64,000 bases of DNA from an uncultured Chloroflexales bacterium (GTDB taxonomy: Bacteria; Chloroflexota; Chloroflexia; Chloroflexales; Chloroflexaceae). This document shows, piece by piece, positions 1 through 64,000 of the stretch (position 1 is the stretch's first letter; each line of letters begins with the position of its first letter). The stretch is from NCBI GenBank assembly GCA_937918935.1, contig CAKZSI010000030.1:62001-126000 (forward strand). Reading direction: 5' to 3'. The notes under the pieces were generated by a model that saw only the letters and a program-made list of their open reading frames with translations, was not told the DNA's origin and searched no databases. The position numbers and the translations under genes were made by a program.

Positions 1-1
1 A

Positions 2-1057
2 GTTCTGGGCGCCATCGAGGCGGGCGCGGCGCCACGAGCGGAGGCTGTTGCCGCCAGGCCCCCGGTTACGGCCCCGGTTGAACCGGAGATGCGCGAGGCG
101 GAGATGCCCGGCGGCAATGGCGCGACGGTGCTGGCAACGCCAACCGCGCAGCGCGTGGCCGCGGAGTACGCGGTGGATCTGCGGGAGGTGGCGGGCACCG
201 GACCGGGCGGGCGGATCACCAAAGAGGACGTGCTGCGCAGCGTTCAGGGGCCAGCCAGGACGCCACCCGCGCCGGTGGCCGCCACTCCCGCTGCCGTAGC
301 GCCAGCACCTGCACCCGCGCCGGCAGCCCGCCCCGTGGCGCCGGCACCCGCCTCCGGGCGCCACGAGGAGCGCCAGCGCCTCAGCCGGCGCCGTCTGACC
401 ATCGCCCGCCGGCTCGTCGAGGCCCAGCAGACTGCGGCGATGCTCACTACGTTCAACGAAGTAGATATGAGCGCGGTCATGGAACTCCGCAAGCGGCGCA
501 AGGACGCCTTTAAGGAACGCCACGGGGTGAGCCTGGGCTTCATGTCCTTCTTCACCCGCGCTGTCGTCGGGGCGCTGAAAGCCTTTCCCATGGTCAACGC
601 CGAGTTGCAGGGCGATGAAGTCGTGGTGAAGTACTACTACGACATCGGCGTGGCCGTGGGTGTCGAGGAAGGGCTGGTGGTGCCGGTCGTGCGCGACGCT
701 GACCGCAAGAGCTTCGCCCAACTCGAGCAGGAGATCGCCGACCTGGCCCGCCGCGCCCGCGAGGGGACCCTGAGCCTCGCCGATCTGCAGGGCGGCACCT
801 TTACCATCACCAACGGCGGCGTCTATGGCTCGCTGCTCTCCACGCCCATCCTGAACACGCCTCAGGTCGGCATTCTTGGCATGCACAAGATCGAAGAACG
901 GCCCGTGGTGGTCAACGGGCAGATCGTCATTCGCCCGATGATGTACCTGGCCCTGAGTTACGACCATCGGCTGATTGACGGCAGCACTGCGGTACGTTTC
1001 CTGGTGCGGGTGAAGGAGTTGATCGAGGATCCAGAGGCGTTGCTGCTGGAGGGGTAG
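2..1057 (+). CDS. 2-oxoacid dehydrogenase E2 (dihydrolipoamide acyltransferase), 5' partial
   Basis: This is the E2 core of a pyruvate or branched-chain 2-oxoacid dehydrogenase complex, which moves the acyl group from lipoyl-lysine to CoA. The frame is open to the left edge. The first residues (VLGAIEAG) read as the end of a lipoyl domain, so the lipoyl lysine lies outside the window. A peripheral E3-binding domain follows at about residues 45-82 ([13 protein letters not shown], then [13 protein letters not shown]). A Pro/Ala linker leads to the catalytic domain, which ends with the active-site signature SYDHRLIDG near residue 320. ATG codons at position 89 and later are internal. Which 2-oxoacid is used cannot be told from the fragment; E1 genes would be expected upstream. 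Confidence 0.93.
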
Positions 1058-1073
1058 GCCCCCCAGCAGACAG

Positions 1074-1104
1074 GGGGTAGGGAAACCGGTTTCCCCACCC
1101 TCCC
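1074..1104. repeat. Dispersed palindrome family A, copy 1
   Basis: An intergenic palindrome built on GGGAAACCGGTTTCCCC, just after the E2 stop codon. It is followed about 55 bp later by a family B palindrome, so this gap carries the composite arrangement seen elsewhere in the window. Confidence 0.7.
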
Positions 1105-1154
1105 ATAACCGGCCACATTCACGGCAGAACGACAGGACAGCAAAGAGTTATCCC

Positions 1155-1173
1155 GGGAGGGCATGGCCCTCCC
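1155..1173. repeat. Dispersed palindrome family B, copy 1
   Basis: A perfect inverted repeat, GGGAGGGC-ATG-GCCCTCCC, between the convergent E2 and secreted-protein genes. It could act as a bidirectional transcription stop, but no T-run follows. Confidence 0.7.
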
Positions 1174-1188
1174 AGAACCCCCCCATCG

Positions 1189-2058
1189 TTACCGGCCGTA
1201 GCGCCACTGGTAGTAGTGCAGACCAACGTTACCCATCTCGACGCGGAAGGCGGGCGGGTTAGCGGGGTTATAGGTCAGCACGCGGCGCTCGAAGACCTGG
1301 AAGAGGATAGGCGTCTCCTTGCCGCCGACCCTGGACTTGACCCAGTAAGCCCCGGTGACGGGCAGTCCGAAGACGAAGAGCGGATCGTAGACCCGTCCGA
1401 TCACGTTACGCCCTCCCTCGGTGACCAGCCCCCGCTGATTCATAAAGTCAATAAAGACCTTCGCCACACCGTGGTTGTTGTCACCCAGCACCAGGATGGT
1501 GTTGGGGTCGTTGACGAAATCGTTGAAGCCGGTGATCGAACCATCGGGGTTGAGGAAGCCGGTTGCGGGCCGGCCCAGATCATTCGGGTTGACGGCGCCG
1601 GGGCTCTGGTAGACCGGCAGCAGATCGGCATAGGTTGGGAACTGCCCGGGGTCGCCAATGGCGCTGATGCGGGCGGGGCCGCGCTGCTCAAAGCGGTTAT
1701 TGCCCAGTTGCATACGTCCGGTCATCATCTCGATCGGCAGCAGGCCATTGGTAACGTACCAGAGACTGTTGGGATTCGCGGTAGGATCATTGATCTCCAT
1801 GCGGCTCTTATCGAAGTACTGCACGGTGCGCAAACCGTCAATGCCTTCGATATACGTTTCGCGCATGATTCCACTGATGGGCGCGGGGCCCCACGTCCAG
1901 GAACGATCGGTCAGGCCCTGAGCGACGGGATAATCCTGGCGAGTCCAGACACGCAGAAAGCTCTCGTTGCCGATTGCGGGCGCGGCCAGCGCCGGCTGCA
2001 GGGCCAGCAGGGCGGCGGTCAACATCGCGAACACGCTGGCAAGAACGGTCCGTTTCAT
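1189..2058 (-). CDS. Secreted protein of unknown function with RSWxWGP-type domain
   Basis: This is a 289-residue exported protein. The start at 2058 is set by a strong AGGAGG ribosome binding site and by a typical signal peptide (MKRTVLASV, hydrophobic stretch, ending near ALAAP). An ATG-less extension upstream covers non-coding repeat sequence and is not used. The mature part has conserved blocks RVWTRQD, RSWTWGP, GLRTVQYFDKSRMEIN, VTNGLLP and, near the C-terminus, RRVLTYNPANPP and VEMGNVGLHYYQWRYG. The same blocks recur in the same order in the N-terminal half of the 625-residue protein at 17842-19719, so the two are paralogues. I do not recognise a biochemical function. The Trp/Tyr-rich content and export suggest an extracellular binding or structural role (inference). 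Confidence 0.85.
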   Translation of the reverse strand: MKRTVLASVFAMLTAALLALQPALAAPAIGNESFLRVWTRQDYPVAQGLTDRSWTWGPAPISGIMRETYIEGIDGLRTVQYFDKSRMEINDPTANPNSLWYVTNGLLPIEMMTGRMQLGNNRFEQRGPARISAIGDPGQFPTYADLLPVYQSPGAVNPNDLGRPATGFLNPDGSITGFNDFVNDPNTILVLGDNNHGVAKVFIDFMNQRGLVTEGGRNVIGRVYDPLFVFGLPVTGAYWVKSRVGGKETPILFQVFERRVLTYNPANPPAFRVEMGNVGLHYYQWRYGR

Positions 2059-2370
2059 CGCACACCTCCTGAGAGTTGATCTGGATGCGCGCCGGTGGCG
2101 CGCACCGACGGGCCAGACTGGTTCCGATGGGGTCGCGATCGCCGGAACCTGAGCGATATTGCGGCCATCTTCAGCATAGCACGGAGGGGCGTGGATGGCG
2201 ATCACAGACGGGGCATGGCTGTCTGATGAACAGGCAACAGGGGCGTGAGATCGGTGATAGGCGGGGCCCAGGACATGGTTTCGCTGCGCGGCCTTCCAGG
2301 TTGCCGTTCGAGGGCGGTGTTCGAACGGTAAGGCAGAAGTAAGCCCCACACCCCTTCCCCTGGCGGGGGC

Positions 2371-2393
2371 GTGGAGAAACCGGGTTTCCCCAC
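2371..2393. repeat. Dispersed palindrome family A, copy 2
   Basis: GTGGAGAAACC-G-GGTTTCCCCAC, an almost perfect inverted repeat matching the family A core, in an intergenic region. Confidence 0.7.
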
Positions 2394-2490
2394 CTCGTCG
2401 AACCGGCCCAGGACATACCCCCCCATGGTATGAGGCAGGGGTAGTTTTCCCCACCCGATCGGGTACGCCCATCACAACCCATTCTGAGCG

Positions 2491-2519
2491 TTGTGATCTC
2501 AGATCGATTCTGGCATACT
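2491..2519 (+). promoter_or_regulatory. Possible sigma-70 promoter
   Basis: TTGTGA and CATACT separated by 17 bases, about 250 bases upstream of the transposase remnant. This rests on sequence match only. Confidence 0.35.
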
Positions 2520-2770
2520 CTCGATAAGCATACGTTTCGCGTTAGCTGATCGCGCTGTGTTTGCGCCGGACCCCTTCCTGGGAGGGCGTCAGGGATGGGT
2601 TGCGCCGTTGGAAGAACCACGCTTCTCCTTCACGCTTTGGAGAAGCGCAGGGTGTGTAAATGCGCCCTGGTCCCGAGCGGTTCCGTCCAGGGCCGCGTAG
2701 CGACACGATATCAACACTACGGCTGAGGCACTGGCGGTCATTGGCCTCTCGCGAAGGCAGTGCGGCAGCG

Positions 2771-3328
2771 ATGGAGTTGACCGCGTCACTCAAGGAGCTG
2801 CTGATCGAAACGGCGCGCAAGCTCAAGGGGCGCGATCGCCGGCGTTTTATGGCGCTCACCGTCAAGGAGCTTGGACCGGGTGGCCAGCGTCTGGCGGAAC
2901 GCGAACTGGGCTGGAGCCGGGTGACCATCCGCAAGGGCCTGCGTGAGCTTGCGATGGGTGAAACAGATCTGAGCCTGCCCGCGACCCACGGACGGCACCG
3001 CGCCGAAGAGCATTTGCCGCGGCTCCTGGCTGACATCTGCACGCTGATTGAACAGCAGCGGCGCGTGGATCCCGACCCGCAGTGCAGCCACGACCCGCGC
3101 GTGGCCTGCCTGAGCGCGGCGGAAGTGCGCCGCCGCCTGATGAGCGACTTTGGCTACACTGATGATGAACTGCCAACCGTCCAGACCATTGCCGCCAAAC
3201 TCAAGACCCTGGGCTACTTCCCCCGGCGCTCGCTGCACACGCAGGCGCCAAAGTCGTCCTCCCGCGGATCGAAAACCCAAAAAACAATCTATCCCAGCCG
3301 CGCATCCTCCGAGGGCATCGAAGGGTAA
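2771..3328 (+). pseudogene. Transposase N-terminal remnant (ISAzo13-like)
   Basis: A 185-codon frame beginning at ATG 2771; a longer frame from 2660 has no support. Residues 10-60 (KGRDRRRFMALTVKELGPGG, then WSRVTIRKGLREL) and 95-160 (an S-A-E-V-R-R-RL segment followed by TVQTIAAKLKTLGY) match my recollection of the N-terminal half of ISAzo13-family transposases, including the GGxxxVA-like helix and the tVxxlLxxLGY segment. The family is normally more than twice as long and carries its catalytic acidic residues in the second half. Here the frame ends in SKTQKTIYPSRASS, where family members continue with a KTQPxKKIP-like stretch, so the protein looks shifted and truncated. AT-rich non-coding DNA follows. 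The family assignment is from memory and moderate in strength. Confidence 0.6.
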
Positions 3329-3835
3329 GACAGGGTATTCTAATCGCATTCCCCCTCTCACAATGGCAATATAATCGAACATTATACCGCAAAGGTGGGA
3401 TAATTGTTTCTTTTAAACCCTATAGCTATTGACGCCTCGCGCGTAAAGTTGTCAACTCACAACTAAACACAATGGATAATGGTCTTGAAAAAGATTCTTA
3501 CCCTGCTATATTTCGGCTCAACGACGGTGCGGACACCAACCTCCAATTGTGAAACGAATAACTCCGAAAAGGAAGACGCCCGAAGGGGTATAATATCAAA
3601 CCCCGTTCGCTAGTGTGCAGCCTTTTCGCGTGGAGGGATAGGGCTTTCTGTCCAGATATCCCTTCCTGCACACAAACGTAGCGGATTTGATATAACTCCG
3701 GCAGGTATCGGACGTTTCGGGATCAGTGCGGCGAGGTCGCAGCAGCGGACTGGCATGGGTTTGTGTGCGCATCTGCGCGAGCGTTGAGGTATGACCTGCG
3801 GCGAGAAACGGTAGTGCAACGAAGGAGCAGAGGTT
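3329..3835. other. AT-rich gene-free stretch upstream of the iron-sulfur gene
   Basis: About 500 bases without a gene. Positions 3340-3600 are clearly richer in A+T than the surroundings, which may reflect leftover transposon DNA or a promoter region. A small dyad, GTTGT-N6-ACAAC, lies near 3448-3465, and a good -10 match, TATAAT, lies at 3589-3594 without a clear -35. Confidence 0.55.
3485..3512 (+). promoter_or_regulatory. Candidate promoter for the iron-sulfur oxidoreductase operon
   Basis: TTGAAA and TATATT spaced by 16 bases in the AT-rich region, about 320 bases before the ATG at 3836. The TATAAT at 3589-3594 is an alternative -10. Confidence 0.4.
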
Positions 3836-5353
3836 ATGGAAGGTGAGCTGAAGGCATTCGTCGAGTCTCTGGAGCGCAACATGACCCCGGAAGACGTGAT
3901 TACGCTCGAAGCCTGCATTGATTGCAAGCTGTGCGGTCATGCCTGCGCCTGGTACCTCGCAACCGGCGATGAGAAGCTCCACCCGACCTACAAAACCGAA
4001 CTCATCCGCGATGTGTACCACTCGTACATGACCCTGGAGGGCCGGGTCGCCACGACGCTTGGGCTGCGTAAGGCGCCGACCCTCGAGGATGTCCGCGAAC
4101 GGATGCAGGCATTCTGGCAGTGTACTGCCTGCGGCCGCTGTACCCTGACCTGCCCGCTCGGATTAAGCACCCGGCGCATCGTGCGCCTGGCGCGGGCGGC
4201 CTATACCGACGCGGGTCTCAGCCTTGTCAATCCTACCATCAAGTCCATCGTTGAAAACACCGACAATCTGCGGCACAGCTTTGGCCTGACCATTCCGCAG
4301 GTCATCGGGCGGGTTGGTCTGTTCCTCCAGAATGAGGGCATCGAGGTGCCCGTGGACGTGCACGGCGCCGATATGCTCTTCGTCTGCCCGGCTGCCGGCA
4401 ACACCAAGATCCCTGACTACGGGATCAAGATGGTCAAGATCCTCAATGCCGCTGGCGTGAGCTACACTGTTTCACCGCGTGTTGTTGACACCGGCACCGA
4501 GATTGACCACATCGCCGTGCATCACAACCTGTCACGGGTGATGCTCGAAGAGTGGGAGGAAGAGGCCGATCGGCTGGGGGTCAAGCAGATCCTGCTGGTG
4601 GAATGCGGGTGCGATGCGCGCACCCTCTACGCCGAGGCTTCCGAGACCCTCGGACGGCCCTTCAAGTACCCGGTGGTCAGCGTGGACGCGCTGATGCTGG
4701 AGCTGATCAAGGATGGCCGCCTGCCGGTCGAACCGTTGAACACCCGGATCACCCTGCACGACCCCTGTTACGCCACCCGTCTCTCCGGTCTGGGCGAGAT
4801 CTTCCGCGAGATCCTGAGCTACGTCACCACCGACTTCGTGGAGATGACGCCCAACCGCGAGTACAACTACTGCTGCAACGGCGGCGCGGGCGGTATGCGC
4901 CTGCCTGAGAACACGGAGCTGCGGCGCAAGATCTCGGTGTTGAAGGCCAACCAGATCCAGCTTACGGGTGCGGAGCTTGTGACAACGCCCTGCGTGGTCT
5001 GCTCGCTGTCGCTGGAGGACACCTGCAACGTCTACGGGCTGGCGCAGCCGGGCGAGCGGATGGTGCAGGTGCTGTTCGAGGTGGTCTACGACGCCATGGA
5101 GCAGGCCCTGGCCCGCCGCGGCGAACTCGACCGGATGTACATGCCCGCCGAGTTGATCGGACGGGACCCGGACTACTTCGACGCTCACAGCATCGGGGGC
5201 CGCCTGGCGATGCTGGCCCACCGGCCGGACTTTGGCGAACTGGTGGACTGGCTGGAGCAGGACCCGATTGTCAAGCGCTTTGCCGCCACGCACCCTGATG
5301 TGAAGGACCAACTGCATGGCCTGCGCGAGCTGGCTGAGTGCCCGAACTGCTGA
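3836..5353 (+). CDS. (Fe-S)-binding oxidoreductase subunit, HdrD/DsrK-like
   Basis: A 505-residue cytoplasmic iron-sulfur protein likely to pass electrons to or from the quinone pool through the membrane protein encoded next. Two classical 4Fe-4S motifs are visible: CIDCKLCGHAC near residue 25 and CTACGRCTLTCP near residue 96. The C-terminal half has two cysteine-rich CCG-type domains. The first is degenerate (VECGCDART); the second is complete (HDPCYATR, YNYCCNGGAGG, TPCVVCSLS), as in heterodisulfide reductase HdrD and DsrK. The start has an RBS (GGAGCAGAGGTT). The gap to the next gene is about 20 bases, so they form an operon. The physiological donor is unknown, and no sulfite reductase or heterodisulfide reductase genes are present nearby. 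Confidence 0.88.
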   Translation: MEGELKAFVESLERNMTPEDVITLEACIDCKLCGHACAWYLATGDEKLHPTYKTELIRDVYHSYMTLEGRVATTLGLRKAPTLEDVRERMQAFWQCTACGRCTLTCPLGLSTRRIVRLARAAYTDAGLSLVNPTIKSIVENTDNLRHSFGLTIPQVIGRVGLFLQNEGIEVPVDVHGADMLFVCPAAGNTKIPDYGIKMVKILNAAGVSYTVSPRVVDTGTEIDHIAVHHNLSRVMLEEWEEEADRLGVKQILLVECGCDARTLYAEASETLGRPFKYPVVSVDALMLELIKDGRLPVEPLNTRITLHDPCYATRLSGLGEIFREILSYVTTDFVEMTPNREYNYCCNGGAGGMRLPENTELRRKISVLKANQIQLTGAELVTTPCVVCSLSLEDTCNVYGLAQPGERMVQVLFEVVYDAMEQALARRGELDRMYMPAELIGRDPDYFDAHSIGGRLAMLAHRPDFGELVDWLEQDPIVKRFAATHPDVKDQLHGLRELAECPNC

Positions 5354-5373
5354 CAGAGAAAGGAGGCCCTGCG

Positions 5374-6195
5374 ATGCTCATCACTATTCTGGACATCGTT
5401 GCGCCCATCGTCTTCACCATCTTTCTTGTCGGGTTGGGATTGCGCCTGTGGCGTCTGCTCAAGGCCCTGCTCTTCCGCCAGCACTTCCGGGGTGTCACGC
5501 CACAGTTCATCGGCGCCCCGCCGCGCATGCCGCTAGGGGCGGCGCTCAAGGCGGTGCTGCTCGGCCCGTTCGCCCACTTCCACCGCAAATCCAACTCGCT
5601 CTGGGGCTACGGCCTGATCGCCTACCACATCGCCATCATCACCGAGGTCACCGGCTATACGCTCTCGGCGCTGATCCTGGGCGCGCGCCTGCTGGCAGGC
5701 CAGCCTGTGCCCGACGTGGCCCGGCACCTCGAACACAGCCACAACACCAGTCCCTCTAACCTGCTGGCGATCATCTTCGGGAACGGAGAGGCGTTGCAGT
5801 CCCACTTCCTCTTCGGCAGCCTGGCGCCGGTCTTCGTCACCGTGACCTGGGTGGCGGTCGGCTTTGCCGTGGTCGGGAACATGGCCCTGATGATCACCCT
5901 GCTGCGCCGGCGCAGTTCGGCGATCGTCGCCGATATGGACGAGGCGTCGCGGGGCGTGCGCGTCGCCGGGCGCCGGCCCTGGGACCGCATGCTCGTGCGG
6001 ACGCTGATCTTCTGCATCATCTGGACGGAGCTGTTCGCCCGGCTGGAACTTGTGCCGGGGATCGTGTTCGTGCACGCGGCCCTTGGTCTGGCGCTCTTTA
6101 CCCTCTTCCCGTTCACCTACCTCTTCCATATGGTGTACGGCTTCTTCGCCGTGGCCGTGGCCACCCGCCGGCGGATGGTGGGGACGATTGCGTAG
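5374..6195 (+). CDS. Membrane heme-b subunit, NarI/DsrM-like
   Basis: A 273-residue integral membrane protein of the respiratory nitrate reductase gamma-subunit type, expected to bind b hemes and exchange electrons with quinone. I chose ATG 5374 (MLITILDIV) because AAAGGAGG precedes it; an in-frame ATG at 5338 overlaps the previous gene and lacks an RBS. Five or so hydrophobic segments are visible, with candidate heme-ligand histidines in YHIAIITEV and FHMVYGFF. It directly follows the iron-sulfur subunit, as in DsrMK- and HmcEF-type pairs. The function of this particular pair is not established. Confidence 0.85.
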   Translation: MLITILDIVAPIVFTIFLVGLGLRLWRLLKALLFRQHFRGVTPQFIGAPPRMPLGAALKAVLLGPFAHFHRKSNSLWGYGLIAYHIAIITEVTGYTLSALILGARLLAGQPVPDVARHLEHSHNTSPSNLLAIIFGNGEALQSHFLFGSLAPVFVTVTWVAVGFAVVGNMALMITLLRRRSSAIVADMDEASRGVRVAGRRPWDRMLVRTLIFCIIWTELFARLELVPGIVFVHAALGLALFTLFPFTYLFHMVYGFFAVAVATRRRMVGTIA

Positions 6196-6262
6196 GTGTG
6201 GAGGTGTGGAGGTGTGGAGGTGTGGAGTCGAAAATACCTCTACACCTCCACACTACCCTACG
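6193..6262. repeat. Tandem GGAGGTGT element at a convergent junction, copy 1
   Basis: Four tandem GGAGGTGT-like units on the left and a complementary CTACACCTCCACACT stretch on the right form a large imperfect hairpin exactly between the heme-b gene and acnA, which converge here. The same element lies at another convergent junction (55737-55839). A bidirectional transcription stop is the simplest reading (inference). Confidence 0.75.
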
Positions 6263-9005
6263 CTCCCCGGGCGGGTTGCTTCGACTCCGCCAGGAGCTGG
6301 CGCAGCACGTACTGCAGGATGCCGCCGTGGATGTAGTACTGCAGCTCCTGAGGCGTGTCAATCCTGGCGATCACCTCGAACGTCTTGACCGTATCATTGT
6401 CGCCGGTAGCGCGCACGGTGAGCGCGCGTCCACTGGCAAACCCCGACGCTACGGCCTCCTGGAGCCCAGGAATGTCGTAGACCTCGCGCCCGGTCAGGCC
6501 GAGGCTCTCGGCGCTCTCCCCTGGCTTGAATTGCAGCGGCAGAATGCCCATACCGACCAGGTTCGAGCGGTGGATGCGCTCGAAGCTCTGGGCAATCACC
6601 GCCTTGATGCCCTGGAGGTACGGCCCTTTGGCGGCCCAGTCGCGGCTGGAGCCTGAGCCATACTCCTTGCCGGCGATAACCAGCAGCGGCGTCCCATCGG
6701 CCTTGTAGCGCATAGCTGCGTCGTAGAGCGGAAGAATCTCGCCGGTGGGCAGGTAGGGGGCAAACCCGCCCTCGGTGCCGGGGGCCAGGCGATTCCGCAG
6801 GCGCACATTGGCGAAGGTGCCGCGGACCATCACCTCATCATTGCCACGGCGCGATCCGTAGCTGTTGAAGTCTTTCGGCTCGATGCCGCGCTCGATGAGG
6901 TAACGGCCGGCGGGCGAAGTGGCTTTGATACTCCCCGCGGGCGAGATATGGTCGGTGGTAATGCTATCGCCAAGCAACGCCAGCACCCGCGCGCCCTCGA
7001 TCTCAGGCACCCGTGAAGGCGGCTCCTCGGGCATCTGGTCGAAATACGGCGGCCGGCGCACATAGGTGCTCTGCGGATCCCAGGCGAAGCGGTCGCCGGT
7101 CGGCACGTCCAGGTTCTCCCAGTGCTCGTCACCGATGAAGATCTGCGCGTAGCTGCGCCGGAACATCTCCGATTGGATCGCCGCGTCAATCGTCTGCTGG
7201 ATCTCCGCATGGCTCGGCCAGATATCCTTGAGGAACACCGGCTGGCCATCGGCGCCCACGCCCAGAGGCTCGCTGGTCAGGTCAATATCAATGCGCCCGG
7301 CCAGAGCAAAGGCCACCACCAGCGGCGGGCTCATCAAGAAGTTGGCCTTCACCTCCGACTGCACGCGGCCCTCGAAGTTGCGGTTCCCCGAGAGCACCGA
7401 GGCGACCACCAGGTTGCCCTGCTCGACCGCCTGTGAGACCGGCTCGGGCAGGGGGCCCGAGTTGCCGATGCAGGTGGTGCAACCGTAGCCAACGGTGTTG
7501 AAGCGCAACTGGTTGAGGTACGGGGTCAGCCCGGCGCGGTCGAGGTACTCGGTCACCACCCTGGAACCGGGGGCGAGCGAGGTCTTGACCCAGGGCTTAA
7601 CGCGCAGCCCCTTCTCGACGGCCTTTTTCGCCAGGAGACCGGCGCCGACCATCACCGAGGGGTTCGAGGTATTGGTGCAACTGGTGATGGCGGCAATCAC
7701 CACCGAGCCGTGGCCCAACTCAACCGTCTCGCCATCAACAGTGCAGGGCACGCGCGCCTGCAACGCGGCGGGGTCAACCTCACCCTTCGGGCTGAGGATG
7801 CCCGGGAGTGCGCCGGTAAACACCGGGCCGACCTTGCTCAACGCCGCGCGATCCTGGGGGCGGCGGGGGCCGGCCACGCTCGGCTCGACGCTGCCCAGAT
7901 CCAGCTCGAGAACATCGGAATACTCCGCGTCGGGCGCATGCTCGTCGTGGAAAAGGCCCTGCGTCCTGAAGTAGGCCTCGACCAGGGCGACCCGCTCGGC
8001 CGGACGGCCCGAGAAGCGCAGGTAGCGCAGGGTCTCGGCGTCCACCGGGAAGATGCCGCAGGTCGCGCCGTACTCGGGAGCCATATTGGCGATGGTGGCG
8101 CGGTCGGCCAGGGTGAGAGCGGCAAGACCGGGCCCGAAGAACTCCACAAACTTGCCCACCACCCCTTTCTGGCGCAGCATCTGGGTCACGGTAAGCACCA
8201 GGTCGGTGGCGGTGGCGCCCTCGGGCAGACTGCCGAAGAGCTTGAAGCCGACCACCTGGGGAATGAGCATGGAGACCGGCTGGCCAAGCATGGCGGCCTC
8301 GGCCTCGATACCGCCGACGCCCCAGCCGAGCACGCCAAGGCCGTTGATCATCGTCGTGTGGCTATCGGTGCCGACCAGGGTATCGGGGTACGCCTGCACC
8401 GGACCGGTGGCGCGGGGGTTCTCGTCGCTGGAAAAGACCACGCGAGCCAGATACTCCAGGTTAACCTGATGAACGATGCCGTTGCCAGGGGGCACAACCT
8501 TGAAGTTCTGGAAGGCGGTCTGGCCCCAGCGGAGGAAGGCATAGCGTTCCTTGTTACGCTGGAACTCCAGATCGCGGTTGATCAACAACGCCGCCTCGGT
8601 GCCATAGGCATCCACCTGCACCGAGTGGTCAATCACCAGTTCCACCGGCTGCAAAGGATTGATGAGCGCCGGATCACCGCCCATCGCGGCCATCGCGTCA
8701 CGCATGGCCGCCAGGTCAACCACACAGGGCACGCCGGTAAAATCCTGCAGAATAACGCGCGCGGGGGTAAAGGCCACTTCCCGCTCAGGCTCGGCCCGCG
8801 GGTCCCAGTTGGCAAGGGCCAGGACATCATCGGCGGTCACCGTGCGGCCGTTCTCGGTACGCAGCAGATTTTCGAGCAGAATACGCAGACTGTAGGGCAA
8901 ATGCTCGAGGGTTACCCCGTACCGCGCCAGGCTGTCAAGCCGGTAGATTTCGTATTCGTTGCCACCAACCCGAAGCGTGGAGCGAGCGCCAAAACTGTTG
9001 TTCAT
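6258..9005 (-). CDS. acnA: Aconitate hydratase
   Basis: A 915-residue aconitase A-type enzyme that isomerises citrate to isocitrate through a 4Fe-4S cluster in the TCA cycle. The length fits bacterial AcnA. Cluster cysteines are seen in [14 protein letters not shown] and in [14 protein letters not shown]. The C-terminal swivel domain has the expected [13 protein letters not shown] arginine/serine motif. Start codon 9005 has an AGGAGACTCC ribosome binding region. The stop lies inside the hairpin-forming GGAGGTGT element that separates it from the convergent heme-b gene. No dedicated regulator is adjacent. Confidence 0.97.
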
Positions 9006-9046
9006 TTGGAGTCTCCTGCCATAAACAAAAGTAGCTGAAGAAGTAC

Positions 9047-9065
9047 GGGGAAACCAGGTTTACCC
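9047..9065. repeat. Dispersed palindrome family A, copy 3
   Basis: GGGGAAACCAGGTTTACCC upstream of acnA, with one mismatch to the family A core. Confidence 0.65.
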
Positions 9066-9127
9066 ATGCTCCCCTCCCCCTGCCGAATGGGAGGACGCCT
9101 GCGGCCCCGGGGCCGGCTGGCAGGGTA

Positions 9128-9149
9128 CGAGGAAAACAGGTTTCCCCTA
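9128..9149. repeat. Dispersed palindrome family A, copy 4
   Basis: CGAGGAAAACAGGTTTCCCC, only about 65 bases from copy 3. Two copies therefore sit in tandem in the acnA-tgt gap. Confidence 0.6.
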
Positions 9150-9256
9150 TGCCCCCGCCCGACGGGAGGTGCAGCCGCCCAGAAGCCGCATGGCTTTTCA
9201 ATGCAATCAGCTATTCGAGATTATAACACGCCGCCGGTCGGGGCCTCGACCGGGAG

Positions 9257-10378
9257 TTACCCGCCCGCCGAGGGCGCTTCCCGTCCGACGCCTTCGGCGC
9301 GCAATAATTCCATCAGCCGGGTCATGAAGCGCAGATTATGGATGGTGGCCAGACGCAGATACAGGGTCTCGCCAGCGCGGTGCAGGTGGTGGAGGTAGCC
9401 CAGGGTGTAGTGGCGGCAGGTGTGGCAATCGCACCCCGGCACGATTGGCGCGGTCGCCTTGATGAACTTTTTATCGGCAATGTAGATCGTCTCGAACCAG
9501 TGTCCGGCGAGGCGGAACCCCGGCGCGGAGGGGTCGGCACTGAAGGCGTAGAGGCGACCAGCGCGGGCATCGCGGGTGGGGAGGGCGCTATCGAAGAGCT
9601 GGTAGCCCATGCGGACGCAGGCCGCCACACTTTCGGGATGGCCCACACCCAGGGCATGCATGGGCAGGTGGGAGGGGATCAACTGGCGCGTCACGCGGAG
9701 CACTTCGTGCAGCAGGTTGCCCTGCGCGTCGAGGGGCCAGCCGCCGAAGCCAAAGCCATCAAAATCAAGTTCCAGCAGCGCCTCGGCGCAACGGCGCCGC
9801 AAGGCCAGATCGCCGCCGCCCTGCACCACGCCGAAGAGCAAGGGACGCGCCGCGCCCAGGCGGCGCTGGCGCACCTGGCGGTCGAACTCATCGCGGCAGC
9901 GCCGCGCCCAGCGGATCGTCCGCTCGACGGCCGCGCGCTGTTCCTCTTCCGGGGCATCCACGTGGGTACAATCATCGAGGCACATCACCACATCGGCGCC
10001 ATAGGCCAGTTGCAACTGCACACTCTTCTCAGGGGTGAGTTTGAAGGGGCGCTCGGCGCCCTCGGGCCGGAAGGTCAGCCCCTCATCGCTCAGACGCCCG
10101 GCCCCGGGTTGTTGGCGGATCAGCGAATAGGCCTGAAACCCGCCCGAATCCGTAACAATTGGTCCATCCCATGCCGCCATACGGTGCAACCCTCCCAGCG
10201 TTGTCACCGTCGAAGAACCAGGGCGTTGCATCAGGTGAAACACGTTCATCACCAGCGCCGTAACGCCCGCCTCGCGCAGGTCGCGCGCGTCGACCGCGCG
10301 GACCACGCCAACGGTGGCATCGGGCAGAAAGGCGGGCAGGGCCAGCGGACCGTGGTTGAGGGTGAGCGTGGTAAGCAT
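9257..10378 (-). CDS. tRNA-guanine transglycosylase family protein (divergent)
   Basis: A 373-residue TGT-fold enzyme that would exchange guanine 34 in tRNA for a 7-deazaguanine. Family residues are present: VTDSGGFQ (general base Asp), VVQGG, the nucleophile region LFDSALPTRDARAG, and the zinc site CDCHTC followed about 28 residues later by the IHNLRF histidine. The base-recognition loop, normally GGLSVGE or GGLAVGE, reads GFGGWPLD here, so the preferred base is uncertain. I start at ATG 10378 (MLTTLTLNHG), which aligns with family N-termini; the longer frame to 10525 crosses an AT-rich promoter-like region. It faces the antitoxin gene divergently. No other queuosine genes are in the window. 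Confidence 0.85.
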   Translation of the reverse strand: MLTTLTLNHGPLALPAFLPDATVGVVRAVDARDLREAGVTALVMNVFHLMQRPGSSTVTTLGGLHRMAAWDGPIVTDSGGFQAYSLIRQQPGAGRLSDEGLTFRPEGAERPFKLTPEKSVQLQLAYGADVVMCLDDCTHVDAPEEEQRAAVERTIRWARRCRDEFDRQVRQRRLGAARPLLFGVVQGGGDLALRRRCAEALLELDFDGFGFGGWPLDAQGNLLHEVLRVTRQLIPSHLPMHALGVGHPESVAACVRMGYQLFDSALPTRDARAGRLYAFSADPSAPGFRLAGHWFETIYIADKKFIKATAPIVPGCDCHTCRHYTLGYLHHLHRAGETLYLRLATIHNLRFMTRLMELLRAEGVGREAPSAGG

Positions 10379-10660
10379 ACCGGAATAAAGCGGGAAATTT
10401 TTTCGTGCCGGAAGCCACAGAAATGACTTAACAAAAATCAACTTATGGTGTAAAATAAAAGTCAATCTTTTATCGGCCCTGGTGTCCGAAAAAGATCGCT
10501 GCTGCCCGACAAACTTGGGAGGCAAGAATAACGCTCATGCGCGGCAGTTTCTGGCCCGTAGCTCAAAGACAAAAAGGTCTGCCGGCTGTCAGCTTCGTAT
10601 AACTTTCATCGCTAATTCCGCAGGACAAGCTGCAAGGACGGAATAGTTCAGGAGGGTATT
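10379..10660. promoter_or_regulatory. AT-rich divergent control region between tgt homologue and antitoxin
   Basis: An AT-rich core at 10425-10475 sits between two divergent genes and should carry the promoters of both. An inverted repeat ATTCCG-N18-CGGAAT (10615-10644) lies just upstream of the antitoxin RBS, where an autoregulating antitoxin could bind. Both roles are inferred from position. Confidence 0.4.
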
Positions 10661-10921
10661 GTGGTCGATCTGAAGAAGTATACACTGGACGTTGACTTGA
10701 AGCAGGGCGTCGTGCCGATTTCAAAAGCTGCTTCCTCGCTGGCGGCGTTGATTAAGCGTTCGCGGGCTAACCATCAGCCGATCATCGTTACGCAGAAGGG
10801 CTATCCTACTGGCGTGATTCTCGATGTGGAGCTGTTTACCGCGCTGCGTCAACTTGCCGATCTGCACCTCCAGCAGGAGGAGGAAGTGAACGACGGGGCA
10901 GAGGCGCCATCAGAGAGCTGA
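10661..10921 (+). CDS. Phd/YefM-type antitoxin, no toxin partner
   Basis: An 86-residue protein starting at GTG 10661 behind a strong GGAGGG RBS. The pattern is that of Phd/YefM antitoxins: PISKAASSLAALIKRSR (the DNA-binding helix start), then PIIVTQKGYPTGVILDVELF, the strand-loop-helix that ends the conserved domain. The acidic tail (QQEEEVNDGAEAPSES) would be the disordered toxin-binding end. The next coding gene is a MarR regulator about 500 bases away, and no Doc, YoeB or PIN toxin follows, so it is an orphan or acts as a regulator in its own right. Confidence 0.75.
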   Translation: MVDLKKYTLDVDLKQGVVPISKAASSLAALIKRSRANHQPIIVTQKGYPTGVILDVELFTALRQLADLHLQQEEEVNDGAEAPSES

Positions 10922-10962
10922 GCAAGGGCTTCGACGCTTCAAACTCCTCTTCTGGAAGGGAA

Positions 10963-10991
10963 GGGATGGGAAGACCGGGTTTCTTCATCCC
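10963..10991. repeat. Dispersed palindrome family A, diverged copy 5
   Basis: GGGATGGGAAGACC-G-GGTTTCTTCATCCC, an inverted repeat in which both arms have changed together away from the GGGGAAACC core. The compensating changes suggest that the pairing itself is maintained. Confidence 0.6.
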
Positions 10992-11341
10992 TTTATATGG
11001 TTGTATTCAAGTCAGGTTCACACCGTTACTGTCAGGATGATGGCGGGGAGGCTGCGCCTCCCCGCTACTGTCTTCTCTGACGCCCCGGCACGGCCGGGAG
11101 GAGTCTGCCGCCACGAGTGAAACCAATGCGGAGGCTGCGCCCCGCGCCTTCCCTGAACCGGTAATCCAGGTCGTCGATACTCATGCGGCTTCGCCGCGCA
11201 ACGATCGAATTGAAAAGGCTAACCTCTGAGAGGGCCACGCCCTCCCAGAGCCTTCCCGCCGCACCCACGCTTTTCCGAACCCACACCTGCCAGTATAACG
11301 CACCTTTGCCCGGCTCGCCGCACACGGATATGGGATCGCCC

Positions 11342-11370
11342 TTGCCGTGGCGCCTGACCTCTGATATACT
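11342..11370 (+). promoter_or_regulatory. Promoter of the MarR-family gene
   Basis: TTGCCG and TATACT separated by exactly 17 bases, ending 46 bases before the MarR start codon. Confidence 0.65.
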
Positions 11371-11416
11371 TAATGCTGTTGATAATCTCGATTCTATAGG
11401 AACGGCAGATGCACGC

Positions 11417-11920
11417 ATGACCTCAGAAATCCGCGAGCAGGTGATCCCTGGCGAGCGAGGGCCCCTGGAACAGATTGAACAGTCTATCATGCAAATTAGC
11501 TGGTTGGCCCAGCGCCAGTTTATGCAACTGCTCGACGACGAGCGCTTCCGTCTGACCCTGCCCCAGTTTTACACCTTGCTGCACCTCTACCAGATCGCGG
11601 CGGAGTGTAAAATGTCCGATCTTGCCGAAGCAACCCAGCAGTCGGCGGCCTCGCTCACCGGCGTGGTGGATCGCCTGGCGGAGAAACAGCTCGTGGAGCG
11701 TAAACGTCACCCCGGTGATCGGCGTCAGGTTATGGTCGTGGTGACCGACCGCGGGCGCATGCTGATCGCCGAGATCAAACAGGCACGCCGTGAGCAGATG
11801 CAGGCCGCGCTCGCGCACCTGGTTGATCAGGAAGTCGACGTGCTGATCCAGTTGCTCGACCGGGTACTGCTGGGGATGACCCGCGTCCTTGAACACGGTG
11901 AAAGCGGTCGCTGGGCATAA
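11417..11920 (+). CDS. MarR-family transcriptional regulator
   Basis: A 167-residue winged-helix regulator. The core runs from LTLPQFYTLLHLY through MSDLAEATQQSAASLTGVVD (helix-turn-helix), then RLAEKQLVERKRHPGDRRQV with the wing arginine-rich DRR motif and VTDRGRMLIAEI. N- and C-terminal helices would form the dimer interface. The start at 11417 places a TTGCCG-17-TATACT promoter just upstream. The gene precedes lon on the same strand but is separated from it by about 270 bases, so a regulatory link is not shown. The ligand is unknown. Confidence 0.9.
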   Translation: MTSEIREQVIPGERGPLEQIEQSIMQISWLAQRQFMQLLDDERFRLTLPQFYTLLHLYQIAAECKMSDLAEATQQSAASLTGVVDRLAEKQLVERKRHPGDRRQVMVVVTDRGRMLIAEIKQARREQMQAALAHLVDQEVDVLIQLLDRVLLGMTRVLEHGESGRWA

Positions 11921-11984
11921 TTATGGGGATGTTTCAGGCCTGGACGTGTCATGGTGACCGTTGCTTCACGGTCCGACATAACCG

Positions 11985-12036
11985 ATCCGTGGAGGTGTGG
12001 AGCTGTGGGGTTGTGGAGATGGCAGCGGGGATTCTA
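11985..12036. repeat. GGAGGTGT-type element, half copy
   Basis: Three degenerate GTGGAGGTGTGGAG units, related to the hairpin elements at 6193 and 55737, but here without the complementary right half. It lies between the same-strand marR and lon genes. Confidence 0.5.
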
Positions 12037-12192
12037 CAAGCTACGGCGAGCACGAACAGTAAGCAGGTCGCGGCCCGCTCTGCCGCTGTGAGGAGTTGAG
12101 TCATCCCCGTTGAGGAAAAGACGTAATTACCCGTTTTATGCGGCTGTGCCGCAAACAATATGCAACCTGTTCGCACCAAGGTGAGGATCCCG

Positions 12193-14688
<2,496 letters not shown>

Positions 14689-15013
14689 AGGTTCGCCGGT
14701 TGCCCTGTGCAAGGGAGGGGAAGGACTCCCTTGCACGATAGTGTTGGCATCTGCCGGACACGTTCACCCCGCAGAGGACGCGGAGGGGCGCAAAGGGCTT
14801 CAAAAAGTTCATTCTCTGCGTGCTCTGCGGTAAATCTGAACACCTACCCTTGCACAGGGAACCATCGAGATTCACCTCGGTCACCCATGTGGCTGCGCCG
14901 CGCGCCAACCGCACGACAGAGAGGCTTCCTGGGAGGGCCGCACCCTTCCAAACCCTCCCCGGCGGCCCGTAGGTTCACACGGCGAAATCCCACCGCAGCA
15001 AGGAGGCTGCAAG
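14689..15013. other. Gene-free stretch with a long inverted repeat
   Basis: About 325 bases between lon and the stress-protein gene. It contains the inverted repeat at 14769-14830 and an imperfect family B palindrome (14929-14949). I see no gene. Confidence 0.6.
14769..14830. repeat. Inverted repeat with 17-base arms downstream of lon
   Basis: Left arm CCGCAGAGGACGCGGAG (14769-14785) pairs with right arm CTCTGCGTGCTCTGCGG (14814-14830) with two mismatches. It is probably a hairpin that ends the lon transcript or another dispersed element. Confidence 0.6.
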
Positions 15014-15931
15014 ATGTTCCGTACCATCCTGGTACCGCTCGACGGATCGAAGGTAGCCGAACAGGCGCTGCCAACCGCGGCCCGCATCGCCCGCGCAAGT
15101 GGCGCGGCCCTGCACCTGGTGCATGTTCACGCAGAGGACGCCCGCGACCCGATCTTCGTCAACGGGCTGCCGGTGATAGACGAGCACCTCCATTCCCTTG
15201 CCGCCGAGCACGAACGGGTCTACCTGGAACGCGCCTGCGCAACCGTGGCCGGCGATGACCTCGAACCGGTGGCAGTGCGCCTGTCTGGCACGGTTGTCCG
15301 CACCCTGCTGCGCTACGTCCGCGACGTCAACGCCGACCTGATTGTGCTCACCACCCATGGCCGCAGCGGCTTTGACCGGCTCTGGCTGGGGAGCGTGGCG
15401 GAGTCGCTGGCCCGACAGGCCCCCGCGCCCCTCCTGCTGCTGCGCCCTTCGAGCAATGAAAGCGGGTCACCGATGCGTTTCGGTCAGGTGCTGGCGCCCC
15501 TCGACGGCTCGCCACTGGCCGAGGAAGCTCTGGCGCCCGCCGCCGCGCTTGCCGCGATTGACCACGGCGCGTTGACCCTGCTGCGGATCGTTGACACCCT
15601 CCCCCAACCCATCAGCCTGCCCCTGCCCGAACGGTACCGGCCCGATGAGGCTACCCTGGCCCGCGAGGAGGCCGCCGCGTTGGCGTATCTTCAGGACGTA
15701 GCCGCGCGCCTGGCGCCCTCCGGGACGCGCACCCTGGTGTCGCACGCCGAACAACCTGCCCGCGCCATCATCGAGACCGCACACCAGCTTGGGGCTGACC
15801 TGGTGGCCCTGACCACCCACGGTCGCAGTGCGGTACGCAGCGTGGCCATCAGCAGCGTCGCCGATAAGGTGCTGCGCGGCATCGATCTGCCCCTGCTGGT
15901 GCTGCGCCCTGGCCAGCGGCACGCAGACTAG
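15014..15931 (+). CDS. Tandem universal stress protein (two UspA domains)
   Basis: A 305-residue protein with two UspA-like alpha/beta domains in series. Domain 1 (about 1-145) begins MFRTILVPLDGSKVAEQAL and ends with the nucleotide-binding signature LTTHGRSGFDRLWLGSVAES. Domain 2 (about 155-305) begins FGQVLAPLDGSPLAEEAL and ends LTTHGRSAVRSVAISSVADK. The G-2x-G-9x-G(S/T)-type loops suggest ATP binding in both halves (family knowledge). ATG 15014 has a strong AAGGAGG RBS. It stands alone; no two-component or respiratory genes adjoin it. Confidence 0.93.
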   Translation: MFRTILVPLDGSKVAEQALPTAARIARASGAALHLVHVHAEDARDPIFVNGLPVIDEHLHSLAAEHERVYLERACATVAGDDLEPVAVRLSGTVVRTLLRYVRDVNADLIVLTTHGRSGFDRLWLGSVAESLARQAPAPLLLLRPSSNESGSPMRFGQVLAPLDGSPLAEEALAPAAALAAIDHGALTLLRIVDTLPQPISLPLPERYRPDEATLAREEAAALAYLQDVAARLAPSGTRTLVSHAEQPARAIIETAHQLGADLVALTTHGRSAVRSVAISSVADKVLRGIDLPLLVLRPGQRHAD

Positions 15932-16020
15932 CCAATCTGCGGGAGCAGCGGACAGGCCGGCTTATCCGATTTTCACTTCGCACGCGCACTCTGCCGCCTG
16001 CGGCGCGGCATTCGCGTCTA

Positions 16021-16029
16021 TGCTATACT
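16021..16029 (+). promoter_or_regulatory. Extended -10 promoter candidate upstream of eno
   Basis: TGCTATACT, an extended -10 (TGN-TATACT). Use for eno would require a leader of about 345 bases that runs through the repeat elements. The same TGCTATAMT form precedes clpS and dgt. Confidence 0.35.
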
Positions 16030-16089
16030 GGCGACGCACCAACCTGCCAGGGTACGCTCTGGCTGCGTATCGGCAATACCGGCCTGAGT

Positions 16090-16187
16090 GGTCTGTAAAC
16101 GAAGTTCTCCGCCACCTTGAACCAGGTACGCGGGCGTCCCGCCTGCCGGCAGGGGCGGTTCGCGAACCACCTCTCCCGCTACAGACT
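16090..16187. repeat. AGTCTG-bounded element, first of two
   Basis: A 98-base segment beginning GGTCTGTAAAC and ending CTACAGACT, so the ends form a short inverted repeat. It touches the next element across CAGACT-N7-AGTCTG. Confidence 0.45.
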
Positions 16188-16194
16188 GCCGGGT

Positions 16195-16330
16195 AGTCTG
16201 TAAATGCAGTTTCCTGGCATTTCCGTCCCCCTCCCAGCCCCCCCCGTTGGGGGAAGAGCCGACCTCCCTCCCGAGCAAGGGAGGGTTGGGGAGGGAACAG
16301 GGGTTTAGCGAAAGACGTTGTTTGCAGACT
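16195..16330. repeat. AGTCTG-bounded MITE-like element, second of two
   Basis: A 136-base segment beginning AGTCTGTAAATG and ending GTTTGCAGACT. The interior is a GC-rich inverted repeat (CCCCCTCCCAGCC paired with AGGGTTGGGGAGGG). The interior recurs at 26437-26531 and 29753-29865. Confidence 0.6.
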
Positions 16331-16335
16331 GCTGA

Positions 16336-17664
<1,329 letters not shown>

Positions 17665-17700
17665 TGGCGCGGAGCAGCCTGACAGAAAGCGTTCGGCGGA

Positions 17701-17729
17701 GGATGCGGAGGGCTGCGCCCTCCGCATCC
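17701..17729. repeat. Dispersed palindrome family B, long perfect copy
   Basis: GGATGCGGAGGGC-TGC-GCCCTCCGCATCC, 13-base perfect arms, just after eno and before the convergent secreted-protein gene. A strong hairpin without a T-run. Confidence 0.7.
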
Positions 17730-17841
17730 TGTTCCTCACGCAGCGGCAGGCTGGTTCTTCGCTGGTACGCCCGCCACGGGTGAAAAGGGTTGCGGGGAGG
17801 CGAAGCCTTCTCGCAACCCTCCCGGGAGTGTACCTACCTTC

Positions 17842-19719
17842 TCACTGTGCCCACAAGGGCCAGCGATCCTGCGCGGCATTGTTGGTGATCTGCCGGCTCG
17901 CGCCGCTGATCAGATCAAGAATGTAGATCTCATAGTCTCCGTCAGTGTCGCCGGCATACGCCAGACTACGCCCATCGGCCGACCAGGTCGGAGCCTCAGT
18001 GTTGCCCGGACCCCGAATCAGCAACCACCTGCGCGCCCTGTTCACGTCGTAGAGCGCCAGATCCCAGTCCCCATTGGGGTTGATCGAGTAGGCGATCGTG
18101 CGCCCGTCGGGGCCGATGCGAGCAAAGCGATCATCAAAGTCGTTGGTGGTGAGCTGCGTCACCTGGTCCAGGCGTGCATTAACGGCATTCTGGGTATCGT
18201 AAATATACACCAGATCGGCCTGATACAACTCGAAATCGCCATCACAGTTGCTCGCCCAGTAGATGCGCCGTCCATCGGGCGACCAGGTGGGCGTCTCGTT
18301 GGTACAGCCCTGCGTGGTGAGCCGCACCGGGAAGTTGCCCGAGAAGGGCATCAGGTATAACTCCTGCCCATTGTCCCGGTCGGAGACGAAGATGATCTTG
18401 GTTCCATCGGGCGAGACGCTGGCGTTGTAGTCGCTCGCCGTTCGCCTGGGCAGGTAGCCGGGGAAGGGGCCGTTGAGCGGCGGCTGCGTGCCATCGCTGT
18501 AGCTCAGGCGCGTTACGCCGGCATTCGGCGAGAAGTCGCCGCTGTAGAATGCCGGCGGGTCAAAGGTGTAGATCTGCCGGTAGTTCGGATTGCTGCGCCG
18601 CGAGTCGACCAGCAAGCGGACCTGGGCGGGGTCCCAACTGCGTCGCCACGAGAAGGCCACCGTCTCGGCGGTGTTGTAGGTGATACGGATGCCCTCGCCG
18701 AAGAAGTTGGGCAGATACAGCTCCCAGTGGCTGCCCGTATCAATGTTCGAGGCGTAGACCAGGGGCGGATCGGGCAGTGGCGAGGCCCAGGGCGTGCCCA
18801 GGTGGGGGTAACGCCACTGGAAGTAGTGCTGGCCCACGTTGCCCATTTCTACCTTGTAGCCGGGCGGGTTGCCCGGCACGTAGGTCAATACCCGCCGCTC
18901 AAAGAGTTGCACCAGCACATCCTGCTCACCGGTCCCGATCTGTGCCCGCGTCCAGTACGCGTCGGTAATCGGCAGGCCCATTGTGAACAACCAGTCAACC
19001 ACCGGGCCGCGCCGTACCACCTCGTCGAGGATCGGCCCCTGCTGGTTCATGAACTGCCAGAAGACCCGCGGGATGTTGTGGCCGGTAATGGTGTTGTACT
19101 GGACAATTTCGGTCTCCGCAGTTGCGAGTTCTGGACGCAGGCCGATTGTGCCGCTGCGATCGATCGTGGTCGCGATACGCTCCCCGAGGCGCTGCGGGTC
19201 GCGGTAGCCATTGTCGAGCGTGGCGACCCCGGCAAAGGCGCCGTAACCGGGCGCGTTCGGATTGGCATCGCGCGGGTTGCCGGCCACCGGAACGTCGGCG
19301 GGAGCGCGCTGATCCACATCGAAGGGGTCGTCACCGAGTTGCAGGCGCCCGCTCACCAGTTCCTTCACCAGCAATCCATTGGTCACACCCTGATTCGGCC
19401 CCGAGCGATCCGCAGGGTTGTTCAACTCCATGCGCGCCTTGTCGAAGTACTGCACCGTGCGCAAACCATTCACGCCCTGCCGGTAGAACTCGGCGTAGTC
19501 GAACCACGGGCCAGGCCCCCAGTACCAGCTACGCCCGCCCCGCACCAGCTCGGAGTCGGTGCGGCTCCAGACCCGGGCGAAGCGTTCGTCGGCGAAACGC
19601 TCGCGCTCGCCATCGAAGGGGGCGGCGCTGGCGACGGGGACGGCACTGAGCGCCAGGACGCCGATGAGCACCGCGGCGATCAGGTGTGCGCCGCGACGAT
19701 AACGCCAGATGCCAGCCAT
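17842..19719 (-). CDS. Secreted protein: RSWxWGP-type domain plus TolB-like beta-propeller
   Basis: A 625-residue exported protein. The start at 19719 has an AAAGGAGG RBS and an arginine-rich signal peptide ending near VASA. Residues 40-310 repeat the architecture of the protein at 1189-2058: RVWSRTD, RSWYWGP, GLRTVQYFDKARMELN, VTNGLLVKELVSGRLQLG, RRVLTYVPGNPPG and VEMGNVGQHYFQWRY. From about residue 410 there are four PD40/WD40-like blades (SPDGTKIIFVSDRDNGQELY, SPDGRRIYWASNCDGDFELY, GPDGRTIAYSINPNGDWDL, SADGRSLAYAGDTDGDYEIY), as in TolB. The segment between has a carbohydrate-module look (inference). The role is unknown; it may present a binding domain on a propeller outside the cell. Confidence 0.85.
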   Translation of the reverse strand: MAGIWRYRRGAHLIAAVLIGVLALSAVPVASAAPFDGERERFADERFARVWSRTDSELVRGGRSWYWGPGPWFDYAEFYRQGVNGLRTVQYFDKARMELNNPADRSGPNQGVTNGLLVKELVSGRLQLGDDPFDVDQRAPADVPVAGNPRDANPNAPGYGAFAGVATLDNGYRDPQRLGERIATTIDRSGTIGLRPELATAETEIVQYNTITGHNIPRVFWQFMNQQGPILDEVVRRGPVVDWLFTMGLPITDAYWTRAQIGTGEQDVLVQLFERRVLTYVPGNPPGYKVEMGNVGQHYFQWRYPHLGTPWASPLPDPPLVYASNIDTGSHWELYLPNFFGEGIRITYNTAETVAFSWRRSWDPAQVRLLVDSRRSNPNYRQIYTFDPPAFYSGDFSPNAGVTRLSYSDGTQPPLNGPFPGYLPRRTASDYNASVSPDGTKIIFVSDRDNGQELYLMPFSGNFPVRLTTQGCTNETPTWSPDGRRIYWASNCDGDFELYQADLVYIYDTQNAVNARLDQVTQLTTNDFDDRFARIGPDGRTIAYSINPNGDWDLALYDVNRARRWLLIRGPGNTEAPTWSADGRSLAYAGDTDGDYEIYILDLISGASRQITNNAAQDRWPLWAQ

Positions 19720-19922
19720 AGCGACCTCCTTTCAACTCTGGCACGGGTGCAACGCCGGCAGAGGGCTCGCGCCACCCCGCCCATGCGTTGCTTGCTGCCT
19801 CCAGTGTAGCGTGGAGGTCGCCCGAAGTGAATGAGCGAGCCTTGGACCGGTGATCGCCGGCGACTGACAGGAGCGTGAGAGGCGGTTCATGGGGCGCTCA
19901 TACGATTTTGTATTGGCGTAAA

Positions 19923-20023
19923 TATCGCAGTCCTCTTCAGATTGTACAGCCCGGAGTATCAGACGTACCCGTAAGGACGCAACGCGCTGCGTCCTTACGC
20001 ACGGTCGCTGGTGAGAGATGGCG
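19923..20023. repeat. Repeat R, copy 1, with internal hairpin
   Basis: A 101-base sequence starting TATCGCAGTCCTCTTCAG and ending GAGAGATGGCG that recurs at 29635-29737 at roughly 80% identity. It contains CGTAAGGACGCA-N6-TGCGTCCTTACG (19970-19999), a perfect hairpin with 12-base arms. In copy 2 the right arm is degenerate. Confidence 0.7.
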
Positions 20024-20304
20024 ATGATGCGCATATCAACAGAAACTGGTGTCAGATGGCATACCGGTGATTGGCACTGGCCCTTCTATCGTCACTCGCC
20101 TCGCCGAATGATCAGCCTGTCATCGCGTATCACGTAACCCTCTGGTATCATAGAGCGCAAGTAACAATACAGCCAAGCACAAACAGTCCCGGGAGCATTT
20201 CATGCTCCCCAACCCTCCCGTCCTGTAGCAGCACAGGGAAATCCACTTTTCCCTGGCACAATGCTCCGGATGCTGTCACAGTATTTCCTGTCAGACCGGG
20301 GGTT

Positions 20305-20323
20305 GGGGAAACCCGGTTTCCCC
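20305..20323. repeat. Dispersed palindrome family A, perfect copy 6
   Basis: GGGGAAACCCGGTTTCCCC, a perfect 19-base inverted repeat about 50 bases before the start at 20371. Confidence 0.75.
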
Positions 20324-20370
20324 TCGATGACGTTAGCCAGCAAGGTTTGCTATACCTCAGGAGAGCCAGT

Positions 20371-20724
20371 ATGAACCAGCAGCAACAGGCCCTCGGGCGC
20401 TTGCGCCGCCTCCTCAACGATCCCGCCGCGCCCCTTACCGACATCGCCGAGAGCTACGTGAGCGTGATCAGCGAGCAGTTGCTCGTGTTCGCCCGGCAGG
20501 CCTATCCGCGGGATGGGCGTGGGGTGATCGAGATTGACCTGCGCGGAATCGATCTCCGCACCGCGACGGGTCACGCTCCCATCGCCTACTACCCCGCCGA
20601 CGCCGGCAGTGATGACTGGCCACCGAACCTCAACGAGGTGCTCGCCACGTACGACCCACGCCGCGAGGCGGTCGTGTTGCTGATGCAAGACGGCTGCGAG
20701 CCGCTGATCTACGTGCTGGAGTAG
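20371..20724 (+). CDS. Small protein of unknown function
   Basis: A 117-residue soluble protein. ATG 20371 follows CAGGAGAG. It has a helical N-terminal half (LGRLRRLLNDPAAPLTDIAE, then an EQLLVFARQAYP segment) and a beta-rich, acidic C-terminal half (GVIEIDLRGIDLRTATGHAP, VVLLMQDGCEPLIYVLE). I see no recognisable motif, signal peptide or membrane segment. The codon use and RBS support a real gene. It converges with the flippase-like gene. Confidence 0.65.
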   Translation: MNQQQQALGRLRRLLNDPAAPLTDIAESYVSVISEQLLVFARQAYPRDGRGVIEIDLRGIDLRTATGHAPIAYYPADAGSDDWPPNLNEVLATYDPRREAVVLLMQDGCEPLIYVLE

Positions 20725-20807
20725 ACCAGCCTGTAGAAGAGGTACGAAGGTGTGGGCCAGACTCTCGCAACGAGGTTGAAACGCGCCTGACCGGGGAAAT
20801 GGGGTTC

Positions 20808-22511
20808 TCACGCGTCGCCTCTGCTGAAAATCCGCCGCGCCAGATCACGTTCCGTGGCCCCGATACCGCCTACGGCCCACAACGCAACGCCATAGGCCGG
20901 CGGTGCGAGCAGGGCCGCCGCGAGGCTGCCCGGCCATCCAGGCACGATGGCCCCGGCGTGTTCGGGAAGCATCGCCATCACGCTCACCATCATCGCCCCC
21001 ATCGCCAGCGCCGCAACCAGGGGACGCCAGGCCAGCGCCAGCAAGGGCGGGACGAGGGCTTCGCTCCGCAGTAGCGGGAGGAACACCAGGTACAGCACCA
21101 CCTCCGAAAGGATGGTGATCACCGCCGCCGCGTACAGGCCCCAGACCGGTTGTCCAAAGGCGTAGGTAGCAATGGGCATAGCCGCCAGATTGACCAGGAG
21201 ATTAAAGGCCGCCCCGATCACAAAGGCCCGCGTAATCGCTGCCTGCCGGTTCACGGCGATAAGTACATACTGAATGAGGCCATTGACGAAGGACAACGGC
21301 AGGAACCAGGCAAGAATGGCCAGAACCGCTATCGAAGGTTGATAATCGGGGAACTGCCGGCGCGTAAAAAGTTGGATCAGGTCGTGGGACAGCACCGACA
21401 GGCCCATTGCCAGCGGAAAGGCCAGTAGCAGCAACACCTGGAGCGTGCGGTTTTGTGCCGCGGCCAGGCCGGCCCGATCACCGCCCGCCCGTCGCGATAG
21501 CAGCGGAAACACGGCAAAGGTCACCGCCGGCGGGATGATCATGGCGATGTTGAGGAGCGTGTAGGGCGTATTGTACTGCCCCACCAGCCGCTCGGCGGTC
21601 GGGCCGCCAAAGGCGCGCACGACAAAGACGTCGAAGCGGAAGAACACCGCACTGAGCAGGTTGTTGAGCATTAAGGGAAGCGCCGTGAGCGCCAGCCAGC
21701 GCATGCTCGCCGCCTCCCACTTGATGCGTGGGGGGAAGAAATCGTGCCGTTGTAGCACGGCAAAGATCAGCGCCGTAACGGTGCTGACCGCCACCGCGGC
21801 CCATGCCAGCCCGAGAATGCCCAGGCCCAGGATCATCACCCCCAGCCGGGCCAGGAAGTTGAGCGTTGCAGTGACCACCTCCATCAACGCCGGCACCTCC
21901 ATCCGCTCGCCGGCGTTGTACAGAGCGGTCACCGCCCCGGAGAAGGCGCCGGGGATCAACGTCAGCAGTAAGATGAAGATCGTTTGCTGGCCCAGGACCG
22001 AGATCGGTTGCCCGAGAAGCGCGTAGGCCCCGACCACCAGCAGGGTGACCGGCAGCGCGACGAGGCCAATCAGCAACAGGCGCAAGGTCAGGGTCAGGCC
22101 GAAGAGGCGCCGGGCCGACGCGGGATCGCGAGCCACCTCGCGGGTGAGCAGCACACCCAGACCAAATTCGGTGAAGATGGTCAAATACTGGCCGACCAGT
22201 AGAATGGCGAACAGGTAGTCGCCAAAGGTGGCCACATCAAAGCTCCCCACCAGAATAAAGAAGATCACCATGTCCAGCGCCTTGACCACCATGCGCATAG
22301 CAAAGGTGATAGCGCTGTTTTTGAAGACGCGGCGAGCGGTGTTCTCAGGCGCCTCGCGGTAGAACCGGCGCCAGGCCCACAACCCGGCGCCAGTGAGCGC
22401 CAGCAGGCCGAGCAACCCGGTGATTAGCCAGAGGAGACTCACGTCGCTGTTCCGTGTTCCTTGACGGGCAGGGGCGCAGGAAACTTCCAGACCATTCAAA
22501 CACGACCGCAT
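20808..22511 (-). CDS. Flippase-like multi-pass membrane protein (MVF/polysaccharide transporter type)
   Basis: A 567-residue membrane protein with about 14 hydrophobic segments. After an N-terminal anchor it follows the plan of oligosaccharide flippases (Wzx/RfbX, MVF superfamily): KNSAITFAMRMVVKALDMVI opening the first bundle, then GDYLFAILLVGQYLTIF, then long repeats of paired helices. It would flip a lipid-linked glycan or precursor across the membrane. The start is uncertain: the frame is open to 22511, but a GTG at 22442 just before SLLWLITGLL would shorten the overlap with the upstream gene, which ends at 22345. Neither start has a strong RBS, so translational coupling is likely. Confidence 0.8.
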   Translation of the reverse strand: MRSCLNGLEVSCAPARQGTRNSDVSLLWLITGLLGLLALTGAGLWAWRRFYREAPENTARRVFKNSAITFAMRMVVKALDMVIFFILVGSFDVATFGDYLFAILLVGQYLTIFTEFGLGVLLTREVARDPASARRLFGLTLTLRLLLIGLVALPVTLLVVGAYALLGQPISVLGQQTIFILLLTLIPGAFSGAVTALYNAGERMEVPALMEVVTATLNFLARLGVMILGLGILGLAWAAVAVSTVTALIFAVLQRHDFFPPRIKWEAASMRWLALTALPLMLNNLLSAVFFRFDVFVVRAFGGPTAERLVGQYNTPYTLLNIAMIIPPAVTFAVFPLLSRRAGGDRAGLAAAQNRTLQVLLLLAFPLAMGLSVLSHDLIQLFTRRQFPDYQPSIAVLAILAWFLPLSFVNGLIQYVLIAVNRQAAITRAFVIGAAFNLLVNLAAMPIATYAFGQPVWGLYAAAVITILSEVVLYLVFLPLLRSEALVPPLLALAWRPLVAALAMGAMMVSVMAMLPEHAGAIVPGWPGSLAAALLAPPAYGVALWAVGGIGATERDLARRIFSRGDA

Positions 22512-23388
22512 GTGAAACGTGACAGGCGGGAGGCGCTTTCCCCGGCCCTCCCCTGCTGGTGGCGAGAGGCGCAGCGGTCTCGATCCACGCCCTCGATCCC
22601 GTGCTGATCAGGCTCACCGCGCCATCGTTCTTCGGGTGATAGAGCCGGAAAGCGTAGCGCCGCCGGTCGGCGTAGCTCAGCAATGCTGGAGTGGGCGCCT
22701 CGTAGGCCTCACTGAAGACGATGGCCCGCGGTCGCAGGGCTGCGATCGCCGCGGTGTCAAGGGGCCGCTGCCACGGGTACACCAGCAAATCGAGCGGCGC
22801 CAATGCCACCGCAACGCGCTGGATGGCGGCATCACCCTCGGGGCCGCCCGTATGCACAAGCGCCCGCGTGCGACCGTAGCGTAGCAGCAGGACCGCGCCA
22901 CCGTGCTTACCAGGGTTGGCCGCCACGACCTCCAACGTCGCGCCGTCAAGCTCCAGGCGTTGTCCGGCCCGGAGGGGGACGACCCGGGCGCCTGTGGTCA
23001 CCACCAGGCGTCGCCACTGCCCGGCCAGGCCGTGATCCCCCAGGTCGGGTGGCGCCAGGGCCAGCATCGCCTGGTAACGGGACAGGGCAGCCACCTGGCC
23101 AGGCAAGCGCTGCCCGTCGCCACGGGTAAGGATAACCGCCTGTAGATCTCGCTGCCAGTACGGCATCGAGCGACCGAGCAGCAGCGCGAGCAACCCCGGG
23201 TCACGACCGCCATCAATCAACACGTGCCGGCCCGCGGGGGTGCGGATCAGCAGCGCGTCGCCGGGCACGGGCAAGACGGTCAACCACAGGCGTCCATCGG
23301 GGCGCTGGAGCCAGGCCGCGCCCGCCAGGGACAGCAGCACGGCAACGCCGATCAGCAGGGCGGTGCGGAAAGTTCTGCCCTTGTTCAT
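22345..23388 (-). CDS. ComEC-like metallo-beta-lactamase fold without metal ligands
   Basis: A 347-residue protein with an N-terminal membrane anchor (MNKGRTFRTALLIGVAVLLS) behind a CGGAGGCG RBS. The rest resembles the periplasmic MBL domain of the DNA-uptake channel ComEC/Rec2: GDALLIRTPAGRHVLIDGG, then LPYW-like SMPYWQRDLQAVILT. The metal motif that follows, normally THxxxDHxGG, reads TRGDGQRLPG. The later GD and HHGS motifs are also gone (HTGGPEGD, VYPWQRP). It lacks the ComEC channel region. It is therefore probably not a hydrolase, and a binding role is inferred. Its last 55 residues overlap the flippase-like gene in another frame. Confidence 0.7.
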   Translation of the reverse strand: MNKGRTFRTALLIGVAVLLSLAGAAWLQRPDGRLWLTVLPVPGDALLIRTPAGRHVLIDGGRDPGLLALLLGRSMPYWQRDLQAVILTRGDGQRLPGQVAALSRYQAMLALAPPDLGDHGLAGQWRRLVVTTGARVVPLRAGQRLELDGATLEVVAANPGKHGGAVLLLRYGRTRALVHTGGPEGDAAIQRVAVALAPLDLLVYPWQRPLDTAAIAALRPRAIVFSEAYEAPTPALLSYADRRRYAFRLYHPKNDGAVSLISTGSRAWIETAAPLATSRGGPGKAPPACHVSHAVVFEWSGSFLRPCPSRNTEQRRESPLANHRVARPAGAHWRRVVGLAPVLPRGA

Positions 23389-23495
23389 CGCGACGCCTCC
23401 GGTCAGACGGTTCTACATCTGTACCGTCGGGCAAGGCAATGAGATGCGGGACAGGTGCGCGGCTCGGTGGGAGGCTCGGGTCCTCTGGCTCGCCG

Positions 23496-23876
23496 CTACG
23501 CCAGGGCAACGACCTCAATCTCGATCCGCGCGTCGCGGGGCAGGCGCGCGACCTGAACGGTAGAGCGCGCGGGCGGGTCGTGCGGAAAGAACTCGGCATA
23601 GGCGGCGTTCATCGCCTGGAAGTCGTTCAGGTCGGCCATGAACACCGTCACCTTGACGACCTTGCCCATGGTGCTACCCGCAGCGGCGAGGACCGTTGCG
23701 ATGTTGCGGAAGATCTGCCGCGTCATCGCGGCAATATCGCCGTCAATCAACTCTCCCGTGCCCGGGTCGATCGGCAACTGTCCCGAGAGAAAAATCAGAT
23801 TCCCGGCCGCAATGGCCTGAGAATAGGGGCCGATTGCCGCCGGCGCGCGTTCGGTGCTGATTACCGTCCGGTGCAT
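23496..23876 (-). CDS. ridA: RidA family enamine/imine deaminase
   Basis: A 126-residue protein of the YjgF/YER057c/UK114 family, which hydrolyses reactive 2-aminoacrylate and related imines made by PLP enzymes. The start is fixed by a perfect AAGGAGGTGATCC RBS. Seen motifs: PAAIGPYSQAI, IFLSGQLPIDPGTGEL, VKVTVFMADLNDFQAMNAAY, and the signature PARSTVQVARLPRDARIEIE with the catalytic arginine. Length and motifs are those of an active RidA. It lies in a minus-strand run downstream of the large membrane protein and xseB. Confidence 0.96.
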   Translation of the reverse strand: MHRTVISTERAPAAIGPYSQAIAAGNLIFLSGQLPIDPGTGELIDGDIAAMTRQIFRNIATVLAAAGSTMGKVVKVTVFMADLNDFQAMNAAYAEFFPHDPPARSTVQVARLPRDARIEIEVVALA

Positions 23877-23927
23877 GGATCACCTCCTTGTGCGGATTCG
23901 CGGCGGCATTATAGCACGGCGCCGCGC

Positions 23928-25877
23928 CTACCTGGTGAGCACGAGGAAGGCAACCAGCAGCAGCAGTTGCCAGAGCACAGGGAGCAACCCGCCCAGCAAC
24001 GCCTCGCTGCCACGCCACGCGTAGAGGGCCTCACACAGCCCGGCGGTGAGCCAGTAGGCCCAGACAATGGCGCCGACCCAGGCCAGCACCGGCAGCACCG
24101 GCGCGCCGACAACAAGCAGCAGAAGCGCGCCCAGGAGCGGCAAGACGCGCGGCATCTGGCTACGGGGGTAGAGCGCCAGGGCGCGATGATCCTCTTCGCC
24201 GCCGCCGGTGCGCTCGTCGAGCAGCATGGTGGCAAGGGCCACCAGTGGCCACTCCAGCATCCCGAACATCCAGAGTCCAAGGACCCCCAGAGCCAACCCG
24301 AAAGCAGGCACGCGGTCGCCCAGGAGGCCATGCATCAGCAGCAACAGGGCGGGCAACAACGCCAGGAGGGCCATCGCGCGGGCGGCGGGCCAGAACCAGG
24401 CGGCCGCGAGCCGTTTCGTCGTCGCGTCGGCCCGGGCTTCGGCGACCAGCCCATCAAGGGCGGGACGGCGGCCCAGGGCCAGCCAGAGCAGCCACGAGCG
24501 GGCCTCCTGTTGCAGGATGGGCGTGCCGCCGGCCTGTTCGAGGCGCACGAGACGCTGTAGCATATCACTCACGAGGGGCCTGAAGCGGTCAATCGCCGAG
24601 GTGATCAGCATCCCCGGCGCCAGGGTTCCATCGTAGAGTAAACTGGTCAGGCGGCTGCCTGGACCGCCCCGAACCTGAAGCAGCAGCACGGAACTCTGCT
24701 CCGACACCTCCGTCGCTTTGAAGGCCAGCACGCGACTCCACGGGATGAGTCGCCAGCGGCGGCGGAGCCGGTTATGGATCAGCAGCCCCTCGTCGCGCGA
24801 TTCGAGGTCCGGCAAGAGACCGAACAGCCACAGGATCAACGGGACAGCGATGAGGAGCATCAGATGGGCGGCGACCAGCACCCACCAGGGCGCCGGGAGG
24901 TCGGGGCGTCCCTCAATGCCGAACAGGGGAACGGCGCGGGTCCGGTAAGCGTTGTACAGTTCGACATAGCCTGCGTCGCCGTAGGTCCACCTGAAGGGAG
25001 GGAGGTTCCGCACCGCGGGCAGCATTAGCGCCAGGAAGCGCACCCAGTATCCCAGGTAACTCCAGACAGCGCCGGTGGCAACCAGCGCGACGACCGCGGT
25101 AAGGATAGCCGTAACACGAAAGGGGTAAACGGCGCGCACCGGAGCGCCCGGCGGGGGCGCCTGCTCGCCAGGCGCCGCTTCGGTCCGGCTGAAAAAGGCG
25201 CCCGGACCGAGGATCAGTTGAAAAAGCGGCGATCGGGCCTCTTCCTGGAGGCGCACCTGCTGCACCCCTTCGATCGCACGGGCCACACGACGGTTCTCGT
25301 CGAGGATGGTCTTGATCAGGGTCTCAAACTCATTGATATTTGAGGTAATGTAAAACCCGGGTTGCCAGCCGAAGCGGTACAAGAAGCTGTAGAGACGGTG
25401 CCAGGCGGTCAGATTGCGCGGGCTGGTTTCGACGAGGACGACGAAGCGTTCGCCCGTCAGATCACTGGTCACCTTCAACGTAGCCAGGTTTTCCCAGGGG
25501 ACGGGCAGCCATCCGCCGGCAAACTCCACCAGCATGCCCTGCTGACCGGTGCGGATGGCCGGAAAGGCATTGCGGAGCATCAAGGCCACGAACAGGGCCA
25601 GGGCCGCCCAGATCAGGGGCGCGAGCAGCAGAGGCGCCAGTTCCCAGAGGCTCCTCACCGGGGCGCCTGCGCCGCTGGCGATCCAGGTTACCACCGGCCG
25701 CAACCAGGGAAAGGTGGCAAGCCAGGTATCGTCACGCCCATAGATGCCCCACAGGCCGCGGAGGAGCGTCGCGCCAAGATTCACCATCGCGAGCACTACC
25801 AGCACTGCCGAGAGCCAGGCAATTGCGGCGGTAATGAGGCGCGGATAACGATGGTAGCGTTCTTCGATACGCACCAT
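23928..25877 (-). CDS. Large membrane protein of unknown function
   Basis: A 649-residue protein with about nine or ten hydrophobic segments in three clusters: residues 12-110, 245-360 and 480-640. Between the first two lies a soluble domain containing GERFVVLVETSPRNLTAWHR and YITSNINEFETLIKTILDEN. A second soluble stretch (RRWRLIPWSRVLAFKATEVS, RGGPGSRLTSLLYDG) looks like a PH-type beta domain such as bPH/YcxB proteins carry (weak resemblance). It starts only 5 bases after the xseB stop codon, so the two are co-transcribed, but I see no functional link to exonuclease VII. I do not recognise a family. Confidence 0.75.
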   Translation of the reverse strand: MVRIEERYHRYPRLITAAIAWLSAVLVVLAMVNLGATLLRGLWGIYGRDDTWLATFPWLRPVVTWIASGAGAPVRSLWELAPLLLAPLIWAALALFVALMLRNAFPAIRTGQQGMLVEFAGGWLPVPWENLATLKVTSDLTGERFVVLVETSPRNLTAWHRLYSFLYRFGWQPGFYITSNINEFETLIKTILDENRRVARAIEGVQQVRLQEEARSPLFQLILGPGAFFSRTEAAPGEQAPPPGAPVRAVYPFRVTAILTAVVALVATGAVWSYLGYWVRFLALMLPAVRNLPPFRWTYGDAGYVELYNAYRTRAVPLFGIEGRPDLPAPWWVLVAAHLMLLIAVPLILWLFGLLPDLESRDEGLLIHNRLRRRWRLIPWSRVLAFKATEVSEQSSVLLLQVRGGPGSRLTSLLYDGTLAPGMLITSAIDRFRPLVSDMLQRLVRLEQAGGTPILQQEARSWLLWLALGRRPALDGLVAEARADATTKRLAAAWFWPAARAMALLALLPALLLLMHGLLGDRVPAFGLALGVLGLWMFGMLEWPLVALATMLLDERTGGGEEDHRALALYPRSQMPRVLPLLGALLLLVVGAPVLPVLAWVGAIVWAYWLTAGLCEALYAWRGSEALLGGLLPVLWQLLLLVAFLVLTR

Positions 25878-25882
25878 AGTGC

Positions 25883-26104
25883 TCAGGCAAACAGTTCAGG
25901 ACCCGGTTCGGCACGCTGCAACTGGCGCACGCGCAACTCGGCGGCGTCGAGCAGGCGCTGACACTCCGCGGCAAGCCGCACCCCCTGCTCGTAGAGTTGC
26001 AGGGTCTCTTCCAGCGGGAGTTCCCCCCCTTCGAGCCGCGCAACAACCTCCTGGAGGCGCATGTAGAGGGTCTCGTAGGTTTCCATCGGCGTTTGAGCGT
26101 TCAT
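25883..26104 (-). CDS. xseB: Exodeoxyribonuclease VII small subunit
   Basis: A 73-residue helical subunit that binds XseA to form exonuclease VII, which cuts single-stranded DNA into oligonucleotides. The family pattern is clear: ETYETLYMRLQEVVARLEGG, ELPLEETLQLYEQGVRLA, then the ECQRLLDAAELRVRQL helix. ATG 26104 is preceded by GCGGAG. Upstream in-frame starts run through repeat DNA. XseA is encoded upstream on the same strand, about 430 bases away, an unusually large gap that is filled with a repeat element. Confidence 0.93.
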   Translation of the reverse strand: MNAQTPMETYETLYMRLQEVVARLEGGELPLEETLQLYEQGVRLAAECQRLLDAAELRVRQLQRAEPGPELFA

Positions 26105-26534
26105 GCAATGCTCCGCATTTCTGCCAGAGGAGAGGCTTCGGGAGAGCAAAGCCCCTCCGCAGAGGTACGGGGGGATCTGCCTCTTCGAGCCTACCCTACG
26201 GGAAGAAGTCTTGTGAGTCTGTGAAAGAAGCCACCTTGCATTTCTGCTCTCTCCCGGTCTCCTCTCAGGTATAGAGTTTTTCGGGCAAAAGGGGCGTTCT
26301 GCATTCTCATGCGCTTACGACCCTCACTGCCCTGCCCCCGTCTTCCGCGCGCGAGAGAGGGAAGAATTGCGCGTCCCAATGCCCCGGATGGCGAATGCGA
26401 CGCGAGGATGTGCCGGAAGATCCTACACCTGAGAATCCAGCCTCTCCCCGTTGGGGGAGGAGCCGGGCGCCCTCCCCCAGGGGGAGGGTTGGGGCGCGGT
26501 AGATGCTTAGCGAAAAACTGCGTTCACAGACTCC
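26105..26534. other. Repeat-filled gap splitting xseA from xseB
   Basis: About 430 bases in which no gene is seen. It carries an AGTCTG end at 26216, the GC-rich element core at 26437-26531 and a CAGACT end at 26526. In most genomes xseA and xseB touch or overlap, so the gap looks like an insertion. Confidence 0.65.
26437..26531. repeat. AGTCTG-bounded MITE-like element, core copy
   Basis: GC-rich inverted repeat (CTCCCCGTTGGGGGAGGAGC, then CTCCCCCAGGGGGAG) followed by TTAGCGAAAAACTGCGTTCA and CAGACT. This matches the right half of the element at 16195-16330. A matching left end, AGTCTGTGAA, lies at 26216. Confidence 0.6.
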
Positions 26535-27740
26535 TCATTGTGAACCCGCCTTGTCTACCGTGGCATGCAACTCACCATCACGCAAGGTAATCGTCAGTGG
26601 TGTGGCCGGAGGGGCCTGCAGCGGATCAGTAAGCACCCGGCCGGTGTCAGTGCGGCGCACCACGGCATAGCCGCGGGCCAGCGTGGCATGGGGACTGAGG
26701 ATCTGGAGCCGCCCGGTGAGACCGGCGAGCGCGACGCCGCGCAACTGAACCGCGGCATGCACAGAGTGTTCCAGCCGCCGAACCAGATCGTCCACCTGTT
26801 GGCGCTCGCGATCCAGGCGCCGCAAGGGAGCATGGCGCTCGACAAGGCGGATCGCTTCCACCACCCGGTCGCGGTGCAGGGCCAGGGAGGCGCCCACGGC
26901 CGCATCGAGGCGGGCGCGGGCGCTGGCCACCTCGGCGACCAGTTCGGGCATATCGGGCACGACCAGTTCGGCGGCGGCGGAAGGGGTCGGAGCGCGCAGA
27001 TCGGCGACCAGATCAACAATGGTCGTATCGGTCTCATGCCCGACGCCGGTAATGACCGGCACCGGACTGGCAAACACGGCGCGAGCCACGGCTTCGTCGT
27101 TGAAGGACCACAGATCCTCGAGCGAACCACCGCCTCGAGCCACGATGATCACATCTACCCCGGCCTGGAACAGGCTGGTAAGGGCCGCAACAATACTCTC
27201 CGGCGCCCGCTCGCCCTGGACCAGACAGGGCGCCACCAGCACCTCGACCAGCGGACAGCGGCGGCCCAGCACGGTGAGCATATCGTGCAAGGCCGCGCTC
27301 TGCGGGCCGGTCACAATGCCAATGCGACCGGGACGGGCGGGCAAGGGGCGCTTGCGATCAAGATTGAAGAGACCCTCGGCGGCGAGACGGGCCTTCAATT
27401 CTTCGTAGCGCGCGTGGAGCATGCCAACGCCTGCCGGCAGGAGCATATCGGCGTAGAGTTGCAAATCGCCGCGTTGGGGATAGATCGAAACATAGCCATG
27501 GACCAGGACGGCCTCGCCGGGGCGCGGAAGGGTAGAGAGACGAGCGGCGGCTGAACGCCACATGACGGCTCGGAGCAGCGCCTCCGCGTCTTTGATGCTA
27601 AAATAGCAATGACCGGAAGCGGCGTGCCGTTTGAACTCCGAGATCTCGCCCTCGACCCACACATCGCTGAGGATCGGGTTGGTTTCGAGGAGTTCACGGA
27701 GGTAATTGTTCAACTCGCTAACGGAAAGGGCCTGGTGCAT
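26535..27740 (-). CDS. xseA: Exodeoxyribonuclease VII large subunit
   Basis: A 401-residue catalytic subunit of exonuclease VII. The N-terminal OB-fold is seen as SVSELNNYLRELLETN, VWVEGEISEFKR and SGHCYFSIKD. The nuclease core has RIGIVTGPQSAALHDML, VIIVARGGGSLEDLWSFND, and GVGHETDTTIVDLVADLRAP, followed by a long helical coiled-coil region and a short C-terminal strand segment. ATG 27740 (MHQALSV) is preferred to a TTG 15 bases upstream. The gene is downstream of accB on the same strand with a 65-base gap. Confidence 0.97.
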   Translation of the reverse strand: MHQALSVSELNNYLRELLETNPILSDVWVEGEISEFKRHAASGHCYFSIKDAEALLRAVMWRSAAARLSTLPRPGEAVLVHGYVSIYPQRGDLQLYADMLLPAGVGMLHARYEELKARLAAEGLFNLDRKRPLPARPGRIGIVTGPQSAALHDMLTVLGRRCPLVEVLVAPCLVQGERAPESIVAALTSLFQAGVDVIIVARGGGSLEDLWSFNDEAVARAVFASPVPVITGVGHETDTTIVDLVADLRAPTPSAAAELVVPDMPELVAEVASARARLDAAVGASLALHRDRVVEAIRLVERHAPLRRLDRERQQVDDLVRRLEHSVHAAVQLRGVALAGLTGRLQILSPHATLARGYAVVRRTDTGRVLTDPLQAPPATPLTITLRDGELHATVDKAGSQ

Positions 27741-27805
27741 GCAGGGGTAGGGCAACCCATAACGGACGCACGTCGCACGCCCGTCATGGGTTGCCCGTGT
27801 GCGGT

Positions 27806-28336
27806 TTAAAGCAGCTCGATAACCATGAGCGGCTGGCCGTACTCAACCGGCTGGCCGTTTTTCACCAGGATCCGCGCGATACGCCCGGCGGCATCGGCTT
27901 CGATCTCGTTCATCATCTTCATCGCTTCGATAATGCCGATCGAATCACCAACGCGCACCTCATCGCCCTCCTGGACAAAGGGCGGGTCCTTGGGTGACGG
28001 GGCGGCATAGAACGTGCCAACCATTGGCGCGATCACCGTATGCCCCGCAGGCATCTCGGCGGGTGGACCTTCCGGCACCGGGGCGGGCTGGAACATTGGC
28101 TGTACCGGTGCGCCGGGTAGGGGCGACGGAAACGACGTGGGCAGTATCGGCGCCATAGCGAAAGGCTGCGACGGCTGAGGTGGGACACCGCGCTTGACGT
28201 GCAGTTTAGCATCGCCCCGCTCGATCAACAACTCCGAGATATCCGTCTCGTGGATCAGGCGGAGCACTTCACGCACGGCATCAAGACCGAAAACGTCAGA
28301 ACTGGTGTCGGGATGATCAGAAGTTACGTCGCTCAT
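27806..28336 (-). CDS. accB: Biotin carboxyl carrier protein of acetyl-CoA carboxylase
   Basis: A 176-residue BCCP subunit whose biotinyl-lysine carries carboxyl groups between biotin carboxylase and carboxyltransferase. The C-terminal biotinyl domain has TVIAPMVGTFYAAPSPKDPP and the biotinylation site IIEAMKMMNEIEAD (Lys is the modified residue), ending ILVKNGQPVEYGQPLMVIEL. The N-terminal segment (FGLDAVREVLRLIHETDISE) and a Pro/Ala-rich linker are typical. AccC is not next to it. In Chloroflexales the enzyme also fixes bicarbonate in the 3-hydroxypropionate cycle (established for Chloroflexus), which links it in theme to sbtA 3 kb away. Confidence 0.96.
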   Translation of the reverse strand: MSDVTSDHPDTSSDVFGLDAVREVLRLIHETDISELLIERGDAKLHVKRGVPPQPSQPFAMAPILPTSFPSPLPGAPVQPMFQPAPVPEGPPAEMPAGHTVIAPMVGTFYAAPSPKDPPFVQEGDEVRVGDSIGIIEAMKMMNEIEADAAGRIARILVKNGQPVEYGQPLMVIELL

Positions 28337-28600
28337 AGCTTTGGCCAGAGCCTCCGTGTTGTGAAAACATACCTATTGTAGCATAGAATTGCCACAGCCC
28401 GGCAGGGCGCCGGGAGCCAGGCAGTGATGATGCAACACCTGGCGTTGGAGGCCCGTCCCAGGGATAGCGCCGTCCGGCGAGCCTGAACGAGCGCCGTGTG
28501 GTCACGCCTTTACACAGAGTAGCGGTCCCTTACCTCTCGCCAGAACTCACCTGTGGTATCCTTTGCAACACTCGTGAAGCCATGCACAAGGAGCGCATCC

Positions 28601-28819
28601 ATGCCGCAGAACCTTGGCACGTCTGACCGTGACATTCGTCTGGTGCTCACGGCAGTGTTCGGGCTGATTGCCCTGTTCGCCCCCTCAGGCGGCATCTGGC
28701 AGGTTGTGCCGGCGCTGCTGGCGCTGGCGATGCTCACTACCGCCGCGCTGGGCTTTTGCCCATTGTACGCCGTTTTTGGCATCAGTACGAACAAGGAAAA
28801 AAGCGCCGTCGAGAAGTAA
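28601..28819 (+). CDS. DUF2892-type small membrane protein
   Basis: A 72-residue protein with two hydrophobic helices (DIRLVLTAVFGLIALFAP and VVPALLALAMLTTAALGFC) and the N-terminal NLGTSDRDIR pattern, ending in CPLYAVFGIST. This matches the DUF2892/YgaP membrane module, where the FCPLY-type segment is conserved. ATG 28601 follows AAGGAG. A candidate extended -10, TGGTATCCT, lies at 28554-28562. The function is unknown; in other bacteria the module is often linked to rhodanese or sulfide handling. Confidence 0.82.
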   Translation: MPQNLGTSDRDIRLVLTAVFGLIALFAPSGGIWQVVPALLALAMLTTAALGFCPLYAVFGISTNKEKSAVEK

Positions 28820-29340
28820 GTGCATTCCCCGCATGGCGCATGGGTTTGCGAAGTTAGCGACTAATGAAGATTAACTACTACGATTGGCATACCCTGGCTG
28901 GCGGTTAAAACCGCGCCTCGGGGCGCGTGCGCGCCAGGGGTCGGCCTGCGCCGACGCTTCCCCACCCGCGAAGGCGGGTGGCTCACCCGAGGCCCGCAGG
29001 TGCGAATTCATTCGCCAGCGCGCATACCGGATGTAATGCTTAAAGTTCATCAGTCGCGTCTGGCAGGTGAAGCGCCGGGTGTTCCCCTGCGTGGAGGCCG
29101 CCATCCGCGCAGGCGGACGGCCAGCTCTGGCCTGCGCAGGCGCGATTTCAATCGCCAGCGGCCGGTCGTGGGTGATGCACAGGCCAGTGGAGAAGGGCTG
29201 GGAGGACTTTGCCCTCCCAGATCGTTACCGGATATCCTGGTAATCTGGAAAGACTCTAATGTGCCCGCGGTGGCCGCGCGTCCTGGCTTTGACGGGGCGT
29301 ATGAAGGTCCGAGGTGTAAGCGCAGCTTGAAGCGTGTGAT
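28820..29340. other. Gene-free stretch with hairpins and a family B/C composite
   Basis: About 520 bases. It contains several GC-rich hairpins (for example CCACCCGCGAAGGCGGGTGG near 28963-28982), GCGATTTCAATCGC-type short dyads, and a family B palindrome (29198-29220) directly followed by the family C dyad TACCGGATATCCTGGTA (29226-29242). I see no gene. Confidence 0.6.
29198..29242. repeat. Composite palindrome (families B and C)
   Basis: CTGGGAGGACTTTGCCCTCCCAG followed after 5 bases by TACCGGATATCCTGGTA. The same B-then-C order is seen near 31957-32002 and, in degenerate form, near 50590-50640. Confidence 0.6.
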
Positions 29341-29628
29341 ATGTCACAGCCTTCCCTGATTACGGTGAGCATCTACCGACGAAATTACGGCTACCGCTAC
29401 ACCGATCTGCCAGTGGATCGGCTCGAAACCTCCGGTCTACTGATTGACTGTAGCGGCAGTCACACCCGCCCCGAACACTACGATCTGCGTCCAGGGGATA
29501 TTGTGCGCTGGCGGGCCGGTGATCGCTGCATCGAAGCGGTCATCAATTCCGTCACCCGCGACCCCTCCTCCGTGCGCGTCGACCTTTCCGGCGCGCATCT
29601 GCTTCCCCCTGACTTTTTTCTCTATTAA
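29341..29628 (+). CDS. Small protein of unknown function
   Basis: A 95-residue soluble protein starting at ATG 29341. It is rich in beta-strand patterns (ITVSIYRRNYGYRYTDLPVD, then DIVRWRAGDRCIEAVINSV and SSVRVDLSGAHLLPPDF). No signal peptide, helix-turn-helix or catalytic motif is visible, and no clear RBS precedes the start. Its 3' end runs directly into repeat R copy 2. It could be a small barrel-like binding protein, but this is only an impression. Confidence 0.5.
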   Translation: MSQPSLITVSIYRRNYGYRYTDLPVDRLETSGLLIDCSGSHTRPEHYDLRPGDIVRWRAGDRCIEAVINSVTRDPSSVRVDLSGAHLLPPDFFLY

Positions 29629-29634
29629 GGCGAC

Positions 29635-29737
29635 TATCGCAGTCCTCTTCAGGTTGTGAGGGCCGAAGTATCAGACGCACTCGTAAGGACGCAGCGGGCC
29701 CCGGGTACTTACGCATGATCGCTGTTGAGAGATGGCG
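29635..29737. repeat. Repeat R, copy 2
   Basis: About 103 bases matching 19923-20023 (shared TATCGCAGTCCTCTTCAG, GTATCAGACG, CGTAAGGACGCA and GAGAGATGGCG). The hairpin's right arm has decayed here. Confidence 0.7.
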
Positions 29738-29752
29738 TAGGACTGCTATCGT

Positions 29753-29865
29753 AGTCTGTGACCGAAGTCTCCTCGCATTTCCGCCCCCTCGCAGCCTCCC
29801 CCCGCTGGGGTGAGGAGCAGGACACCCTCCCCAGGCGGGGTTGGGGAGGGGGCGGGGTTACCGTA
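29753..29865. repeat. AGTCTG-bounded MITE-like element, third copy
   Basis: Begins AGTCTGTGACCGAAGTCTCC, then GCATTTCCGCCCCCTC and a GC-rich inverted repeat like those at 16195 and 26437. The right-hand CAGACT end is missing or changed. Confidence 0.55.
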
Positions 29866-29883
29866 CTTCAGAAAAAAGAATAA

Positions 29884-29922
29884 TGGTTCGCGCTCTATCC
29901 AATTCAAAAGGAACGCGAACCA
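29884..29922. repeat. Inverted repeat with 9-base arms
   Basis: TGGTTCGCG (29884-29892) and CGCGAACCA (29914-29922) with a 21-base AT-rich loop. It could be a hairpin or a protein-binding dyad; no gene is next to it. Confidence 0.5.
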
Positions 29923-30174
29923 ATCTCTATGAGCTTCTTATTTGCACTCATGGTACACGCTGCGCTGAGAAACGTCAATGCAATGACCGGTCATCAACCC
30001 ACACTGACAGATGACCAATTGTCAATCGGCTGGCTACAGATTGGGCCTGCAAGCGACCAATCTGCCGCAAAGCCCGCGCAGGCTACAACCGTGGGCAACC
30101 AGATGATATGACAGTTTGTTCAGCCTGGGGATACACCTGTCCGGATGCCAGAAATGCCTTGCCAGATGAACCAC

Positions 30175-30471
30175 TCACAGATACTTCTCACCACGGATCA
30201 CTTCGGCATCTATGCTGTAGACAATCACGGCGTAATCAGCGAAATAGTGATCGGCTACATAGGTCATGATGCGCTCGGCGACCTCGGGTGCGACCAGCGT
30301 CTCAATACGCAGATTGGGGCCTTCCCAACTGCTTGCGTGCACGCCTCGTGTTCCCTCGCCGCGGGCCATCACCAGGGTGTAACCCCTGGCGCCCAGATGC
30401 CGGAGTTCGCGCAACAGGCGTTCTTCGAGCACCGCCTCAGCGACGATAGTGACCAGCTTGAGTTTCTGCAC
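30175..30471 (-). CDS. sbtB: SbtB-like PII-family regulator
   Basis: A 98-residue PII-like protein. GTG 30471 has a well-spaced GGAGG. The ferredoxin-like fold is seen as KLKLVTIVAEAVLEERLLRE and ends VIVYSIDAEVIRGEKYL. The T-loop region GEGTRGVHASSWEGPNLRIE resembles SbtB of cyanobacteria, where the protein binds adenine nucleotides including cAMP and controls SbtA (family knowledge). The C-terminal cysteine pair found in some SbtB proteins is absent. It lies about 400 bases downstream of sbtA on the same strand. Confidence 0.82.
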   Translation of the reverse strand: MQKLKLVTIVAEAVLEERLLRELRHLGARGYTLVMARGEGTRGVHASSWEGPNLRIETLVAPEVAERIMTYVADHYFADYAVIVYSIDAEVIRGEKYL

Positions 30472-30869
30472 TGAGGGCCTCCTCCACAGGTGTACGGAAC
30501 GGCGTTTGCTGAGGGGGCTTGCCCCTCCCCGCTTACCCTCAAAGGGAGAGGTTTCACCGCAATTCGCAATCTACAGCAAGACATCGCCCCGGCGAGGGTT
30601 AAAGAACGGAGTCTGATTGTAGCACCTAAAACATCGTTTCGCTGCCCGGCCTTTTACCCTGGCAGGGCTGATGCAAACCGCCTCCGAGGGGGTCAGGGCA
30701 ATTATGCCGCCCGGTACGATGGAGCCTGGGGCTCGCCCCAAAGACTTTGCCCTGGCCCTGTTTACCCTGGGGGCGCGGAGGGCTTCGCCCTCCGCAGGCA
30801 GAACAGGGGAAGCGGGAACGTTGCGCCGCCTCACGCCCCTCCAAACGGCGACTCGGGCGTGAACCATGT
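30472..30869. other. Gap between sbtA and sbtB
   Basis: About 400 bases without a gene. It contains a perfect family B palindrome GCGGAGGGC-TTC-GCCCTCCGC (30775-30795) and other GC-rich short dyads. It separates two genes expected to form one operon, so it may carry a promoter or processing site for sbtB, but none is clear. Confidence 0.55.
30775..30795. repeat. Dispersed palindrome family B, perfect copy
   Basis: Nine-base perfect arms around TTC, 75 bases after the sbtA stop codon. Confidence 0.7.
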
Positions 30870-31832
30870 CTAATAGAACAGGTTGGATAACCCGTAGTAG
30901 AGCGGAATGCCAATGGCCAGATTAAACGGAAAGGTAATCGCCAGCGATGCGGTCAGGTAGAAGCTCGGGTTGGCCTGGGGCAAAGCGATACGTACGGCGG
31001 CGGGGGCCGCGATATATGATGCGCTGGCCGCCAGTGTGCCCAGCACCACCGCGCCACCGGACGAGAGGCCGGTCAGGCTGCCGAGCCAGATCCCGGCCGT
31101 GCCCGAGGCAATCGGCATCAGAATGCCAAAGGCCACCAGAAACAGACCAACCTTGCGCAGATCACCCAACCGTCGCGCGGCAACCATGCCCATTTCAAGC
31201 AGGAAAAGCGTCAACACCCCCTTGAAGGGATCTACAAACAGCGGCGCGACCTGTTTCAAACCTGACTGGCCGGCGAGAAAACCAATCAGCAGACCGCCCA
31301 GGAGCAAGAGAATGCTCTTGCTGGCCAGCAGTTCGTGGATCAACTCGCCCCAATTGCCTCCCTGTCCCATTGCCACGCGGGCGATCAACAGGGCCACGAT
31401 GATCGCCGGCACCTCCAGCAACGCGACCAGGGTGGGCGTAAACCCCTCATACGGCACCTTCAGCGCCTCCAGGAAGGTCTGCACGGCGGCGAAGGTTACC
31501 GCGGAGACCGAGCCATAATGCGCGGCCAGGGCCGCCGCATCGGCGATCTCGAAACGGCCCAGGCGCCGCAGAATAACGTAGGCCACAATCGGAATGAGCA
31601 CCCCCAGCGCCAGGGTCGCCAGTGCTGGCCACAGGATAACCGAGAACGGCGTCTCTGAGAGGGCCGCGCCGCCTTTCAGACCGATGGCCAGCAACAGGTA
31701 AATCGAGAGACCAACGTACAACTCCTCGGGAAACTTGAGATCGCTGCGAACCAGCGTGGCAATTCCCCCCAGCACGAACGCAAGCACCATGGGCGAGAGC
31801 AGGTTCAGTCGCACCAGGTCAAGAATGGTCAC
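30870..31832 (-). CDS. sbtA: Sodium-dependent bicarbonate transporter SbtA
   Basis: A 320-residue membrane protein with about ten hydrophobic segments in two inverted halves. The N-terminus LLSPMVLAFVLGGIATLVRSDLKFPEELY, the stretch AIGLKGGAALSE, and AAHYGSVSAVTFAAVQTFLE (with the GSVS substrate loop) are typical of SbtA (formerly DUF897). The second half repeats the loop as GTLAASASYIAAPAAVR. It imports bicarbonate with sodium. A PII-like SbtB is encoded next, which strengthens the call. In an organism that fixes bicarbonate directly by biotin carboxylases, it would feed acetyl-CoA and propionyl-CoA carboxylase (inference). Confidence 0.92.
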   Translation of the reverse strand: MTILDLVRLNLLSPMVLAFVLGGIATLVRSDLKFPEELYVGLSIYLLLAIGLKGGAALSETPFSVILWPALATLALGVLIPIVAYVILRRLGRFEIADAAALAAHYGSVSAVTFAAVQTFLEALKVPYEGFTPTLVALLEVPAIIVALLIARVAMGQGGNWGELIHELLASKSILLLLGGLLIGFLAGQSGLKQVAPLFVDPFKGVLTLFLLEMGMVAARRLGDLRKVGLFLVAFGILMPIASGTAGIWLGSLTGLSSGGAVVLGTLAASASYIAAPAAVRIALPQANPSFYLTASLAITFPFNLAIGIPLYYGLSNLFY

Positions 31833-31857
31833 CCGGAATCCCCTTCTTCAGGAGAGT

Positions 31858-31880
31858 CTGGGAGGGCTTTGCCCTCCCAG
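31858..31880. repeat. Dispersed palindrome family B copy upstream of sbtA
   Basis: CTGGGAGGGC-TTT-GCCCTCCCAG, perfect arms, 26 bases before the sbtA start on its 5' side. Confidence 0.7.
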
Positions 31881-31910
31881 AAACGCTCTTTCTTCGGTCA
31901 TTTGGACGAG

Positions 31911-32002
31911 GGTGGGGAAGCCTGGTTTCCCCACACCCCTGCCTGAGGGGAAGTCCGGGAGGGCAAAGCCCTCCCAGAACGTCATTGGATAACCCGGTTA
32001 TG
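31911..32002. repeat. Full composite palindrome A-B-C
   Basis: In order: family A (GGTGGGGAAGCCTGGTTTCC, 31911-31930 and on), a short CCCCTGCC-TGA-GGGG step, family B (31957-31975, perfect) and family C (GGATAACCCGGTTATGC, 31986-32002). This is the clearest complete unit in the window. Confidence 0.7.
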
Positions 32003-32012
32003 CAGACAGGCG

Positions 32013-32198
32013 CTAATCAGCAGAAAGCGTCAGTTCAGTTTCTTCAGGCGGCGGAGAAAGCGGCGTCCATTCGTGATAGCCCGTTTCATAAGCCTCAATG
32101 CCAAACAATTCGGCGGCAATGTAGGCGGCGGTCTGGGGCGAGATGCGCCCGTTCTGCAATCCTTCCTCAAGCGCGGCGAGTAACTCAAAGCGGTCCAT
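32013..32198 (-). CDS. Small protein of unknown function
   Basis: A 61-residue protein starting at ATG 32198 behind a strong GGGAGGTGATC RBS, which is the main evidence for it. The N-terminal two thirds (MDRFELLAALEEGLQNGRIS, then PQTAAYIAAELFGIEAYETG) is an alpha-helical pattern; the tail is Pro/Glu-rich. The LLAALEEGLQNGRIS stretch resembles small helical regulators, but I do not recognise a family. Confidence 0.55.
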   Translation of the reverse strand: MDRFELLAALEEGLQNGRISPQTAAYIAAELFGIEAYETGYHEWTPLSPPPEETELTLSAD

Positions 32199-32326
32199 GG
32201 CGATCACCTCCCCACGATCATCAATGGTGCTGGCGCGGCACGACGCCGTCACGCGCCGTCCGGTCGGTAATGTCGCGAATGATACTCGTAGCCAGGGCTT
32301 TGTGCAAGAGGAGACCTTCCCGGTGC

Positions 32327-32357
32327 GTAGGATGGCAAACAATGTTTGCCATCCTAC
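32327..32357. repeat. Perfect 31-base inverted repeat
   Basis: GTAGGATGGCAAACA, one base, then TGTTTGCCATCCTAC: 15-base perfect arms. It does not belong to families A or B and is the tightest palindrome I find here. Confidence 0.75.
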
Positions 32358-32540
32358 CGTTTCGTTGTGCGGCCTTTTAGTGAACCTTACAGGGGAAGAG
32401 CCGGGGGCGCAGCACCTGGCGACCCGGTGGTTCCGCCCGCGGCGGTGGGCCTGTCCTGGCTTCATCAGAGCGGGCGCCCGTCGCGGACGTAGGGTAACCC
32501 ACAACCTGCTTCGAGGCCAGCGGAGAGAGCCTGAGGGATA

Positions 32541-32549
32541 TGCTATACT
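32541..32549 (+). promoter_or_regulatory. Extended -10 promoter for clpS
   Basis: TGCTATACT, with no clear -35, 48 bases upstream of the GTG start of clpS. Confidence 0.5.
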
Positions 32550-32596
32550 ACGTGACGATTCTCGCCGGCCGGGCCGGCGCCCACGGAGGTGTTGAC

Positions 32597-32920
32597 GTGA
32601 CCACAGAGGAGCCGGACGTTCACGTCATCCCGGAGCTTACCTTCAAAGTCGCCGAGCGCGAGGACCTGGAGAAACCCTATCGGGTAATCATCGAGAACGA
32701 TGATGTGACGCCGATGGATTTTGTCGTCACCATCCTGCGCGTCTTTTTCGGACTGGGTTTCAACCGGGCGGTGGTGATCATGCTGACAGCGCACTACGAA
32801 GGGCGGGCGCACGTGGTGACGTTGCCGTATGAAGAGGCGCAGGAACGCGTGTACAATGCCCATCATGCCGCTCGGGAAGCCGGATATCCACTGACATTCT
32901 ATCTGGAGCCTGACACCTGA
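32597..32920 (+). CDS. clpS: ATP-dependent Clp protease adaptor ClpS
   Basis: A 107-residue adaptor that hands N-degron substrates to ClpA/ClpC. GTG 32597 has an ACGGAGG RBS; the longer frame from 32540 overlaps the promoter. The core is KPYRVIIENDDVTPMDFVV (the binding loop with the conserved Asn-Asp-Asp), LRVFFGLGFNRAVVIML, AHYEGRAHVVTLPYEEAQER, and the C-terminal YPLTFYLEP strand. An acidic N-terminal extension precedes it, as is usual. A serine hydrolase gene follows after 22 bases. Confidence 0.94.
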   Translation: MTTEEPDVHVIPELTFKVAEREDLEKPYRVIIENDDVTPMDFVVTILRVFFGLGFNRAVVIMLTAHYEGRAHVVTLPYEEAQERVYNAHHAAREAGYPLTFYLEPDT

Positions 32921-32942
32921 CCGTCACCACCGGGGAGCACGA

Positions 32943-34490
32943 ATGACCTGGCCACGTCTCGCCGCGATCAGCCTGCTCTGTCTGGCATTCATGATCGCGG
33001 GCTGCGCCCCTGCCGCGCCGCAGCCAGACCCTTCCTCAGCCACCAGACAACCCGTGGCAACCGTCGCCGCCTCTACGGCTTCCGCTCCCACTCCGGCCCC
33101 CGTGTTCGCCAGCGGGACTATGGTTGCGGGGGTCACGGTGGCCGGCCTGACGTTCGCCGAAGCCGAGCAGCGGCTCCGCACGGTGCTTACCGCCCCGGAG
33201 GAAATTGAACTGCGCGTAGGTTCCACACGGCAGGCACTCAGTGCGGAGCGGATCGGGCTAACGGTGCCAGTGGATCAACTGCTGGCCCGCGCCACGCCGG
33301 CCCTTACTGCTTCAACGCCGATCACGGTGTCCGTCGCCTTTGACTACGACCGGGCGGCTCTTCGCCAGGAGGTCGCCACACTGGCCACCGCAGTCGCTGT
33401 GGCACCGGCCATTCAGGTCATCACCGCGACCGAAACGCTCTCGCGGAGCTTTGCCTTTACTCCGGGCCGCATCCTTGATGTTGACGCCGCCGTGGCCCGG
33501 ATCGGGAAGGGTCTCGCCAATGGTGATGCGGGACCCTTTACCCTGACACTCAGCGAGGAAATTACACCACCGCGCGTGCCCCTGGCCCGGCTCCGCGAGG
33601 AGGTTGAAGCGATGGCCGCTGAGTGGCCAGGGGTGATTGGTTTCCAGGTGATCGATCTGGCAACCGGTGCCAGCGCCGGCTTCCACGAGCATACCGTGTT
33701 CGCCGGCGCCAGTACCATCAAAACGGCGATCATGCTCAACGCTTATGTAAACATTGACGCCTTCGACGAGCGTGAGCAGGACTTGCTCGCCAGGATGATC
33801 GGCGAGAGCGACAACCTGGCCGCCAATGACTTGCTGGCCGCCGCTGTCGGAGGGGAGGGGACCGAGTATGCCTTCGCCGGGGCCGACGCGATGAGTACGA
33901 TGCTCCAGGAGGAGCTTGGCCTGGAGCATACGTATCTGTACATCCCCTTCGAGGCGACAGATTATATCAGTCTGTACAAGCCGAAGTTTCGCTGCGGGCC
34001 GAAGGGCCCGGTGGGCGCAAAACCCTATACGGAGCACGGCAATTGCCTCCGCGCCGAGCCAGCCTCGATGGCCCGGCTCTACCAGTTGATTGACCAGTGC
34101 GCCGCCAACCAGGGTTTGCTCCTGGAACGCTTCGAGCGCATGACCCCCGCCCGTTGCCAGGAGATGCTGGACTACCTCGCCGCCAACGATGACCAGACAC
34201 GGCTCGTCGCGGGGGTGCCACCGGGCATCCGGGTGGAGCACAAGAGCGGCTGGATCGAAGATATGCAGGCCGATGCGGGCATCGTGCGCTCGCCGAATGG
34301 AGCCTATGCGATCGCCGTCTACGTCTACCGTCCAGTGCCCGCCGGCCGTTATTTCTGGCCTGACGAACTGATGGCGCCGGTCGTGGCTGCCTTCTCGCGC
34401 CTGGCCTACACGGCCTTCAACCCTGTGCGTCTGGAAGACACGCGGACCTGGCGTGCAGGTGGACAGACTGCCTATAGACCTGCTGAGTAG
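32943..34490 (+). CDS. Lipoprotein serine hydrolase (class A beta-lactamase fold)
   Basis: A 515-residue exported lipoprotein: the N-terminus has a lipobox (MIAGC) after a short signal. Residues about 55-210 look like two YoaR/peptidoglycan-binding-type repeats (VAGVTVAGLTFAEAEQRL). The C-terminal domain has the beta-lactamase/PBP motifs in order: S-x-x-K in GASTIKTAIML, S-D-N in GESDNLAANDLL, and K-S-G in VEHKSGWIED. It could cleave peptidoglycan peptides or beta-lactams; nothing shows which. The last 8 or so codons are shared with an AGTCTG-type repeat (34464-34494), so the native C-terminus may have been replaced. Confidence 0.88.
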   Translation: MTWPRLAAISLLCLAFMIAGCAPAAPQPDPSSATRQPVATVAASTASAPTPAPVFASGTMVAGVTVAGLTFAEAEQRLRTVLTAPEEIELRVGSTRQALSAERIGLTVPVDQLLARATPALTASTPITVSVAFDYDRAALRQEVATLATAVAVAPAIQVITATETLSRSFAFTPGRILDVDAAVARIGKGLANGDAGPFTLTLSEEITPPRVPLARLREEVEAMAAEWPGVIGFQVIDLATGASAGFHEHTVFAGASTIKTAIMLNAYVNIDAFDEREQDLLARMIGESDNLAANDLLAAAVGGEGTEYAFAGADAMSTMLQEELGLEHTYLYIPFEATDYISLYKPKFRCGPKGPVGAKPYTEHGNCLRAEPASMARLYQLIDQCAANQGLLLERFERMTPARCQEMLDYLAANDDQTRLVAGVPPGIRVEHKSGWIEDMQADAGIVRSPNGAYAIAVYVYRPVPAGRYFWPDELMAPVVAAFSRLAYTAFNPVRLEDTRTWRAGGQTAYRPAE

Positions 34491-34530
34491 TCTGTAAAGG
34501 TTAGTTTCGTGGCCTTGCCGCCCCCATCCG
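34464..34530. repeat. AGTCTG-bounded element end overlapping a stop codon
   Basis: CAGACTGCC, then AGTCTGTAAAGGTTAGTTTC, matching the junction at 16182-16210 (CAGACTGCCGGGTAGTCTG). The TAG stop of the serine hydrolase (34488-34490) lies inside it. Confidence 0.5.
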
Positions 34531-34625
34531 CAAGCGAACCTCTGAGGTGCAGCAGCACTGCCCGTTGATCCTTTGGGAGACGCGCAACAACGCAAGCATC
34601 GCTTGCCAGCAGTCAGGAGCATCCA

Positions 34626-36563
34626 ATGGCCGCTTTGCCGATTACACGCCTGGTGCTCTTCAAACACGGGGTAGCCTATATTGAGCATCGTGGGTCCTAC
34701 CACGGCGAACGCCTGGAGTTGAACTTCCCTCGGGAGGCGATAGACGATGTGCTCAAGAGCCTGATTGTGCTCGACAATGGCGGCGTTGTGCTCGGCATGG
34801 ACTTCGAGACGCCCGAGGATCGCGGAGTGCGTCTGGGCGGCGCCGGCATTCGCCTTGCGGAGCAGAGTCGCTTGCTCGATCTGCTGCGCGACCTGCGCGG
34901 CCGCGCGGTGCGGGTGACGCTCAACGGCAGCAACAAGAAACCTGAGAGTACCGTCGAGGGACTGCTCCTGGGGGTAGACCACGAACCGGAGATGGGGCTA
35001 CGTCGGGCGACACTGGCCATCTACCAGCCTGAGACCCGGCAGGTGCGCATCCTGCCGGTGGCAGACGTAGCGCACCTGGATCTGCTTGACGATCAGGCGG
35101 ATAGTGATCTGCTCTACGCCCTGCGCGCCGCCTGCGGCGAAGAGCAGCGCCAGAGGGCCACACTGCGCCTTTCGCCGGGCGAGCACGACCTGATCGTGGC
35201 TTATATCACGCCCGCGCCCGCCTGGCGGGTGAGTTACCGCCTGCTCTACGAGGAAGAACGGCAGGACCAGCCCGCTTCAGCTCTGCCACCGGCGGAAGTG
35301 TTACTGCAGGGCTGGGGGTTGTTCGACAATCAACTTGACGAGGATCTGCACCAGGTCGAGTTGACGCTTATAGCGGGGATGCCGATCTCCTTTCGCTACC
35401 GGCTGGCAATGCCCCACACGCCGGAACGCCCGCTGGTCGAAGACGAAGAACGCACGGTGGCCGGGCCGCTATTCTTTGACAGCGCGCCGCCAGCCGCGCC
35501 CGAGACGGTCGTTGCATTGGACGAATTGGAGCCGTCCGAGCCTGCCCGCACGGCACACCTCGCGACCCGCCGCCTGGAGAAGAGCGTTCCCGAAGGCGCC
35601 AGCGGCGATGAGCGCGGGGCGCTCTTCGCCTATCACATTACTCACCCGGTAAGCGTCGCCCGCGGCCAGTCGGCGATGGTTCCGATTGTCAGCCGGCGCC
35701 TGCCCGCCCGGCGTGAACTGCTCTACAGCGGCGCGAAACACCCCCGCCATCCGGTTGCTGCCTTGCGCTTCAACAATGCTACCGGCCTGACCCTCGAACG
35801 TGGTCCGGTGACGGTGCTGGAGAATGGCGACTATGCCGGCGACAGTGTGCTGCCCTTTACCCGCGCGGGCGATGAACTCATTCTGCCCTACGCGGTGGAA
35901 CTGGGAATACAGGTCACCGAAGCACGGCGGGGTGAGCGTCGGCTTACGCGCGTCATCCTCGAAGGCGAGTACGTGCGGATCGAGGAGCACGAACTGGGCA
36001 TCACCGATTTTGAACTCGTCAACACCCTTGATCGCGCTGTGGTTGTGACCCTGGAGCACCAGCGGAACCGGGCCTTTGAGCTGGTCGGGCCACGCCCGCC
36101 GGCAGAGGAGCGCGCCGGTTTCGCCCGCTGGCGGCTGCCCTGCGAGCCCCACGCGCGCACCCGTTTCAGCGTTACCGAGCGACGCCTGCTAAGCCGCTCT
36201 GAGTCGGTGCGCGGCCTTACCGGCGAGCAGTTACGCGAGTTCCTTACCAATCGCCTCCTCGACGCTGCCACCGTCAAGACCCTCGGCGACGTGCTCAGGC
36301 TCTACCAGCAGATCAACGCCGCCCAGGAAAAGCTCGGCCAACTCGACCTTCAGCGCGAGGAGATCTACAAACGCCAGCAACAGATCCGCAGCAACCTGGA
36401 GCCGCTGGGTCGCGAGGGCGACGAAGGCGCGCTGCGCCAGCGCTACGTCGCCACGCTCAACGAACTGGAGAACCGTCTGGCCGCCCTCGCCAGTGACGAG
36501 ACGCGCCTCCGCGCGGAGATCGTGCGCCTGGAGGAACAAGCCGCCCGGCGCCTGCGAGGGTGA
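34626..36563 (+). CDS. DUF4139-like protein of unknown function
   Basis: A 645-residue, apparently cytoplasmic protein. ATG 34626 follows CAGGAGC. The N-terminus (ITRLVLFKHGVAYIEHRG, then LNFPREAIDDVLKSLIVLDN) resembles the opening of DUF4139/mucoidy-inhibitor-like proteins, in which a beta domain is followed by a conserved central region; here the middle has PAWRVSYRLLYEE (close to the usual PxWxxxYxL block) and HPVSVARGQSAMVPI. The last 110 residues are a long coiled coil (LRLYQQINAAQEKLGQLD, then EIYKRQQQIRSNLEPLG). There is no signal peptide. Its role is unknown. Confidence 0.75.
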   Translation: MAALPITRLVLFKHGVAYIEHRGSYHGERLELNFPREAIDDVLKSLIVLDNGGVVLGMDFETPEDRGVRLGGAGIRLAEQSRLLDLLRDLRGRAVRVTLNGSNKKPESTVEGLLLGVDHEPEMGLRRATLAIYQPETRQVRILPVADVAHLDLLDDQADSDLLYALRAACGEEQRQRATLRLSPGEHDLIVAYITPAPAWRVSYRLLYEEERQDQPASALPPAEVLLQGWGLFDNQLDEDLHQVELTLIAGMPISFRYRLAMPHTPERPLVEDEERTVAGPLFFDSAPPAAPETVVALDELEPSEPARTAHLATRRLEKSVPEGASGDERGALFAYHITHPVSVARGQSAMVPIVSRRLPARRELLYSGAKHPRHPVAALRFNNATGLTLERGPVTVLENGDYAGDSVLPFTRAGDELILPYAVELGIQVTEARRGERRLTRVILEGEYVRIEEHELGITDFELVNTLDRAVVVTLEHQRNRAFELVGPRPPAEERAGFARWRLPCEPHARTRFSVTERRLLSRSESVRGLTGEQLREFLTNRLLDAATVKTLGDVLRLYQQINAAQEKLGQLDLQREEIYKRQQQIRSNLEPLGREGDEGALRQRYVATLNELENRLAALASDETRLRAEIVRLEEQAARRLRG

Positions 36564-36619
36564 TACTATTTTCGATTGCCGTATATCGCCATGAGACCTG
36601 GCGATGACGCGCATGCACC

Positions 36620-37039
36620 GTGTTCAAGATGAGAAATCGTCTCGACTTCCGCACCCTGCTGATCATGTTCGCGGCCCTCACCATTGGGGTGGGCTGGGCC
36701 GCGTTTAACCTCGCCTCGACGGGCGGCGCGCGCAACGATGCCACCGTGCGCCCCCTGGTGTGGACGGTGTTCGCCACCCCCGCGGCCCTGTTCATCGGCT
36801 GGAGCATCGCCCGCCGGCACGAACTGGGCCTGGCGGCGTTCTGCTGCTTCTGCCTCTACTTCTTTACCTTCTTCGTCGCCCAGCGCGTCGAGACACTCTT
36901 CTTCACGCTGGAAGAGGCGCGGGCCAACGGGCACAGCTTCTACTTCAACACCGTGCTGGTGATCCACGCCCTGGCAGGCGCCGGGCTGAGCCTCTGGCGC
37001 GCCCTCGCGCCGGCGCCCGCGCCCGTGGAGACGGGGTAG
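36620..37039 (+). CDS. Small membrane protein of unknown function
   Basis: A 139-residue protein with four hydrophobic helices (around TLLIMFAALTIGVGWAAF, LVWTVFATPAALFIGWSI, LAAFCCFCLYFFTFFVAQ and NTVLVIHALAGAGLSLW). The frame opens at GTG 36620 or ATG 36629, neither with a clear RBS. It lies 57 bases downstream of the DUF4139-like gene and may be co-transcribed. No functional motif is seen. Confidence 0.65.
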   Translation: MFKMRNRLDFRTLLIMFAALTIGVGWAAFNLASTGGARNDATVRPLVWTVFATPAALFIGWSIARRHELGLAAFCCFCLYFFTFFVAQRVETLFFTLEEARANGHSFYFNTVLVIHALAGAGLSLWRALAPAPAPVETG

Positions 37040-37078
37040 GCGCATCTTCGCGAGGGCTGTGCCTCCCGGACTCTCCCT

Positions 37079-37128
37079 GGAAGGCGGGGGTATGGGGAAA
37101 CCGGATTTCCCCCATACCCCTGCCTTCC
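37079..37128. repeat. Family A palindrome, longest copy (50 bases)
   Basis: Outer arms GGAAGGCGGGGGTATGGGG and CCCCATACCCCTGCCTTCC flank the family A core, giving an imperfect palindrome of about 50 bases. It ends 6 bases before the extended -10 of the dgt promoter. Confidence 0.75.
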
Positions 37129-37133
37129 GGGTT

Positions 37134-37142
37134 TGCTATAAT
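37134..37142 (+). promoter_or_regulatory. Extended -10 promoter for dgt-dnaG
   Basis: TGCTATAAT, an excellent extended -10, directly after the long family A palindrome and about 150 bases before the dgt start. Confidence 0.55.
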
Positions 37143-37288
37143 TCAAGTCAGTTGCGACCTGATACGTGGCGCATCTCGCAGCTTCCCTTTCGCGAGGGGT
37201 TGAGGCAGTGATTTTCCAGGAGGGCTTCGCCCTCCCTGACCCTCACGTTCAGGAACGTGTCGGGGAGGCCGATCTGTCGGGCATCACC

Positions 37289-38350
37289 ATGCACACACCC
37301 CGCGAGTACCAGGAAGACCTCGAGGCCCGGGTGCTCTCGACCTTCGCCGCCCGCAGCAGCGCCGCCGTGCGCGACCGCCCCGAGCCGCCCTGCGCAGTGC
37401 GCCCGGCCTATCAGCGCGACCGCGACCGCATCCTGCACTCCAAAGCCTTCCGCCGCCTCAAACACAAGACGCAGGTGTTCATCGCTCCACCCGGCGACCA
37501 CTACCGCACCCGCCTGACCCACACCCTGGAAGTGACGCAGATCGCCCGCACGGTCGCGCGCGCGCTGCGCCTCAACGAGGATCTGACCGAGGCGATTGGC
37601 CTCGGGCACGACCTGGGGCACGCGCCCTTCGGGCACGCCGGCGAAACTGCCCTGACACGCATCTACCCCGACCACTTCCGCCACAACGAGCAGTCGCGGC
37701 GCATCGTCGAGGTGCTTGAACAGGGCGGCCAGGGCCTCAACCTGACCTACGCCGTCCGCGAGGGCATCTACCTGCACTCCAAGGCCCGCCGCGATATTAT
37801 GACAACCGCCTGGGGCACCGCCAGCACGCTTGAGGGCCAGTTGATCAAGATTTGCGATAGCGTGGCCTATATCAACCACGACATTGATGACGCTATTCGC
37901 GCCGGGGTGCTGCGCGAGGAGGATCTACCCGCCGAGGCCGTCGCGGTGCTCGGTCGCAGCCACCGCGAGCGCATCAATACCATGGTCAGCGACCTGATCC
38001 ACTTCAACTGGTGGGCCACCGGCGAGGCGACCCCGCCCAACCCGCCGCTGATCGGCATGAGCCCGCACGTGCTCGCCGCCACTAACCAGTTGCGCGACTT
38101 TATGTTCCGCGCCGTCTACCAGGACCGGCGCGCCCGGGCCGAGAGTGAAAAGGCCCGCTTTATTGTCGAGACGCTGTACGCTCATTATGTCAAACACCCC
38201 GACGAGATCCCCGAAGAATTGCGGCGCATCAACCAGCAGCGCGGCGAACCCGTCGAACGCATGATCGTTGACCACATCGCCAGCATGACCGATCGGTACG
38301 CAATAGAGACCTTCAAGCGGGTGTTCATTCCCCGAACCTGGGGCGGGTAG
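37289..38350 (+). CDS. dgt: dGTPase-like HD-domain triphosphohydrolase
   Basis: A 353-residue deoxynucleotide triphosphohydrolase that would cleave dNTPs to nucleosides and triphosphate. The HD metal site is complete: RTRLTHTLEVTQIA (His), GLGHDLGHAPFGHAGE (His-Asp) and SVAYINHDIDDAI (Asp). The opening block DRDRILHSKAFRRLKHKTQV is typical of the Dgt-like family. I use ATG 37289; the longer frame from 37166 reads through a family B palindrome (37219-37235) and is therefore unlikely. It is followed by dnaG after 50 bases, an arrangement common in Gram-positive bacteria and Chloroflexi. Confidence 0.93.
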   Translation: MHTPREYQEDLEARVLSTFAARSSAAVRDRPEPPCAVRPAYQRDRDRILHSKAFRRLKHKTQVFIAPPGDHYRTRLTHTLEVTQIARTVARALRLNEDLTEAIGLGHDLGHAPFGHAGETALTRIYPDHFRHNEQSRRIVEVLEQGGQGLNLTYAVREGIYLHSKARRDIMTTAWGTASTLEGQLIKICDSVAYINHDIDDAIRAGVLREEDLPAEAVAVLGRSHRERINTMVSDLIHFNWWATGEATPPNPPLIGMSPHVLAATNQLRDFMFRAVYQDRRARAESEKARFIVETLYAHYVKHPDEIPEELRRINQQRGEPVERMIVDHIASMTDRYAIETFKRVFIPRTWGG

Positions 38351-38400
38351 CAACGAAGGGGTGCAGGGCGCCCTGCTTGTCCCACCCCTCTCCAACCGGC

Positions 38401-40419
38401 ATGAACCAGATCGACGACGTTCGCAACCGCACCGACATCGTGGAACTGATCACCTCCCTGGGCGTGGGGCTGCGCCGCACGGGCCGCAGCTACGTGGGCT
38501 TCTGCCCCTTCCACCCCAATACCCGCACCCCGGCCTTCACGGTCTATCCCGACACCCAGAGCTTCTACTGTTTTGGCTGCCACGCCTCGGGCACCGCCTT
38601 CGACTTCGTGATGCGCCAGCAGGGCCTGGACTTCCGCGGCGCGCTGGAGTTGCTGGCCGCCCGCGCGGGCGTTACCCTCGCCCCGCGCAGCGACAGCGAG
38701 CGCCAGGAGGATGCCCGCCGCGCCCGGCTGCTCGAACTCAACGCCCTGGCGGCCCGGGTCTTCAACCACGTGCTGCTGTCCACACGGCGTGGCGAAGCGG
38801 GGCGCGCCTACGTTGAGCAGCGCCAGGTCGGCCCGGAGATGGTCGAGGCCTTCCAACTGGGCTACGCGCCCGATGAGTGGCATTTTCTGCTCGAGTACCT
38901 GACCGAGAAGAAGGGCTACGCCCCCGACGAGGTCGAAGCCGCTGGCCTGGCGGTGCGCCACGAGAGCGGGCGGCTCTACGACCGCTTTCGGGGCCGCCTG
39001 ATCTTCCCCATCCGCAACGCGAAGGGCGAGACGGTCGGCTTTGGCGGGCGGATCATCAGCAATGGTCAGCCAAAGTACCTCAACTCCCCCGAAACCCTGG
39101 TCTACAAGAAGGGCGAATTGCTCTACGGTCTCGACCTGGCGCGCGAGGCCATTCGCACCGAGGACCGCACCATCGTCGTCGAGGGCTACTTCGACGTGAT
39201 CAGCGCCCACCAGCACGGCTTTCGCAACGTGGTCGCGCCCCTGGGCACCGCCCTGACCCGGAGTCACATCGCCCTGCTCAAGCGCCTTTCGCACAATGTC
39301 GCCCTGGCCCTCGACGCCGATGCCGCGGGCCAGAGGGCCACCCTCAAGGGGCTGGACGCGCTGCGCGAGAGCGCCGAAGCCGGCGGGCGCATGGTCGCCA
39401 CGGCCCAGGGCATTGTGCGCCTGGAGAGCGACGTGGCCCTGCGCATCATACGCATGCCCGAGGGCCGCGACCCCGACGAGGTGATCCGCGCCGACCCGGA
39501 CCTGTGGCGGCGCCTGGTGGCCGAGGCCGTGCCGGTGATAGAGTTCTATCTGAGCGCCTATACCGCCGGGCTCGACCTCACCCGCCCCGAGGAGCAGCGG
39601 CTGGCCCTCGACCGGCTGTTGCCGCTGGTGGCCGAACTCGACGCGACCCAGCAGCGGGTCTACCTCTCGCGCCTGGAACAGGTCATCGGCGTCCGCGCCG
39701 AACTGATCCTTGATCTGCTGCGCGGCGACCCGGCCAGGCGCCGGCCGGTCCTCCGCGACGGCAAAGGCTGGCCCCGGCATGGCGAGGGTCGCCCTGCCCC
39801 GCCACCGCTCCCCGACGAGGCCCCCCATCCCGCCGAGGCCGGCGCCGCGCCCGTCGCTCCACCGCACCCCGCCCTCGACGCCCGACGGGCCACCGAAGCC
39901 TACCTGCTGGCCCTGGCCCTCTACCACCCCGGCGTGGACGCCGCCGTCGAAGCCTCTCTCGAAGCCGGTCTGGCGCGCCATCCCACGCTGCGCGATCTCT
40001 TTGGAGGCAGGCTGGAAGATCTGTTGGAAGAGCCGTTACATCGGGAACTCTGGCGCCACTTCACGACACTACCACCAGTGTGGCGTCCCGCCACCCCGGA
40101 GCAGGTGCGGGCGTGGGCCGAGGGGCAGGACGAGCCGTTTCGGGAAACGGCGCTGCGCCTGATTGCCGTGGCCGAGCGGCGCCCCCAGACACTGCGCTAC
40201 CGCCACGAGGCCGAGGCGTGCGCCCGCAAGTTGCGCGAGGCCCAGATCGCAGCGCGCATCAGCCAGTTTAAGGAGCGCGCGCACGCCCTTGAGGACGCTG
40301 AGGAGTTCGAACGCCTTGCTCGTCTGCAGGCCGAGATGGCCCTCTATCGCGCCACGGTCCAGCGCCCGCGGCGCAGCAGCACCTTTCCCGATGCCCGCGA
40401 CACCCTCGGCCAGGAGTAA
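38401..40419 (+). CDS. dnaG: DNA primase
   Basis: A 672-residue DnaG primase making RNA primers at the replication fork. The N-terminal zinc finger is seen in CPFHPNTRTPAF and FYCFGCHASG; the RNA polymerase core has YDRFRGRLIFPIRNAKG, the TOPRIM acidic motif VVEGYFDVISAHQHG, and LALDADAAGQRAT. The C-terminal helicase-interacting region (last 130 residues) is helical and charged. ATG 38401 (MNQIDDVRNR) fits the family; a TTG 24 bases earlier is possible. rpoD, often the next gene, is not present here. Confidence 0.96.
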   Translation: MNQIDDVRNRTDIVELITSLGVGLRRTGRSYVGFCPFHPNTRTPAFTVYPDTQSFYCFGCHASGTAFDFVMRQQGLDFRGALELLAARAGVTLAPRSDSERQEDARRARLLELNALAARVFNHVLLSTRRGEAGRAYVEQRQVGPEMVEAFQLGYAPDEWHFLLEYLTEKKGYAPDEVEAAGLAVRHESGRLYDRFRGRLIFPIRNAKGETVGFGGRIISNGQPKYLNSPETLVYKKGELLYGLDLAREAIRTEDRTIVVEGYFDVISAHQHGFRNVVAPLGTALTRSHIALLKRLSHNVALALDADAAGQRATLKGLDALRESAEAGGRMVATAQGIVRLESDVALRIIRMPEGRDPDEVIRADPDLWRRLVAEAVPVIEFYLSAYTAGLDLTRPEEQRLALDRLLPLVAELDATQQRVYLSRLEQVIGVRAELILDLLRGDPARRRPVLRDGKGWPRHGEGRPAPPPLPDEAPHPAEAGAAPVAPPHPALDARRATEAYLLALALYHPGVDAAVEASLEAGLARHPTLRDLFGGRLEDLLEEPLHRELWRHFTTLPPVWRPATPEQVRAWAEGQDEPFRETALRLIAVAERRPQTLRYRHEAEACARKLREAQIAARISQFKERAHALEDAEEFERLARLQAEMALYRATVQRPRRSSTFPDARDTLGQE

Positions 40420-40421
40420 GC

Positions 40422-41810
40422 TTACCCTTCCCCCAGCAACGGCTCGGCCAGGCGCAGGGCCATTTTGAGGTAGAAGGGCAGCATCAGTTCCATTTCCCAC
40501 TTGAGCTCGATATTGGGCAACACCACGCCGTGGTACGTGCTGGCATGATGGAGGGCGGCCAGGGGCTGGGCCAGTTCAAAGGCCGCCACCAGGTCACGCC
40601 CGGGCAGCAGTTCGACCCAGGGGCGCAGGTAGGCGTCGCGCAGACGCTCGCGCACGCCGGGCAGACGGGGAAAGAAGTCTTCGATCTCCACCAGGAAAAG
40701 CAGCGGGCTGAAGAAAGGATGGCTGATCGAGCTATCGGACCAGTCGAGGAAGGCGAAGCCCGCGTCGGTAACCACCACCTGGCCGGCCCAGAAGTCACCG
40801 TGTTCGAGGGTCGCTGGCAGGTCATAGGCGGCGAGGCGCGTGGTCAGGGTGTCCAGGCGCGCGGCCAGCGAGTACAGGCGGCGCCGCTCGTCCGCTGAGA
40901 GCCCGGCAGGGCTGGCAGGCATGGCCGCGGCAGGGTCAGCCAGCAACGGCGCCAGGCGCGCGGCGAGGGTCGCGAGGGGCCGTTCGGGGGCCCCGGCCGC
41001 GCGCAGGGCCGGCAGATGGGCGGCACTGGCGATCTGCACCTCGGCGAAGGTCGCTAGCGCCCGTTCCCAAAGTTCCACATCATCACAGCGCATATCAAGG
41101 GTTGGACCCCGCAGTTCCCGCATGAGCAGCCAGCCCCGGGCAGGATCCACCGCCACTGGTCGGGGAAAGCGGGCGGGGTCGGCGGCGGCCAGGACGGCCG
41201 TCAGCGCCGGCTCGTGGGCGAAGATCGGCGGCACGGCCTTGAGGTAGACCGGGCCTTCGACGGTCGGCAGCCGCAGAATCGCCGACCGCTGCCACGAGCG
41301 TAACTGCTCCGCCGGTCCCGTCGGCGGCATCCCGGCGTCGGTCAACTGCTCGGCGGCCCAGCGGGTCGCCGCCTCATGCCACCCCGGCAGATACCAGGGC
41401 GCGCGTTGCCGGGGCGCGCCGGCGTACCAGGCGAACCACTCGGCCAGCGGGCGACGATGGCCCTCAACCTCCAGCGGTAGGCCGCCGACCTCCTCGCGGG
41501 CCACCCAGCGCCCCCCCGGCGGCGGGCGCCAGGAGGGGTCGCGCGGCACCGCCGCGTAGAGCTTCGAAACCACCTCCGCCTCGCGCCGATAGTCAATGGC
41601 CAGGCAGCGCAGCGTGGTCGCGGAGACGCCCAGTACCTCGCGCAGCCCCTGGTTGACGTGGGCCACGTCTTGCCAGACGTGGCGCTCACCATGTGCGAAG
41701 TACGGCAGGCGCCAGCCCTCCACGCCCGGCAGAAGGAGCAACCGGTCCTCGCGAGGGTGAATAACCGCCACGTGGTACTCGTAGCGTACCGGTAGCGCGC
41801 GCATGGACAT
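40422..41810 (-). CDS. Fusion: NUDIX-like N-terminus and aminoglycoside-phosphotransferase-like kinase
   Basis: A 462-residue protein. Residues 1-110 look like a NUDIX-type beta/alpha domain (VRYEYHVAVIHPREDRLLLL, then WRLPYFAHGERHVWQD), without a recognisable full NUDIX box. Residues 150-440 are kinase-like: SWQRSAILRLPTVEGPVYLK (lysine strand), then the catalytic loop EHGDFWAGQVVV and the metal motif FLDWSD. The usual HGDxxxxN loop has Gln where Asn is expected. It may phosphorylate a small molecule, or be a diverged kinase. It converges with dnaG, with only 2 bases between the stop codons. Confidence 0.75.
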   Translation of the reverse strand: MSMRALPVRYEYHVAVIHPREDRLLLLPGVEGWRLPYFAHGERHVWQDVAHVNQGLREVLGVSATTLRCLAIDYRREAEVVSKLYAAVPRDPSWRPPPGGRWVAREEVGGLPLEVEGHRRPLAEWFAWYAGAPRQRAPWYLPGWHEAATRWAAEQLTDAGMPPTGPAEQLRSWQRSAILRLPTVEGPVYLKAVPPIFAHEPALTAVLAAADPARFPRPVAVDPARGWLLMRELRGPTLDMRCDDVELWERALATFAEVQIASAAHLPALRAAGAPERPLATLAARLAPLLADPAAAMPASPAGLSADERRRLYSLAARLDTLTTRLAAYDLPATLEHGDFWAGQVVVTDAGFAFLDWSDSSISHPFFSPLLFLVEIEDFFPRLPGVRERLRDAYLRPWVELLPGRDLVAAFELAQPLAALHHASTYHGVVLPNIELKWEMELMLPFYLKMALRLAEPLLGEG

Positions 41811-42273
41811 AATGGTCGTTTTTCGGCCCCTTCCAGTGCGTGGGGTCATCCAATGGTCAGCCTGCTAGCTGTTTGTCGGGTTGCATGCCCGGCGAGGCTG
41901 AAGCATCGGCTGCGCCAATGCTTCGGTCCAACAAGGGCCACCCGGCAACGAAGCTCGGACGCGGTACAATCTATGGTACCATACACCCGAAACGTATACG
42001 GTACCTGGCCCTTCGTCGCCAGGGCTCGTGCAAAGTCTTTCGTCGGGCGGCTATGCCGCCCCTACCCCCCGCCAGAGGCGGACTTTGCATCAGCCCTGCC
42101 TTCGTCGCAGGGCCTGTGCATCGGGGCAAGCCCCCAAACCCCATTGTCTGGAGGGTCTGATGATACGGCCCCGGACCCTCCGAACAAGCAATCCCTCTGG
42201 GAACGGCTGCCTCGCGCCCCCCCACTGCGGGAGGCGAATGTTGCGCAAGCCGGGCCTATTATCGGAACCTCCT
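41811..42273. other. Gene-free stretch with short dyads
   Basis: About 460 bases between divergent genes. It contains TATGGTACCATA (41972-41983), a perfect 12-base palindrome; GGGCGGCTATGCCGCCC near 42044-42060; and two related copies of CTTCGTCGC-AGGGC followed by GTGCA (near 42011 and 42103), a motif also seen near 45069. The open frame through it has no RBS. Confidence 0.55.
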
Positions 42274-43089
42274 ATGCCTGCTGCAACCACCACACCAACC
42301 ACTCCTCGCGAGCGGGGTCTGGGTTACGCCCTGGCCGGCGGCCTGGTGATCACCGCCATCGCCGTCGTGATTGGCGGGCTGCTCTTCGCCTGGCTGTTAC
42401 TGGCCACCCGCGGCCCGAGCGCCCCGGAACTACTTCCCGCTGACGTGCAACTTTACGCCGCTACAAGCCCGAACATCGGCGGCGTGGTCGAGGTTGAACA
42501 ACTCCGCCGCGCCCTCCGCGACGGGCTTGGCATACCCGAACCCGAAGCCCTCGTTGCGCCCATCGAAACCCTGCTCGGCGTGAGCCTGCGCGAGCATGTC
42601 GCGCCGTGGCTGGGCAGCGAGATCGCCGTCGCGGTGCGCGGCGCCGACCCGGCGCAGCTACGGAGCGCCGATCCCGGCGCGTCCCTGCTGGAACACGCCG
42701 AGGTGCTGTTCCTCTTCGCTTCCAAGAACGACCCCCAGGCCCTGGCCTTTCTCGAAAAGCACCGCGCCGCCCGCGAAGCTCGCGGCGAAACCATTGCCAC
42801 CCTTGAGCGCAACGGCGTGTCGATCCACTACGCCGAGGGTGGCGAACCCGGCCCGATCGCGGCGTTCGCCATGGTCCAGCACTACCTGGTCTTTGCCAAC
42901 CGCCCGGAGGCAATCGAACACCTTGCCGTGGCCGACGGAGGAACGGGGGCAACCCTGGCGCAGACGGCGGCGTTTGTCCGCTTCCAGAAGGAGAGGACCA
43001 CGGCCCGGGCCGGGGCGATCTACACTGATGGGACCCCCGCTTCCGAGGCTATCCGAGAAGCCTTGCGCGACGTGCTCATGGCCCGGTGA
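42274..43089 (+). CDS. DUF3352-type membrane-anchored protein
   Basis: A 271-residue protein with one N-terminal membrane helix (YALAGGLVITAIAVVIGGLL) and an exported domain. The block ELLPADVQLYAATSPN matches the start of DUF3352, whose members continue with a long alpha/beta domain such as LLGVSLREHVAPWLGSEIAV and FLEKHRAAREARGE. The usual family length is about 450-550 residues, so this is a short version. ATG 42274 has only a weak RBS. It overlaps the convergent gene at 43076 by 14 bases. The function is unknown. Confidence 0.78.
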   Translation: MPAATTTPTTPRERGLGYALAGGLVITAIAVVIGGLLFAWLLLATRGPSAPELLPADVQLYAATSPNIGGVVEVEQLRRALRDGLGIPEPEALVAPIETLLGVSLREHVAPWLGSEIAVAVRGADPAQLRSADPGASLLEHAEVLFLFASKNDPQALAFLEKHRAAREARGETIATLERNGVSIHYAEGGEPGPIAAFAMVQHYLVFANRPEAIEHLAVADGGTGATLAQTAAFVRFQKERTTARAGAIYTDGTPASEAIREALRDVLMAR

Positions 43090-43375
43090 ACTCGGATGTA
43101 TTGGCGGCTCCTGGCGCCGACTTGCTGGCGGCGGCCACGATGCGTTGCAGATACTGCTGCCAGTTGGCCTGATTGGCGCGGGTGATCCGGCGCACGGCCT
43201 CGATGTCGCCGCTCTCGCCGGCCTCATAGGCCGCCGCCAGCGACTCCTGAAAGGTGCGGGCCAGGTCAGCCACTGCCCGCCGCAACTCGCTGTTCATCTG
43301 CCGCTGGCGCTCCAGTTGTTCCTGGAGCCATGCGTTCAAGCGTTCCAGTTCGGCGATGCGTTCCTCGGAAGACAT
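43076..43375 (-). CDS. Small coiled-coil protein of unknown function
   Basis: A 99-residue helical protein: the first 45 residues (EERIAELERLNAWLQEQLER, QRQMNSELRRAVADLARTF) form a coiled coil, followed by AAAYEAGESGDIEAVRRITR and a short disordered tail. No catalytic motif is seen. It overlaps the DUF3352 gene by 14 bases at the 3' end. Confidence 0.65.
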   Translation of the reverse strand: MSSEERIAELERLNAWLQEQLERQRQMNSELRRAVADLARTFQESLAAAYEAGESGDIEAVRRITRANQANWQQYLQRIVAAASKSAPGAANTSEFTGP

Positions 43376-43484
43376 ACGTATAACACTCCATAGCTTGTGA
43401 AACGACGCTTCGTCTCGGCGCGGGTCACGGGGGCCTGCGGCCCGCCCGCAACTTCAGGTGCGGTGCGGCTGCGCCGCGCCGGAA

Positions 43485-43517
43485 TGTGGATCAAGCGTTC
43501 GGGTCAGTGCTCTAAGC
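43485..43517. repeat. Direct repeat, copy 1, downstream of tRNA-Ser
   Basis: About 31 bases, TGTGGATCAAGCGTTCGGG then TCAGTGCTCTAAG, matching 43912-43942 in direct orientation with a few mismatches. The two copies flank the tRNA-Ser gene and the intervening 430 bases. Confidence 0.6.
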
Positions 43518-43549
43518 AAAAACGCCCCCCTGCGACACAGGAAGGGCGC
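43518..43549 (-). terminator. Intrinsic terminator of tRNA-Ser
   Basis: On the minus strand, GCGCCC and GGGCG arms with an inner CCTG/CAGG pairing form a hairpin, followed by TTTTT (AAAAA at 43518-43522 on the plus strand). It lies 9 bases after the tRNA CCA end. Confidence 0.75.
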
Positions 43550-43557
43550 ATCTTTCA

Positions 43558-43648
43558 TGGCGGGGAGAGCGAGATTCGAACTCGCGAGGGCTTTTTACAC
43601 CCTACTCGTTTTCGAGACGAGCACGTTCAACCACTCCGTCATCTCCCC
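43558..43648 (-). tRNA. tRNA-Ser (anticodon CGA)
   Basis: A 91-base serine tRNA with encoded CCA. The acceptor stem GGGGAGA pairs with TCTCCCC, the discriminator is G and CCA follows. The anticodon stem-loop CTCGT-CTCGAAA-ACGAG shows anticodon CGA, which reads UCG. The long variable arm (AGGGTGTAAAAAGCCCT) is that of a class II tRNA. The T arm GCGAG-TTCGAAT-CTCGC is intact. A hairpin with a T-run follows downstream. Confidence 0.95.
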
Positions 43649-43727
43649 ACATGCCATCGTTCATTATACGCGGTTGCGGGGTCGCGTCAAGGCTCCATCC
43701 AGTTCGCCAGGGCCAGTCCGAGCGGGA

Positions 43728-43793
43728 GTGGGCAAACCGGGTTTGCCCACCCCCGCCAGATGGGACGGCTCGGGAGGGCCTGGCCTTCCCGGG
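43728..43793. repeat. Composite palindrome A then B
   Basis: GTGGGCAAACCGGGTTTGCC and on (43728-43750), a family A variant with compensating changes in both arms, followed by the family B palindrome CGGGAGGGCCTGGCCTTCCC (43771-43790). Upstream of tRNA-Ser. Confidence 0.65.
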
Positions 43794-43911
43794 AAAACCC
43801 ATTGTCATCCCTGCGCGGCGCAGCCGCGCAGGGCCTATAGCATTTCTCGAAAAGGTTGATCCGCAACGATGGCAGCACGAGCGCCGCGAGTCTCACGGCT
43901 CAGTGTCCTCA

Positions 43912-43942
43912 GTGGATCAAGCATTGCGATCAGTGCTCTAGG
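43912..43942. repeat. Direct repeat, copy 2, at the SPFH stop codon
   Basis: GTGGATCAAGCATTGCGATC then AGTGCTCTAGGG, matching 43485-43517. It overlaps the stop codon of the SPFH gene by a few bases. Confidence 0.55.
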
Positions 43943-44936
43943 GCGTCGGAGGAGAGGGTTGCGCTTCGGGCCGCGCGGGTGGCGTGACCACCGCCGAGCT
44001 TTCACCCATACGGTTGAGGAGCAAAGTCAGGTCGGTATTCGGATCAACAAACCAGAAGTTGCCATTATCCAGCATCTGGACCATTAACTCGCGTTTCCGC
44101 AACTCGAACAACTCGGGATTCTCGCGCCAGTAGCGCCCCTCGATGGCCCGCACCTGAGCCTCACGATTGGCCGCCTCCAGGGCTGCCGCCGTTATGCCAC
44201 GCTCACGGGTCAGGGCGACTTGAGCCTCTTGCTCAGCCTGGAACAGATTATTAGCCTGCTGGGCCTCGATCTGCTCACGCCGCTTCTGCTCGGTTTCGAT
44301 CTGCACCTCCAGATTGGCCTTCTCGGCCAGCAGCCGGGCGTATTCCTCGCCAACCTTGATATCAAGCACTTTCACATCGTAGATCTGAATGTAGAGTTGT
44401 TCACTGGGACTGCGGCGGCCGGCTTCACTGGTCGTCAAAAACTGGCGGATGCGCGCGGCAAAGCCGCCCCGGTCGGAGAGGGCCTGATCGAGGGTGAATT
44501 GCGTACTGGCGCTCTTGAGCGCATCGTTGATGTAGCCATCGAGCGGCTCGATCAACTGCTCGTCGCGCACGCCGATCTCGCCGTAACTGGCCCGTAACGC
44601 ATCAGGACTGGTGAGCCGGCTGTAGTCCACCTGAATGTCAATGTCGTAGAGTTGCTTATCGCTGCTGGCGACGTTCTGCGAGATGGTGCGGGTCTGCCGA
44701 CGGACGTTCACGACCTCGATCGTTGTGAAGGGAGCAAAGGGGCGGAAAAAGATTCCCGGCTCTTGCACGCCCTCAACGCGACCCTGGGTCACAATGATGC
44801 CCCGCTCGCCTTCGTTAACCTGGGCGAACTTCATAGTGGACAGACCGAGACCCACCACCACCAGGATCAACACGACAATGCCGATCAACCCCGTCCAGGC
44901 ACGCGAACCGCGCGCCCCACCCTGCTGTACGGTCAT
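43938..44936 (-). CDS. SPFH/prohibitin-family membrane protein
   Basis: A 332-residue protein with one N-terminal membrane helix (LIGIVVLILVVVGLGLSTM) and an SPFH domain (FAQVNEGERGIIVTQGRVEG, then PGIFFRPFAPFTTIEVVNVR, DKQLYDIDIQVDYSRL). A long helical region follows (AEKANLEVQIETEQKRREQI, ALTRERGITAAALEAANREA) as in prohibitin and HflC/K. The C-terminus is Pro-rich. It probably forms ring assemblies that scaffold membrane proteases or lipids (family knowledge). The start has AAGGAGCC. No FtsH is next to it. Confidence 0.9.
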   Translation of the reverse strand: MTVQQGGARGSRAWTGLIGIVVLILVVVGLGLSTMKFAQVNEGERGIIVTQGRVEGVQEPGIFFRPFAPFTTIEVVNVRRQTRTISQNVASSDKQLYDIDIQVDYSRLTSPDALRASYGEIGVRDEQLIEPLDGYINDALKSASTQFTLDQALSDRGGFAARIRQFLTTSEAGRRSPSEQLYIQIYDVKVLDIKVGEEYARLLAEKANLEVQIETEQKRREQIEAQQANNLFQAEQEAQVALTRERGITAAALEAANREAQVRAIEGRYWRENPELFELRKRELMVQMLDNGNFWFVDPNTDLTLLLNRMGESSAVVTPPARPEAQPSPPTP

Positions 44937-45254
44937 GCTCTGGCTCCTTCATCAAGGTATGTCGAATGCTGGTTGACAGGTGCCGCGCACGGGGCACAGA
45001 GCGCCACGATAGGGTAGCGCGCGCGGATCATTATACTTTCCCGGTGCAACGAATGTTTCTTCATTCGCTTTTGCCGCAGGGCTCATGCAATCTGGGACAA
45101 GCCCTGGACCCCGTCGTGTAAGACAAACGTTGCCAACCTTTGCCCGGTCAGAGTGAGGGGCGGGGCAACCAGGTTTCCCTACCTCTGGCCCACGCAAACA
45201 CCGATGCCTGCCACCGGGGTGGCAGGCGTCGTAGCGAACAAGCAACGGTTCGGT
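44937..45254. other. Gene-free stretch with a family A variant
   Basis: About 320 bases between two minus-strand genes. It contains a GCAGGGCTCATGCA copy of the motif near 42011/42103, a family A variant GGGGCAACCAGGTTTCCC (45162-45179) and a small GCCTGCCACC/GGTGGCAGGC dyad near 45207. No gene is seen. Confidence 0.55.
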
Positions 45255-46289
45255 TCAACGCTCCAGCAGGCGCTCGGCGCGCGCGCGCTCGGTTTCGGAA
45301 AAGCCGAGGGCCTCGGCGACAATATACAGCGGTCGTCCTTTCACTTCGTCGTAGATCCGGCCCACATACTCGCCGATGATCCCCAGCGAGATGAGTTGCA
45401 CGGCACCGATAAAGAGCACACTGGCCAATGTTGAAGCCTGACCGTAGAAGGCCGCATCCTGGGGCGTGGCGCTGCCAAGACGCATCATAAACACCACCAG
45501 AATGAAGATCAGGCTCAGGGCGGCCACGATAAAGCCCAGGTACGTGGCCAGTTGCAGCGGCAGGTAGGAAAAACTGGTAATGCCATCGAGGGCAAACTTG
45601 AGCATCTTGCGGAACGGGTATTTGGTGCTGCCAGCCTTGCGGGCGTGGCGGGTGTAACTGACCCCCGTGCTGCGGAAGCCGACCCACACCGACAGCCCGC
45701 GCATAAAGCGATGATGTTCGCGGATGCGGTTCAGCGCATCCACCACTTTCCGGTCCATCAGGCGGAAGTCGCCCGCATCAACCGGCAGTTCGACATTGGT
45801 AATCCTGGCGATCAGGCGGTAGAAGGCCGAGGCGGTCGTGCGCTTGAACCAGGTCTCACCCTCGCGTTCCTCGCGCACGGCGTAGACCACTTCATAACCC
45901 TCGCGCCACCTGGCGATCAACTCGGGGATGACCTCCGGCGGGTCCTGCAAGTCCGAGTCAATCACAATCACGGCGCGGCCCCGGGCGTAATCCGTGCCGG
46001 CGGTAATCGCCAGTTGATGGCCGAAGTTACGCGAGAAGTTGATCACCCGGACGCGCGGGTCCCGCTCGTGGATCGCCCGCAGGATCATGCCCGAGCGGTC
46101 ACGGCTCCCATCGTTGACCATCACCAACTCAAACGGCTCGCCCAGAGGCTCCAGGGCAGCGATGGCGCGCTGGCAAAACTCCTCAATCAGCGCCTCTTCG
46201 TTAAACACCGGCGCCACCACCGAGAAGGTCGGTGGGCCAGGCTCGGTCACAAGCTGTAATTCGGGGGCTACTTCGGTGGCCAATGACAT
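45255..46289 (-). CDS. Family 2 glycosyltransferase with two C-terminal membrane helices (GtrB/DPM1-like)
   Basis: A 344-residue enzyme of the polyprenyl-phosphate glycosyltransferase type. The GT-A core is clear: [31 protein letters not shown], the DXD-like [30 protein letters not shown] and the acceptor region [17 protein letters not shown]. Two helices near the C-terminus ([39 protein letters not shown]) anchor it. It would load a sugar onto undecaprenyl phosphate for cell-surface glycans (inference; the sugar is unknown). It is near no other glycan gene except, distantly, the flippase-like gene at 20.8 kb. Confidence 0.92.
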
Positions 46290-46420
46290 GACAGCCTTTC
46301 CTCCAACCTGAAGTAAGACAGTGTATCGTTGCGCGGCCTGTTGCGTACCCTTTCACGGGTGTGGGCAGGGCTGAGCTAAGGTCGTGGGGGCAAGCCCTAC
46401 ACCCGGGTGTCTGGTTGGGT

Positions 46421-46469
46421 TTGGCGGCTACGCCGCCAAAACACACCTTATCGGGCGGCTTTGCCGCCC
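46421..46469. repeat. Two short GGCGGC palindromes
   Basis: TTGGCGGC-TAC-GCCGCCAA (46421-46439) and GGGCGGC-TTT-GCCGCCC (46453-46469) in tandem, upstream of the glycosyltransferase. They resemble GGGCGGC-TAT-GCCGCCC near 42044 and are probably another dispersed family. Confidence 0.6.
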
Positions 46470-46564
46470 CCCCCGCCAGAGGCCGAGGTTGCACCAACCC
46501 CGAGATTTCGGGAGACTGCGCCTCCCCGCGTCCCTCCAGTCGCGGGGGGCTTCTGCTGCGTCCC

Positions 46565-49489
46565 TCAACCGCGCGCTATGGCAAGCGGCTGTAACTCGTC
46601 CCAGTTAGGACCGCTTTCGACATCAACCGCGAGGGGCGCCTCAAGATCGTACACGTGTTCCATCACCTCGGCAACCAGGCGCGCGGCGGTCTCGACTTCG
46701 GCTTCGGGCGCTTCGAGGATCAACTCGTCATGCACCTGAAGCAACAGGCGGGTCACCAACCCGTGCTCCCGCAGTTGCCGATGAACATTGATCATGGCGA
46801 TCTTCATCAGGTCGGCAGCGGTACCCTGGATAGGAGCATTGATCGCCTCGCGCATCGCCGCCTGGGCGCGGGCGCCTCTCGCCTCGCGCATCAATTCAGG
46901 GAAGTGCCGCCGCCGGCCGAACAGGGTGCTCACATAGCCTGTCTGGCGGGCATGCTCCAGGGTCGTATCGATGTAGGTGCGAATGCCGGGAAAACTGGCG
47001 AACACACCGTCTATCAGCGCCTGGGCCTCGGCGCGTTCCAGCCCCAGGCGCTGGGCCAATCCAAAGGCGCTGATCCCGTAGATAATGCCAAAGACCACCG
47101 TCTTGGCGATGCGGCGCTGGTTCTTCTCCACCTGGTCCTGCGGGACGCCGAAGAGGTGCGCGGCGGTGGCGGCGTGAATGTCGCGGCCGGCACGGAAGGT
47201 TTCGAGCAGGGCCGGATCGCGGGTAATGTGGGCCAGCACGCGCAGTTCGATCTGCGAATAGTCGGCAGCGATGAACCGATGGCCAGGCGCGGCCACGAAG
47301 CCGCGCCGGATCTCGCGGCCCTCCTCGGTGCGCACGGGGATGTTCTGCAGGTTCGGCGAATCGGAGGAGAGGCGCCCGGTGGCCGCGCCGATCTGGTTGT
47401 AGGAGGTATGAATGCGCCCGGTGCGGGGGTTAACCAGGGCCGGCAGGGCGTCAACGTAGGTGCTCTTCAGCTTCGTCAACTGGCGATAGCGCAGAATGCT
47501 TGCGGCGATGGGCGCCAGGGGCGCGAGTTGCTCCAGCACCTCGGCAGTGATCGAGTAGCCACCGTTCTTCAGGCGGCTCAGGCCGAGGGCCTTCGGGTCT
47601 AGCCCGAACTTGCCGCTCTCGAAGAGCACCTGGTTGAGTTGCTGCCCCGAGTTGATGTTGAATGACTCACCGGCCTGGACATAGATCTCAGTCTCCAGGG
47701 CCGCGATGCGCGCCTCCAGGCTGGCGGCCAACTGGCGCATGTAGGCCATGTCGAGCAAAATACCCGCCTGCTCCATATCGGCCAGCACGGGGATCAGGGG
47801 CAACTCGAGGCGGGTAAAGAGTTCACCAAGGCGGTCATAGCGGGCAAGCTCCGCCTCCAGCACCGTTTTGAGCCGCAGGGTGAGATCGGCATCAGCGGCG
47901 GCGTAGGGGGCGGCCCGTTCCACCGGCACCTCGGCGAAGCTGCGCTGATCGCGCCCCCGGCCAATCAACTCCTCAATTGGCGTGGGCGGTTCGGGCAGGC
48001 GCAACTCGAAGAAGGCCAGTTCCTTCAGCCCGACGCGCTGCTTGCCGAGCAGCGCCGCCGCGATCATGGTATCGAAGGCCAGCCCGCGCACCGTGATCCC
48101 TTCGGTCATCAGCATCTCGAGGTCGAACTTGGCGTTGTGGGCATACTTGGCCCTGGCGGGGTCTTCAAAGAACGGGCGCAGCGCGGCGAGCGCCTGGGCC
48201 CGCGGCAACTGTGGGCCGCTGTGGTGGCCGATGGGAACGTACACCGCCGCACCGGGCGCGATGGCGAGCGAAATGCCCACCAGGTCACTGGTGAAGGGCC
48301 GCAGGCCGGTGGCCTCGGTGTCGAAGGCGAATGCCGGCGCAGCGGCGAGACGCGCCACCAGATCGGCCAGATCGGCCTCGGTGGCGATCAGCCGGTATTC
48401 GCCGTAGCTGACCGGGGCCGGCGCAGACGCTACAATGGGGGACTCTAACTCGAAGAGGGCCAACTGCTCCGCGCCGCCGCGCTCCAGCCGAGCGGGTGGC
48501 AGCGTGGCCGGCAGCGTCTCGGAGAACATATCTTGCTGGACGACCACCGGCCCGGCGGCGCCGTTGGCAATGGGCGGGGCGGACGCAGCGGCGCCCCCCA
48601 GGGACGGCGGCAACTTCTTGATCAGGCCGGAACTGGCGCCAATCTCCAACTCCTGAAACAGGCGAATGACCGCCGCACGGTCATAATTACGCACCGTCGC
48701 CGCCTCAAGGTCGAGCGTTACCGGGACGTCACGGACAATCGTCGCCAGGCGCTTGCTGAACTCGGCCACCTCGCGCTGGCCCTCCAGCACCTTCTTGTAA
48801 CGGTTTGGCGCTTGATCAAGATGGTCGAAGAGGTTCTCAATCGAGCCAAACTGCTTGAGCAGCGCGATGGCGCCCTTCTCGCCAATGCCCCTGACGCCGG
48901 GAATATTGTCGCTGGCGTCGCCCTTCAGGCCGCGCAGGTCGGCCAGTTGTGCCGGAAGCAGGCCATCGTAGCGCTCGCGCACCTTCGCCAGATCGTAGAG
49001 CGTGGTGGTGGTGCGGGCGCCGTAGGGATTGGCCAGAATCACGCGAACATGCTCGTCCACCAGTTGCAGTGTATCGGTATCGCCGGTGAGGATGAGCGTC
49101 TCAAGACCCTGGGCGGTGGCCTGCCGGGCCAGAGCGCCGATCACATCGTCGGCCTCGTAGCCCTCGGCGGTATAGATCGGAATATTGAGCGCCTGGACAA
49201 ACTGCTTGATGCGTTCGAGTTGCGGCTCAAACTCCTCGGGCGTTTCGGCGCGACCGGCCTTATACTCAGCATAGAGATCATCACGGAAGGTGCGGCCCAC
49301 GTCGAAGGCCACGGCCAGGTACTCGGGTTGCTGTTCCTGCAGCATGGTCAGGAGCATCTGGGCGAACCCGAAGACCGCATACGTCGGCTCGCCGCGCGAC
49401 GAGCGCAGATCGGCGTCCTTCAGCGCGTGAAAGGCGCGAAAGGCAAGAGCGTGACCATCAATCAGCGCCAGACGCTTCGGTTGTGACAT
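46565..49489 (-). CDS. polA: DNA polymerase I
   Basis: A 974-residue PolA acting in repair and Okazaki-fragment maturation. The 5' nuclease domain (1-310) has LIDGHALAFRAFHAL, VAFDVGRTFRDDLYAEYKAG and GEKGAIALLKQFGS. A proofreading domain has FAFDTEATGLRPF (Exo I, Asp and Glu present), YAHNAKFDLEML (Exo II) and YAAADADLTLRL (Exo III Asp), so 3'-5' exonuclease activity is probable. The polymerase domain has FIAADYSQIELRVLAHI, TVVFGIIYGISAFGLAQRLG and LLQVHDELILEAP. It is a little longer than E. coli PolA (928). Confidence 0.98.
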   Translation of the reverse strand: MSQPKRLALIDGHALAFRAFHALKDADLRSSRGEPTYAVFGFAQMLLTMLQEQQPEYLAVAFDVGRTFRDDLYAEYKAGRAETPEEFEPQLERIKQFVQALNIPIYTAEGYEADDVIGALARQATAQGLETLILTGDTDTLQLVDEHVRVILANPYGARTTTTLYDLAKVRERYDGLLPAQLADLRGLKGDASDNIPGVRGIGEKGAIALLKQFGSIENLFDHLDQAPNRYKKVLEGQREVAEFSKRLATIVRDVPVTLDLEAATVRNYDRAAVIRLFQELEIGASSGLIKKLPPSLGGAAASAPPIANGAAGPVVVQQDMFSETLPATLPPARLERGGAEQLALFELESPIVASAPAPVSYGEYRLIATEADLADLVARLAAAPAFAFDTEATGLRPFTSDLVGISLAIAPGAAVYVPIGHHSGPQLPRAQALAALRPFFEDPARAKYAHNAKFDLEMLMTEGITVRGLAFDTMIAAALLGKQRVGLKELAFFELRLPEPPTPIEELIGRGRDQRSFAEVPVERAAPYAAADADLTLRLKTVLEAELARYDRLGELFTRLELPLIPVLADMEQAGILLDMAYMRQLAASLEARIAALETEIYVQAGESFNINSGQQLNQVLFESGKFGLDPKALGLSRLKNGGYSITAEVLEQLAPLAPIAASILRYRQLTKLKSTYVDALPALVNPRTGRIHTSYNQIGAATGRLSSDSPNLQNIPVRTEEGREIRRGFVAAPGHRFIAADYSQIELRVLAHITRDPALLETFRAGRDIHAATAAHLFGVPQDQVEKNQRRIAKTVVFGIIYGISAFGLAQRLGLERAEAQALIDGVFASFPGIRTYIDTTLEHARQTGYVSTLFGRRRHFPELMREARGARAQAAMREAINAPIQGTAADLMKIAMINVHRQLREHGLVTRLLLQVHDELILEAPEAEVETAARLVAEVMEHVYDLEAPLAVDVESGPNWDELQPLAIARG

Positions 49490-49636
49490 GCCGGCACCTT
49501 CCGGGCAAAGCGATCGCTATGGGCAATTATACCATCGCGCACCTCAACGCTGCCTAACCGGTGCCTTGTGCCTGGATGACAAGAGTGCAAGGGGAAATCG
49601 GCGCATCCGGACCTGATCAGCAAAGACAAGCGTTTC

Positions 49637-49656
49637 TGGGAGGGCTGCGCCCTCGC
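49637..49656. repeat. Dispersed palindrome family B variant
   Basis: TGGGAGGGC-TGC-GCCCTCGCA, one mismatch in the arms, in the divergent gap between polA and the SDR gene. Confidence 0.6.
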
Positions 49657-49701
49657 AAACCATCCTTGAGCTATGCTCACCTCATACCAGAAGGAACGCA
49701 C

Positions 49702-50463
49702 ATGAAATCACTTCAGGGGCAGGTTGTTTTGCTCACCGGGGCAGGCGGAGGCTTCGGACAGGTATTGACGCGCCTGCTCTTGCGCGAGGGCTGTCTGCTG
49801 ATCCTGAGTGACCTGCGGCGCGAGGCGTTGCTGGAGAGTGCCACGGCAGCGGCGCGAGCGGCAGAGGAAGCGCCAGGGCGCGTCCTGGGCTTCATTGAGG
49901 CCGATCTGAGCCAGGCAACGGGGGCGACGCGACTCTACGCCGATGTGATGCGCATCAGCCCGCGGGTCGATATTCTGGTGAACAATGCCGGCATCGCCGT
50001 CTATGGTCGCTTCGACCAGATACCCCGCGAACGCTGGGAACCACTGATGGAGATCAACCTGCTGGCGCCGATGCGTCTGACCCACCTCTTCCTACCGCAG
50101 ATGATCGCCCGGCGCAGCGGGCACATCGTCAACATCAGCTCGGCGGCAGGGCTGGTCGGGGTGCCGGGGATGAGCGTCTACAATGCCAGCAAGTTCGGCC
50201 TGCGGGGCTTCACCGAGGCCCTTGCCGGCGATCTGGCCCCGCTGGGCATTGATGTGACCGGGATCTACCCTTTCTTTACCCGCACGGCGATCCTCGATAG
50301 CCCGCACTTCGGCAGCCGGCCCCGCCGTCTGCCCGGAGTGGTTGTCGGCGACCCCGAGGCGGTGATGGCCCGTCTGGTACGCGCACTGCGCCGGCGTGAA
50401 CGCCACGTCTACCCGGGGTTCTGGGCCCGGGCGACTGATGTGCTCCGGCGCGTGCGGGCGTGA
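49702..50463 (+). CDS. Short-chain dehydrogenase/reductase (SDR)
   Basis: A 253-residue classical SDR using NAD(P)H. The cofactor loop TGAGGGFGQ (TGxxxGxG), the NNAG motif in LVNNAGIAVYG, the catalytic Ser in IVNISSAAGL, and YNASK (Tyr and Lys) are all present. The start at ATG 49702 has AAGGAACG. The region after the NAD-binding loop (LSDLRREALLE) has Asp at the position that usually favours NAD(H). The substrate is not known. Confidence 0.92.
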   Translation: MKSLQGQVVLLTGAGGGFGQVLTRLLLREGCLLILSDLRREALLESATAAARAAEEAPGRVLGFIEADLSQATGATRLYADVMRISPRVDILVNNAGIAVYGRFDQIPRERWEPLMEINLLAPMRLTHLFLPQMIARRSGHIVNISSAAGLVGVPGMSVYNASKFGLRGFTEALAGDLAPLGIDVTGIYPFFTRTAILDSPHFGSRPRRLPGVVVGDPEAVMARLVRALRRRERHVYPGFWARATDVLRRVRA

Positions 50464-50470
50464 AGCACAG

Positions 50471-50499
50471 TTGACACTCCCGATGTCTACGAGTATACT
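50471..50499 (+). promoter_or_regulatory. Near-consensus promoter of the mgtE leader
   Basis: TTGACA and TATACT separated by exactly 17 bases; the best promoter match seen in the window. It starts 7 bases after the SDR stop codon. Confidence 0.75.
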
Positions 50500-50555
50500 T
50501 CCTCGCGTTCACACACGGGCAAAACCCTGTTGCTGACGGCTGGTTGAACAACCCC

Positions 50556-50574
50556 GGGGAAACCGGGTTTCCCC
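50556..50574. repeat. Dispersed palindrome family A, perfect copy in the mgtE leader
   Basis: GGGGAAACC-G-GGTTTCCCC, a perfect 19-base inverted repeat, followed by CATACCCCTGCCTGAGGGG as in other composite copies and by a degenerate B and C copy (50590-50640). Confidence 0.75.
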
Positions 50575-50771
50575 ATACCCCTGCCTGAGGGGAGGGCATG
50601 TAAGGCTTTGTCCTTCCAGATCGTAATTCGGATAACCTGCTTTATCCTGAGGACTCAGCATGGACGGTAGTCATACAGGTCAGCGGCGTAGTGGAGCGCC
50701 CACAATCACTGCCAGCTTCACCGGTCCTGCGTGCGCCAGGGGTCACGCCTGAGCGTCGCAAAGTCACCCTT

Positions 50772-50801
50772 CCCGGTGCGGCATGGCCCACCGGGTTTTT
50801 T
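50772..50801 (+). terminator. Intrinsic terminator in the mgtE leader
   Basis: CCCGGTG (50772-50778) pairs with CACCGGG (50789-50795), 10-base loop, followed by TTTTTT and TGTT. It lies 125 bases before the mgtE start and downstream of the promoter, so it would stop mgtE transcription unless prevented from folding. Confidence 0.75.
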
Positions 50802-50926
50802 GTTGCCTATCCGGGCCAGGCACTTTTGCTCCCTCCGCCGCAGGTGTCGCATCAGCCGGCGCCAGGTACGTCTTAGGTGTGCGCTGCGGGCGACAACACC
50901 CGCCGCCTATCTGGAGGAAGCGGAGT

Positions 50927-52282
50927 ATGACCAGGGTTCCAACCACAAGTGTCGAGACCATTCACAACCTGATCACCTCACAACGATGGGCCGAGGTGCG
51001 TGTGGCGCTCGCGGTCTGGCCCGAAGCTGAGATTGCCGATCTGTTACTGAGACTGGCTCCTGCCAAACGGGTGCTGGTGTTTCGCCTGTTGCCACGCGCG
51101 GTCTCCAGCGAGGTGTTCGCGCACCTCGCTGCCGACGATCAGAACGACCTGCTCGCTCAACTTACCAGTGAGGAGACCAGGCATCTGCTGGCCAGCCTGA
51201 CCCCTGACGATCGCACCCAGCTCCTCGAAGAATTGCCGGGTCAGGTGACCCAGAAACTGCTCAATCTGCTCGGCCCCGATGACCTGCGCGAGGCACGCCA
51301 GCTTCTCGGGTACCCGGAGGAGAGCGTGGGGCGTCTGATGACCCCCGACTATGTCGCTGTGCGCCCGGAGTGGACCATCGCTCGCTCCCTGGAGCACATC
51401 CGTAGTCGCGGCCTGGACAGCGAGACGATTAATATGGTCTACGTCACCGACGAACACTGGCGCTTCCTCGACGCCCTCGAACTGCGGCGCTTCATTCTGG
51501 CCGATCCGCAGCAGACTGTGGCGGAGATTATGGACTACGCCTACGTCGTACTTTCGGCCTTCGATGATCGCGAGAAAGCCGTACAGGCCCTGCGCCGCTA
51601 CGACCTGCCGGCGCTCCCCGTGGTTGACTCGGGAGGCGTATTGCTGGGGATCGTCACCTTCGATGACCTGATCGATGTCGCCGACGAAGAGACGACCGAA
51701 GACTTCCACAAGGGCGCTGCTATAGCTCCGCTGCGCGGCAGGTACCTGGAAGCCAGGATCATCGAACTGGTGCAGAAACGGTTGCCCTGGCTGCTGGCGC
51801 TGGTATTTGTGAATATCTTTTCAGGCGCGGGCATCGCCGCCTTCGAAGACACCATCGCCGCGGTGGTCGCCCTGGTCTTCTTTTTGCCCCTGCTGATCGA
51901 CAGCGGCGGCAACGCCGGCTCCCAGTCGGCAACGTTGACGGTGCGCGCCCTGGCCTTGGAGGAAGTGCACGGACGTGACTGGACCAGGCTGCTGCGCAAA
52001 GAACTGGTCGTGTCGGCCATGCTTGGCCTGGCGATGGCCGCAGCAGTGGCAGTGCTGGCCTACTTCCGCGCTGGCCCGGCCGTGGCCCAGGTCGTCGCGC
52101 TGACGATGGCGCTGGTGGTCGTGGTTGGCAGCACCATCGGCACCGTGCTGCCCCTGCTGTTGCGGCGTATGGGTCTTGACCCTGCCACTGCCAGCGGGCC
52201 GCTGATCACCTCGCTGGCCGACATCTCGGGCGTGCTGATCTATTTTTCGCTGGCAACCTGGCTGCTTGGTGTGGGATCATGA
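50927..52282 (+). CDS. mgtE: Magnesium transporter MgtE
   Basis: A 451-residue magnesium channel. The N domain (LRLAPAKRVLVFRLLPRAVS, FAHLAADDQNDLLAQLTSEE) is followed by two CBS domains (GRLMTPDYVAVRPEWTIARS, then YDLPALPVVDSGGVLLGIVT with the DDLIDV end) and five membrane helices (PWLLALVFVNIFSGAGIAAF, FLPLLIDSGGNAGSQSATL with the conserved GGNAGSQ pore motif). ATG 50927 has GGAGGAAG. In the family, Mg2+ binding to N and CBS domains closes the pore. The upstream leader suggests additional control at transcription. Confidence 0.96.
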   Translation: MTRVPTTSVETIHNLITSQRWAEVRVALAVWPEAEIADLLLRLAPAKRVLVFRLLPRAVSSEVFAHLAADDQNDLLAQLTSEETRHLLASLTPDDRTQLLEELPGQVTQKLLNLLGPDDLREARQLLGYPEESVGRLMTPDYVAVRPEWTIARSLEHIRSRGLDSETINMVYVTDEHWRFLDALELRRFILADPQQTVAEIMDYAYVVLSAFDDREKAVQALRRYDLPALPVVDSGGVLLGIVTFDDLIDVADEETTEDFHKGAAIAPLRGRYLEARIIELVQKRLPWLLALVFVNIFSGAGIAAFEDTIAAVVALVFFLPLLIDSGGNAGSQSATLTVRALALEEVHGRDWTRLLRKELVVSAMLGLAMAAAVAVLAYFRAGPAVAQVVALTMALVVVVGSTIGTVLPLLLRRMGLDPATASGPLITSLADISGVLIYFSLATWLLGVGS

Positions 52283-52668
52283 ACTGAACAGAGCTGGTCT
52301 TCACCCTCCCCTTCCACTCCAGTTGGAGAGGGAGGGGTCGCCAGGTGCAGCGAAGCGGGGGAGGATCATCAGCGGCATCCTGACGCCGTGTGAAGGGGTC
52401 GCAGGGCAACCTGAATGCCCCACGACCCTTCGCAAGCGCAAGACCTCTGGAGAAGGCAACTGGACAGCCCCGGGGGAAAAGAGTCTTCAGGATACAGCCG
52501 CCCGGCTGCGGAGTCGGCGCCATGCGTCGCAGGGATTGAGGCCGCATGTGCCAGACCTCGCAGCCCTGTACGCTCTCTGGCATGACAATGCGGGCGAGAC
52601 GCTCGCGATCCCGGGTTTGAATTCGCCCTCGTTCCCAGGAGAAATGTGAACACGTACTGGAGAAGCGC
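52283..52668. other. Gene-free stretch with a hairpin after mgtE
   Basis: About 385 bases. A strong hairpin made of CCCTCCCC-TTCCACTCC and GGAGAGGGAGGGG (52304-52337) follows the mgtE stop, without a T-run. The rest shows nothing I can identify. Confidence 0.55.
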
Positions 52669-54390
<1,722 letters not shown>

Positions 54391-54407
54391 TCCACAAGGA
54401 GCGAGCA

Positions 54408-55739
54408 ATGAGCGCCTCTCGAACCCCGGCGCTGGTGGAAGTGCGTGGCGTGGCCCAGCGCTATGGGCACGGCGACAAACGCTTTACTGCCGTGGAAAAC
54501 ATCAACCTGAGCATCCGCGAGGGCGAGTTCGTCGCTCTTCTCGGCCCCTCGGGCTGCGGCAAGAGCACCCTGCTGCGGATCATCACCGGTCTGAACGAGC
54601 CGAGCGAGGGTGCGGTACTCTACCGTGGTGAACCGCTCCGCGGGGTCAACCCTAAAGCCACTATCGTCTTCCAGACCTTCGCCCTCTTCCCCTGGCTGAC
54701 GGTCGAAGACAACGTGGCCGTGGCCCTGCAGGCGCGCGGTGTGGCCCCCGAACCGGCCCATGCCCGCGCCGTTGAATTGATCGACCTGGTCGGGCTCGAC
54801 GGCTTCGAGCAAGCCTATCCCCGCGAACTGTCGGGCGGCATGCGCCAGAAGGTCGGCATCGCCCGCGCCCTGGCGGTAGACCCGGAGTTGCTCTGTCTCG
54901 ACGAGCCCTTCAGCGCCCTCGATGTGTTGAGCGCGGAGACCCTGCGCGGCGAGGTGCTGGAACTGTGGACCGGCGGCCAGTTGCAGATCCGCGCAGTGCT
55001 GATGGTCAGCCACAACATCGAAGAGGCCGTCTTTATGGCCGATCGGATCGTGGTGATGGACAAAGGTCCGGGCCGCATCGTGGCTGAGGTGGCGGTAAAC
55101 CTGCCCCATCCGCGCGACCGTAAATCCGACGCCTTCGCCGCGCTGGTCAACCGCGTCTACGCCCTGCTGATGGGCCAGACCCAGCCTGAGGAGGTCGAGT
55201 TCGGCACCGAACCGGGACAGGCCGGCAAGACCCGCGCACTGCCCATGGCCCCGGTGACCGCTCTGGCCGGTTTACTCGAGCACACCAATGCCACCCCCTA
55301 TGAGCGCGACGAAATCGCCCAACTGCGCGAGGATCTGGGCCTCAATCTCGACGACCTGCTGCCGCTGGTGGAAGCCGCCGAACTGCTGGGCTTCGCGCGG
55401 GTCGAGGGCGGGGCGATGATCCTTACGCCGCTGGGCGAGGCCTTTGCCGAGGCCAGCATCCTGGCGCGCAAAGAGATCTTCGCCACCCGCCTGCGGCGCC
55501 TGCCCTTCTTCCGCTGGATGCTGCGCATGCTCCAGGCCGCAGGCGACCAGGCACTGCGCTGGGAGGTGCTGCTTACCGCCCTGGAGCGTGACTTCCCGCC
55601 CGAGGAGGCCGAACGGCAACTGGACATCGCCAGCGAGTGGGGGCGCTACGCCGAACTCTTTGCCTACGATGACACCGAGGGGGTCTTCTTCCTGGAGGGC
55701 CGCGAGGCGGCGACACCGGCTGGCGCGGGGGAGCGGTAG
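54408..55739 (+). CDS. ABC transporter ATPase with C-terminal AAA-associated domain
   Basis: A 443-residue ATPase for the fused permease. The NBD has Walker A LLGPSGCGKSTLLRI, Q-loop VFQTFALFPWLTVEDN, signature LSGGMRQKVGIARAL, Walker B LLCLDEPFSALD and the H-loop VSHNIEEAVFMADR, which together match the NitT/TauT group. The extra C-terminal 160 residues (PVTALAGLLEHTNATPYERD, then DLGLNLDDLLPLVEAAELLG) match the AAA-associated C-terminal domain often fused to these ATPases, possibly a regulatory winged helix. ATG 54408 has AAGGAGCG; the longer frame upstream lies inside the permease gene and is not used. Confidence 0.93.
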   Translation: MSASRTPALVEVRGVAQRYGHGDKRFTAVENINLSIREGEFVALLGPSGCGKSTLLRIITGLNEPSEGAVLYRGEPLRGVNPKATIVFQTFALFPWLTVEDNVAVALQARGVAPEPAHARAVELIDLVGLDGFEQAYPRELSGGMRQKVGIARALAVDPELLCLDEPFSALDVLSAETLRGEVLELWTGGQLQIRAVLMVSHNIEEAVFMADRIVVMDKGPGRIVAEVAVNLPHPRDRKSDAFAALVNRVYALLMGQTQPEEVEFGTEPGQAGKTRALPMAPVTALAGLLEHTNATPYERDEIAQLREDLGLNLDDLLPLVEAAELLGFARVEGGAMILTPLGEAFAEASILARKEIFATRLRRLPFFRWMLRMLQAAGDQALRWEVLLTALERDFPPEEAERQLDIASEWGRYAELFAYDDTEGVFFLEGREAATPAGAGER

Positions 55740-55839
55740 GTGGAGGTGTGGAGGTGTGGAGGTGTGGAGAAACGGCAAAGCTGGATTCGCCTGATGATCC
55801 GGGTTTCACCTCCACAGCTCTACATCTCTACACCTCCAC
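55737..55839. repeat. Tandem GGAGGTGT element at a convergent junction, copy 2
   Basis: Three or four GGAGGTGT units on the left, a 50-base spacer and a complementary CACCTCCACAGCTCTACATC stretch on the right. As at 6193-6262, it sits between two convergent genes (the ABC ATPase and the radical-SAM remnant). Confidence 0.75.
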
Positions 55840-55869
55840 AAGCTGAAGCGCCCCGATCCGCAACTTGCT

Positions 55870-56487
55870 TTAGCCATGGATCTCCACCGGCGCTACGCGC
55901 CGTCTCCAGCGGCCCGGCTGCGGCTCGAAGCGGCCCGGAAGTGCGGCCCCGCACTGCTTGCAGCGGCCCTGCCGGTCGAGGTTCCAGCGCCCAAGACGGT
56001 ACCAGTCGCGCTCGATGAGCAGCCCGCCGCACGTGGCGCAGTATGTCGCCTCTCCCTCGGGATTGTGGATGTTCCCGGTGTAGACGTAGCGCAACCCTGC
56101 GGCCAGGGCCTGTTCGCGCGCCCGAATAAGCGTGGCCGCGGGAGTAGGCGGCACATCGAGCATGCGGTAGGCGGGATGGAACGCGCTGAAGTGCAGCGGC
56201 ACGTCTGGCCCCAGGTTCTCGACGAACCACGCGCACAGGCGCGCCACCTGCTCGGGAGCGTCGTTATGGCCAGGGATGAGCAAATTGGTCACTTCGAGCC
56301 AGACCGTGGTCTCGTGGCGGATGTAGCGCAGCATATCGAGCACCGGCGCCAGTTCGGCCAGGCAGATCTTCCGGTAGAAGTCTTCGTCACAAAAGCCCCG
56401 CTGCCCCTCCCGCAGCGTGCAGCCCCGGGGGCAGAGATCGCACCGCACGCGGCCATCGTCCACGCGGCGCCACCATATCACCGACAA
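55870..56487 (-). pseudogene. AmmeMemoRadiSam radical SAM enzyme with its core deleted
   Basis: A 205-codon frame whose two ends match the AmmeMemoRadiSam-system radical SAM enzyme. The N-terminus has WWRRVDDGRVRCDLCPRGCT and LREGQRGFC. The rest matches the C-terminal half: DFYRKICLAELAPVLDML, RYIRHETTVWLEVTNLLIPG, AFHPAYRMLDVPPTP, RYVYTGNIHNPEGE, then a zinc ribbon YCATCGG and CKQCG. Full-length members are about 330-350 residues, and the CxxxCxxC radical-SAM cluster region (roughly 140-150 residues) is missing: GFC is joined directly to EDFYRK. The deletion is in frame, with no stop. The product cannot bind the SAM cluster, so I treat it as an inactive gene or assembly artefact. The partner genes AmmeMemoRadiSam A and B are not next to it. 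Confidence 0.78.
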
Positions 56488-56617
56488 TCACACCTGGCTC
56501 AAGAAACGTTCGTTCTGGCATCGCATAGCCCTATCGGCCGCCGCAGGCGGCCCCCCTTCGGGGAGAGTCCGGGAGGGCTTCATCCTGCCAGGCGCCCTCG
56601 CTCCTCGCCCGGTTGGA

Positions 56618-56650
56618 GGGGCGTGGGGAAACCAGATTTCCCCACGCCCC
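56618..56650. repeat. Dispersed palindrome family A, long copy
   Basis: GGGGCGTGGGGAAA-CCAGA-TTTCCCCACGCCCC, a nearly perfect palindrome of about 33 bases between the radical-SAM remnant and the deacylase gene. Confidence 0.75.
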
Positions 56651-56666
56651 TTCCTGCGTTGCCCTT

Positions 56667-57161
56667 TCACCACTCGGGCGCGGCCAGTTCGCGCAACTGG
56701 CGGGCGAAATCCGCCACCTTCGGCTGCGCCAGGCGCGCGAAGTCGGCGTAGGCCATCCCGATCGTCTCGGTATGGGTGCCAGCCTGGAAGACGATGCGCT
56801 CCTGGGCCGTCAACTCCGGAGCGACGTAGACCGGAACGCCGTACAGGTTCCCGAAGGGCGGCATCGCGCCAACCTGGCAATCCGGGAAGAGCCGGGCAAG
56901 TTCCGGCTCCTCGGCCAGCCGCAGATCGTAGATCCCCAGCGCCGCGCTGAGCAACTCCATATCAACCTGGTGCGTCGCCGGCAGCACGAGCATAATCGGC
57001 GACTCGTTGGCCATCACAATGACCACCTTGGCCATCATGAACTCGGGGAGATGCTCGCTGGCGGCGACCTCCCGGGCCGTGAAGGCCAGCGGATGCTGCT
57101 GGAGGACAAAATCAACTTGCTGGTCGCGCAAATACGCGGTAAGCGTTTCGAGGCAAGCCAT
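56667..57161 (-). CDS. YbaK/EbsC-type aminoacyl-tRNA deacylase
   Basis: A 164-residue protein of the YbaK/ProX editing family, which removes wrongly attached amino acids from tRNA. ATG 57161 follows TTGGAGG. The fold is seen as LTAYLRDQQVDFVLQQHPLA, ASEHLPEFMMAKVVIVMANE (the conserved lysine in MAKVVI), LPATHQVDMELLSAALG and the substrate loop GAMPPFGNLYGVPVYVAPEL, close to the usual GxxxPFG motif. The substrate (Cys/Ser or Pro-tRNA) is not determined. Confidence 0.88.
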   Translation of the reverse strand: MACLETLTAYLRDQQVDFVLQQHPLAFTAREVAASEHLPEFMMAKVVIVMANESPIMLVLPATHQVDMELLSAALGIYDLRLAEEPELARLFPDCQVGAMPPFGNLYGVPVYVAPELTAQERIVFQAGTHTETIGMAYADFARLAQPKVADFARQLRELAAPEW

Positions 57162-57388
57162 GACGCACCTCCAATAGTACAAACGTGGGTACGCAGCTAT
57201 CACCACCGGCCCGGGGCCGGAGCACAACCAGCACATCGCGCAACGCGGGGCGGGCAAGGAGGAAACGCCAATATCACGGGAAGCAGCGCTGCGGCCCGCG
57301 TAGTGCAAGTATATGCCAGCGAGCTGTGGTTGTGCGCGAAGAAGGCTTCACCCGGGGGGAAGATCGGGCCACGTTGTACCCCTGCGTG

Positions 57389-57697
57389 GGATAGCTTCGG
57401 TGTTACCGGTGAGCACGTGGAGAAGCGCAGCGAATGGCCCCCGGTGTCCTCTGCGCTATCCGCGATGCGCGCGTGTTCGCTCGACAGGAACACCGTCCCG
57501 GGTTACGCTCGCGGGAGAGACGCCGGCCCCCGCCCTCGGCGTGAATGAAAATTCACGCCCGCATCCCCGCCGATCAGGTGCGGGGCGTTCCCCGGTGGCC
57601 TATCCAGCACGCTGGGGATCCCTCCCTGACCCTCGTCAAACACTATGTCACTCGTCCCCTGCCCGATGACGAGGTGAACGGCAGGGGTTGTTTTTTA
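57389..57697 (+). ncRNA. Candidate structured non-coding RNA
   Basis: A region without a protein gene that ends in an intrinsic terminator with a T-run and contains long-range complementarity (GGATAGC near 57389 with GCTATCC near 57456). No known RNA family was recognised and no firm promoter was found, so the 5' end is a guess. SRP RNA, tmRNA and RNase P signatures were looked for and not seen. Confidence 0.3.
57656..57697 (+). terminator. Intrinsic terminator
   Basis: CCCCTGCC (57656-57663) pairs with GGCAGGGG (57680-57687) across a 16-base loop, followed by TTGTTTTTTA. It ends a plus-strand transcript whose gene is not evident. Confidence 0.7.
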
Positions 57698-57714
57698 TCC
57701 CGATGGAGGAGAGG

Positions 57715-57741
57715 GTGTGGGAGGGCTTTGCCCTCCCACAC
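57715..57741. repeat. Dispersed palindrome family B, 27-base perfect copy
   Basis: GTGTGGGAGGGC-TTT-GCCCTCCCACAC, 12-base perfect arms. Confidence 0.75.
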
Positions 57742-57809
57742 TGCTTAGACCTGGTTTCGCTGCGCGGCCTTTCGGGTTACGGGTTAGATGTTGTGACCAG
57801 GCTTTGCCA

Positions 57810-58100
57810 TCACTTCTTAAGCGGCTGGCCAGTGTAGGGGTCAAACTGCCATTCACCGGTGGGGTCGTTGCTGGTCTGCTGGGGGGCGGGCAGGCTCGCG
57901 CCGAGCTGGGAGGCCGGGGCGCCTTCGAGGGGCATGATGATCCAGAGAATGACATAGATTAAGGGGCTGAGGCCGCTCAGCACCGCCAGCACAAACACCA
58001 GCCGGACGATGGTGGCGTCAATGCCGAAGTAGCGGGCCAGGCCGCCACATACGCCACCAATGATCCGATCAGTTCTGCTGCGCGCCAGTCGAGTCTCCAT
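57810..58100 (-). CDS. PspC-domain membrane protein
   Basis: A 96-residue protein. The PspC domain is clear: RLARSRTDRIIGGVCGGLAR, YFGIDATIVRLVFVLAVLSG, then PLIYVILWIIMPLE, giving a short cytoplasmic start and two close membrane helices. PspC proteins sense envelope stress in the phage-shock response, but no PspA or PspF is near. The Pro/Gln-rich tail ends in FDPYTGQPLKK. AGGAAGGA precedes ATG 58100. Confidence 0.9.
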   Translation of the reverse strand: METRLARSRTDRIIGGVCGGLARYFGIDATIVRLVFVLAVLSGLSPLIYVILWIIMPLEGAPASQLGASLPAPQQTSNDPTGEWQFDPYTGQPLKK

Positions 58101-58343
58101 GGGGTTGTCCTTCCTAATCTAAGGACCGCTTCTGGCGGCCCGGGTCATTTTCCTGCCCATACGACGATTGATGCGCGCGATTGTTGCGTGACACGCGCCG
58201 CATCATTCACAGGACTCCCACCCGGTCTTCACATCTGGTTCATAGGCCCCGGCTAGACTGAGGCCGTCGGTCCGCCGGAACGGACGACCCGCGCGCGAAG
58301 GTTTCGCGTGCGCCAGGAGAACACGCCCAGGAGGTTAATTTCT

Positions 58344-59021
58344 ATGCGCGGCACTCTATGCTCGGCGCTGACGCGCCTCGGTCTGACCACGGTCCTGGCC
58401 CTGACCATTCTTGCAACCATTCCCCTTGTGGCGCAGGCCGCGCCTGCACCGGGCAACTCCCCGATTGCGGCACAACAGGAAGCCTTCCGCCACGGCGGCG
58501 GATTGGCCGCGGCACTCATCCGCTCCACCAGCGTTCTGACCGGTCTGACTGGCGAGCAGGTGCTCAATGAACTGCGCGCCGGCAAGAGCCTGGCCCAGAT
58601 CGCTGCCGCCAACGGCAGTAGCGGCGACGCCGTGGTACAGGCCGTCGTGGCGAAGGTCAAAGAGCGCCTGGACCGCCTGGTGACCACGGGGCGGCTGACC
58701 CAGGCTCAGGCCGACCAGCGTCTGGCCACTGTGACCACCCGGGCCACCGAGATGGTCAACGATACGACGCTCGGCCAGAAGATCGACACCCGTATCGGGA
58801 ACCGGCAGGAGCGGGCGGTAATGGCGGCTCTGGTGCAGGCAGCCAGTGACGCGACCGGACTGAGTGCGAGCGACATCGTCACGCGCCTGCGGAACGGCGA
58901 GAGCCTGGAGCAGATCGTGCGCTCAGCCGGCGGCGATCCGGTAGCGGTAATTAATGCAGCCACGGCGACCTTCCGCGCCGCGGCCGAGAGCGCGATGACC
59001 GCCACACGTCAGGCTCCTTGA
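58344..59021 (+). CDS. Secreted helical repeat protein of unknown function
   Basis: A 225-residue exported protein. ATG 58344 follows a strong CAGGAGG. It has a signal peptide (LTTVLALTILATIPLVAQAA). The mature part has two copies of a helical unit: TGLTGEQVLNELRAGKSLAQ with IAAANGSSGDAVVQAVV, and TGLSASDIVTRLRNGESLEQ with IVRSAGGDPVAVINAA. Between them KERLDRLVTTGRLTQAQADQ looks like a shorter variant. The pattern of paired helices with Gly-Lys/Glu-Ser-Leu turns is also seen in small secreted proteins of other Chloroflexi and Gram-positives (impression). The function is unknown. Confidence 0.75.
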   Translation: MRGTLCSALTRLGLTTVLALTILATIPLVAQAAPAPGNSPIAAQQEAFRHGGGLAAALIRSTSVLTGLTGEQVLNELRAGKSLAQIAAANGSSGDAVVQAVVAKVKERLDRLVTTGRLTQAQADQRLATVTTRATEMVNDTTLGQKIDTRIGNRQERAVMAALVQAASDATGLSASDIVTRLRNGESLEQIVRSAGGDPVAVINAATATFRAAAESAMTATRQAP

Positions 59022-59038
59022 TGGAAAACAGGATACCC

Positions 59039-59171
59039 TGGGAGGGCATGGCCCTCCCAGCCCCTCCCACGGGAGGAACGCGGGGAACCCGGGGTTGCCC
59101 GTGTTCATATGTACGTCTCTGGAGGGCCTGGCTCTCCCACGGCAGAGACACGGCGAAACCCGGTTTTCCCT
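59039..59171. repeat. Cluster of palindromes downstream of the secreted repeat protein
   Basis: Family B (59039-59060, CTGGGAGGGCATGGCCCTCC and on), an imperfect family A-like GAACGCGGGGAACCC-type palindrome (59076-59106), a family B variant (59121-59138) and a family A variant (59151-59171). Four elements lie in 130 bases. Confidence 0.7.
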
Positions 59172-59208
59172 GTTTTCACGTTAACACATGCATTTACAAC
59201 CTCTGGCA

Positions 59209-59234
59209 TTTCATGTGATTAAAGAGACATGAAA
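59209..59234 (+). promoter_or_regulatory. Operator-like dyad upstream of the DNA methyltransferase
   Basis: TTTCATGT (59209-59216) and ACATGAAA (59227-59234), perfect 8-base arms with a 10-base AT-rich spacer. It overlaps the -35 region of the candidate promoter and the first possible ATG (59229). Confidence 0.6.
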
Positions 59235-59253
59235 GAGGAAAATGTGTTACAAT
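59224..59253 (+). promoter_or_regulatory. Candidate promoter of the DNA methyltransferase gene
   Basis: GAGACA and TACAAT spaced by 18 bases in an AT-rich stretch. If real, translation starts downstream of it, at 59277 or 59292. Confidence 0.45.
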
Positions 59254-59291
59254 ACCGTCAGCATTCTGACCACCATATGAGGAACCCCGTC

Positions 59292-60410
59292 ATGGCCAGC
59301 GTGGAGCCACCCGCACCTGCCGCCCCCGACGGCGCGAATGCAGGGGCCGGGCCTTCGGTGCGGTTGCGACGTGAGGCGTTGCTGGAGGCGCTCGACGGAC
59401 TGCGGGCCAGCCCTGATCTGGCCGCCCTGCGCAGCGCCCTGGATGCCGTGTGCGCGGGAGTGGCGCCGGGGGGCCATCTACGGGCCGCCGACGACGACGA
59501 GGCGGTTGTCTTTCCCGAAGGCTTGCTGCACTCTGAACTGGCACAGATCGGCGCGGCCCTGACCCTGGAACGCGCCCGTTACTACGCCGAACGCCTGCGC
59601 AAGGCGGCCCGCGGCGCGCGCACGGCGGCGATCAACGAGATTGACTTGAACCGCTGGAAGGCCTACGGAGACATTGTCACCGACAGTCTCTGGCTGATTG
59701 AACGCCGCGACGGCAGTGGCGTGCACCGCGCGGATTACTGGGGCAATTTCGTGCCCCAGATCCCCAACCAGTTGATGCGCCGCTACACGCGCCGTGGCGA
59801 GTGGGTGCTTGACCCCTTCGCCGGCGCCGGTACCACCCTGATCGAGGGGCAGCGCCTGGGGCGGCATGTGCTGGGGGTCGAGTTGCAGCCCGCCCTGGTC
59901 GAACGGGCGCGCGGTCTGGTGGCTGCCGAGCCGAACCCCTTCGCGGTAGAACTATCTGTCGTTCCAGGCGACAGCGCCATGCTCGATTTTCGCGCCCTGC
60001 TGGCCGAGCACGGGGCGACCTCGGCGCAGCTTGCCATTCTGCATCCGCCGTACCATGACATTATCCGCTTCAGCGACGATCCCCGCGATCTCTCTAACGC
60101 TCCCTCGCTGGAGATCTTTCTGAACCTGTTGGGGCGGGTGGTGGAGTCGGTCGCCGCCGCGCTCGACCGGGGGCGTTACCTGGCGCTGGTGATCGGTGAC
60201 AAGTACGCCCGCGGCGAATGGGTGCCGCTCGGCTTCCTGGCGATGCAGGCGGTGCAGGAGCGCGGTTTCGCCCTCAAGAGTATCGTGGTCAAGGACATTC
60301 ACGGCACCGCGGGCAAGCGGGCGCAGCAGGAACTGTGGCGCTACCGCGCCCTCGTCGGCGGCTTCTACGTCTTTCGCCACGAGTATGTGTTCGTGTTTCG
60401 CAAGCGGTAG
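59292..60410 (+). CDS. DNA methyltransferase (amino-group type)
   Basis: A 372-residue DNA methyltransferase of the N6-adenine/N4-cytosine type. The SAM-binding motif X/I block is clear: IPNQLMRRYTRRGEWVLDPF then AGAGTTLIEGQRLG and VLGVELQPALV. The catalytic motif IV follows as LAILHPPYHDIIRFSD, with HPPY where DPPY or SPPY is usual. Motif order I then IV excludes the beta class. I use ATG 59292 because AGGAACC precedes it; ATG 59229 lies inside the operator-like dyad and is less likely. No restriction enzyme is adjacent, so it is an orphan or a regulatory methylase. Confidence 0.85.
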   Translation: MASVEPPAPAAPDGANAGAGPSVRLRREALLEALDGLRASPDLAALRSALDAVCAGVAPGGHLRAADDDEAVVFPEGLLHSELAQIGAALTLERARYYAERLRKAARGARTAAINEIDLNRWKAYGDIVTDSLWLIERRDGSGVHRADYWGNFVPQIPNQLMRRYTRRGEWVLDPFAGAGTTLIEGQRLGRHVLGVELQPALVERARGLVAAEPNPFAVELSVVPGDSAMLDFRALLAEHGATSAQLAILHPPYHDIIRFSDDPRDLSNAPSLEIFLNLLGRVVESVAAALDRGRYLALVIGDKYARGEWVPLGFLAMQAVQERGFALKSIVVKDIHGTAGKRAQQELWRYRALVGGFYVFRHEYVFVFRKR

Positions 60411-60442
60411 GGCCTACCGCTCGACGGCGCCCTCAGGTCCAA

Positions 60443-61201
60443 TCAGGCGGTTGCTTCGGGGAAGGCGGCGCTGACGAGTGCGGGCAGCAGTTCGCCGGAA
60501 CGGGCGTGGAGGTAAAAGAGGCGCTCCTCGACGGCACTGGTCACATCGAGGTTGATCACCGCGACCGTGGCGCCGCTGGCGTAGGCTACGCGCGGCAGCG
60601 AGGCGGCTGGCTCCACCAGCCCCGAGGTGCCGATGGAGAGAAACAGGTCGCAGGTGGTGGAGGCGCGCCAGGCCCACTCCAGGGCCTCGGGCGGCAACAT
60701 TTCGCCGAACCAGACCACGTCGGGGCGGAGGGGCGCGCCGCAGGCCGGGCACGGCGGGGGTGGATCAGCCACCTCGGGCCACGTGGTGTAGACCGTGCCT
60801 TCCGCCGAGCAACGCACCCGCAGCAGGTTGCCGTGCAGTTCGATAACCGACGTGCTCCCCGCCCGCTGGTGCAGGCCGTCAACGTTCTGGGTGATCAGGG
60901 TGAAGCGTGGCGCCAGACGCTCCAGACGCGCCAGGGCCAGGTGCCCGGGGTTGGGGGCCGCTGCGCTGACCAGTTGCCGCCGCCAGGCGTACCACTCCCA
61001 CACCAGGCGCGGGTTGCGGCGAAAGGCCTCGGGGGTCGCCAGTTCCTCGGGGTTGTATTGCGCCCAGAGGCCGGTCTGCGCGTCGCGGAAGGTGGGGATG
61101 CCGCTCTCGGCGCTCACCCCCGCCCCGGTGAGGGCCACGATGTATCGCGCCTGGCGTAGCGCCGTAACGAGTTCCGATGGAGGAGCATCAGCGGTCGTCA
61201 T
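60443..61201 (-). CDS. cobB: NAD-dependent protein deacylase, class III sirtuin
   Basis: A 252-residue sirtuin that removes acetyl or succinyl groups from lysine using NAD+. Motifs: VALTGAGVSAESGIPTFRDA, LITQNVDGLHQRAGS (catalytic His), VVWFGEMLP and IGTSGLVEPAAS. The WYAWRR segment has Tyr and Arg at the spacing that marks class III desuccinylases (YxxR in E. coli CobB). The zinc site is unusual: the second pair is CPACG, but the first reads CSAEG instead of CxxC, so one cysteine is replaced by Glu. The fold may still bind zinc with Glu, or not at all. Confidence 0.92.
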   Translation of the reverse strand: MTTADAPPSELVTALRQARYIVALTGAGVSAESGIPTFRDAQTGLWAQYNPEELATPEAFRRNPRLVWEWYAWRRQLVSAAAPNPGHLALARLERLAPRFTLITQNVDGLHQRAGSTSVIELHGNLLRVRCSAEGTVYTTWPEVADPPPPCPACGAPLRPDVVWFGEMLPPEALEWAWRASTTCDLFLSIGTSGLVEPAASLPRVAYASGATVAVINLDVTSAVEERLFYLHARSGELLPALVSAAFPEATA

Positions 61202-61395
61202 GGTATGGCTCCCGGCTCGTCCAACTCTGTCAGCATCTCTTCCTCTCGGAATGCCACAGCATCCAGTTCAACACGGTAGACGCCTGCCCCGGATGGCCGC
61301 GATAGTCAACAGGTCTACCTTCGCGGGCGGAACGGGGGGCAGGAAGTCTTCGCCTCGCCGCCATCTCCAGATTGTAACGCAGGTGCGAACCGTGT
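61202..61395. other. Intergenic gap between sirtuin and phosphatase genes
   Basis: About 190 bases; no gene, palindrome or promoter match that I would defend. Confidence 0.4.
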
Positions 61396-61911
61396 CTATG
61401 ACGGCTTAAACACCAGTTCAAACCGGCGGGTGTAGGCGTCGAGGAACTGCACGTGCCAGATGCCGCAGGTGGGGGCCGGGTTGCCGCCACTGTACACGTG
61501 CCGGCTGAGATCGATCTTCTCGTTGCTCAGTTCCAGCAGCGCGGCGCGGATCGGCGAGCCGTGGCTGACTATGGCAATGCGCGTGTACGGCGAGTCCTCG
61601 GCGGCGCCCAGCAACTCGCGGACGCGCTGGCGCACCTGCTCGAAGGGTTCCCCCGGGGCGTGCTCCTGCACCAGCGCCGTGAACGTCACCGGCAGGCCCA
61701 GACGCTCCGCCAGCACCTCGGCCGTCTGGCTGGTGCGGGCAAACGGCGAGACGAAGAGATGCTCCACCTCTTTGCCGGCCAGAAACTCGGCCGCCCGCGC
61801 GGCCTCGCCGCGCCCGTGCTCCGAAAGCGCCGGGCCGGGGTGGGTATGGTAGGGGATGCTCGGATCGTGAACCGGCTGACCGTGGCGGATCAAAAACAGA
61901 TCGCTGAGCAC
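61396..61911 (-). CDS. Histidine phosphatase family protein
   Basis: A 171-residue phosphohistidine-type phosphatase. The catalytic DLFLIRHGQPVHDPS (RHG) motif starts the protein; LFVSPFARTSQTAEVLAERL, the acidic residue region QEHAPGEPFEQV, and IAIVSHGSPIRAALLEL (second His) complete the site. GTG 61911 is chosen for its GAGGAGC RBS with ideal spacing; a TTG 18 bases upstream is the alternative. The substrate is unknown (phosphoglycerate mutase-like proteins, sugar phosphatases and others share the fold). Confidence 0.9.
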   Translation of the reverse strand: MLSDLFLIRHGQPVHDPSIPYHTHPGPALSEHGRGEAARAAEFLAGKEVEHLFVSPFARTSQTAEVLAERLGLPVTFTALVQEHAPGEPFEQVRQRVRELLGAAEDSPYTRIAIVSHGSPIRAALLELSNEKIDLSRHVYSGGNPAPTCGIWHVQFLDAYTRRFELVFKPS

Positions 61912-62140
61912 GCAATGCTCCTCACGCAAGGCTAACCGCGCCGGCAGGGTACCATACGGCCTGCCGCCCTGTCAACGGTTTGACGCGCCGTAGCGCAACA
62001 ATTACAATGCTAGTGTGCCATACTTGCGGCGCCTTGCACCGGTGGTTGCGGGCGCCGGCGCGGCAGGGCGTCAGGCGCCAGACACGCTCCACTCAGGCCG
62101 GTGCAACCGGCGGTGCGACTCTAGCAAAGGAACTCGGACG
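61912..62140. other. Divergent gap between phosphatase and ArsA-like genes
   Basis: About 230 bases that should hold two promoters; none is strong by eye. Confidence 0.35.
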
Positions 62141-63343
62141 ATGCGGCTGATCCTCTACCTTGGCAAAGGCGGCGTCGGAAAGACCACGACTTCGGCAGCA
62201 ACGGCAGTGCGCGCGGCGGAACTGGGCTATCGGACACTGGTGGTCAGCACCGATGTGGCCCATAGTCTCGCCGATGCCCTTGATGCGCCCCTGGGATCCC
62301 TCCCTACGCCGCTCACCGACCGGCTGTGGGGCCAGGAGATCAACGTGCTCGACGAGGTGCGCGAGCACTGGGGCGAGTTGCGGGGCTACCTGTCCACCTT
62401 GCTCCGCCGTCGTGGCGTGGATGACGTCGCCGCCGAGGAACTGGCAATCATTCCAGGCATGGAAGAGGTCGTCAGCCTGTTGCACATCCGCCGCCAGGCC
62501 AGGACGGGGGATTTCGACGTTGTCGTCGTTGACGCAGCGCCTACCGGGGAGACGGTGCGCCTGCTGACCATGCCCGAGACCTTCCAGTGGTACGCTGCCC
62601 GGGTGATGGACTGGGAACCCACGACGCTCAAGGCCGCCCGCCCGCTGGTCAAACAACTCATGCCCGCCGCGGATATGTTCGCGACCCTCGAACGCCTCAC
62701 CAAGGGCGTCGAGGCCCTCCGCGAGACGCTGACCGATCCGGAGGTGAGTTCGTATCGCCTGGTGGTCAACCCGGAACGCATGGTGATCAAGGAAGCCCAG
62801 CGGGCGGCTACCTACCTCTCGCTCTTTGGCTATCCCATTGATGGCGTGGTGCTGAACCGGGTGCTGCCGGCGGACGCCGCCGAAGGCTCGTTTATGCAGG
62901 AACTGGCCCGCATCCAGCAGCGTTACCGGCAGATGGTCTACGATCTCTTCCAGCCGCTCCCGATCTGGGAGTGCCCCTACTATGCCCGCGATCTCTCCGG
63001 CCTGGAGGATCTTGCCCGCGTGGGCCGCGATATCTTCGGGGAGATTGATCCGGTGCAGGTGCAGTTCCGCGGCAAGATGCAGGAGATCGTCCGCGATGGC
63101 GATGAGTATGTGATGCGCCTGCCCCTGCCCCACGTGGAGATCGGCAAGGTCTCAATGACCAAGCGCGGCGATGAGTTGTTCATCGAGATCGGCAACTTCC
63201 GCCGCGATATGATCCTCCCCCTGACCCTGGCCGAGCGCCCCGCCACCCGTGCCGTCTTTCGCGGTGGCGTGCTGGAGGTGCGCTTCGGCACACCAGACAC
63301 CCTGCCTCTCGACTCGCCCAATGGCAGCGACAAAGCTTCCTGA
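62141..63343 (+). CDS. ArsA/Get3-family ATPase with HSP20-like tail
   Basis: A 400-residue P-loop ATPase. The deviant Walker A YLGKGGVGKTTTSAATAVRA, switch I VVSTDVAHSLADAL, and VVVDAAPTGETVRLLTMPE are typical of ArsA/Get3. The last 80 residues (GDEYVMRLPLPHVEIGKVSM, RGDELFIEIGNFRRDMILPL, AVFRGGVLEVRF) form an HSP20/alpha-crystallin-like beta domain found in bacterial ArsA-like proteins of phototrophs and Chloroflexi. ATG 62141 has AAAGGAAC. It could act in arsenite export, but no ArsB or ArsR is near, so a role in targeting or chaperoning membrane proteins is equally possible. Confidence 0.9.
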   Translation: MRLILYLGKGGVGKTTTSAATAVRAAELGYRTLVVSTDVAHSLADALDAPLGSLPTPLTDRLWGQEINVLDEVREHWGELRGYLSTLLRRRGVDDVAAEELAIIPGMEEVVSLLHIRRQARTGDFDVVVVDAAPTGETVRLLTMPETFQWYAARVMDWEPTTLKAARPLVKQLMPAADMFATLERLTKGVEALRETLTDPEVSSYRLVVNPERMVIKEAQRAATYLSLFGYPIDGVVLNRVLPADAAEGSFMQELARIQQRYRQMVYDLFQPLPIWECPYYARDLSGLEDLARVGRDIFGEIDPVQVQFRGKMQEIVRDGDEYVMRLPLPHVEIGKVSMTKRGDELFIEIGNFRRDMILPLTLAERPATRAVFRGGVLEVRFGTPDTLPLDSPNGSDKAS

Positions 63344-63423
63344 GCGCCACTGACGACTCGCCGGACAAGGAACGCTCGCGCCGGCACGGTGCGTTGCCGC
63401 GCGCAGTCACACTGATCTCGGCC

Positions 63424-64000
63424 ATGGACCCGACCGTCACCATTATCGGTGTACCGATTGACCTCGGCGCGGGACGCCGGGGGGTGGATATGGGGCCGAG
63501 CGCAATGCGTTACGCCGGCCTGCACGCGCGGCTCGAGACGCCGGGATACCATGTGCGCGACCTGGGGAACCTGTCCGTGCCCATGGTCGAGACCAGCGCG
63601 ACCCCGCCTCCCGCGGCCAGATTGCGCTATCTCGAACCGATCGCTACGGTCTGCGCGGCCCTGGCCGAAAGCGTCGCCGCTATGGTCGCGGCGGGGCACG
63701 TCCCACTCATTCTCAGTGGCGACCACAGTCTGGCCATCGGCTCCGTCAGCGGCAGCGCCCGTGACCGTGATCTGGGCCTGATCTGGATTGACGCCCACGC
63801 CGACTTTAACACCGCCGAGACTACTCCGAGCGGCAACATCCACGGCATGAGCCTGGCCACCCTGGTCGGTCGCGGCCATGCCCTGCTCACCGGCCTGGCC
63901 CACCGTGTTCCCGCTGTGCGCCCCGAGCGTGTCGCCCTGATCGGGGTACGCGACCTCGATCCGCTGGAACGCGCCGCGCTGCGCACCTCGGGTCTGCATG
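63424..64000 (+). CDS. Arginase, 3' partial
   Basis: The first 192 codons of an arginase-family enzyme, which hydrolyses arginine to ornithine and urea. The start at ATG 63424 reads MDPTVTIIGVPIDLGAGRRG, with the family's GVDMGPSAMRYAGL next. Manganese ligands begin to appear: SGDHSLAIGS and WIDAHADFNT, then the substrate loop SGNIHGMSLATL. The second metal cluster would lie beyond the window. The His in GNIHGM at the substrate loop fits arginase better than agmatinase. The start lacks a strong RBS. It follows the ArsA-like gene by 80 bases. Confidence 0.92.
   Translation, partial: MDPTVTIIGVPIDLGAGRRGVDMGPSAMRYAGLHARLETPGYHVRDLGNLSVPMVETSATPPPAARLRYLEPIATVCAALAESVAAMVAAGHVPLILSGDHSLAIGSVSGSARDRDLGLIWIDAHADFNTAETTPSGNIHGMSLATLVGRGHALLTGLAHRVPAVRPERVALIGVRDLDPLERAALRTSGLH

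Follow-up and report, generated by a model that had tools for sequence, protein, structure and literature searches.

In the MgtL leader of enterobacterial mgtA, acidic residues after the initiator Met destabilise the ribosome at low Mg2+ (as summarised in PMC11282234, which cites Chadani 2017 and Gall 2016). Salmonella mgtQ is a tiny open reading frame in which Asp2 and Glu5 induce ribosome destabilisation, so that an alternative stem is exposed and Mg2+ transporter output rises (PMC8092293). Sensing of Mg2+ through ribosome destabilisation has been described mainly in enterobacteria. In mycobacteria, an M-box is followed by a conserved upstream open reading frame (uORF) at pe20/rv1535 (PMC12810186) and at mgtE of M. 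abscessus (PMC4974804), and in M. abscessus the uORF is ribosome-protected. The mycobacterial M-box controls uORF translation and Rho, and the peptide has been described as mycobacteria-specific (PMC12810186).

We analysed the leader of mgtE in a 64,000-nucleotide stretch of DNA from an uncultured Chloroflexales bacterium (the window). It is probably a transcription attenuator that is controlled by the ribosome and based on a leader peptide of 30 codons, and low Mg2+ is the likely signal. With MgtL it shares a short ORF before a Mg2+ importer gene, an acidic residue right after Met and, presumably, the direction of control, in which full translation turns expression off and early faltering turns it on. 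MgtL differs in using a Rho-dependent terminator, whereas the terminator of the window leader is intrinsic and its antiterminator is contained in the uORF. The two also differ in phylum, in the family of the transporter and in the peptide (EPDP in MgtL, only Asp2 here), and no sequence homology is claimed. Salmonella mgtQ is likewise a tiny acidic ORF linked to Mg2+ transporter output, but it is part of the mgtCBRU operon and regulates the initiation of translation, whereas the window leader would act on transcription termination. The four-segment logic, the leader ORF (its translation is predicted here) and the competing hairpins recall trp/his/ilv-type attenuators (e.g., the ilvB uORF, PMC11109978), but the window leader lacks a run of codons for a pathway amino acid and controls a metal transporter. 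The M-box (ykoK, RF00380) resembles the window leader in gene class and likely signal, and adjoins a homologous uORF in sister genera. However, at the covariance-model cut-off of 44 bits it is absent from the leader, the window and G000, the genome to which the window belongs.

The leader and the genes downstream

The leader, as read from the sequence, is about 420 nt long, with its own promoter and an intrinsic terminator ahead of the ribosome binding site (RBS) of mgtE. Genes and elements of the switch are on the + strand. The sigma-70-type promoter TTGACA-17-TATACT occupies 50471-50499 (TTGACA 50471-50476, TATACT 50494-50499) and matches the consensus at 11 of 12 positions, where shuffled sequences are expected to yield 0.1 promoter. 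Promoters of the same type precede the mgtE leaders of Chloroflexus and of G002-G004. RNA polymerase would start near 50506. The RBS (GGAGGAA, 50913-50919) precedes the ATG at 50927 of mgtE (50927-52282), which encodes a 451 aa Mg2+ transporter with the Pfam domains MgtE_N, CBS and MgtE. A sequence-only reading had recorded this promoter, the leader length and the RBS, all of which we found as described. It overlooked the uORF at 50660-50752 and the repeat nature of 50556-50596.

The latter interval belongs to a dispersed, genus-specific repeat that lies inside the leader and outside the switch, with dozens of partial copies in genomes of the genus. Copies were identified in G000-G004, G026 and G032, and are absent from Chloroflexus leaders. 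The interval is part of a palindrome-like element (CCCCGGGGAAACCGGGTTTCCCCATACCCCTGCC...), several copies of which are inserted in the G004 mgtE leader.

Downstream of mgtE, and probably in the same operon, is an ABC transporter permease (52669-54390; BPD_transp_1 in two stretches), followed by an ABC ATPase with a C-terminal AAA-associated domain (AAA_assoc_C; 54411-55739, start codon approximate). Two relatives retain the leader despite decay of mgtE. In G002 the leader is linked to the ABC permease as well and mgtE is a 34-aa remnant (L004/L012); in G003 mgtE is degraded by a stop and deletions, and the leader and the ABC permease remain (L002/L052). This retention suggests that the target of the leader includes the ABC transporter, and we consider the permease and ATPase (52669-55739) a candidate Mg2+-linked system. 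Elsewhere in relatives, a permease operon related to 52669-55739 has its own M-box and uORF (L185-L188).

An apparent uncoupling of leader and mgtE in G004, where they are on different contigs, was rejected; the same repeat is present on the two contigs where they break off, making an assembly gap likelier. In G004 and Viridilinea, a repeat with GTAATTGGTAT ends separates the leader from mgtE (L003, L032, L074), and it probably broke the G004 assembly at this point.

The uORF and the competing hairpins

The uORF (50660-50752, stop codon at 50750-50752) encodes the 30-residue peptide MDGSHTGQRRSGAPTITASFTGPACARGHA and is preceded by a Shine-Dalgarno sequence, GAGGA (50649-50653). Similar in-frame ORFs occur in relatives: uORFs of 27-32 codons that start with Met-Asp precede mgtE in 17 genomes. 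Their peptides begin MDSSHSRQRQ, MDVSSHSRRRG, MDDHQPGRRR, MDGSHPRQRRS or MDSSYPPRRRR, for example. A similar layout of uORF, antiterminator and terminator stands before mgtE in the genus of the window, Chloroflexus, Chloroploca and Viridilinea (all one GTDB family), and in one further family. The pieces of the leader recur ahead of mgtE in other genera and so are not there by chance.

An acidic residue (D/E) is at position 2 in 31/34 leader peptides of a hand-picked set, 15 of which have at least two within residues 2-5. The window peptide has a single acidic residue, Asp2. Purifying selection on the entire peptide was considered and rejected, as pN/pS over the whole uORF is non-diagnostic, ranging from 0.45 (Chloroflexus) through about 1 (genus of the window) to 2.5, with two sets above 1. 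Given that whole-uORF values are not low, clear constraint appears to be limited to the peptide start (~10 residues); the C-terminal halves diverge freely. Serine codons AGT and pairs of Arg near the start are often kept. Lacking is a run of codons for one amino acid in the uORF, in which Arg and Ser are only scattered, and NCBIfam contains no family for these peptides.

We predict four segments. The terminator (50772-50801, -17.4 kcal/mol) has a 5' arm, CCCGGTG-C-GGC (CCCGGTGCGGC, 50772-50782; segment 3), and a 3' arm, GCCCACCGGG (50786-50795), which with the T6 run (50796-50801) forms segment 4. Segment 2 (50715-50724, GCTTCACCGG) was recognised by complementarity and folding; it is the left arm of the antiterminator and coincides with uORF codons 19-22. 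The right arm is 50773-50782, shared with the terminator 5' arm. The sequence-only reading had noticed the CCCGGTG/CACCGGG hairpin with its T-run and an upstream CACCGG able to pair with the left arm in an exclusive fold. Both hold: CACCGG at 50719-50724 is complementary to CCGGTG at 50773-50778 and forms part of a longer helix, GCTTCACCGG/CCGGTGCGGC (50715-50724/50773-50782), with 9/10 pairs. Segment 1 (50662-50671), a predicted anti-antiterminator from the minimum free energy fold only, would pair with segment 2 when the RNA is ribosome-free. The terminator and antiterminator folds are mutually exclusive, as in an attenuator, and the RBS-bearing leader ORF that overlaps the antiterminator is conserved in relatives, as in ribosome-mediated attenuators.

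Covariation had been proposed as a check on both helices. Among 12 close mgtE leaders they are ~98% paired and nearly invariant, and the covariation score was reached in 31-35 of 500 shuffles; formal covariation on this 12-sequence alignment is weak. The real support for the pairing comes from divergent paralogous leaders. Chloroflexales leaders pair the uORF with the terminator 5' arm over 9-10 bp, nearly always at uORF nt ~56-75, despite differing sequences (e.g., CTCATCGG:CCGGTGAG, TCTCGCCAG:CTGGCGAGA and GCTTACC:GGTAAGC). With terminator arms set by hand (automatic calling chose wrong arms in some leaders), this complementarity exceeds that of shuffled uORFs, with a combined p=1.7e-9 for 12 Chloroflexales representatives that is overstated by their relatedness. 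The mgtE leaders of G004 and G022 have poor antiterminators, and the same test outside Chloroflexales was not significant (combined p 0.18).

Folding of 22 leaders with the ribosome footprint masked gave the terminator in 22/22 when codons 17-26 were covered. With a ribosome at codons 1-12, the uORF of the nascent RNA pairs with the 5' arm in 21/22; once the 3' arm is present, the antiterminator is retained at equilibrium in 9/22. In the window leader, a ribosome at codons 1-12 is predicted to preserve the antiterminator even when the terminator is complete. The ribosome-free window leader favours the terminator at equilibrium, the antiterminator left arm being masked by the 5' half of the uORF. 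Thus, ribosome drop-off alone may not suffice, and in these folding models a paused ribosome fits the window leader better.

In the proposed model, a ribosome would initiate the uORF at 50660. Translation into codons 17-26 would cover the antiterminator left arm, the terminator at 50772-50801 would form, and mgtE and the ABC genes would be off. Were the ribosome to pause on, or fall off, the first ~12 codons (M-D-x-S-H...R-R), the terminator 5' arm could be bound by codons 19-22 and transcription would continue, making this a four-segment attenuator that is ON when the ribosome is held near the uORF start. At low Mg2+, ribosomes may falter on the acidic-start peptide, as in MgtL/MgtQ. The architecture (the parts, their conservation, the alternative pairing and the association with Mg2+ genes) is well supported; the ON/OFF direction, uORF translation and Mg2+ as signal are inferred. 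Mg2+ is favoured because the known ORFs of Mg2+ transporters, MgtL and mgtQ, work by acidic residues after Met, although with its single acidic residue the window peptide is a weak example of the destabilisation motif.

The same attenuator could instead answer to slow decoding of Arg, Ser (AGT) or His, or to general translation stress. The frequently kept AGT codons and Arg pairs would suit this, as would the folding mechanics, which accommodate any ribosome pause on codons 1-12. We consider it unlikely, however, as the genes downstream are Mg2+-type transporters of several unrelated families, the usual partner is an M-box, and the feature common to all groups is Asp2 rather than a codon run for one amino acid.

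The M-box in relatives and its absence here

Just upstream of the same uORF before mgtE, Chloroploca and Viridilinea have an M-box (115-120 bits) that carries its own terminator. A leader model (R1) detected a second copy of the leader in G002-G004 and some Chloroflexus genomes; it is behind an M-box and precedes an operon with an ABC permease related to that at 52669-54390. Each of the 14 M-boxes detected in the GTDB family has a uORF with an acidic start behind it (MEEGGSH, MDDGSH, MDEGSH, MDDDQS, MDDSHHHP, MDDPHQHP, MAHADPDG, MDVSSHS and others). The uORF start, antiterminator and terminator are kept without an M-box in the mgtE leaders of genus g1 and of eight Chloroflexus genomes. For the M-box at mgtE, we prefer loss in the lineage of the window, gain in the sister genera being the alternative. 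In related leaders, M-box and peptide resemble a pair of Mg2+ gates arranged in series; at mgtE of the window, only the peptide gate is present. We conclude that the attenuator in the window governs an mgtE-ABC operon, the partner of the M-box here working alone.

Loss of the M-box could also have left a relic, the remaining uORF and terminator acting as a passive element with constitutive read-through. Sister genera do have an M-box at the same place where the genome of the window has none, and mgtE decays in G002 and G003. Yet these two genomes keep the leader, with the ABC permease still nearby, and the peptide start, antiterminator and terminator persist across genus g1 and the eight Chloroflexus genomes, as do M-box-less uORFs of the MDAGPS type in Ktedonobacteria-like genomes (see below). 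A relic is therefore improbable.

The sequence-only reading proposed an undescribed ion-sensing attenuator and saw no consensus strings of M-box or yybP-ykoY. A search of the leader against Rfam agrees on the second point: no family reached its gathering score and nothing rose above noise at E<=10, the best chance scores being 12-16 bits against cut-offs of 39-55. The sole Rfam match in the window is a tRNA gene at 43561-43648 (-). Alternative folds and the lack of an Rfam match leave room for an ion-binding aptamer in 50505-50770 that acts on the terminator directly. However, the promoter-to-uORF stretch is variable among relatives, filled by the repeat in the window and only short in most Chloroflexus leaders; comparison of leaders found no conserved structured core beyond terminator and antiterminator, and the single-sequence fold is not unusually stable (z -0.66). 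An aptamer is thus very improbable. Attenuation by two mutually exclusive folds, as originally proposed, is supported. Because the conserved part is an ORF with terminator and antiterminator, the stretch upstream is variable and an M-box precedes the same uORF in sister genera, the leader is best read as a leader-peptide attenuator controlled by translation, and not as a new riboswitch class.

Least probable is a small protein acting in trans (cf. mycobacterial Rv1805A), for which the conserved N-terminus and the M-box-linked conserved uORFs of unknown role in mycobacteria (PMC12810186) could be cited, but the C-terminal halves diverge freely and the uORF overlaps the antiterminator.

Putative leader peptides across Chloroflexota and possibly beyond

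We searched 400 Chloroflexota genomes for M-boxes and added the family set, which yielded 49 leaders in 30 genera altogether. A uORF was scored when an ORF with an ATG-GAY start and 15-70 codons lay no more than 280 nt past the M-box. Such uORFs are present in 31/49 leaders (19/30 genera), compared with 2.3+/-1.6 in dinucleotide shuffles (maximum 8) and 1 on the antisense strand; TPP-riboswitch leaders of the same phylum, used as a control, have it in 0/30. Several of the remaining M-box leaders have a similar peptide that begins with GTG/TTG, has Glu at position 2 or lies outside the interval scored. As in mycobacteria, an M-box is followed by a conserved uORF before Mg2+-related genes, and this combination was already known there. 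The Chloroflexota peptide and expression platform are different: numerous M-box leaders contain a terminator of their own, a second one comes after the uORF, and the uORF also occurs without an M-box.

In nine genomes, the uORF behind the M-box belongs to a subgroup with the start MDAGPS[ST]. In this subgroup, codons 4 (Gly4) and 5 (Pro5) vary nearly exclusively at the third base, and all four Pro codons occur, a hallmark of translated sequence. A DNA pattern for the MDAGPS start has matches in 33/400 genomes, whereas the reversed control pattern has 2 matches. Most are in large genomes of family f30, apparently Ktedonobacteria-like. The eleven genomes inspected all have MDAGPSHSR or MDAGPSSSH behind AAAGGAGGTGAGGGAC, ahead of a gene of PRC-MgtE type (by Pfam for one). 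Only two f30 genomes have an M-box, on contigs other than those with the MDAGPS leaders. A further conserved stem, CTTACTCGA...TCGAGTAAG and then GCCAGTAAGTCC, is found about 120-230 nt past the uORF start in Ktedonobacteria-like mgtE leaders (L288-L295), and is possibly their expression platform.

Genes behind these leaders encode MgtE, PRC-MgtE, MgtC, Nramp-like proteins, P-type cation ATPase and ABC permease, and the constant feature is the peptide start, not the transporter family. We hold it to be evenly balanced whether Mg2+-sensing leader peptides, unrelated in sequence to MgtL, gate unrelated transporter families across the phylum through ribosome faltering on the first residues, alone or in series with an M-box. 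The proposed peptide family has the motif M-D-x-[GDS]-[PHS]-S... (e.g., MDAGPSHSR, MDDGHPGRR, MDSSHSRQR and MDGSHTGQR). A conserved peptide start before several transporter types suggests that Mg2+ sensing by the ribosome itself could be widespread and in many cases combined with a Mg2+ riboswitch, and raises the question of why one leader would need two Mg2+ gates. The peptide motif could connect uncharacterised transporters, among them the ABC system beside mgtE, with Mg2+. No mention of these peptides, or of Mg2+ leader peptides in Chloroflexota, was found in the open-licence literature.

Acidic or Pro-containing uORFs precede mgtE at 8/53 loci in other phyla, where 2.75 are expected; at least two are probably spurious ORFs, and we treat the count as a lead only. 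In one Bacillota mgtE leader (L091, about 2282-2500), the uORF behind an M-box encodes a peptide that starts MDGDPSPYG, a hint that peptides of this type are not confined to Chloroflexota. The Anaerolineae mgtE leaders L090 (about -270 to -109 before mgtE) and L089 have acidic uORFs (MDIQSDAEVPEPDRQNP... and MDVDSSHPKLLADV...) and no M-box, and in L090 a clear intrinsic terminator is past the uORF. The nearest relatives of the window MgtE (50-67% identity) are scattered among Anaerolineae, Gemmatimonadota, Bacillota, Methanoperedens and others, and are absent from most Chloroflexota (L083-L152), a patchy distribution that is probably the result of horizontal transfer.
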